Part shown: positions 1 through 33,347 of the stretch, in pieces
How the letters are laid out: each line of letters opens with the position of its first letter
Position numbering within the stretch: position 1 is the first letter of the stretch
Source of the DNA: Lachnospiraceae bacterium
GTDB taxonomy: Bacteria; Bacillota; Clostridia; Lachnospirales; Lachnospiraceae
Assembly: GCA_017634975.1 (NCBI GenBank)
Contig: JAGBMJ010000009.1
Span: forward strand, 1-33,347
Direction: 5' to 3'
Length of the DNA: 33,347 nucleotides
Position numbers and translations under genes: made by a program
The notes under the pieces: generated by a model
What the model was told of the DNA's origin: nothing
Database searches by the model: none
What the model saw: the letters and a program-made list of their open reading frames with translations, nothing else

Positions 1-90
1 GTAAACGACAAAACTCTTTTCGTTTTGTCGTTTACTGCGCCGGATTTTGGCCGCTGAAAGCGGCGTATTTCCTTACAAAATCCGTGCGCA
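1..90. repeat. Two adjacent hairpin-forming inverted repeats at the left edge
   Basis: Bases 1-13 and 23-35 are perfect 13-bp inverted arms around a 9-nt loop. Immediately after, bases 36-49 pair with 76-90 (14 bp with one bulged base) and enclose a second perfect 6-bp hairpin (50-55 with 59-64). No open frame explains this. It could be a small non-autonomous element, a structured RNA or a terminator block. The window starts exactly at the first arm, so the full element may extend to the left or the boundary may be a repeat-induced assembly end. Confidence 0.6.
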
Positions 91-103
91 TCCTCGCGGA
101 GCG

Positions 104-140
104 TTATAGTAAGCGCAATTATTTATTGCGCTTACTATAA
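104..140. terminator. 15-bp perfect inverted repeat, probable terminator
   Basis: Bases 104-118 and 126-140 are perfect 15-bp complementary arms around a 7-nt A/T loop, 13 bp beyond the stop of the leftward flavoprotein gene. The position suits a transcription terminator for that operon, but the outer arm is not a clean U-tract. The right arm, extended to 17 nt (124-140), recurs at 4237-4253 on the other side of the five-gene operon, so a repeated mobile or regulatory motif is an alternative. Confidence 0.5.
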
Positions 141-153
141 AGAATCCTCTTTG

Positions 154-1308
154 TTATCTGACCCGTCTGTACAGATCCTTCTTTTTTAATCCGTTGGCTT
201 TTACGCCCTGTGACCAGCTCAGATTACCGGCGAGCATATAAAATGCCCTGGGAAATTTATTGGGATCTGCATAAATATCTTCCATCAAAGATGCCCTATC
301 GATCACTCCTGCCAGTTTTCTGAGTCCTTTCCCCACATTCGCCGCCGGTCCTTTTTCAATGTTTTTCCCTGTCATTAGCTTTCCCATCATCTCTCCGGCT
401 CCTATCGCAAGCCCGCCGCAATATGAATAGTCGCATTTTTCACACCACATACGTACCATCCCCATAAGATTCCCTATCTGGGAACTCTCATAAAATCCCA
501 TATTGGCGATAACATAGACCTTCTTATTCCCTCTGCGGCCCGATTTTTCCATCCATTCCATAAACCTTAACGGTGCCGAAGGTATCCCGTCCACATAAAG
601 CGGCATGCCAAGCACGATCATCTCCGCATCATTCATTTTCTTCCCGAGCACTTCCGGACTGCCTATAAAAGGCCCAATATTGATCTGCTCAAAAGGAATA
701 TGCAGCATTCCCGACAGAAGGTTCAGAAATCTCTTTGTATTGGCATTATCACCTCTTAAACTGCAGTTAAGCAATACCGTTTTCTTTCCTCCTGTTGACG
801 GTACATTTTCTTCCGGCGCTTCTGTCTTTTTCTCTTCACATTCTTCAAACTCCACAGCCTTGATCCTACAGTGCAGATTTCTGCAGACTGCTTCAGCATA
901 CGTTTCTGCTTTCCTTTTCTCTGTGTCAGTCAGCCCGCTTCCCCTAAAGATAAACGTTATCGTTTTTTCCTCCGGATATCTTGACTTGTGATGCATTTCT
1001 CCATCCACAATTTCAAAAAACGGAAGAACAAAACTTATGCTTCTGTCCAGTACATTCTTAACGAAACTGCTCACACCGCCGTAGGTATAACGGCTCATGA
1101 TCACCACTTCGTCAGACCGGTGAATCATTGCACCCATTCGATGATACCCGTCCCGGATTACGCACTCTCCGGGATTTTTCACCCAGCATCCAAAGCAGCC
1201 TGCGCAGGGCTTTATCCGGCCGTCGTCTGATATGACCTTCCAGCCTTCATAACGGCCGGCGATCTTTTTATACTCTTCATCATCCATATCGTGGATTAGT
1301 AATTTCAT
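154..1308 (-). CDS. Two-domain flavodoxin-fold NAD(P)H/FMN oxidoreductase-like protein
   Basis: 384 residues with two flavodoxin-like domains in tandem. The first half (about 1-150) has the cysteine cluster C35-x2-C38-x2-C41-x7-C49 seen in iron-sulfur flavoprotein/FMN-reductase relatives. The second half (from about residue 175) restarts with a beta-strand plus CSLRGDNANT-type phosphate loop and the motif LGMPLYVDGIPSAPL, typical of the NADPH-dependent FMN reductase fold. Cytosolic; it probably binds FMN and moves electrons, substrate unknown. The start has a good ribosome site (AGGAAAGG, about 9 nt upstream). It is the last gene of the leftward run after an ABC exporter, 69 bp downstream of the permease, so a linked role (redox step or resistance accessory) is inference only. 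Confidence 0.75.
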   Translation of the reverse strand: MKLLIHDMDDEEYKKIAGRYEGWKVISDDGRIKPCAGCFGCWVKNPGECVIRDGYHRMGAMIHRSDEVVIMSRYTYGGVSSFVKNVLDRSISFVLPFFEIVDGEMHHKSRYPEEKTITFIFRGSGLTDTEKRKAETYAEAVCRNLHCRIKAVEFEECEEKKTEAPEENVPSTGGKKTVLLNCSLRGDNANTKRFLNLLSGMLHIPFEQINIGPFIGSPEVLGKKMNDAEMIVLGMPLYVDGIPSAPLRFMEWMEKSGRRGNKKVYVIANMGFYESSQIGNLMGMVRMWCEKCDYSYCGGLAIGAGEMMGKLMTGKNIEKGPAANVGKGLRKLAGVIDRASLMEDIYADPNKFPRAFYMLAGNLSWSQGVKANGLKKKDLYRRVR

Positions 1309-1377
1309 GATTTTTTTTCCTTTCCTGACTTCGTTATTCTATCCCTGATCTACAAGGTGTTATGGATCATTACCGTA

Positions 1378-2295
1378 TTATTTCTTATACCTCTTAGAAT
1401 ACATAACGATCATAACCCCAATGCTGACTGCGATCAGCGCTGCCGTATAGATTACCATACGGCCGCTATCCATCGCGCTTCCGAACATCCTTGCCTTAAA
1501 TGTAAAGGTATCTCTGATCGCGTTCACAAAAGCGCCGTTATCCAGCCCGCCAATATTCTCATCGATATGATCAAGGATCCCTCCCATCAGCGCGTTTCTG
1601 AGCAGTATCGTCACATGACTTCCCGGGAAGAGATTGCAGACCGTCTGTACATTGTCGGAGAATGATGAAACCGGTATATACGCCCCGATCACAAAACCCG
1701 ATACTGCTGACAGGATCCCGAAGAATGCTCCGCATGCCGATGCCGATCTGAAAAACTGCACGATGATCATAAACAATGCAGTAGACGAAATGCATCCAAA
1801 CGCCGTGACCAGATATGCCTTTGCGATCGCTGCTCCCGACATATGTACATTCCCTGTAAGGGAAAGTATAACAAGGCCTGCCGTCAGTATGATCCCGGTC
1901 ATAAGGATTGCGCTTATGGCTGCGGCACTGAAATAGGCCAGTACGATCTGCCATCTGCGGATAGGAGTCGCGAGGATATCCTGATCTACGTTGTTTTCCT
2001 TATCTCCGACAACAGTTGATAAACAGTTAAACGGAACCGTTATCATAGCCGAACCCAGGATGCCCGTCAGCAGGATCATGCTTGTCATCATATCCAGATC
2101 CTTGGGTTCTATCCTGTCCTTCAGCAAAGGAATAGCGCCGATCACATCGTTGATAGCATTCACAAACGTACCTTTCAAAAACAAAAGATACAGAGCAAAT
2201 ACGATCATCGATGTCAAAAGTGAAAAGATAACCGATTGTTTATCCTTAAAGTATACCAGTATATTCCTTCTGGTCAGTCCTGCGTACATTCTCAT
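1378..2295 (-). CDS. ABC-2 type transporter permease
   Basis: 305 residues with about six hydrophobic segments (near residues 22-42, 70-92, 118-146, 158-180, 190-212 and 280-300), arranged as in ABC-2 exporter permeases: one early helix, a polar loop, then a helical bundle. It should form the membrane channel for the ATPase encoded just upstream. The ATG overlaps the ATPase stop codon by 4 bp (ATGA), indicating translational coupling. Substrate cannot be read from sequence; this family exports drugs, peptides or lipids. The LytTR/DUF3021 context points to an inducible export system. Confidence 0.85.
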   Translation of the reverse strand: MRMYAGLTRRNILVYFKDKQSVIFSLLTSMIVFALYLLFLKGTFVNAINDVIGAIPLLKDRIEPKDLDMMTSMILLTGILGSAMITVPFNCLSTVVGDKENNVDQDILATPIRRWQIVLAYFSAAAISAILMTGIILTAGLVILSLTGNVHMSGAAIAKAYLVTAFGCISSTALFMIIVQFFRSASACGAFFGILSAVSGFVIGAYIPVSSFSDNVQTVCNLFPGSHVTILLRNALMGGILDHIDENIGGLDNGAFVNAIRDTFTFKARMFGSAMDSGRMVIYTAALIAVSIGVMIVMYSKRYKK

Positions 2296-3194
2296 GCTTC
2301 CATCTCCCTTCCCGTAAGATTTAAAAACACATCATCCATAGTTCCTTTGATCACTTCATAATCCACGATCTTTGCCCGGTTCTTGTACAGTGTATCTGTA
2401 ACAGATCCTGTAAATCTTATATTGTAATGATCTGCTTCGTAGGTCCATTCCTGCCCCTTCAGCACCTCTTCGTTCTCAGCTTTCTTTTCCGTATACCAGA
2501 CCAGCTTTGACGATGCGTACCGGCTCTTGAGCTCCGAAGGCGAACCCGATGCTATGATATGTCCTCTCTCCAATATCTTTACATTATCTGCATCCACGGT
2601 CTCTTCCATATAGTGGGTGGTTAAAAAAATCGTAAGCTGTTTTTCTTTTTTCAGTGTCCGGATATGATCCCATACCATCTTGCGTGATCTCGGATCCAAG
2701 CCGGTGGTCGGCTCGTCAAGAAACAATATCCCCGGTTCATTGATCAGTGCCCTTACGATATCCACTCTTCTTCTCTGACCGCCTGATAGCCTCTCGTATC
2801 TCCGGTTCCAGATATCCGCGATCTCAAAGCTGTCCATATACGGTTCCAGGCGGGCTTTGATCTCTTTTTTGTTAAGACCGTAATAAGCGCCTCTGGTCAT
2901 CAGATTCTCCGCCACGGTAAGTTTCTTATCCAGCACCGAATTCTGGAATACGATCCCTATCCGCTTTCGGATCTCATCATCTTCTTCGCCCAGCTTACGT
3001 CCGAATATCCTTACGTCTCCGGATGTTTTTCCCAAGATGGTACACAGTATATTGATGGTCGTTGATTTGCCTGCTCCATTCTCCCCAAGAAAAGCAAAGA
3101 GTTCGCCTTCCTTTACTTCAAATGAAATACCATCCACTGCCGTGAAACTGTCATATTTCTTTACCAGATCTTTTACTATTATCGCATTTTCCAT
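2292..3194 (-). CDS. ABC transporter ATP-binding protein (DrrA/CcmA-like)
   Basis: 300 residues when started at the ATG at 3194, which has a strong ribosome site (AAGGGAGG, 7-8 nt upstream). The open frame continues 36 codons further upstream, but that stretch carries the promoter/operator region and has no protein character, so I reject the longer start. Walker A is GENGAGKST, the signature is LSGGQRRR and Walker B is ILFLDEPTTGLD, followed by the H-loop in TTHYMEET. The C-terminal 80 residues are the accessory domain usual in drug/antibiotic exporter ATPases. It powers the ABC-2 permease encoded by the next, overlapping gene. Confidence 0.92.
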   Translation of the reverse strand: MENAIIVKDLVKKYDSFTAVDGISFEVKEGELFAFLGENGAGKSTTINILCTILGKTSGDVRIFGRKLGEEDDEIRKRIGIVFQNSVLDKKLTVAENLMTRGAYYGLNKKEIKARLEPYMDSFEIADIWNRRYERLSGGQRRRVDIVRALINEPGILFLDEPTTGLDPRSRKMVWDHIRTLKKEKQLTIFLTTHYMEETVDADNVKILERGHIIASGSPSELKSRYASSKLVWYTEKKAENEEVLKGQEWTYEADHYNIRFTGSVTDTLYKNRAKIVDYEVIKGTMDDVFLNLTGREMEA

Positions 3195-3217
3195 TTGATT
3201 TTTCCTCCCTTGAAAAA

Positions 3218-3289
3218 TGTATACCACAGGCATCTGCACAAAAAAAGAGCAACCCGACCAACATGCATAAACACGTGACCAAGTTGCAT
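3218..3289 (-). promoter_or_regulatory. Candidate LytTR operator and promoter for the ABC genes
   Basis: The 126-bp gap before the ATPase gene holds two 13-bp direct repeats (3256-3268 and 3277-3289) that differ at two bases and are spaced exactly 21 bp, two helical turns. LytTR regulators bind paired direct repeats with this kind of spacing. Downstream lies a possible -10 (TATACA on the minus strand, 3218-3223) with only a poor -35 (3241-3246), as expected for an activated promoter. The repeats would cover roughly -45 to -78. The operator role is inferred from layout. Confidence 0.5.
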
Positions 3290-3320
3290 AATTTTCGATC
3301 AATAGCGGAACGTTTTATCT

Positions 3321-3755
3321 TTATTCCTCGTCCCTTATCTCGCCGATAGCCTGATTGATCTTCTTTTCATCGGCTCTGAACATCCATATCGTATATACCC
3401 ATACGGCGCCATAGATCAGCACATACAGCAGCAGGATAAAAAGATATTCCCTAAGATCCGTATACCATTTAAACAGATATCCGCATAAGCTTACGACCAG
3501 AAGGACCGAAATACAGTGAAGCACTTCCGCCAGATGTATACTGACTTTTGTATTCTCATCTGCCCAATAGAGTATCAGGGATGGCAGTGAACACAAAAAA
3601 CCCGTGATGATGATCGATATGGGGATAAACCACTCCCATTGGATCATCTCCTGGCCATTCGTAAAATACAAAACCACCGTCCGGATCCCCATCCCAAGCA
3701 GGATCCCGGTAGATATCATCAATGTCTGGTTATATATCAACTTAGCTTTACTCAT
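3321..3755 (-). CDS. DUF3021 family membrane protein
   Basis: 144 residues with four predicted membrane helices (about 9-30, 42-65, 78-98, 103-126) and short charged ends, matching the DUF3021 family, which is commonly encoded next to LytTR regulators in Firmicutes. It starts 4 bp after the LytTR gene stop, so the two are cotranscribed. By analogy it may be a membrane partner that holds or modulates the LytTR protein, but there is no direct evidence here. A 126-bp gap with its own promoter-like features separates it from the ABC genes. Confidence 0.8.
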   Translation of the reverse strand: MSKAKLIYNQTLMISTGILLGMGIRTVVLYFTNGQEMIQWEWFIPISIIITGFLCSLPSLILYWADENTKVSIHLAEVLHCISVLLVVSLCGYLFKWYTDLREYLFILLLYVLIYGAVWVYTIWMFRADEKKINQAIGEIRDEE

Positions 3756-3759
3756 AGTT

Positions 3760-4194
3760 TCACACTCCGAGTTTCTTCTTCAGATCTTTTACATAACCAC
3801 GGGAAATGATGATCCGCTCTCCGTTTAAAAGCTCCACGCTCATCCTCGCATTCAACTCTGCCCGCACGGACCGGATCTTTCGGATATTAACGATCATAGC
3901 CTTCGAACACCGCAGAAAAGGAAACCCCATGATCTCTTCCAGTTCGTATAGCCTGTACTTCGTCTCATAACAGCTGTCTTTGGAATACACATAAGTCCTT
4001 TTATCGACCGATTCGATATAATAGATCTGATCGTAACGGACCATAAGCGTATCGCTGCCCGAAAGCACCGGGATACTGTTTCCACTGTCCCGGAGAAGAT
4101 CGACTGCTCTGCGTATGGTGTCGGTCACTTCAACAGCGCTTATCACTGCACCTTCGTCCTCTTCTGTTTTTACCTTTCTGATCTCGACTTTCAT
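3760..4194 (-). CDS. LytTR-domain transcriptional regulator
   Basis: 144 residues. The C-terminal 100 residues are a LytTR DNA-binding domain: IYYIESVDKRTYVYSK, the linker ELEEIMGFPFLRCSKAMIVN, and the closing GERIIISRGYVKDLKKKL. The N-terminal 45 residues lack a receiver domain, so this is not a classical two-component response regulator but the short type paired with DUF3021 proteins. The likely target is the direct-repeat site at 3256-3289 before the ABC genes, and possibly its own promoter. The ribosome site is weak (GGGG about 6 nt upstream). Confidence 0.88.
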   Translation of the reverse strand: MKVEIRKVKTEEDEGAVISAVEVTDTIRRAVDLLRDSGNSIPVLSGSDTLMVRYDQIYYIESVDKRTYVYSKDSCYETKYRLYELEEIMGFPFLRCSKAMIVNIRKIRSVRAELNARMSVELLNGERIIISRGYVKDLKKKLGV

Positions 4195-4485
4195 GTATTC
4201 CCCGATCTTATAAGATCTTTTGCGATATTACGGATCTATTGCGCTTACTATAATATCCGTCACACCGGATTATACTCTTATTACCGGATTTTCTCAACTC
4301 CTGATCCGTATGCTCATAATAAACAGAACGTATAGCTTCCCATTCACAGCCGGACCGCGCGCTTACAGCGCTCACAGCCCAAAATATATAGCATGAGATA
4401 TATAGAAGTTACCTGTTGTACCGGGATAACAGAAAGGATATACTTATATATATTTATTATGATGCTCTAAGCGGCGACATCTCAG
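4195..4485. other. AT-rich intergenic region between divergent LytTR and glycosyltransferase genes
   Basis: 291 bp with no gene. It holds a 17-nt exact match (4237-4253) to the terminator arm at 124-140, enclosed by short CGGAT/ATCCG inverted ends, and a stretch rich in TATATA (about 4390-4460) before the rightward gene. Both divergent promoters must lie here, but I cannot assign clear -35/-10 pairs. Confidence 0.4.
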
Positions 4486-5643
4486 ATGTGCGATTCCGTA
4501 ACGGAGTGGCAGAAGATCGAGACTGTGCATATGACGATCACGGACTATTTTGAACAATTAAAAACAAAGGATATCTTCTGCTGGGGCAGCGGGAAACATT
4601 TTCGTAACAGCACCTGTCCTTTTTTGATGAAAAGCGGATTGATCAATAATCTCAAGGGCTTTGTAGATTTTGCAAAACCGGCGCCTGTGGAGATCGGCGG
4701 CCGCACTTACCCACGAATCGGAAAGAAGGAATTTGCTTTAAGAGACCGCAGCAAAACCGTGATCCTGATCACGGTCAGCGGGTATGAGGAGGTACTGTCC
4801 CAGCTGCGCGCGGATGCCGTGCTGTCCGATTTTGAAGCCGTTCCCTCGATCTACCCGGAATTTCTTTACGAGGATAAATTACTCTTATCGGCAGACAAGC
4901 CGCCGAAAGACTATAGAAAGCATGACCGGCAGATCATCCCGGGAATCCTTCATGCGATCTGGTTTTCAACCGATCCGTTACCACCCCTGTATCAGAAATG
5001 CCTGGATTCCTGGAAAAAATATGCTCCGGATATGGAGATAAAGATCTGGAATCTGAAGAATTATAAAGCAGACCACTGCCTTTTCTTCAAGCAGGCAATC
5101 GAATGCGGAAACTGGGCCTTTGCTTCCGATTATGCCAGAGCAGATCTGCTGCGCCGATACGGCGGTGTTTATATGGATCTGGATGTGGAGATGCTGCGCC
5201 CCATCGATGATCTTTTATACAACGATGCCTATATGAGCTTTGAATCGTTAGACCGTATCGAATGCGGATCGGGCATGGGCGCCGGGCCGGAACATCCTAT
5301 CCTGCAGAAGATCTGCGAAAGCTACGAGAACCGACCGTATCTGAAAGCCGACGGAAGCTGGGACAATTCCACCTGTCCGGTGCGCTATACACAGGTCATA
5401 GAAAAATATGGCCTTAAGAAAAACGGAGGTTTCCAGTTTGTAGAGGATATCACCATTTATCCTTTCGAGGTACTGACCGCGAAAAGCTTCGACACCGGCA
5501 TCCTCTATAAAACACCGTTGACCTACACTCTGCATCATCATAACGGAAGCTGGATCCCCGGCCGTGCCCACGATGCCGTAACGGATCGCTACCGTAATAT
5601 TCAAAAATTTCTCGCCGACAATGGTATCCTTCCCGAAATCTGA
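4486..5643 (+). CDS. GT32-like glycosyltransferase with N-terminal Rossmann-like domain
   Basis: 385 residues. The second half carries the glycosyltransferase sugar-binding DXD region of the GT32/capsular-polysaccharide family: IPGILHAIWFS, then DYARADLLRRYGGVYMDLD with the metal-binding D231-L-D233. The first 140 residues resemble a small Rossmann-type domain (FCWGSGKHF...GFVDF...VILITVSGYEEV), seen fused to surface-sugar enzymes. It probably transfers a sugar from a nucleotide donor to a glycan at the cytosolic face. No polysaccharide operon surrounds it. The start is uncertain: neither this ATG nor the one at 4531 (residue 16) has a convincing ribosome site. It converges on lacZ with a 114-bp gap. 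Confidence 0.82.
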   Translation: MCDSVTEWQKIETVHMTITDYFEQLKTKDIFCWGSGKHFRNSTCPFLMKSGLINNLKGFVDFAKPAPVEIGGRTYPRIGKKEFALRDRSKTVILITVSGYEEVLSQLRADAVLSDFEAVPSIYPEFLYEDKLLLSADKPPKDYRKHDRQIIPGILHAIWFSTDPLPPLYQKCLDSWKKYAPDMEIKIWNLKNYKADHCLFFKQAIECGNWAFASDYARADLLRRYGGVYMDLDVEMLRPIDDLLYNDAYMSFESLDRIECGSGMGAGPEHPILQKICESYENRPYLKADGSWDNSTCPVRYTQVIEKYGLKKNGGFQFVEDITIYPFEVLTAKSFDTGILYKTPLTYTLHHHNGSWIPGRAHDAVTDRYRNIQKFLADNGILPEI

Positions 5644-5661
5644 AAAACCGGGGAAAAAACC

Positions 5662-5730
5662 AGGGGAAAACCACGGGGACGGACCTGGTGGTACTGAAGT
5701 ACCACCAGGTCCGTCCCCATGGTTTTCCCT
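5662..5730. repeat. Near-perfect inverted repeat made of two interspersed-repeat units
   Basis: Arms 5662-5695 and 5698-5730 match over about 33 bp around a 2-nt centre; each arm contains the core ACCACGGGGACGGACCT of the repeat family seen throughout this window. It lies exactly between the convergent 3' ends of the glycosyltransferase and lacZ genes, so the RNA hairpin would be a good bidirectional terminator. Two repeat units in inverted orientation could also be a transposable unit. Confidence 0.85.
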
Positions 5731-5757
5731 TTGGTTTTCTCTTAATCCCCCTGATCT

Positions 5758-8769
<3,012 letters not shown>

Positions 8770-8907
8770 CTATCTGTTTGTACCGGTATATCCCTATAAA
8801 TGAAAGCACCGGATTCAACCTGGAATCCGAACTGTCAGGATAAGTGAACTATCTCTGTCAGTTTTTTATCATCCATAAACATATTTTCCTTTATATCACA
8901 ATACTAT

Positions 8908-8947
8908 CCTGATTATAGTTTACACTATCAGGAAATCAATGTATGAT
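8908..8947. promoter_or_regulatory. Overlapping divergent promoters with palindromic operator (lacZ and araC-type gene)
   Basis: For lacZ (minus strand): -35 TTGATT (8934-8939), 16-bp spacer, -10 TATAAT (8912-8917). For the regulator (plus strand): -35 TTTACA (8919-8924), 17-bp spacer, -10 TATGAT (8942-8947). The imperfect palindrome 8908-8932, with CCTGAT/ATCAGG ends, covers the lacZ -10 and the regulator -35, so one bound protein would affect both. The lacZ leader would be about 145 nt. Confidence 0.7.
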
Positions 8948-8997
8948 ATTATCATGATATAACAATATGAACATACATTTTATATGAGGATCATACC

Positions 8998-9804
8998 ATG
9001 TTTTTTTCTCATTACCCGATTATCACGCATGAAAGCAGGCTTCCGCTGTACCTTATTAGTCTTGGTATGCACGATTGCCAGCCACCGGTAAGACGCAGCA
9101 CGGAATACGGATTCCCGCAGATATTCTACTGTACCAAAGGCAGAGGGATGCTGAGTTACGATGGAATAAAGACAGAGATAAAAGCAGGTATGGGTTTTTT
9201 TATGCCTGCTTCTTACCCTCATGAATATCACCCGGTCGGTAATATATGGGATAATCACTGGTTGATACCCGGAGGATACGCCTGCGATCGTCTGCTCTCC
9301 GATACCGGCTTTGCCGCTCCTTTATCTTTTACGCTCGACAGCACTGCTCAGCTGGATAAGCTTTTTATGAATATGCATGCTGCCCTGCAACGTGACCATC
9401 TTTACGGCAATATGAAAGCCTCCGGAATATTGTATGAATTTATGATAGAACTGGACAGGGCAATAAACCATCTAAACAGCTCTGCAGTTCCAAACCCGGC
9501 ATTAAAAAAATGCCTGAAACTGATCGACAGTTCTTATTCCGCTCGGATCACCATGGAGGATCTCTGCGCAGTAACAGGCATGTCCAAGCAACACATTTGC
9601 AGGCTGTTCCAAGGTTCTCTAAATACACGTCCAATGGAATACATAGCCAAGCGCCGTATCCAGGCAGCAAAAGAATTACTATCCGGTACCAAAATGACGA
9701 TCGAGGATATCGCTGATAAAACGGGCTTCTGCTCCAGCAGTTATTTTTGCAAACTCTTCAAACGTTACGAAGATATCACCCCGACGCAATTCCGGAATGT
9801 TTAA
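8998..9804 (+). CDS. AraC family transcriptional regulator
   Basis: 268 residues. The N-terminal half (about 1-150) is a cupin-like sensing domain (FPQIFYCTKGRGMLSYDG, GMGFFMPASYPHEYHP). The C-terminal 100 residues hold the two helix-turn-helix motifs of AraC/XylS proteins (ITMEDLCAVTGMSKQHICRLF and MTIEDIADKTGFCSSSYFCKLF) with the closing signature TPTQFR. The domain order is that of sugar-responsive activators of glycosidase genes. The ribosome site GAGGAT lies 7 nt upstream. It is divergent from lacZ with overlapping promoters, so control of lacZ by a galactoside or sugar ligand is the natural inference. Confidence 0.92.
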   Translation: MFFSHYPIITHESRLPLYLISLGMHDCQPPVRRSTEYGFPQIFYCTKGRGMLSYDGIKTEIKAGMGFFMPASYPHEYHPVGNIWDNHWLIPGGYACDRLLSDTGFAAPLSFTLDSTAQLDKLFMNMHAALQRDHLYGNMKASGILYEFMIELDRAINHLNSSAVPNPALKKCLKLIDSSYSARITMEDLCAVTGMSKQHICRLFQGSLNTRPMEYIAKRRIQAAKELLSGTKMTIEDIADKTGFCSSSYFCKLFKRYEDITPTQFRNV

Positions 9805-9889
9805 AAACCGCAAAAACTGCGGGGACGAACCCAATGGTTTTCAAAAACCACGGGGACGAAAAACCACGGGGACGGACCTCATGGTTTTC
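9803..9889. repeat. Cluster of degenerate interspersed-repeat units
   Basis: Three to four partial copies of the CACGGGGACG repeat core lie in a row between the 3' ends of the AraC-type gene and the leftward gene at 9889. The best-conserved unit ends ACCACGGGGACGGACCTCATGG. They form weak hairpins between convergent genes. Confidence 0.75.
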
Positions 9890-10260
9890 TATACTTCCTC
9901 TATTCCGTATATATATCTGAATTCAAGTAAAGATGCCGAATCTTTTTCCTGTCCCTCAAGTTCTTCTTTCAGAGAATTATCCCTGTCGATAATAAAATAG
10001 ATAACGCGGCATCCATATTCTTTTGCCTTAGGCATAAAATAATCCGCTACCCATTTAGTATCAAGAGGATTATCTTCGAAGCCATCCCTGGTATCAGCGA
10101 CATAATTACATCCGCTGTGTTCCCTTATCGTCTGCAGCGCCGCTTCAAGAGGCTTTCTATATTGCTCCAGCTCACAGTATTTCTTCCAATGAACAAGAAC
10201 AACATTCTTATCCTCCAGATAAAATACATCGCTATATTCCGAAAGATATATGTTTTTCAT
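9889..10260 (-). CDS. Small STAS/SpoIIAA-like hypothetical protein
   Basis: 123 residues, soluble, no signal peptide. Alternating strands and helices, with HWKKYCELEQYRKPLEAALQ, CNYVADTRDGFEDNP and GCRVIYFIIDRDN, recall the single-domain SpoIIAA/STAS-like fold, but I cannot assign the family firmly. Its ATG overlaps the stop of the deformylase-like gene by 4 bp (ATGA), so the two are translated together and may act together. No catalytic motif is visible. Confidence 0.6.
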   Translation of the reverse strand: MKNIYLSEYSDVFYLEDKNVVLVHWKKYCELEQYRKPLEAALQTIREHSGCNYVADTRDGFEDNPLDTKWVADYFMPKAKEYGCRVIYFIIDRDNSLKEELEGQEKDSASLLEFRYIYGIEEV

Positions 10261-10667
10261 ATCAGCTCCCCACTGAAATGCTGAATCTCGTGCTGTATGA
10301 TCTGGGCTGTAAAATCACTGTACTTCCCGTGCTGCTTTTTAAAATTCTGATCCAGATAATCCACTTCGATCTCTTTATATCTTGTACAAGGTCTCACACC
10401 ATCCAGAGACAGGCAGCCTTCTTCCGTTTCATACTTCCCGGTCTTCTTGGTGATCACGGGATTCACCATCGGAAGGATAAACGGACCGATCGCTACCACG
10501 ATGATCTGTTTTTTCACGCCGATCATATTTGCCGCCATACCGACGCATCTGTCATTGTTCGCTTTTAAAGTATCCGTCAGATCCTCGATCACCTGCCTGT
10601 CGGCTTCTGTTGCCGGCTCAGACTTCTGCGCAAGAAACAGCGGATCTCTTACTATTTGTTTTACCAT
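10257..10667 (-). CDS. def: Peptide deformylase-like metalloprotein with altered motif I
   Basis: 136 residues, somewhat short for peptide deformylase (usually 150-180). Motif II EGCLS and motif III QHEIQH (HExxH) give the metal-binding Cys and two His plus the catalytic Glu. Motif I, normally GxGxAAxQ, reads VGMAANMIG: the glutamine that contacts the metal-bound water and formyl group is replaced by methionine. It may still remove N-formyl groups, or be a paralog with another task. It is coupled to a small STAS-like protein rather than the usual fmt/priA neighbours, which favours an accessory paralog. Its leader is shared with the GNAT gene at 16433. Confidence 0.8.
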   Translation of the reverse strand: MVKQIVRDPLFLAQKSEPATEADRQVIEDLTDTLKANNDRCVGMAANMIGVKKQIIVVAIGPFILPMVNPVITKKTGKYETEEGCLSLDGVRPCTRYKEIEVDYLDQNFKKQHGKYSDFTAQIIQHEIQHFSGELI

Positions 10668-10676
10668 TTTACTGAT

Positions 10677-10747
10677 CTCCTGATATTCTTATCTTATTTT
10701 ATCTCAAAAACCACAAGGTCCGTCCCCATGGTTTCCCATGGTTTTCC
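10677..10747. repeat. Shared 5' leader plus interspersed repeat upstream of the deformylase-like gene
   Basis: Bases 10677-10699 are a 23-nt block identical to 16443-16465; on the minus strand it ends in the ribosome site (ATCAGGAG). It is followed at 10704-10745 by an interspersed-repeat unit (ACCACAAGGTCCGTCCCC). The same leader-plus-repeat arrangement stands before the unrelated GNAT gene, so the leader seems to have been copied together with the repeat. Confidence 0.75.
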
Positions 10748-10751
10748 GCTC

Positions 10752-11747
10752 TCAAAGCGATACGACTAACGGAAGTACCTGCTTCTCAATAAACTCCACC
10801 CTGTCAAAGATCCTGGGCTTGAAGGTGCCGGTAATCCCTGCGGCAACATCCTTTCCCCTGTTCACATAGATGATGTTCCCGCTGTCACCGATCGCCGCAT
10901 AAACCTCTCTTTTATCATATGGTTTATACCACAGGTATCCGTAGTCCATATTGCCGAATCTCTCGCCCAAATGAAGCTGCGGTGTGAGCATCTGCCGGAT
11001 CCACTCTTTGGAAACGATCTGCTTACCATCGTAGTTTCCGTCATGCAAAACCATCTCACCGATCTTTGCCAGATCTCTTCCCGCAGCGCAGAGCCCCCAG
11101 CCTGCGGTCACGCTGCCCTGCGGATCCGAATACCATTCATTCTTCCGCGGACCTTTGTTCATAAAGAAATCAAACTGATCTTCCTTACTGCTGTCGCCGT
11201 GGATCGAATGCTCCGGGATCCCCAGCGGAAGAAACAGCTCTTTATTTGCAAGATCGATCAGCTTTTGACCGGATGCGCGTTCAATAATGCCTGCAAGGAT
11301 CTGGATCCCAAGTGTCGCATAGCGGAACTCCCCGGTGATACCGCTGCGCCCGCCCAAAAAATCCAGTGCTGCTTTGGTCCAATCCCCGGAAGTACATACC
11401 TTCTTCCACGGTTCGGACTTTCCTTTATACGGCGCCGTCATGGTAAGCATATGCTTTATCGTAACGTCATATATCGTTTTCTCACCTTTCTTCACCGTAT
11501 AATCCGGGAAGAAATCCATCACCTTTTCATCGACGCTCTTAAGAAATCCCTTATCGAATGCAATTCCCGCAAGTATCGCCATTACGCCTTTTGTTACCGA
11601 GTTGACATTTACCGGATCTTCCGGTCGAAAGCCTCGCCAGCTCTCTTCATAAACAGTCTTCCCATCCCTGATAACGCAGATCTGACATATATTGCTCTCA
11701 TTTCCTTTACTTTCCGAAATGTGCCTGTAAAACTCTTCTCTGTTCAT
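10752..11747 (-). CDS. Serine hydrolase, beta-lactamase class C/PBP4* family
   Basis: 331 residues from the ATG at 11747, which has the ribosome site GGAGG 5 nt upstream. A 12-codon longer frame starts inside an interspersed repeat and is rejected. The nucleophile motif SxxK appears as SVTKG, followed by the family pattern DEKVMDFFPDY, TIKHMLTMTAPY, GITGEFRYATLGIQILAGIIE and PLGIPEHS. The second motif, usually YxN, reads Y-A-T, as in some esterase or uncharacterised branches. No signal peptide, so a cytosolic esterase, peptidase or deacylase is more likely than a true beta-lactamase. It stands alone between repeat units. Confidence 0.88.
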   Translation of the reverse strand: MNREEFYRHISESKGNESNICQICVIRDGKTVYEESWRGFRPEDPVNVNSVTKGVMAILAGIAFDKGFLKSVDEKVMDFFPDYTVKKGEKTIYDVTIKHMLTMTAPYKGKSEPWKKVCTSGDWTKAALDFLGGRSGITGEFRYATLGIQILAGIIERASGQKLIDLANKELFLPLGIPEHSIHGDSSKEDQFDFFMNKGPRKNEWYSDPQGSVTAGWGLCAAGRDLAKIGEMVLHDGNYDGKQIVSKEWIRQMLTPQLHLGERFGNMDYGYLWYKPYDKREVYAAIGDSGNIIYVNRGKDVAAGITGTFKPRIFDRVEFIEKQVLPLVVSL

Positions 11748-11763
11748 TTTTCCTCCATTCGAG

Positions 11764-11801
11764 ACCACAAGGTCCGTCCCCATGGTTTCGTCCCTATGGT
11801 T
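11764..11801. repeat. Interspersed repeat unit upstream of the serine hydrolase gene
   Basis: Contains ACCACAAGGTCCGTCCCCAT followed by a partial second copy (TTTCGTCCC). It lies 16 bp upstream of the hydrolase start and reads open in frame with it, creating the spurious 12-residue N-terminal extension. Confidence 0.8.
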
Positions 11802-11892
11802 GCCGCTTTTTAACTGTTACATTTCGGACGTCCATAAATAAGGCTAAACGAATTAAAAATATATTTCAAGTAAAATCTTATATTTTTTCAAC

Positions 11893-11924
11893 AAAAAAAC
11901 CACAAAGTCCGTCCCCGTGGTTTT
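11893..11924. repeat. Interspersed repeat unit downstream of the MerR-type gene
   Basis: A unit with CCACAAAGTCCGTCCCCGTGG flanked by A and T runs, so either strand gives a short hairpin followed by U residues. It lies 13 bp beyond the stop of the leftward MerR-type gene and would serve as its terminator. The rest of the gap 11802-11937 is AT-rich and shows no gene. Confidence 0.8.
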
Positions 11925-11937
11925 CCGGCAGAAAATC

Positions 11938-12666
11938 TTACTCTATTGCATAATATACATCCGCTGACATGTCCTTGTTATAAACCTCATATACACGTTC
12001 CACCAGACGGATCCCGGTTTCTTCCGCATATTTGCGGATCTTTTGATGTGCCTGTCGTATTTTTGAGAAGCCACCGGTAAAATGCAAATGTACGCATTTT
12101 TCTTCATAGATTTCTACTGCATCGTTATAGTTCAGAACCGGCAGATAAGTTCGCATGGAAAACTTTTCTTCATCATCCGTATCCGAAAACATCACAAAAT
12201 GCGGACCGGCCACCTGCAAATCTTCGTGCGCTGCTTTTTCATACAGCTTCCCGACGGACATACCAAGATTTTCCCGTTCCACATTTTCATTTACAAAAAT
12301 ACATGTACAACGCTCTAACGGCTTGATGTCAATCTCTCCCGTACAAACCTCCACCTGCTCCGGTTCTTTGTCGGATCTGTACTCTTTCAGCTCTTTCAGC
12401 AGCTGATCCGTTTCACTGATCTTGCTTTCTATGATTTCCGTTTCTTCCGCTTTGTCATCCAGTATCTGTTTGATCTCAAAAAGTGACAGGCCGATCCTTC
12501 GAAACTGTTTGATCTTCTCCAATGTCTCCAATTGTTTCTCATCATAGTAATGATATCCGTTATCTTTATTCGTGAATACCGGCACCAACAGCCCCTCTTC
12601 ATGATATAAGCGAAGCGCTTTTCTTCCGATATTTCCCATTACCGCAAACTGCCCTCTTGTATACAT
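11938..12666 (-). CDS. MerR family regulator with GyrI-like effector domain
   Basis: 242 residues. The N-terminal MerR winged helix is clear (MGNIGRKALRLYHEEGLLVP, NGYHYYDEKQLETLEKIKQF, LSLFEIKQIL), followed by a coiled-coil linker (about 75-100) and a C-terminal GyrI-like ligand domain (about 110-242, ending RLVERVYEVYNKD...VYYAIE). This is the BmrR-type layout, usually sensing lipophilic drugs or metabolites. Its ATG overlaps the creatininase stop by one base (TAATG), so it is cotranscribed with that gene; which genes it controls is unknown. Confidence 0.9.
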   Translation of the reverse strand: MYTRGQFAVMGNIGRKALRLYHEEGLLVPVFTNKDNGYHYYDEKQLETLEKIKQFRRIGLSLFEIKQILDDKAEETEIIESKISETDQLLKELKEYRSDKEPEQVEVCTGEIDIKPLERCTCIFVNENVERENLGMSVGKLYEKAAHEDLQVAGPHFVMFSDTDDEEKFSMRTYLPVLNYNDAVEIYEEKCVHLHFTGGFSKIRQAHQKIRKYAEETGIRLVERVYEVYNKDMSADVYYAIE

Positions 12667-13532
12667 TATTCGCTCACCTTCCTTCTGCGTACCTTTCCTG
12701 CGATCTTTAAAAACCCGATATGCAAAGGCAATATCTTATATAGCCGATAATTCCCGTATTTTTGATAATCTTCTCTCCGGTAAAACTTCTCTACCGCATC
12801 ACAGATCGAAGCAATACAATTGTCATTCAGCGCTTTCCCTGCTTCCATAGATGTGTATCTTGGCGCTCCGATATAACCATAGTCTCCCATAGCTTTCAAC
12901 TGCCGCTTACAGGAGATCATATCCTTATCTGTGATCTGTGTATCCGGCAGATTCTGATATCCTTCCCGCACGTTTTCAGGATCTATATGAAGCATACAGG
13001 AAGTTTCTACCCATCCTGCATGATAATCATTTCCATGCTCCTTTTCAAGTTTTTGCAGCACTGCCGCTTTCTGCACCGATACTCCCATAAATATCTGTCC
13101 CATAGGTGCTATCACGCACAGTCCGTTCTTTTTATTGATCTTTCGCACTGCCTTCTCTATAGCGATCTGGTGCTGCGGATCTGCATGCGATGCGATCACA
13201 ACGATATTCTGAAAGCCCATATACCGCAGGCTTTCCAGTACTGCATACGCTGCCTCATACGTAACCTTCATCGGAAAATGGATCGATCCGTAAAACTCAT
13301 TTACCGAAGCTGAGGCGATGGGAAAAGACGGCAGGGAAAAGCACTCTGCCTGCAATCTCTGTTCCAATTTCTTCATCGCCCCCACGCTCCAGTACTCTCC
13401 CTCCATCAGATCCGTCGCAAGCGGAAGATGCGTTCCGTGCTCCTCGATCGGCGCAAATACTACAAATACGATGCTTTTTCTTTTGTCAATCTCTTTCACT
13501 TCTTTCCATGTCAGTGTGCTTAAATCTCTCAT
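12666..13532 (-). CDS. Creatininase-family amidohydrolase
   Basis: 288 residues from the ATG at 13532, which has the ribosome site GGAGGA 6 nt upstream. The metal-site motif FAPIEEHGTHLPLATD is typical of the creatininase family, and the second motif is HAGWVETS (usually HAGExETS). The usual NGHGGN reads ASHADPQ, a notable departure that keeps the histidine. Family members hydrolyse cyclic or linear amides, or act in cofactor maturation; the true substrate here is unknown. The reading frame stays open upstream, through a repeat, into the HNH gene, giving a potential 523-residue frame that I interpret as read-through rather than a designed fusion. It is translationally coupled to the MerR regulator. 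Confidence 0.85.
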   Translation of the reverse strand: MRDLSTLTWKEVKEIDKRKSIVFVVFAPIEEHGTHLPLATDLMEGEYWSVGAMKKLEQRLQAECFSLPSFPIASASVNEFYGSIHFPMKVTYEAAYAVLESLRYMGFQNIVVIASHADPQHQIAIEKAVRKINKKNGLCVIAPMGQIFMGVSVQKAAVLQKLEKEHGNDYHAGWVETSCMLHIDPENVREGYQNLPDTQITDKDMISCKRQLKAMGDYGYIGAPRYTSMEAGKALNDNCIASICDAVEKFYRREDYQKYGNYRLYKILPLHIGFLKIAGKVRRRKVSE

Positions 13533-13684
13533 TATCTGTCCTCCGTTTCTTCCTGATAAACCGATCATAAACCCGGCCTTTACGGCCAGGTCAATAGCTT
13601 TTAAGAAAAAACACATGCCGCCGGCAAAGCTGATGGTTCCTTTCATGGAAAAGAAGACCGACCGCATTGCGGAAGAGATCGCAC

Positions 13685-13718
13685 AAAAAAACCACGAGGT
13701 CCGTCCCCGTGGTTTTTT
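13685..13718. repeat. Interspersed repeat unit inside the HNH-creatininase read-through frame
   Basis: An almost perfect unit (ACCACGAGGTCCGTCCCCGTGG with A7/T6 flanks). It lies at the 3' end of the HNH gene and replaces the expected stop, so the leftward frame runs on through it. The 150 bp between it and the creatininase start show no recognisable gene. Confidence 0.9.
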
Positions 13719-13721
13719 CGG

Positions 13722-14111
13722 TGAAATTTTTTCATGCCGCGAATAGGGGGGGATACCGGTTCCAATCGGCTCACCGCACCCTTTGTCGATTTCTCTGCCA
13801 CTGATCGGATTTCCAAAAGCATCAAAGGTGCATAACGCTTTCGCTTTTCCGTGACCACCGACCCCGTGCCCTTCATATGCATCATGACAAACTTTGCATA
13901 CATACATCAAATTCTTTTCGTTCAACACAACATCACAATCATTCACATTGCTTTCCGTTATCGTGATCTTGTGATGAACGATGTATCCCTGTTGATCGTG
14001 GCATTCTTCGCACAACCCTCCGTCAATCATCAAACGTTTTTGAATATACGCATTCCTGCACTTCTTCCAGCGGTGGGTGTTGTAGAATGTTTTTGCAAAG
14101 CCCTGTGCCAT
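13722..14111 (-). pseudogene. HNH endonuclease (phage type) whose 3' end is lost to a repeat
   Basis: From the ATG at 14111 (ribosome site AAAGGAAAG, about 3 nt upstream) the protein has a compact HNH nuclease of the phage/terminase-associated type: FAKTFYNTHRWKKCRNAYI, C-x2-C, VHHKITIT, NEKNLMYVCKVCHDAYEGHG, so the zinc cysteines and the H-N-H residues are all present. About 45 family-like residues follow (ALCTFDAFGNPISGREID), then the frame enters a repeat unit and continues without a stop toward creatininase. The nuclease domain is intact, so the product may be active with an odd tail. It is likely a prophage or mobile-element remnant. Confidence 0.7.
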
Positions 14112-14237
14112 CTCTTTCCTTTCGCTGCGCTTATCTCTCTCTGAATAAGCGCAGCACAGAGAAAGAAAAGTAGGCATCGGCCCGGATCGCCGTGTATGTA
14201 TCTGTATCACCACTTTAACCATACAACAAAAAAACAT

Positions 14238-14272
14238 AAAAAAACGGCCATCTTTTCAGATGACTGTCTGTC
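14238..14272 (-). terminator. Rho-independent terminator after the small peptide gene
   Basis: On the minus strand a stem built on CATCT/AGATG with a GAAA tetraloop, extended by G-C and G-T pairs, is followed by seven T residues (14238-14244). It lies 24 bp beyond the stop of the 45-residue gene. Confidence 0.75.
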
Positions 14273-14295
14273 CTGTTCATTAGCGTATTTTGTTT

Positions 14296-14433
14296 TTATA
14301 AAGCCAGAAGGATAGTGAAAATAATCTTCAACCCGATCAAAGAACCAACGAAGCCCAAAAGCTTCAAGCAGAAATTATTCCACTGAATTACCGTTCCTCT
14401 ACAACTGTTCTTCGGCACTTTTCTAAGCTTCAT
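14296..14433 (-). CDS. 45-residue membrane-active-like small peptide
   Basis: A small frame with a near-ideal ribosome site (AGGAGG, 6 nt before the ATG at 14433) and its own terminator, so it looks like a real single-gene unit. The product starts MKLRKVPKNSCRGTVIQW, is strongly basic in the first 12 residues, has two cysteines (C11, C22) and ends in a hydrophobic stretch of about 20 residues (LKLLGFVGSLIGLKIIF). It has no cleavable signal. Possible roles are a small membrane protein, a toxin of a type I system, or a peptide signal/bacteriocin precursor; I cannot choose. No immunity, processing or antitoxin gene is apparent beside it. Confidence 0.6.
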   Translation of the reverse strand: MKLRKVPKNSCRGTVIQWNNFCLKLLGFVGSLIGLKIIFTILLAL

Positions 14434-14514
14434 ATGGCTCCTCCTTTTCTGTCGGTCTATGGTATCTCCTATATTTTTATTATACCAGATGCTGCAGCTT
14501 TTTACAATCTGTTT

Positions 14515-14898
14515 CTATCGAATTTCTCCCAGAAAATACTGTTTTGCTGTTTCTTTCACTCTTGCCCAGTCATCCGTTGTCCGGTATACGATGGGTGATC
14601 CGCTCCACTCATAAAGCGTGGCGTTTCCTTTGGCAAACTGTTTTAATGCTTTCTTCAGATCCCATCCGTTAATGTCCAGCACCTCATCCAGCTGCCATTC
14701 GATAAAGTCCTTCGGCTCATCCAGGCGCAGATAGTCCGCCTTCGGTCTCACATATATAAACCGCACATCATAATCGCTGTCGGGAGAGGCAAAGCCCCAC
14801 GCCCTGCTACCCGATTCAACTGCGTGGAGGATACGCACGCCTTCCTTCTTTTCTATTTCATCCAGTTTTTCATTGATCTCTGCCAATATATCTCTCAT
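14515..14898 (-). pseudogene. Truncated nucleotidyltransferase (RlaP/YcgL-like superfamily)
   Basis: 127 residues with the polymerase-beta-type active site SGSRAWGFASPDSDYDVRFI (GS plus DxD) and the following EWQLDEVLDINGWDLKKALKQF. Relatives of this type run to about 250 residues and continue with a helical region; here the protein ends after ETAKQYFLGEIR, so the C-terminal half is missing. It may be a decayed gene or a catalytic-domain-only form. The ATG overlaps the upstream nucleotidyltransferase stop by 4 bp with ribosome site GGAGAA, so it is still well placed for translation. Confidence 0.65.
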
Positions 14899-15917
14899 CG
14901 TAATTCTCCGGTTACCGCATAGCGATTTACTCTTTCTACAAATTCTGAAACCTTCTTCATATCCGGATTGTCCGGCAGTGTCGTTTTCGCTGCCGCCTCA
15001 TCCAGTCTGTTCTCATATTCTTCGAGGATTTCGTAAAACGCCGGCGAAAACGTTCCGTCACTCTGCATATATTCGCCTCTTCGTATCGAAAGCAGCAGCG
15101 GAAGATCCTCTCTTCTGTGTGTGCAGATTCGGTGTTTTTCCAGAATATCGATTGCCATCATAAACAGGCGGATCAGATGCATGGCATGCTTATTCAGATG
15201 ATTATCATCCTTCTTCTTATTTCTCTTACCGATCTTGTCATAATCCCGGACAACCGTTTTCATCGCTCCCCACAGATCCGTATAGTCACGAAGCGGAAAA
15301 TGCTTATAATTCGAATCCACAAATATCTCCGTTTCCAACTCCGGATTGACCGCCTTATCGATATACATCCGCATACCGTTCTTTTCATCACCTTCATACC
15401 TGCGGTTAAAATCCTCCAGAGAATTTAAGACCGATTTCAGTATATGCTTTTCTCTGTCACTCTGCGGCAGAGTATCCCTTGCGATGGCATTCTGCAAACG
15501 ACGTAGCTGCGCATCCGCATATCCGCCAAAGGATTTGATCGCGCGTTTGGAAAGAAACAGATCCGTATGATCGATCAGCTCCTGCCCCAGCGCAGATTTG
15601 ATCAGATACTGATCCTCATCCAATCCCAGCATCTCACAGGTATTGGGATTGCATTCCAGCAAAAGCCGTACCAGCTTGTTAAATCCGTAGATAACCGTAT
15701 CCGTCTTATCATCCTCATACTGCTCAAACTCCGTAAGGCCGATCAGATCCGACGGCAGCTGCAGCGTAACTCCGCGGAAGTCGATATCACTTCCCGCATT
15801 GTTCGTTCCGTAGGCATAGCTTCCGCCAAGTCCCAAAAGCATGATCCTGTCTCCCAAGCGTTCATTCGTCCTCAGAAAATCATATTGTTCGGTGTTCATC
15901 AACGCCTTAAAATCCAT
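14895..15917 (-). CDS. Nucleotidyltransferase, DNA polymerase beta superfamily (RlaP-like)
   Basis: 340 residues. The N-terminal catalytic pattern LGLGGSYAYGTNNAGSDIDF (GGSxxxG with DxD) identifies a polymerase-beta-type nucleotidyltransferase of the large bacterial group annotated as RNA-repair-associated polymerase-beta proteins. The C-terminal part is helical (KHAMHLIRLFMMAIDILE). It would transfer a nucleotide to RNA, protein or a small molecule; the acceptor is unknown. It is coupled to a second, truncated nucleotidyltransferase, and no RNA ligase or other repair gene lies nearby, so a defence or repair role is speculative. Confidence 0.82.
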   Translation of the reverse strand: MDFKALMNTEQYDFLRTNERLGDRIMLLGLGGSYAYGTNNAGSDIDFRGVTLQLPSDLIGLTEFEQYEDDKTDTVIYGFNKLVRLLLECNPNTCEMLGLDEDQYLIKSALGQELIDHTDLFLSKRAIKSFGGYADAQLRRLQNAIARDTLPQSDREKHILKSVLNSLEDFNRRYEGDEKNGMRMYIDKAVNPELETEIFVDSNYKHFPLRDYTDLWGAMKTVVRDYDKIGKRNKKKDDNHLNKHAMHLIRLFMMAIDILEKHRICTHRREDLPLLLSIRRGEYMQSDGTFSPAFYEILEEYENRLDEAAAKTTLPDNPDMKKVSEFVERVNRYAVTGELR

Positions 15918-15962
15918 CTTCTTTATCCCCGCATTGTTCCTATACCGGCAGTATTCCTGTTC

Positions 15963-16433
15963 TCACAATATCTTTTCCATGCAGATCTTCTGCGGTACTG
16001 CGCCCATTGCTTCATAAAATTTCATCGCGCCCGGATTGCAGGTCCAGACATTCAGGGTCACATTATAGAAGCCCTGCTCTTTTGCATACGCGATCACAGC
16101 ATCATAAAGCTTAGTCCCGACTTGTTTTCCACGGGCATCCTCGTCCACACAGATATCATCGATATACAGCGTACGGATATCCGTGAGTACCGAATCACCG
16201 ACTGCCTGCTGATGCACGCAAAAAGCATGTCCCATCACCAGCTCCTCTTCCCCTACGCATACAAAGACCGGTTTCTTTTCGTCCCGGATTATCTGCTTTA
16301 ACTGTTCTTCATTGTACTTTGTGGCCGGTCCCTTAAACAGATCGGGCCGTCCGTTATGATGCACCATATCTACCTGGACCAAAAGCTCCAGGATCCGTGG
16401 AATATCTTTTTCCTCTGCATGGCGTACATACAT
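15963..16433 (-). CDS. GNAT family N-acetyltransferase
   Basis: 156 residues with the GNAT fold: N-terminal YVRHAEEKDIPRILELL, the strand LYIDDICVDEDARGKQVGTKLYDAVIAYA holding the acetyl-CoA loop (RGKQVG), and C-terminal NPGAMKFYEAMGAVPQ. It transfers an acetyl group from acetyl-CoA to an amine; acceptor unknown. The ribosome site AGGAGG belongs to the 23-nt leader shared with the deformylase-like gene. It is monocistronic between the nucleotidyltransferase pair and a repeat unit. Confidence 0.9.
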   Translation of the reverse strand: MYVRHAEEKDIPRILELLVQVDMVHHNGRPDLFKGPATKYNEEQLKQIIRDEKKPVFVCVGEEELVMGHAFCVHQQAVGDSVLTDIRTLYIDDICVDEDARGKQVGTKLYDAVIAYAKEQGFYNVTLNVWTCNPGAMKFYEAMGAVPQKICMEKIL

Positions 16434-16442
16434 GCGCTTTTC

Positions 16443-16501
16443 CTCCTGATATTCTTATCTTATTTCATCCCGGAAAACCACGAGGTCCGTCCCCGTGGTT
16501 T
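16443..16501. repeat. Shared 5' leader plus interspersed repeat upstream of the GNAT gene
   Basis: Bases 16443-16465 match 10677-10699 exactly and include the ribosome site of the GNAT gene; a well-kept repeat unit (ACCACGAGGTCCGTCCCCGT) follows at 16476-16501. The unit also lies 28 bp from the stop of the leftward zinc-ribbon operon and could terminate it. Confidence 0.8.
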
Positions 16502-16529
16502 AACAAAACGCAAAAAATGCGCTTTTATC

Positions 16530-16913
16530 TTATCCCATCCGGTCCATGCCGGGGCCGCCTTCCAGTTTCGGCAGATACTTCTCCGGTTCACGGCGAAACT
16601 TCGCCATCAGCAAAAAGGTATCCAACACCAAACCTTCCTTATTACAATCCGCATAATTCTTGCCGATATCCTGCCCCATCTCATACTGCCGCATATTATA
16701 AAAGTAGAGATCCGTCAGGTCGTACCCCCTGCAGGCGACTGCGTCCGACAAACTGTGATGATCCAGATAGTACATAAAGGCTCCCATCAATTCGTCATCA
16801 CTAACCAGCTCCAGCCAAAGATTCTCCAGATACGCTTCCTCTTTCCCGGCATATTGTCCCAGCTGCGTAAAACACTCATACGCCTTTACCCGGCGTGCAT
16901 CCAAAATGATCAA
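16530..16913 (-). CDS. Soluble protein of unknown family, last gene of zinc-ribbon operon
   Basis: About 127 residues if started at the TTG at 16913, which has a fitting ribosome site (AAGGAG, 6 nt upstream). The frame is open further upstream only because it overlaps the previous gene out of frame. The protein is acidic and helical, with no membrane segment (motifs YAGKEEAYLENLWLEL, FMYYLDHHSLSDAV, RGYDLTDLYFYN). I recognise no family. It is the fifth gene of a leftward run, 37 bp after the small membrane protein, and is presumably a cytosolic partner of the duplicated membrane pair. Confidence 0.6.
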   Translation of the reverse strand: MIILDARRVKAYECFTQLGQYAGKEEAYLENLWLELVSDDELMGAFMYYLDHHSLSDAVACRGYDLTDLYFYNMRQYEMGQDIGKNYADCNKEGLVLDTFLLMAKFRREPEKYLPKLEGGPGMDRMG

Positions 16914-16950
16914 GATGATCTCCTTCCCGTGTTTCGATAAAATACAAAAT

Positions 16951-17379
16951 TTACGGTGCCTTCCGGAGCATCTCATCCACGACATCTGCCGTATAGGCAT
17001 ATGCTCCCAGATTGTTCCTTGCGTCTTCCCTCTTCGCGGCATTGGCGCGGATCGCGCTCTCATCGCCTTTTTCTTCATAGACTCCGGCCATAAATGCAGC
17101 ATGCGCATATTCCGCCACGCGATAGAGTTCCTGCATTACCACTTCCTCTCCCGGATCGACCATCGTTTCTGTGTGATAAGTATAATAGGTAGACAGAATC
17201 TCACCATACGCATGCTTCTTCAGTTTATACTCAAATACCATTCTGCGATTCTCGGCCAGATCTTCTTTTTGCTCTTCTGCGTGTTGGAACGATGCCTTCA
17301 TATCTGCCAGCGACGCCAGAAAGATAATACCGGCAATAACGATCAGGATGTTCAGTATCACTTTTACCGGCTTATTCAT
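16951..17379 (-). CDS. Small single-pass membrane protein, second copy of the pair
   Basis: 142 residues: one N-terminal membrane helix (about 8-26, VILNILIVIAGIIFLASL), then a helical domain presumably outside the membrane. The region RVAEYAHAAFMAGVYEEKGD aligns with RFGEYADLLFMKAVFEKAGN of the protein at 18335-18751, so the two are paralogs. It overlaps the end of the preceding zinc-ribbon gene by 8 bp, indicating coupled translation and probably a complex. No known family recognised. Confidence 0.72.
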   Translation of the reverse strand: MNKPVKVILNILIVIAGIIFLASLADMKASFQHAEEQKEDLAENRRMVFEYKLKKHAYGEILSTYYTYHTETMVDPGEEVVMQELYRVAEYAHAAFMAGVYEEKGDESAIRANAAKREDARNNLGAYAYTADVVDEMLRKAP

Positions 17380-18328
17380 GTCTCAACACCTCCTCAAGCA
17401 TTACTGCTTTTTGTACTTCCGAGGCAGAAATAAACGCCTCCAGTTTCTCGTCATCCATTCCAAAATAGGTTTTTATCGCCGCATCCATCTCCGCCTTCAT
17501 ATCTTCCACACATTCATGGTATGCTTCGCTGCTGTCCCGATTCTCCATCCCTTCATAAAATATCTGATTATACCTGCAGAAGTTACTGATATCGGTATCC
17601 AGCCCGTCAAAATAATCCGGATCATCCGAACGAAGGATGATCTCTTCCATCTCCCGGATGCATTCATAGTAATTTTCCGCGACATAGGAAACTTTCCTGA
17701 GATGCTCAAATTCATCCGGCATAAAATTCTTCAGATCATGAGATCTCAGAAAATCGATATACCCCATATAGTCTCCGTTTTTCAGGTATTCCTCTGCTTC
17801 CACCACATATTTGGCAGCATTTCTCTCTCCGTCGCGCCGGATATCGGGATCATCGACAGTGCCATGGTAAACCTTACTATAGTTCTCAGAGCTGATCGCA
17901 CTCGTAATGATGCAGCCAATGATCAGCACGATCAGGATCGCAGCTCTCTTTGCCAGTCCTCCTGTCTTATGCGCAGAATCCAGAACCTTTTTCTTGGTGA
18001 TCCCGTATTCTTTATCAAACTGCTTCATGTTCTGCTGATGCTGCACCGCAAACGGATTGTCAGCACCGCAATGCCGGCACTTCAGCTCTTCCGGTCCGAT
18101 CTCATGCTTACATTTTTCGCAGATCATTCTGCCCGATCCTGATTGCAGACTTTTAGTTCCGTCCGCATCAACACTTCCCAGATCCTTACGGATATCGTCC
18201 AGCTGCCCCATGTACTCCTCTTCTTCGGCCGGAGCATACGCCGTACCGCAGTACGGACAGCGAACAAGGGATGCATCAAATTCCCCTGCACACGTTGCAC
18301 ACACGATCATCTTTTTTGCTTTTTCCAT
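17372..18328 (-). CDS. Membrane protein with two N-terminal zinc ribbons, second copy
   Basis: 318 residues. Two zinc ribbons in the cytosolic N-terminus: C10-x2-C13...C24-x2-C27 and a second CxxC...CxxC set in ICEKCKHEIGPEELKCRHCG (about residues 69-86). One membrane helix follows (about 128-148, AAILIVLIIGCIITSAI), then a roughly 165-residue helical domain, probably extracytoplasmic. The C-terminal YFGMDDEKLEAFISASEVQ and YLKNGDYMGYIDFL match YLGMDEAGREEYFAASEIR and YLDAGDYTGFVAF of the protein at 18732-19490, so these are paralogs. Zinc ribbon plus membrane helix plus external domain suggests a sensor or scaffold; function unknown. Confidence 0.75.
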   Translation of the reverse strand: MEKAKKMIVCATCAGEFDASLVRCPYCGTAYAPAEEEEYMGQLDDIRKDLGSVDADGTKSLQSGSGRMICEKCKHEIGPEELKCRHCGADNPFAVQHQQNMKQFDKEYGITKKKVLDSAHKTGGLAKRAAILIVLIIGCIITSAISSENYSKVYHGTVDDPDIRRDGERNAAKYVVEAEEYLKNGDYMGYIDFLRSHDLKNFMPDEFEHLRKVSYVAENYYECIREMEEIILRSDDPDYFDGLDTDISNFCRYNQIFYEGMENRDSSEAYHECVEDMKAEMDAAIKTYFGMDDEKLEAFISASEVQKAVMLEEVLRHE

Positions 18329-18334
18329 TTTCTC

Positions 18335-18751
18335 TCACTCCCTGAGCGCATTTTTTTCGCTTTGATCGATCTTATCAAGGACATCACTTTGTTCCGGTAT
18401 CTCCCGGCGGATCTCGGATATACGGGCTTCGAATGCTTCTGCCGTATCCGTATTTCCGGCCTTTTCAAACACCGCTTTCATAAAGAGAAGGTCTGCATAT
18501 TCCCCAAACCGGCGATAATCCTTATTATCTTCCGTAACCTGCGCCCCGACACGGTTCGAACATCCGACCTCCCCTGCCATGATGCCATAGTTTTCCCGAT
18601 CCAGATAACCTGTATAATCCGGCCGGCTATCATCCACATACTCTTCATACAGCTCGCTCAGCATTTCGGGTATCATAGTAACCAGCCAGATCCCCAGGAT
18701 GATATTGATAACTACGGATATGCCGAAGATCTTACTTTTCAAATTTTTCAT
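18335..18751 (-). CDS. Small single-pass membrane protein, first copy of the pair
   Basis: 138 residues from the ATG at 18751 (ribosome site GAGGAGG, about 12 nt upstream); the longer frame to 18829 is out-of-frame overlap with the previous gene. One membrane helix near residues 9-27 (FGISVVINIILGIWLVTMI), then an acidic helical tail. Paralog of the protein at 16951-17379. Overlaps the preceding gene by 20 bp and ends 6 bp before the next. Confidence 0.72.
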   Translation of the reverse strand: MKNLKSKIFGISVVINIILGIWLVTMIPEMLSELYEEYVDDSRPDYTGYLDRENYGIMAGEVGCSNRVGAQVTEDNKDYRRFGEYADLLFMKAVFEKAGNTDTAEAFEARISEIRREIPEQSDVLDKIDQSEKNALRE

Positions 18752-19490
18752 ATCTCTGCAATACCTCCTCCAAGTAAGCTTTCTGACGGATCTCTGACGC
18801 GGCAAAGTATTCCTCCCGCCCGGCCTCATCCATTCCCAGATATATCTCCAGGATGATATCCGCCTGATCTTTCATATCATAGAAGTAATCCCTGTAGGGA
18901 TCTGCATCTATCTTCGAAATATTATTTTCAAATTCATGGTAAAAATCCCATATCACACGCCGGCAATCCTGCGCATCATCTGAGGTACTGTCATACTTTC
19001 TGGCTTCCGGGCCAAACATGGTATTCGCTTCGACAGTAGAAACCAGGCCGGAATATTTCGAGGCGATCTCCCAAAACAGTCTCAGATCATCATAGGGTGC
19101 TTCCCATTCCGCAATATTATGGTAGGCTTTAAATGCCACAAACCCGGTATAATCCCCCGCATCCAGATAATCCTGTATCGCAGCCCGATACTCCTCCGCC
19201 TGCTTCACCGATTCCCGGCGCACTGCATTCTCACGAAAAAGAAACGCATTCTCTTTCACATAGAACACCCCGATATTGGCGAACAAAAGCAGGATCAATA
19301 CCGCGGCGCTGATCACCACGGACATATTCTCGGCTATGATTTCCTTAACTTTTTTCTTTGTCTTTGCACTGTCCTCTTTGTAATAGGACATATCCGCCCG
19401 ATGACCGGCGGTTTCGGTAAGTACCCTGCCGCAATACGGACAGACTTTATCCGTCAATCCGATCTCGCCGCCACAACTGATACACTTCAT
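18732..19490 (-). CDS. Zinc-ribbon membrane protein, first gene of the five-gene operon
   Basis: 252 residues. A single N-terminal zinc ribbon (C3-x2-C6...C17-x2-C20), a basic linker (KTKKKVKEII), a membrane helix near 58-80 (VVISAAVLILLLFANIGVFYV) and a long helical C-terminal domain presumed to be outside the membrane. Paralog of the protein at 17372-18328, with one ribbon instead of two. Strong ribosome site AAAGGAG, 9-10 nt upstream. It opens a tightly packed run ribbon/small/ribbon/small/soluble, so the unit seems to have arisen by duplication of a two-gene module. Confidence 0.78.
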   Translation of the reverse strand: MKCISCGGEIGLTDKVCPYCGRVLTETAGHRADMSYYKEDSAKTKKKVKEIIAENMSVVISAAVLILLLFANIGVFYVKENAFLFRENAVRRESVKQAEEYRAAIQDYLDAGDYTGFVAFKAYHNIAEWEAPYDDLRLFWEIASKYSGLVSTVEANTMFGPEARKYDSTSDDAQDCRRVIWDFYHEFENNISKIDADPYRDYFYDMKDQADIILEIYLGMDEAGREEYFAASEIRQKAYLEEVLQRYEKFEK

Positions 19491-19682
19491 GATCCCGAAA
19501 ATCTCCTTTCCACGCGGTTTCTCTTAGCCGGGATTCACAGCCTTTCGTGCTGTATATCCTCCCCAATGGCTGCCAACAGCAGCACAAACGTTTCTATTTT
19601 AACACAGATTTTTCAGTGATATGATATTTTTGATATTCAGAATTCTGAAAAATAGCAACTTACTATCATTTTTTTCACTACG
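19491..19682. promoter_or_regulatory. Upstream region of the zinc-ribbon operon with a 14-bp palindrome
   Basis: 192 bp without a gene. On the minus strand a TAAAAT -10-like hexamer lies near 19600 without a clear -35. A perfect palindrome TTCAGAATTCTGAA lies at 19636-19649, followed by a similar half-site (TTTTTCAGTGA), suitable for a dimeric regulator. The role is not shown. Confidence 0.4.
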
Positions 19683-20351
19683 TTACGCATAGTGATTTTC
19701 GTCCCCGTGGTTTTCGGCAAATGAAAGGACCGCAGACAGGTCCTGCAGCACCCTGTCGCAGTACTGCAGATCTTCCTCCGTCGGCTGTGTAAGATCCGGG
19801 ATCATGATTGTAAAACAGCCTGCTGCCTTAGCGCTTCGAATCCCGTTGGGAGAATCCTCGATCGCGACTGCCTCTTCAGGAGCACAATCCGCGATCCGCT
19901 GCGCTTCCAGATAGACATCCGGATACGGCTTTCCACGGGCGATCGTTTTGGTCGAGATCACACGTGCCGGGTCAAGGTCCAGCCCTGCATCTTTCCGGTA
20001 CCGTTCCACACGGGACAGTGGAGAAGCGGTCACGATAAAATAACGAATGTTCTTCTCTGCCATTTCCCGCAGCAGTTCCACCGCCCCTGCTTTTGCCTGT
20101 ATCTTATGATCCTCACGATACGCTTCCATCAGTTGCTTTCTGGTCTCACGCACGGTGTCGTAGATATCACTTCCGTAGCGCTTTGCAAACCAGGCTCTCG
20201 ATAACGATGCGTCCAGGCTGCGCAATGCTAGTGCCTCTTTCTCCCGCATCTCATAACCGCACTTTTCGATCGCTTCCATCCAGAAACGCCGGTACAACGG
20301 TTCCGTATCCAGCAATACGCCATCCAGATCAAAAAATAATGTTTTACTCAC
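19683..20351 (-). CDS. HAD superfamily hydrolase, beta-phosphoglucomutase-like
   Basis: 222 residues. Motif I FDLDGVLLDTE (nucleophile Asp and acid/base Asp), a helical cap domain (about 15-80), motif II in FIVTASP, the lysine in ARGKPYPDVYLEA (motif III) and motif IV AIEDSPNGIRSAKAAG. Acts on a small phosphate ester, a sugar phosphate by family analogy. The last ten residues (ENHGDENHYA) are coded by a partial interspersed repeat and do not look like the native C-terminus. It lies 29 bp behind the XRE-AbrB gene in the same run as the acyltransferase. Confidence 0.9.
   Translation of the reverse strand: MSKTLFFDLDGVLLDTEPLYRRFWMEAIEKCGYEMREKEALALRSLDASLSRAWFAKRYGSDIYDTVRETRKQLMEAYREDHKIQAKAGAVELLREMAEKNIRYFIVTASPLSRVERYRKDAGLDLDPARVISTKTIARGKPYPDVYLEAQRIADCAPEEAVAIEDSPNGIRSAKAAGCFTIMIPDLTQPTEEDLQYCDRVLQDLSAVLSFAENHGDENHYA
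19696..19715. repeat. Partial interspersed repeat at the 3' end of the HAD gene
   Basis: A half unit (TCGTCCCCGTGGTTTTC) that lies inside the coding frame and supplies the C-terminal residues of the HAD protein. Confidence 0.7.
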
Positions 20352-20380
20352 GTCGTCATGTCCTTTTCCAAAATCACCTT

Positions 20381-20806
20381 TTATGTATGTTTTTCCCTGC
20401 GGATCGCATCGGCCATTGTCAGGAAATACTGTGCCTTGATGATCGCCATACCCTGGGTTTCATCACCGAGTACCACCAGCTCATCCCCGGGAGATATGTT
20501 AAACAGTTTTCTGGCTTTTGCCGGTATGACGATCTGTCCTTTATCACCGACCGTCACCATGCCAAATAAATGCTTTCCCTTGGGCGGCAGATCCAGCCCC
20601 AGATTTTGCTCCGGTTCAAAATTGGCCAGGTCATCCAGGGATACTCCGAACGTTTCGGCCAGCAGGCGGCATTTTTCCAGGTCAGGGATCGTCTCGCCGC
20701 TTTCCCATTTCGCAATGGCCTGCCTGGTCACACCAACCTGTTCCGCCAGATCTTCCTGCGTCATCTTTCGCAGTTTCCGCATATGTATCAGATTATCCTT
20801 AAACAT
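20381..20806 (-). CDS. XRE helix-turn-helix plus AbrB/SpoVT domain regulator
   Basis: 141 residues from the ATG at 20806 (ribosome site AGAGGG, 8 nt upstream; the longer frame is overlap with the acyltransferase gene). Residues 4-60 are an XRE/Cro-type HTH (MTQEDLAEQVGVTRQAIAKW, IPDLEKCRLLAETFGVSL). Residues about 80-125 are a swapped-hairpin AbrB domain (GMVTVGDKGQIVIPAKARKL, GDELVVLGDE). This fusion has two DNA-binding modules; in Firmicutes such proteins act as autoregulators of small operons. It overlaps the upstream acyltransferase gene by 8 bp and precedes the HAD gene. Confidence 0.88.
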   Translation of the reverse strand: MFKDNLIHMRKLRKMTQEDLAEQVGVTRQAIAKWESGETIPDLEKCRLLAETFGVSLDDLANFEPEQNLGLDLPPKGKHLFGMVTVGDKGQIVIPAKARKLFNISPGDELVVLGDETQGMAIIKAQYFLTMADAIRREKHT

Positions 20807-21890
20807 CTTTTTTCCCTCTCTTCCCAATCCCCAATACCAGCCAGCGATAGACCGGGATCCGCGAGATGACCGCATACAGGCCAAACCCGAACGCAAATCC
20901 GGCCAGCAGGCTGAACAGATAGCAGAGCGGAACCGGTACAAGTTTCGGCTTTGCGATAAACAATGCCACCGACGAGATTCCCAGATAATGAAACACGTAC
21001 AATCCGAAACTGTTCCTGCTCATCCATCCGGTAAAAGCATTGCTGAAATCACCGAATCGCGCCATCCCTGCAAGCACTGCCAGGGAACCGAAATAGGCAC
21101 AGGCCGCATACAGGGCGCCCCGGTTGATCGGCCGATCTGCGTAGTTTCCGCCAAAATATCGTACGGTAAATACGATGCATAATACCAGCGCTATAAAGAT
21201 CAGTGCTGCCGCATATTTTTTCAGCCGCTCCATCACCTCTTCGCGGGAAAATACATAGTATCCCAAAAAGAAGAATACCAGATACAAGCCGCAGCGATAG
21301 ACGGAGACGATCGGCATATTGAAAAGCTGTCCCGCGCCCCACACCGGAAAGAAAAACAAAGCAATCAGCCACAGCGGCGTTTTGGCGCCAAGCTTTTGCA
21401 GCCTTCCTTTTTCGATCCTGCGGATCAGCAGAAGCAAAACGCTGTAGAACCATAACAGATGGCAAAACCACAGCACACCGCTTCCCGATGCCACCATGAT
21501 AAAAAAGATCGCAATCTGCGGTACTCCTGCTTCCTTTAGTCCCGCAAATCCGTTGCCAAGAGATATGCTGATATATCCCTGCAGAAACTGAAAAGCGAAC
21601 AACCCCAGTGTGGACGGCACCAACAGTTTCAAGGTCCTGCTTTTGAGATAGTCCTTTCCGCTGTGTCTTTCCAGATACAGCGATGAACTGATCCCCGCAA
21701 CCAGAAACAGCACCGGCATAAACCAGGGATACACCAGATACTGGAATGCATCGTAATACTGTACCTCCAGATCCGAGATCTTCCCAAGGCCGCCCAGGAT
21801 CCCTTCGCCGTTATACATATACAGCACATGGTAGATCACAACGATCACGATGGTCATCCAGCGAATGTTGTCCAAGTAATATTTTCTCAT
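20799..21890 (-). CDS. Acyltransferase family 3 membrane protein
   Basis: 363 residues from the ATG at 21890; an ATG two codons upstream (21896) shares the same ribosome site (AAAGGTGG). Ten or so membrane helices and the N-terminal signature YYLDNIRWMTIVIVVIYHV with the catalytic-type histidine identify the acyltransferase-3 family, which moves acetyl or other acyl groups onto glycans, lipids or peptides at the membrane. The substrate is unknown; a surface-modification role is inferred. First gene of a three-gene run with XRE-AbrB and HAD proteins. Confidence 0.9.
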   Translation of the reverse strand: MRKYYLDNIRWMTIVIVVIYHVLYMYNGEGILGGLGKISDLEVQYYDAFQYLVYPWFMPVLFLVAGISSSLYLERHSGKDYLKSRTLKLLVPSTLGLFAFQFLQGYISISLGNGFAGLKEAGVPQIAIFFIMVASGSGVLWFCHLLWFYSVLLLLIRRIEKGRLQKLGAKTPLWLIALFFFPVWGAGQLFNMPIVSVYRCGLYLVFFFLGYYVFSREEVMERLKKYAAALIFIALVLCIVFTVRYFGGNYADRPINRGALYAACAYFGSLAVLAGMARFGDFSNAFTGWMSRNSFGLYVFHYLGISSVALFIAKPKLVPVPLCYLFSLLAGFAFGFGLYAVISRIPVYRWLVLGIGKRGKKDV

Positions 21891-22029
21891 AATCATCCCA
21901 CCTTTGCAATTATTTTTAACATTATTATAATTGCCTGGCAGGACGCAGTCCACCAACGGATCCGCACATTTTCGGACAGATTTTGTTATCTTTTGTTGCA
22001 TAATAGATTTCCACTTGCGGAACCCTCGC

Positions 22030-22060
22030 AAAAACCACGAGGTCCGTCCCCGTGGTTTTT
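22030..22060. repeat. Interspersed repeat unit acting as terminator-like hairpin after trpF
   Basis: AAAACCACG and CGTGGTTTT arms around the GTCCGTCC core; on the minus strand the stem is followed by T residues right at the trpF stop codon, and the repeat overlaps the last codons of trpF by 2 bp. Confidence 0.85.
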
Positions 22061-22664
22061 ATGAGCGGATTACATTTACGAATTCTGTCATTTTATTTTT
22101 ATCTTTTCGTCCGTCTGTTTCCAGACAGGAACTTGCGTCTACGGCATAAGGATGCAGTTTTCGGATCGCCTCTTTTACATTTTGTGTCGTCAATCCTCCG
22201 GCCAGAAAATATGGTCTGTTGATGCCTTCGATCAGGGAGTGGTCAAAGGTTTTTCCCGTGCCGGTGCCGGAATCCAGCAGCACGTAATCGGCTGTGCTTT
22301 TATTCGCCATCTGAACATCTTCGGCAGAAGTGATCTTGAATGCTTTGATGATGGGCTTTTTCGTATGCTGCCGCAGCGTCTTGATATACAGCGCATCCTC
22401 CTGCCCATGCAACTGGATGACATCCAGGCTTTCTTCGTAATACTCCATGATGCCTTCGATCGGCTCATTTACGAATACACCGACTTTCTTTACGGCACTT
22501 CCTGCCAGATAACTCTCCAACTCGCAAAATGTACCCAAAGGAATGGTACGCCGGAAACCTTCCGATAAAATAAATCCGACATAATCCACGCCCAGTTCCA
22601 TTGCCGTGATCACATCCGGCGGATTCATCATCCCGCATAATTTGATCTTTGTTCTCTCTTCCAT
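22059..22664 (-). CDS. trpF: Phosphoribosylanthranilate isomerase
   Basis: 201 residues, full length. Converts N-(5-phosphoribosyl)anthranilate to CdRP, the third step of tryptophan synthesis, in the cytosol. The TIM-barrel signatures are present: IKLCGMMNPPDV with the catalytic cysteine, GFILSEGFRRTI, VGVFVNE, DVIQLHGQED, LLDSGTGTGKTFDH with the catalytic aspartate, PYFLAGGLTTQNV and the phosphate-binding DASSCLETDGRKD. No other trp gene is in the window; it follows a lipoprotein gene by 18 bp. An orphan trpF on a secondary replicon may complement a trp operon elsewhere or be a duplicate. Confidence 0.93.
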   Translation of the reverse strand: MEERTKIKLCGMMNPPDVITAMELGVDYVGFILSEGFRRTIPLGTFCELESYLAGSAVKKVGVFVNEPIEGIMEYYEESLDVIQLHGQEDALYIKTLRQHTKKPIIKAFKITSAEDVQMANKSTADYVLLDSGTGTGKTFDHSLIEGINRPYFLAGGLTTQNVKEAIRKLHPYAVDASSCLETDGRKDKNKMTEFVNVIRS

Positions 22665-22682
22665 TACTTTTATTTCCGATCC

Positions 22683-23081
22683 TTACTGTTGTTTTTGTCT
22701 TGAAAAATACATTTTTGAATAACTGTCGCCTTCTCCGACTTCATAGGTCATCGTGTTGTGATCCACCGTAACCGTAGCAAATACATATCCGCCGGGCATC
22801 TGAAGATCGTAAGTATTATTTCCGAGTTCTTTCACATCAAATTCTATCGTGATCGGTTTCCCTATCAAGGCAACATCACAGGTATATACCGCCTTATCTC
22901 CGCTGATCTCATAGGATTCTGCTATGCCCTCATCCGCCAGATCCTTAGCATTCATTTTCGTTCCGTCGGAAAGCACTTCCTTCGTCAATACCCATTTTCC
23001 TTCAATCCCCTGCTCCCCGCATCCGGTCAGCATCAAAAAAGCCACAAAAATAACCACTAACAAATTAGTTTTTCTTTTCAT
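22683..23081 (-). CDS. Small lipoprotein of unknown function
   Basis: 132 residues with a lipoprotein signal: basic start MKRKTN, hydrophobic core LLVVIFVAFLM and lipobox LTGC with the lipidated C21. The mature part is a small beta-rich domain (GKWVLTKEVLSDG, YEISGDKAVYTCDV, TYEVGEGDSYSKMYFSRQ), like the short lipocalin-like domains common in Firmicute lipoproteins. Exported and anchored to the outer face of the membrane. Precedes trpF by 18 bp; no functional link is evident. Confidence 0.82.
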   Translation of the reverse strand: MKRKTNLLVVIFVAFLMLTGCGEQGIEGKWVLTKEVLSDGTKMNAKDLADEGIAESYEISGDKAVYTCDVALIGKPITIEFDVKELGNNTYDLQMPGGYVFATVTVDHNTMTYEVGEGDSYSKMYFSRQKQQ

Positions 23082-23302
23082 TGTTTTATCCTTCCTGTTA
23101 TACTGTTTTTGCTTCTTCCAAAAAATCGTTTATGTATTTCTCCAATACCCCCGGGGAATATCTATTTTATTTTGATGCTTTTCCTACTTATCTCCGAACG
23201 CATTTACAAATGCCTCGTAATTACTTTCATCTCCGGGTGAGCAGTAGACAGCAAATCTATACTAAACAATAGAGATTTAAATCACATACTCATTCGCTCT
23301 TT
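23082..23302. other. Intergenic region between Rep and lipoprotein genes, possible gene remnant
   Basis: 221 bp without an intact gene. On the minus strand a short open stretch ending in a stop near 23190 would read YCSPGDESNYEAFVNAFGDK, which has protein-like composition but no start or ribosome site, so it may be the end of a decayed gene. A GC-rich palindrome CCCCGGGG lies at about 23150-23157. Confidence 0.3.
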
Positions 23303-24508
23303 TCAGTACTTCGCAAAGAATTCCGAATATTCCTCATCTGTATGCTGCATCATTTTATCATAAGTACCATTTTTCTTTTTCGTGTTCTGATATTTGTCAC
23401 GAATAGCAGTAAGCAAAAATCCGGTCAGGTTGTGGATCTCTCCTGCTTCTTTGGCAATACGGTACGCATCTTTGGCTTTTTCCAGATCCCCGTCTGTTGC
23501 AAGAACGATCTGACGCAGATCTTTTGTGGGCAGTTTTTCATCAATCATATCTCGCAGTTCATCGATCATATCATCCATATTCTGTTCTGAAATCTTTATT
23601 TCTCTTTCTTCCGTTTTAACTTTTTTACAGTTCTTTTCGTTGGTATAGATGTAAAAATCCACCGCTGTCGTCTTTCCGCCTCTTCCGGATCGCACCAGAT
23701 GGTATTCAAAACGAATAGATGCTTTCTCATCCAACTCTTTTTTTGCCACATCCAGTACGTTTCTGCGGAAATTGGAAAACTCCTTCATGGAACTCTGATC
23801 AAAATCCTCTACATCCCTGTATGTTTTATTCCTCTTCTGCAACACTTCCAGCACCTTGTTGGAAGATCCGTCAATAATCCCAAGCATTAGTTTCAGATGT
23901 GTAAAGTCATACTGGATATAATATGGTTTGCCGGCATTATCGACTTCATTCTGCCGCATCAGCCATTCCTGAATGGACACATTCTGCCGAAAGATCTCCA
24001 AAAGACGATAGGAATATATGGAGCTCATGGACATCATTTCATTGGCATCCAGACAGGTATAGTTGTTTTTCATATCGATGATATAATCCTTCATGGACGG
24101 ATTAAAGGTTACACTTAAAACGCCTTTCCTGAAATCCGCATCCATGATCAGGTTATGTGCAGAAAAACTCTTATCCTTTTTATTTTCCATGACCACCATA
24201 AAGCCCATCAGTGTTCCATTATGTGTTTTCTTGTCATTCTGTTTTCCATAACAGGCCTTCTTAATGGATTCATAAAAAGATCCGGAATTTTTGTCCCGGT
24301 CAAAGATCTTATGCAATTCATCTCCAGTAATCCTTGCAGACAGCTTTCCGTCTTCTTCCCAGCCGGCACGCATAGTGGAGATCAAAAGCAGTTTATTCGT
24401 CATCAAAGTCGGAGTAGACAGACTTAGGATCAGTTCATTAGATTTTTTATAAATATTACTCCCGATATAAGTGGATGCCGGTAGTGTCTCTGCTGTTCTT
24501 TGTTTCAT
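23303..24508 (-). CDS. Replication initiator protein, Rep_3 family (RepB/RepA type)
   Basis: 401 residues. The N-terminal half has the features of Rep_3 initiators: KKSNELILSLSTPTLMTNKL, then SIYSYRLLEIFRQN, characteristic of the first winged helix, and QYDFTHLKLMLGI with KEFSNFRRNVLDVAKKELDE, which matches the second winged helix and its DNA-contact region. These proteins bind iterons and open the origin of theta-replicating plasmids and chromids. The C-terminal 100 residues are a polar tail found in larger relatives. The promoter side faces a long iteron array, as expected. Upstream is GAGGGACGGATT before the ATG at 24508. Confidence 0.88.
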   Translation of the reverse strand: MKQRTAETLPASTYIGSNIYKKSNELILSLSTPTLMTNKLLLISTMRAGWEEDGKLSARITGDELHKIFDRDKNSGSFYESIKKACYGKQNDKKTHNGTLMGFMVVMENKKDKSFSAHNLIMDADFRKGVLSVTFNPSMKDYIIDMKNNYTCLDANEMMSMSSIYSYRLLEIFRQNVSIQEWLMRQNEVDNAGKPYYIQYDFTHLKLMLGIIDGSSNKVLEVLQKRNKTYRDVEDFDQSSMKEFSNFRRNVLDVAKKELDEKASIRFEYHLVRSGRGGKTTAVDFYIYTNEKNCKKVKTEEREIKISEQNMDDMIDELRDMIDEKLPTKDLRQIVLATDGDLEKAKDAYRIAKEAGEIHNLTGFLLTAIRDKYQNTKKKNGTYDKMMQHTDEEYSEFFAKY

Positions 24509-24529
24509 AATCCGTCCCTCTTTTTATTC

Positions 24530-24675
24530 CCGTTTACCGCCAAACTTCCCGTCTGCTCTGCCGTTTACCGCCGAACTTCCCATCTGCTCTGCCGTTTGCG
24601 GTGAAAGTTTTAAAAAAATAATATATAATGGTGCCGTTTTTCGCCATTCTTCTGCCGTTTTCCGCCAAACTTGCT
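24530..24675. repeat. Rep-proximal iterons (31-bp unit)
   Basis: Two adjacent 31-bp direct repeats, 24530-24560 and 24561-24591, differ at two positions (pattern CCGTTTACCGCCRAACTT then CCRTCTGCTCTG). A degenerate third start lies at 24592 and a further isolated half unit at about 24655-24672. They sit just before the Rep start codon (24508), with an AT-rich stretch (24609-24630) between units, so they are well placed for both origin binding and autoregulation of Rep. Confidence 0.85.
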
Positions 24676-24778
24676 CGTTAAGAGTATCATGCTTTTCCTA
24701 AAATAGCAAGCATAATTTATGCAAAACATTGTATTAGAATCTGCTGAAAACTACCATATTTTGTGGTTTTTTCCTCTT

Positions 24779-25270
24779 TTTTACAGAACTATACATTTGC
24801 CGTTATTTTACATAACCTCACATAAATCTACCGTTTTTTATCAGAACCTCTACCAATTTTATCTGATATTTTACAGAACTTTTCAATTATTTTTCCGAAA
24901 TTTATCAGAACTTCTTTCTATTGCATCTGTCTCTTTCTTCCGGAATTTTACAGAACTTCCATTTTGGCTTCCGTTTTGACTATTCTGTTTTTTACAGGGC
25001 TTTTATGTATTCTCCGCTAAATTACAGAACTTCAAGATTTCCTGCCGTATTTTATCAGAACTTCCAAATCGCCTTACCCTATTTTAGCAGTACTTCCGCC
25101 GGTCTTTTCCGTTCTGTTTCCGAAATACAACAGAACTTTACTACGAAAAATCTTCCGTCTTTTATAAGGACTTCTGCCGGAAAAATAGCATTCTTACCCC
25201 GTCTTTTTATCATACTTCTGCCATATTATTTCATAACTTTACAGCAAAAAGCCTTATTTTACAGGGGTTA
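24779..25270. repeat. Distal iteron array of a replication origin
   Basis: About 15 copies of a degenerate unit with core TTTTAYCAGAACTTC, often preceded by CCGT, at near 24781, 24807, 24838, 24871, 24902, 24948, 24991, 25022, 25052, 25083, 25127, 25161, 25206, 25229 and 25256. Many adjacent copies are 30-33 bp apart, three helical turns and the same as the Rep-proximal unit; others are 43-46 bp apart. The region is AT-rich and non-coding; apparent rightward frames here are by-products of the repeat. It is the probable origin bound by the Rep protein. Confidence 0.82.
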
Positions 25271-25355
25271 CTGTGATTTTAAGAAAAAGAAAAGAAAATA
25301 CTGTTGTTTATTAAATCAAAAAAGAACAACAACATTTTATGTATTTCGCAAATTA

Positions 25356-26555
25356 TTACTTGTTGATCAACAGTTGTATCCTGTTATAATAGTTTAGTTT
25401 TGCTCCGCTCATGTCCGTCTCAACCACGGCTATGGAAGTCTCCGGATATTGGCGCTTCAAATACGGATACAGTCCTCTGCCCTCACAGACGTTTGGCATG
25501 CATCCGAAGGGAGCGATACAAAGGATCTTATTCACGCCGTTATGAATATAATCGACCACCTCTGCGCCAAGAAGCCAACCGTCTCCGATCAGAAAATTGT
25601 GGGAAATCTGTTTCCGGGAATTTTTGTCCATGACTTCATATGCACTGAGCGTCTTGAATCCATGACGAACCATTGCGCTTCTCATAGCCTCCTGCGTATG
25701 AACCAAAATCTTTTTGACGATCTCAAAGCCGGCTCTTTCAATATTAAATCTATCCGGCTTATGAGAATCAACGTAATAAAGTGCATACCAGGAAGCACCG
25801 TTCACAAAGGCTTCACATCCATGCTCTTCCAGATACCGTATGACATTCCAATTTCCGAGTGCGCAATACTTGACATAGAATTCAGCCACAATCCCTACGA
25901 CCTTGCGTTCCTTGCCGTCTCTTTCGATCTTCTCATAGGACTCGGCGATCCGTTCAAAATTCTTTTTCATCTTGCCAAGCGTGAGATTCTTACCGAACCG
26001 CAGATCCAGTGAAAGTTCCTTCACCCATTTTTGATATAACGCATCCGTCTCGCCCTTGTTCACTTCATAAGGACGGACCTGATTCGAAAGCATCATAAGG
26101 ATATCGCCGTAAAAAAGACCGAACAGGCCCCGGATCACGGTATCAAAATTGATCTTGAGGGAGATCTCATCCTCGACATGCCGGACATTAATGGTCAGAA
26201 CCCTTACATCATCAAATCCCGCTCTCATAAGGGATCGTCTCATTAATCCTATGTAACACGCTCCCCTGCATGCATCACCTGCCGTAGGAATCAGGACAAA
26301 AGTTTTTCCGGGATCATACTTTTTCGTCTTAAGTGCCCTGACCACCTGACCTGTCATCAGAATGAAAGGAAAGCAGATATCGTGATTTGCATACTTCATA
26401 CCTTCCGATTTGATCTCAAACTCATCAGTCTCATTCAAAAGCACAACACAATATCCCTTGCTCCAAAACATGTATTTCAGCAAGGGATAATGGGCATCCA
26501 TCATCGCCGGTATCAGTATGGTGTTTTCTTCTTTTTCCTTTTTGATCTTATACAT
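25356..26555 (-). CDS. 2-hydroxyacyl-CoA dehydratase-related protein (COG3581-like)
   Basis: 399 residues, soluble. Cysteine motifs HDICFPF, GDACRGACYIGL and APFGCMPNVC resemble those of the dehydratase-like module found in large BadF/HgdC-type activase fusion proteins, where they hold a 4Fe-4S cluster. Here the module stands alone with no activator ATPase beside it. The reaction is unknown for this branch; electron transfer or radical-type activation is family inference. It starts at 26555, 77 bp downstream of the broken peptidase gene, and ends about 85 bp from the iteron array. Apparently complete, since it begins TILIPAMMDAHYPLL and ends in a regular fold. Confidence 0.72.
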   Translation of the reverse strand: MYKIKKEKEENTILIPAMMDAHYPLLKYMFWSKGYCVVLLNETDEFEIKSEGMKYANHDICFPFILMTGQVVRALKTKKYDPGKTFVLIPTAGDACRGACYIGLMRRSLMRAGFDDVRVLTINVRHVEDEISLKINFDTVIRGLFGLFYGDILMMLSNQVRPYEVNKGETDALYQKWVKELSLDLRFGKNLTLGKMKKNFERIAESYEKIERDGKERKVVGIVAEFYVKYCALGNWNVIRYLEEHGCEAFVNGASWYALYYVDSHKPDRFNIERAGFEIVKKILVHTQEAMRSAMVRHGFKTLSAYEVMDKNSRKQISHNFLIGDGWLLGAEVVDYIHNGVNKILCIAPFGCMPNVCEGRGLYPYLKRQYPETSIAVVETDMSGAKLNYYNRIQLLINK

Positions 26556-26632
26556 AAATTATGGGCTATGTTCTTCTCTGATAACCTGATCCCAACCCGT
26601 GGTTCATACTTATGGCAGAACTTTTTACAGCT

Positions 26633-27581
26633 TTATACTTTCTTCTCCATCTCTTCCACGATATGCTTTATACAGCCGTCTTCAAAAGGTGAATCAAGTC
26701 CTGCTGCCTTAAGCTCCGGAATATAAAAATCACTGACGGATAGTTTGCAGAACTTGAGATAACGTTCCCAGGCATCCTTATAGTCCCTGTCCATGGCAAT
26801 CTTAAACTGCATTGCACATACACTGGCAAGAACGTAATCTATATAATAGAATGGCGCGTAAAAGATATGCCCCTGTTTCTGCCACCAGCCACCGGCCGAG
26901 AAAAACGGATCGTTGTCATAATCCAGCAGCGGGCGGTACTGCATCTCGAGCTTCTTCCACACATCCTTGCGTTCTTTCGGCGTAAGATCCGGCTCTGAAT
27001 AGACGATATGCTGGAACTCATCTACCATACAGCCGTATGGCAGAAACTGTGCCGAATCCTCCAGATGCATAGTCAGATAATCCTCTTTACGATTTCCGAA
27101 AAACTTATCCATCCAACGGTAAGTAAAGTATTCCATACTCATGGAATGAATCTCTGCCGTTTCCATAGTCAGATCATTATGCTCCAAGAGCTCCTCATTT
27201 CTGGTAATATATCCCTGAAAAGCGTGTCCGCATTCATGCGTGATAACATCTACGTCCGAGCTGGTGCCGTTGAAGTTTGCAAAAATGAACGGTGCCCTGT
27301 AATCCTGAAAAAATGTCATAAACCCGCCAGCCCGTTTATTCTTACGTCCCAGTACATCAAAGAGCTCATTTTCCTGCATAAAATCAAAGAATTCCACCGT
27401 TTCCGGAGAGATCTCCCGGTACATCTCCTGCCCCTTCTTCAGTATCTCTTCCGGAGTGCCGACCGGTGAAGGATTACCCTGCGGAAAATAAACATCATTA
27501 TCATAATACTTAAGTGCCCCAAAGCTGCTTTAAAAGTTCCTCTTTGTCCGGTCTTTCATATTTCATATCTGAAAATTTCAT
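26633..27581 (-). pseudogene. M3 family oligoendopeptidase, internally deleted
   Basis: Two pieces of one gene remain. At 27581 a good ribosome site (AGGAG, about 9 nt) precedes MKFSDMKYERPDKEELLKQL, the expected N-terminus of M3 oligoendopeptidases, but the frame meets a stop two codons after LWG. The other piece resumes one base out of frame with ALKYYDNDVYFPQGNP and runs to the end (the 263-residue frame from 27424), with the zinc motif in THECGHAFQGY and a complete C-terminal helical domain. The family is about 560 residues, so roughly 250 internal residues are lost and the active-site half is cut from its start. It is probably inactive. Confidence 0.85.
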
Positions 27582-27663
27582 TATCGTACTTCTCCTGTCA
27601 TTCGTGAAACATGATTATGTAAACACTGTATATTGTGGTTATAATTTGTAAATATCATTATTT

Positions 27664-27713
27664 TGTTGATAATATCCGTGGAACAGTCAGGTTATCAACA
27701 CTACTTATCCACA
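27664..27713. promoter_or_regulatory. DnaA-box cluster in AT-rich intergenic DNA
   Basis: A perfect DnaA box TTATCCACA lies at 27705-27713. Two one-mismatch boxes TTATCAACA lie at 27692-27700 (same strand) and 27664-27672 (reverse strand). A half parS-like CGTGAAACA lies at 27603-27611. The surrounding 27582-27750 is strongly AT-rich and has no gene. It could help replication start or bind DnaA as a regulator; the position is 2.4 kb from the iterons. Confidence 0.6.
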
Positions 27714-27751
27714 TTTCGTAAACATATTGTTGAAGAAACATATACTCTTCA

Positions 27752-27803
27752 ACTCCCCCTCATCCGCCCTTCGGGCACCTTCCCCCCGCAAGCTGGGGAA
27801 GGC
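27752..27803. repeat. Short interspersed GC-rich hairpin repeat
   Basis: A block with CCCTCATCCGCCCTTCGGG, then CACCTTCCCCC and GGGGAAGGC arms, forms two small stems. I know this type as a dispersed intergenic repeat in Lachnospiraceae and Ruminococcaceae. It lies 10 bp beyond the stop of the leftward FRG gene and may terminate it. Confidence 0.75.
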
Positions 27804-27813
27804 AATGGGACAA

Positions 27814-28617
27814 TCATTTCACATAGTAATGTCGCGCGATCCATTTGGACAGTCCGGCCAGACCGGGATATACGATACGCTCACTCATATTGAGCTGATC
27901 GAGCATATCACGCACCCGCCAGCGAAGATTTTTCTCAATAATATATTTTACGGTATGCTCCGTCTTGCTGGCCAGGAATCCTTCAATGTCCGTGATCTGC
28001 ATCGGAACAACCGAAAAGAATGAATACTGATTAACGATGCGCTGATTAATGGAAGGTGGCTCAATAACTACCATCGATCTGTCCCCCATATCATAATCGT
28101 ACTGCGCCAGACTGTTCCGAGTAATCTCTGCCAGCATATCCACGGAAAAGATCGTCGCCTGCCGGCAGCCGATGATCTGCTGGTACGGCACCGGAAGCAG
28201 AGATACCAGTTCCGCCATATCGATACGCCATACCATACAGTCATGCTGATCCATCTGTTCCAGATCATCTTCCGTCATCGCAAAATGAAGACCAACTAGA
28301 GCCGAATGCGTCCAATCCAACAACCTGGTCGGCAGACCGTTATGCTGTCCTTCGATCATCTGTCTCCATACCGACTGCTCGATCGTCGGATCACCGATCA
28401 CGGCATACTTTGCAAAATTCTCCAGGATCGCCGGTTCCAGCTGTGCCTGCAGATCCTTACAATTACGCGCCAACGAAGTGTGCATTTTGTATGATGAATT
28501 AGGCATACCGCGATAGATATAGGAACTGCGGTTTCTGTGAAGATCCGCACGATAATCCTGCTCCGTGAGCAGCGGTAACAATTCATCCAGGGTTGTGATA
28601 CGTATTTCCTTGATCAT
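27814..28617 (-). CDS. FRG domain-containing protein
   Basis: 267 residues. The signature YIYRGM (F/Y-R-G), the acidic-helical segment ILENFAKYAV, and the strongly conserved QHNGLPTRLLDWTHSALVGL match the FRG domain, a widespread bacterial domain of uncertain activity often found in accessory and defence-like regions. Soluble, no signal peptide. It is a single-domain protein. No toxin, antitoxin or phage gene is next to it, so a defence role is only a possibility. Followed by a dispersed repeat and the DnaA-box region. Confidence 0.85.
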   Translation of the reverse strand: MIKEIRITTLDELLPLLTEQDYRADLHRNRSSYIYRGMPNSSYKMHTSLARNCKDLQAQLEPAILENFAKYAVIGDPTIEQSVWRQMIEGQHNGLPTRLLDWTHSALVGLHFAMTEDDLEQMDQHDCMVWRIDMAELVSLLPVPYQQIIGCRQATIFSVDMLAEITRNSLAQYDYDMGDRSMVVIEPPSINQRIVNQYSFFSVVPMQITDIEGFLASKTEHTVKYIIEKNLRWRVRDMLDQLNMSERIVYPGLAGLSKWIARHYYVK

Positions 28618-28691
28618 ATAGTGCTATCCTCCGATTATTCTTTCTGAGTCCTGAAGCCTTTTCATACCCTTCGATCAGATCCTAAATTCTA

Positions 28692-29651
28692 TTATATTAA
28701 CTGTAACGACCTGAGAATATAGAGCCAGAAGGTTAATGAGAAGGAACATCCGAACGTAGTCAGCATGATCACGCTGCTGCTCAGGGTTCCTTCGTGCCCC
28801 ATACTCTTTGCCATAATATAACAGCTTACCGTTGTCGCCGAACCAAGCATCACAAGTATCGCAACGATCTGTTCTCCGGCAAATCCCAGCGTAACTGCCA
28901 AAGGAAGAAAAACAGCAGCCAGCACAAAGAGCTTTATGAACGATGCGATCAATGCCGGTTTAAGTTCTTTTAACGCCTTTTGAAACTCAAAAGCAGCACC
29001 CATGGACATCAGGCCCAGGGGAGTGGCCAGTGCCGCGATATTGGAAACGATCGTCTGAACCACCTTCGGCTGCGGAATGCGAAGCACAGACCACAACATT
29101 CCGATGGCAATCCCAAGAATGATCGGGTTGGTAAAGATCCCGTGGATCGTAGACCGGATCCTTTTCTTTCCGTTCTCTTTATTCTCTTCATTCTCTGCGG
29201 TCAGCATCAGAACGATCACGGCAAAAATATTATACAGCGGAACACTGCCGAGTATCATCAGCGGTCCCATACCGGATGCACTCTCACCATAGATATTATG
29301 GATAAAAGCGATCCCGAGAAGTGCTGCACTGCTGCGGTAAGAACTCTGAATAAACTCGCCCCGTTTCGCTCTGTCTTTTACGATCCATTTTGATAACAGC
29401 GCTATGACAGCAATGCTGATCGAGGTGGCAGCAAAACAGAACAGCACGAATTTTCCATTCCAGGTTTTTGCAAAATCCTGATCCGCCAGATCCTTAAAGA
29501 CCAATACCGGAAGTGCTGCCTTAAACACAAACTTATTCATCCAGGCGGCTGCCTTTTCATCGATCAGTCCGATCTTCCGGAAAAGATAACCCAATACCAT
29601 CAACGTAAAGATCGGTACGGTTGCATTTAAACTAAAAATCAGATTATCCAT
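28692..29651 (-). CDS. AEC (auxin efflux carrier) family transporter
   Basis: 319 residues from the ATG at 29651; the 21-codon extension overlaps the ATPase gene out of frame and is rejected. About ten membrane helices in two five-helix halves, starting FSLNATVPIFTLMVLGYLFRKIGLI, with the family pattern of small-residue-rich crossing helices (ATPLGLMSMGAAFEF, ILVMLGSATTVSCYIMAK). Members move organic acids or other small anions (for example malate) across the membrane. The ribosome site is weak, and the gene follows the ATPase gene by 40 bp. Confidence 0.88.
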   Translation of the reverse strand: MDNLIFSLNATVPIFTLMVLGYLFRKIGLIDEKAAAWMNKFVFKAALPVLVFKDLADQDFAKTWNGKFVLFCFAATSISIAVIALLSKWIVKDRAKRGEFIQSSYRSSAALLGIAFIHNIYGESASGMGPLMILGSVPLYNIFAVIVLMLTAENEENKENGKKRIRSTIHGIFTNPIILGIAIGMLWSVLRIPQPKVVQTIVSNIAALATPLGLMSMGAAFEFQKALKELKPALIASFIKLFVLAAVFLPLAVTLGFAGEQIVAILVMLGSATTVSCYIMAKSMGHEGTLSSSVIMLTTFGCSFSLTFWLYILRSLQLI

Positions 29652-29691
29652 CTTACTTTTACAAATCCTTATCTGTTTTCTGCAGGAACAA

Positions 29692-31119
29692 CTATCCCTC
29701 AAACAGATCATCAAGAGTTATTACATCAGATATATATGATAGGTAAGTTGTTCCTGACAATCCCTTTGCTGAAATCATTATAATTTTCAATGCCTGAGCT
29801 GTTCTGGTTTTCTTCTTGAAAATATCCCTTTTTCTAATTAACTGCTGTTCATAAGAGGCATCTACCTCAAATGGTTTGTTCGTATATTTGATCTCACACA
29901 GGTTTGTGATTTTGTCAGCTCTTTCGATCACCATATCTATCTGGGCACGCTCATTTTTATCATCCTCCGAATTATACCAGGGATAACACTCCGTTTTAAC
30001 ACCTCTGATTCCTAAAGCTGATTTAATACTGTACGTGTTTTTGAAGCATAATATCTCAAACGCCTGTCCCCTCCAGTTTTCATATCTTCCTGTATCACTT
30101 ACCAAATCTTCATAACTGTCAATCTTTTTTTCTTTTGACAAACAATGATAATGGAACAACAAAAAAGGATCCATAAGCTGAACATATAAAGGATTATACT
30201 CTTCATACTTTTTCTTGTATTCAATTATATATCCACAATCCACAAGATCCTGTATTGCTCTCCCGTATGTACCATTTGAAGCACCTATTTTCTCCTGTAA
30301 TACGGCTTTCTTAATCCCGTACTTTGCTGATGCCAGCATTGATAAGATTTGTCCATATACAGGTGATTCACTTAGCGTGGCCTCCAGTAGCCTTTTCGTT
30401 TCATCCCTGTAAAGTGCATCTTTATCAAACAGCAGCCTGTTTATGTTCTGAGCAAGGCTATGAGATGTATTCATCAGATCAAAGAAGAACGGAAGACCGC
30501 CAAATATCATCTGACATTCAGCAATCTGTTCTCTTGGCCAATCAAATTCCCTGTCCTTAAAGAATGATTCTGTTTCCGTAAGAGTAAACGGTTCTATACA
30601 GATCTTTTTTGTAACTCTTTGATACATATTACCAGTATTTTTTATTACATTCTTTATGATCCACGAAGTTGCAGAACCGCAAATGATAAAAAGCAGATCT
30701 CCATTAAGAGTTCCTCTACGATTCCAAAAATCCTCAAATGCAACCAGGAAATCCGACCTTTTCGTTGCAAACCACGGAAACTCATCAAGAAATACGATTT
30801 TTTTTCCATTTGGTGAACGACGTACCGAATCCAAAGATAATATTTTATCCATTCTTGAAAATGCTTCAAACCAGTCTTTGGGTGTACTTCTTATATCATC
30901 ACCGTACTCAATCAACCTTTGTCCAAAGGATTTAAGCTGTTGCCTCGCTGTCCCCTTTTCCAACCCCACAGCTCTGAAAGCAAACTCCCTGAATGTCTGC
31001 TCTACCAAAAACGTCTTTCCTACTCTTCGCCTTCCGTAGACACAGATAAGTTCGGATTTCTTTGATCTTTCGCTATTTTCAAGCTCTTTTTTTTCTTCTT
31101 TTCTGCTAATGATCTTCAT
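29692..31119 (-). CDS. AAA ATPase with DUF234 (archaeal-type ATPase_2)
   Basis: 475 residues. Walker A YGRRRVGKT (K35, T36), Walker B IVFLDEFPW, sensor region in FIICGSATSWI, and a winged-helix segment (LQEKIGASNGTYGRAIQDLVDCGYI) in the middle. The C-terminal DUF234 region has the PD-(D/E)xK-like pattern RAQIDMVIERAD...CEIKYT, which may be a nuclease-like or binding fold. These proteins are common in Firmicutes and archaea; the role is unknown, with defence or maintenance suggested by the fold. It has its own strong promoter (31163-31191) and ribosome site AGAGGAT. Confidence 0.9.
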   Translation of the reverse strand: MKIISRKEEKKELENSERSKKSELICVYGRRRVGKTFLVEQTFREFAFRAVGLEKGTARQQLKSFGQRLIEYGDDIRSTPKDWFEAFSRMDKILSLDSVRRSPNGKKIVFLDEFPWFATKRSDFLVAFEDFWNRRGTLNGDLLFIICGSATSWIIKNVIKNTGNMYQRVTKKICIEPFTLTETESFFKDREFDWPREQIAECQMIFGGLPFFFDLMNTSHSLAQNINRLLFDKDALYRDETKRLLEATLSESPVYGQILSMLASAKYGIKKAVLQEKIGASNGTYGRAIQDLVDCGYIIEYKKKYEEYNPLYVQLMDPFLLFHYHCLSKEKKIDSYEDLVSDTGRYENWRGQAFEILCFKNTYSIKSALGIRGVKTECYPWYNSEDDKNERAQIDMVIERADKITNLCEIKYTNKPFEVDASYEQQLIRKRDIFKKKTRTAQALKIIMISAKGLSGTTYLSYISDVITLDDLFEG

Positions 31120-31162
31120 AATAATCCTCTTCTGTTAAAAGTTGGTGAAGTTTATTGATTTA

Positions 31163-31245
31163 ATCATATCATTTTCCCCATTTATAAACAAGTATATGTT
31201 TTATATTTGGGAATTTTTATCGTAAATATATAAATTATCCCAAAT
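31163..31245 (-). promoter_or_regulatory. Promoter of the ATPase gene with upstream inverted repeat
   Basis: On the minus strand -35 TTGTTT (31186-31191), 17-bp spacer, -10 TATGAT (31163-31168), about 37 nt of leader before the ATG at 31119. An 8-bp inverted repeat ATTTGGGA/TCCCAAAT (31205-31212 and 31238-31245) lies just upstream and could be an operator. Confidence 0.65.
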
Positions 31246-31271
31246 AGTTATTTTCACTTACCGGATATTTG

Positions 31272-31399
31272 AACTGTTTCACGTACTTTTTATGTGAAAC
31301 AGTTTTATGTTATCCCTATATTTAGGTTGGATGTTTCACGTGGAACAATATTTTGTATTTTTTAATGTGAAACGTCTTAACCTGTTCTGTGAAACATTA
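31272..31399. promoter_or_regulatory. parS-centred element, copy 1
   Basis: Holds a 16-bp parS-like site TGTTTCACGTGGAACA (31332-31347; one base off the palindrome TGTTTCACGTGAAACA recognised by Spo0J/ParB). Half-sites flank it: a perfect 11-bp inverted pair (31272-31282 with 31294-31304), GTGAAAC near 31367 and GTGAAACA near 31389. The whole block has the same spacing as the block at 32512-32639 and shares an identical 33-nt segment (31293-31325). Probable centromere site of this replicon. Confidence 0.8.
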
Positions 31400-31417
31400 C
31401 GGTTGTCTGGTATCGTT

Positions 31418-31897
31418 TTAATAATGATAATCCATAACGGCACCAACATAAAATACAGATCCATCCTCTATATATCTCATGAATTCATCCATGGTATCCA
31501 TACCTGTTTCCATGCTCAGGACCCAAAATCCATATTCATCTTCGTAATCTTTTTTCAGATTTCGAAACATATTATTTAAATCACTTGTACAAAACTGTTC
31601 CAGTGTAGCATCTTTAAGTTTCTCTATATCTTTCATAAAATCCGAATAACGTTTCTGAAAATATGCCATTTTATTGATAACTGTTACTCTATCACCATCG
31701 ATTTGAAAAACATCTTTATAAATCTTCTTAAACAACTCAATGCTTTCGATTCTTTCTTCATCTGGCGTGCAAACTACATAATCTATCGGATCAACCAATA
31801 TTCCATATTCACTGTCATAACCCAATTCATAATTTTCTTTACAGTAATCTTTCGGATCGATCGGCTTTCTGCTGATCTGAAATATTCTGCTATGCAT
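31418..31897 (-). CDS. Hypothetical protein, first cassette gene between parS elements
   Basis: 159 residues, acidic and soluble, no signal peptide. It has alternating strands (GILVDPIDYVVCTPDEERIE) and helices (SIELFKKIYKDVF, AYFQKRYSDFMKDIEKLKD), with no known catalytic motif; I do not recognise the family. Good ribosome site AAAGGA, 9-10 nt upstream. It starts 5 bp after the stop of the membrane protein gene, so both form one leftward unit enclosed by two parS-like blocks. Confidence 0.65.
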   Translation of the reverse strand: MHSRIFQISRKPIDPKDYCKENYELGYDSEYGILVDPIDYVVCTPDEERIESIELFKKIYKDVFQIDGDRVTVINKMAYFQKRYSDFMKDIEKLKDATLEQFCTSDLNNMFRNLKKDYEDEYGFWVLSMETGMDTMDEFMRYIEDGSVFYVGAVMDYHY

Positions 31898-31902
31898 AAT
31901 CG

Positions 31903-32451
31903 CTATTCCTTTCTCTCCGTATTTTTACATCGGTAATATCCTCGATAAAAATGACTCCCCGCCGGTTTGATCAGAATAAGGGGTGAATTGATTATGTCCG
32001 ATCCGGCAATAAACGCATTCAGCCAGGCAATATAACATAGATACTCTTTTACAGTTCCGGTGCTGAACAGTCCGGCGATTCCGGTGCATCCTGTCAGCAC
32101 CAATAACGGCAGGGTCATAAACAACCAGTATCTTGGTTTTGACAATTCAAAATCCGGAGTCATCCACAGATAAATGCCACCCCAGTAATTCAGATAAATA
32201 TCTCCTTTCCGGAAAACCGTTAAAACATGCAAGGACTCGTGGATCACATAAACAAACGGAAAGAGCAAAATCTTAATCCAAAGATTACCCGCCCGGAATC
32301 CTCTGGTGATCGTTGCCAAAACAAAAAGCAGGATCATCAATCCGTATGCGAAATACATATAATTCTTTCGAAACCATTCATTCCTGATAAATGGTTTGTA
32401 TTCATTATGATCGATATTTAATTTTGGAAGTGGTTTGTTCCAATAGATCAC
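31903..32451 (-). CDS. DUF3267-like membrane metalloprotease-type protein
   Basis: 182 residues; the start is GTG at 32451 with a weak AGGA 12 nt upstream. Four or so membrane helices, with the zinc-type motif HESLH in LFPFVYVIHESLHVLTV and a late acidic motif (NAFIAGSDIINSPLIL), as in DUF3267/site-2-protease-like proteins where a second Asp completes the metal site. It might cleave or bind membrane peptides; function not known. First gene of the two-gene cassette between parS-like elements. Confidence 0.78.
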   Translation of the reverse strand: MIYWNKPLPKLNIDHNEYKPFIRNEWFRKNYMYFAYGLMILLFVLATITRGFRAGNLWIKILLFPFVYVIHESLHVLTVFRKGDIYLNYWGGIYLWMTPDFELSKPRYWLFMTLPLLVLTGCTGIAGLFSTGTVKEYLCYIAWLNAFIAGSDIINSPLILIKPAGSHFYRGYYRCKNTERKE

Positions 32452-32511
32452 TTTATATTTTTCCTATAATTGTTTTAACGATACTTCATCAATGATACTT
32501 TCTAATGAGTT

Positions 32512-32639
32512 ATGTTTCACACTTTCTATTTGTGAAACAGTTTTATGTTATCCCTATATTTAGACACTATGTTTCACGTGAAACATTATTTGGTATTTCA
32601 TTATGTGAAACAGTAATTTCTTTCTTCTGTGAAACATTT
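32512..32639. promoter_or_regulatory. parS-centred element, copy 2
   Basis: A perfect 16-bp palindrome TGTTTCACGTGAAACA (32570-32585) with flanking half-sites TGTTTCAC (32513-32520), GTGAAACA near 32532, GTGAAACA near 32605 and GTGAAACA near 32629, in the same order and spacing as the copy at 31272-31399. Matches the Spo0J/ParB consensus exactly. The two copies are 1.24 kb apart. Confidence 0.85.
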
Positions 32640-32647
32640 GATTAGAC

Positions 32648-32790
32648 AAATTCATGTTTGTCGAGCCGGCGAGCCACGGGGACGGTTCTTGTGGCTAAAG
32701 ATCTTCGATCTTGTTGCCACAAGAACCGTCCCCATGGCTCACCGATAAACATGAATTTATGAGGACAAAAGAACCGTCCCCTTGTCCTCA
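32648..32790. repeat. Long hairpin plus second short hairpin of the interspersed-repeat type
   Basis: Bases 32648-32759 form a long imperfect hairpin (outer arms AAATTCATGTTT/AAACATGAATTT, inner arms with GCCACGGGGACGGTTCTTGT). A second perfect 9-bp hairpin TGAGGACAA/TTGTCCTCA (32760-32790), enclosing AGAACCGTCCCC, ends 1 bp before the VOC stop codon. A terminator for the VOC gene, or a miniature element related to the repeat family. Confidence 0.8.
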
Positions 32791-32791
32791 G

Positions 32792-33175
32792 TTATATCGT
32801 TATCTCAATAATGTTTCCTTCGATTGCTCTGATGCAACTCTCGTAATATCCATCCCCGGTAGTTCTCGGTCCACTGATTACTTCGTATCCGTCTTGCGAA
32901 AGTGTTTCCGTTATCTCATCCACTTTTTCTTTGCTTCCCACAGAGAAGGCAATATGAATATATCCGGTTTGATCCGGATGCTTTACAACCTCTTTCAGAT
33001 TTGGCTTTTTCATCAGTTCCAACCTGGAGCCATCGTCGAAACTGATAAAATAGGACCGGAAATCTGTCTTCGAATTATGATATTCACTATTTGATTTTCC
33101 GCCAAAATAACGTACAAAAAAATCCTTTGCCTCTTCCAGATCAGTTACATACATAGCGATATGTTCTATTTTCAT
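32792..33175 (-). CDS. VOC (glyoxalase/bleomycin-resistance) family protein
   Basis: 127 residues, a complete two-module vicinal-oxygen-chelate fold: N-terminal [22 protein letters not shown] with the first metal ligand His, [10 protein letters not shown], then the second module [18 protein letters not shown] and the C-terminal EGNIIEITI with the Glu ligand. Probably a metal-dependent small-molecule lyase, isomerase or resistance protein; substrate unknown. Ribosome site GGAGAAAGA close to the ATG. The stop lies directly at the repeat hairpin. Confidence 0.9.
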
Positions 33176-33227
33176 TCTTTCTCCGTATATATATGAATGT
33201 ATTCACACTAGTACATCGAACAATTAA

Positions 33228-33347
33228 TAACTGGCCAAATCCGCCGTGCGATAGTCTGTAGGCAATGAAGAGGAAGGAGTCGTAGCGGGCTACGGCGACT
33301 GACGATGAAGCAGCATACGGGCTATCGAACAAGGATATGGCTAGTTA
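33228..33347. ncRNA. 120-nt strongly structured element at the window end, candidate ncRNA
   Basis: Three nested stems: 33228-33242 with 33333-33347 (14 of 15 pairs, one G-T), 33249-33260 with 33316-33327 (12 pairs, two G-T), and an inner hairpin near 33278-33300. Between stems lie purine-rich loops containing AATGAAG (33264-33270) and GATGAAG (33304-33310). No frame runs through it on either strand that looks like protein. It closes at the last base, so it may go on beyond the window. Strand and family unknown; a HEARO/omega-RNA-like element is one possibility, not shown. Confidence 0.55.

Follow-up and report, generated by a model that had tools for sequence, protein, structure and literature searches.

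Duplicated parS-centred blocks in a Lachnospiraceae genome: probable copies of a composite chromosomal centromere with a built-in NrdR-like box pair

Two parS blocks and their surroundings

We analysed a 33,347-nucleotide stretch of Lachnospiraceae bacterium DNA (contig JAGBMJ010000009.1), here called the window; positions are window positions, and features given without a strand are unstranded. Near its end lie two composite blocks of about 123 bp on the + strand, E1 (31275-31396) and E2 (32513-32636), each having one parS and four half-sites, and a degenerate third block, E0 (27604-27685, + strand), is located at lower coordinates. Two genes on the - strand are enclosed by E1 and E2. The first encodes a 159-aa protein (31418-31897), for which no family match above the cut-off was obtained, and the second encodes a DUF3267 putative zincin peptidase with the motif HESLH (31903-32451).

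We detected two parS-like 16-mers with at most three mismatches in the window, against 0.11 expected from shuffles, placing the parS TGTTTCACGTGAAACA beyond chance. The parS of E2 (32570-32585) is perfect and is the sole exact copy in the assembly, and the parS of E1 (TGTTTCACGTGGAACA, 31332-31347) has one mismatch. Across the 147 contigs of the assembly (4.36 Mb), one exact and one 1-mismatch parS were found, which are these same two sites, together with seven other places with two mismatches. Block matches with convincing scores were obtained in the assembly for E1 and E2 only, in a search that did not pick up the degenerate E0.

An alignment of the two blocks gave 82% over 99 nt, with a block-to-block spacing of 1238, and a single 33-nt stretch is identical in both (31293-31325 = 32531-32563). 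The half-sites are, in E1 and E2 respectively, TGTTTCAC at 31275/32513, GTGAAACA at 31294/32532, GTGAAAC(G/A) at 31367/32605 and GTGAAACA again at 31389/32629. The first two form a split left site, TGTTTCAC-N11-GTGAAACA (31275-31301 in E1, 32513-32539 in E2), at the place where typical Lachnospiraceae elements have a second full parS, and the last two form the right half-sites, both on the + strand (31367-31396 in E1, GTGAAAC(G) and GTGAAACA; 32605-32636 in E2). The initial annotation had described two parS-centred blocks with four half-sites, a perfect parS in the second copy and the common 33-nt stretch, all of which we recovered. Its statement that the half-sites are equally spaced holds nearly: the outermost spacing is 22 bp in E1 versus 24 bp in E2, and the third half-site of E1 is a 7/8 match.

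A search of the species-level genome collection placed the 33-nt stretch in one further record, the Lachnospiraceae MAG contig CAMJAP010000045.1 (contig C45 of genome G397, hereafter the relative). This contig has four blocks, including two in tandem. E0 has lost the central parS and keeps the half-site(s), an NrdR-like pair and GTGGAACA; it is found in the relative at 85% over 92 nt. DnaA-box-like sites TTATCAACA and TTATCCACA, 13 bp apart, follow E0 (27692-27713) and are kept in the relative (L085, 978-999). A GAACCGTCCCC-type repeat with inverted and direct copies is present just past E2 (32667-32784).

Clustered parS sites and the box pair across the family

Exact parS was detected in 300 of 397 Lachnospiraceae genomes, and the reversed-pattern control gave 0 among the matches listed. 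Genome G298 has 14 exact parS, and other loci of the family (for instance L150 and L137) have arrays of up to six full parS in about 500 bp. The parS loci were pooled from several searches, and most were drawn by similarity to the window block, which makes the pool biased; 109 of 119 loci also match parA, parB, rsmG, mnmG, mnmE, serS or dnaA.

We counted 545 exact half-sites at distances of up to 150 bp from 262 distinct parS sites, versus 3.9 expected from shuffles, and 190 of the 262 sites have at least one further half-site nearby. Halves of adjacent parS account for 420 of these half-sites and 125 are lone, the latter lying near 59 of the 262 sites; the expectation of 3.9 covers half-sites of any kind and should be compared with the 125 lone ones. 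Multi-element clusters were 97 of 163, with loci L001-L021, L051-L059 and L063-L080 excluded because they represented duplicates or own-genome context. Loci with the box pair described below have the layout parS, 47-62 bp, parS, 35-38 bp, half-site, 12-40 bp (mostly at least 22), half-site. The parS-parS distances peak near 38, 48, 59 and 69 bp, a periodicity of about 10.5-11 bp (best 10.5-11.25, depending on the range) that was equalled in strength by 0 of 5000 jittered sets; the test used 96 parS pairs, 91 after similar spacers were collapsed, so that shared ancestry was only partly removed. The clustered, regularly spaced layout is a trait of the Lachnospiraceae, and the regularity of the half-sites, singled out in the initial annotation as unusual, is meaningful.

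These could be ordinary clustered chromosomal parS sites bound by ParB, the half-sites and box-like flanks being by-products of duplication and AT-rich sequence, an explanation that we consider rather unlikely. It agrees with the usual position of chromosomal parS, near oriC being the norm, and with the copies of the window and the relative being clearly duplicates. The lone half-sites, far above the number of any kind expected, argue against it, and so do the helical-phase regular spacings, which remain after similar spacers are collapsed.

The central parS is flanked on each side by a conserved motif, the two 32 bp apart, which we take to resemble the NrdR box. An initial motif anchored on AAGATAA was superseded by an independent matrix trained at nrdD loci. 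These loci were fetched from 17 of the genomes (NRDD in 17/17; 30 loci), and box-like pairs 31-33 bp apart were present at 19 of the 30. The matrix was trained on 38 boxes from these 19 loci and on no parS loci, the remaining 11 nrdD loci giving no training pair.

With the nrdD-trained matrix, 27 of 119 loci had their best pair on a parS versus 1.0 expected by length, a proportion that is not a prevalence because most loci had been chosen for resembling the window element. Pairs centred on parS made up 14 of the 15 top scores, the offset of the pair from the parS centre was 4-5.5 bp in 26 of the 27 loci, and typical elements upstream of parA scored up to 28 bits. At a floor of at least 18 bits, 22 loci were retained, whereas 200 column-permuted palindromic matrices retained 0.34 on average and 15 at most; with no score floor, 1 of the 200 permuted matrices reached at least 27. 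Among the spacings tried, the signal appeared only at 30-35 bp, mostly at 32-33. The scan covered positions 30501-33347 of the window and the first 8000 bases of L081, and 45 loci had no pair above zero. In 92 of the 119 loci the best pair was not on parS, a result in favour of ordinary parS sites.

The NrdR-pair pattern published in PMC12051234, anchored on parS, fitted 26 of 272 sites, both window parS included, versus 0.15 in shuffles (maximum 2); this is likewise not a prevalence, given the same choice of loci. The count excludes loci selected by pattern (with five such sites included it becomes 31 of 284), and L110 and L168 are likely chance fits in both counts. For the loci of the family-wide exact-parS search alone the result was 4 of 61 versus 0.02 in shuffles. 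Recovery of the box pair by a matrix blind to parS loci, and also by a published pattern, argues against flanks that are by-products of AT-rich sequence.

Matches to a strict composite pattern were obtained in 21 of 397 family genomes, representing 20 genera, with 0 for the reversed control among the matches listed. In a sample of the class it matched 1 of 391 genomes, namely one of the 16 family members, and 0 of 375 outside the family; the own genome and the same-genus genome G004 gave no match to it. Typical elements point at parA in 19 of 19 loci in which parA was found, and four typical loci have no parA in the stretch. The element lies 113-546 bp from the estimated parA start in 18 of the loci with parA and 1178 bp away in the remaining one. 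The two same-genus loci have the box pair in the opposite orientation. The copies in the window and the relative are not directly upstream of parA. A regular expression for the nrdR gene found no match in the fetched loci, which do not cover whole genomes, making this result uninformative.

Alternatively, a different regulator whose site is NrdR-like could use the box pair as its operator, or the pair could consist of parA promoter elements; we regard this explanation as distinctly unlikely. The motif is upstream of parA and points at it in all 19 typical loci with parA found, and box A often contains GATAAT, which resembles the -10 element consensus, as this explanation would have it. Against it, both boxes fit the NrdR core with a spacer of 20-23, as in short NrdR pairs, like pairs occur at the nrdD loci of these same genomes, and the signal is confined to the narrow range of spacings given above. 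The flanking motif had been considered as a parA -10 element, and this assignment was dropped for the palindromic pair and its spacing.

We located NrdR-like boxes in both window blocks. Box A has the core CTATATTTAG in E1 (31316-31325) and in E2 (32554-32563). Box B has the core CAATATTTTG in E1 (31346-31355), sharing two bases with the parS, and the weak core CATTATTTGG in E2 (32584-32593). For short NrdR operator pairs, a spacer of 20-23 between the cores is given in passages of PMC12051234, and both E1 and E2 fit this published core pair, each with a spacer of 20. Of the 12 pairs in the whole 33-kb window, the E1 pair ranked second (17.9 bits) and the E2 pair fifth (7.5 bits); these modest scores are in line with ordinary parS sites. 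The window boxes are 30 bp apart, not 32. Among 10 elements of the window lineage, the published core fits box A in 10 and box B in six. The box pair of E0, scored with the matrix only (16.9 bits), persists without parS in both species.

Box B lies at a distance of 19-22 bp from the half-site R1 in 23 typical elements, which were chosen for having the box pair, versus 20-22 bp in the 10 window-lineage elements. Its distance from the outer parS is 71-75 bp in 19 of the typical loci and 83-85 bp in the other four, and its distance from the outer site is 71-73 bp in the eight window-lineage elements having one. The central parS overlaps box A in typical elements and box B in the window lineage, about one turn further on. 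The box pair thus behaves as a fixed frame within which the parS moved. Fixed half-site distances kept by the box pair while the parS changes place are a further point against ordinary parS sites. The pair was not classed as a known nrd operator because it stands upstream of parA (typical elements) or of other genes (window copies), and not upstream of a ribonucleotide reductase gene.

Replicon, ParB and the enclosed genes

The window and contig C45 of the relative share six segments in the same order at 76-91% identity by blastn (window 14533-15917, 22689-23096, 27603-28617, 28690-29658, 31273-31979 and 32415-32639). Two neighbouring RlaP-like genes (RNA repair polymerase beta family) at 14515-15917 are collinear in the relative. 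Where the window has positions 23096-27603, the relative has about 25 bp; this segment of about 4.5 kb (23097-27602), missing here in the relative, contains the Rep_3 gene (23303-24508). It also encodes a DUF2229 protein and an M3 peptidase, and its right end abuts E0.

On contig C48 of the relative, two further blocks are followed by parA, mnmE, jag, yidC, rnpA, dnaA and dnaN (Pfam-confirmed genes). The ends of C45 and C48 carry the same gene start (44-nt overlap at 93%), suggesting that the two contigs are adjacent. The origin-side place is seen directly for the two blocks of C48, and the window is linked to it via the collinearity with C45 and the suggested C45-C48 adjacency. We found no ParA on the contig of the window, and the parA-dnaA DNA of the relative had no match in the own assembly, an empty result that by itself shows nothing. 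The host assembly is a fragmented bin with 7.46% contamination, and from these two results its own origin contig seems to be absent from the bin; the origin linkage of the window for the same reason rests on the relative. Collinearity with C45, the C48 blocks beside parA and dnaA, and the probable adjacency of these contigs indicate that E1 and E2 are most likely chromosomal parS sites on the origin side, not on a Rep_3 plasmid.

The initial annotation had placed the blocks on a Rep_3 replicon. We consider very unlikely a Rep_3 plasmid or chromid with a chromosomal-type parS, segregated by the host ParB. A Rep_3 initiator gene within the window and no parA in view accord with such a replicon, as does the GC content of the window (0.446), below that of nine other own-genome stretches (0.46-0.52). 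The relative has the same contrast, with 0.42-0.45 in the block contigs versus 0.53 in the parB contig, and its collinear contig is without the Rep_3 segment, its further copies being located beside parA and dnaA. A blastn search of 72,556 plasmid records returned no match to the window. A Rep_3 plasmid with its own centromere was rejected as well, on the missing plasmid match and the collinearity with the relative.

Soj-type ParA and Spo0J-family ParB are present in the lineage, and the own-genome ParB matches Spo0J/ParB structures, e.g. 6sdk and 7bnk. The parB gene order is mnmG-parB-DUF4446-serS, without parA, in both genomes: parB of the relative is on contig C3 with mnmG and serS, apart from parA on C48 beside mnmE near dnaA, and the own parB locus (G000, C15) is without parA. 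The own genome has seven AAA_31 matches, the strongest on C141. Judged from ORFs, the ParB on C141 is accompanied by ParA and conjugation-type genes, and the ParBs on C109 and C71 are accompanied by phage-like genes. No half-site clusters were found in nine own-genome stretches around ParB genes and some of the 2-mismatch parS.

Loading of ParB at the Spo0J-type parS motif is established, and ParB would very likely load at the parS of E1 and E2. The suggestion of the initial annotation that a chromosomal ParB could serve these sites is most likely right, given the Spo0J-family ParB encoded in the genome. The checks that it proposed, a search of the genome for other parS, parA and parB and a comparison with relatives, gave an exact parS at E2 only, together with this ParB, and blocks in G397 on the collinear C45 and the origin-side C48. 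We regard the centromere reading of the blocks as highly probable. ParB spreading is predicted across both enclosed genes.

The enclosed genes had been described as a two-gene cassette, a view that the comparison with the relative did not support: a pair of blocks in the relative encloses a 70% identical homologue of the 159-aa protein gene and only a remnant of the DUF3267 gene, and its other blocks occupy other intergenic gaps. That E1 and E2 are a mobile repeat or an integron-like cassette, with repeats flanking movable genes, is barely credible: direct repeats do flank the two window genes, whereas the intact copies in the assembly number two only, the copies of the relative sit in other gaps (two in tandem 172 bp apart), and one pattern searched in viral contigs gave 0 matches. 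Membership of an integron or mobile cassette was rejected on the two intact copies and the placement in the relative, and a viral origin of the element on the 0 matches to this single pattern.

Proposed mechanism and significance

We read E1 and E2 as copies of a composite chromosomal centromere of the origin region with an NrdR-like pair built in, and assign this reading a probability of about two in three. At the central parS, chromosomal ParB of the Spo0J family would load in the form of a CTP clamp, and additional ParB contacts would be provided by the accessory half-sites at set distances. The design would be that of the element just upstream of parA in other Lachnospiraceae, where the order is parS, NrdR-like boxes about three helical turns apart enclosing a second parS, and two half-sites. 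In the window lineage this element would have been multiplied along the origin flank.

PMC9110341 describes NrdR as a dATP/ATP tetramer on paired boxes that puts a kink of almost 90 degrees into the DNA at each of them, and states that dATP goes up when DNA synthesis slows. At high dATP, NrdR on the boxes would kink the DNA and so contend with ParB for the embedded parS, repress parA, or do both; once dATP drops, the embedded parS would become accessible to ParB. Because the parS sits between the boxes and overlaps one of them, simultaneous binding of ParB and NrdR would be difficult. The two proteins would likely exclude each other at the inner parS, with parA likely repressed at high dATP; we infer the binding of both proteins, their competition and the effect on segregation from the sites, spacings, collinearity and box-pair match described above. 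NrdR probably binds the typical element upstream of parA, and its binding by the window's own copies is doubtful. The parS function is very likely kept in these duplicated copies, which may have retained ParB function and lost NrdR binding.

The system resembles the Spo0J-type ParABS of Bacillus subtilis in the same 16-bp parS, the origin-side location in the relative, the Spo0J-family ParB and the Soj-type ParA. It differs in that each parS is inside a unit of about 120 bp in which the half-sites have set distances, the spacing of paired parS across the family follows a period of 10.5-11 bp, and parA and parB are separated in the relative, the own parB locus being without parA. ParB of Pseudomonas aeruginosa was described in PMC10419367 and PMC7022226 to bind half-parS, with the same heptamer GTTTCAC in the half-site; the half-sites of that species are scattered over the genome, whereas ours lie next to parS at constant distances. 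Two boxes about three helical turns apart also make up the NrdR operators at ribonucleotide reductase genes (PMC12051234, PMC9110341), and the nrdD matrix recognises our pair. The pair here differs in being upstream of parA and enclosing a parS, not at an nrd gene.

The plasmid centromeres P1 parS, F sopC and pSM19035 parS have several sites in register, and multiple sites with ordered spacing are common to them and to our blocks. In contrast to these, the blocks are most likely chromosomal, have a Spo0J-type parS and contain the operator-like pair of a second regulator. In our searches of open-licence PMC papers we saw no report of an NrdR box at parS, or of helical parS spacing in Lachnospiraceae. 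What appears to be new here, judged from sequence, is that the half-sites of a chromosomal parS centromere are in register and that the centromere incorporates an NrdR-like operator.

These observations bear on the open question of how bacteria coordinate the segregation of their chromosome with DNA synthesis. We tentatively propose that in part of the Lachnospiraceae the main centromere lies inside a nucleotide-sensing operator, the dNTP state gating ParB loading and/or parA, and that the window lineage carries an origin-side array of this switch. If this is true, a parS inside an NrdR operator would be a direct wire from dNTP sensing to segregation, NrdR would gain a target outside the ribonucleotide reductase genes, and the family would have a chromosomal centromere with paired parS and half-sites held in helical register.
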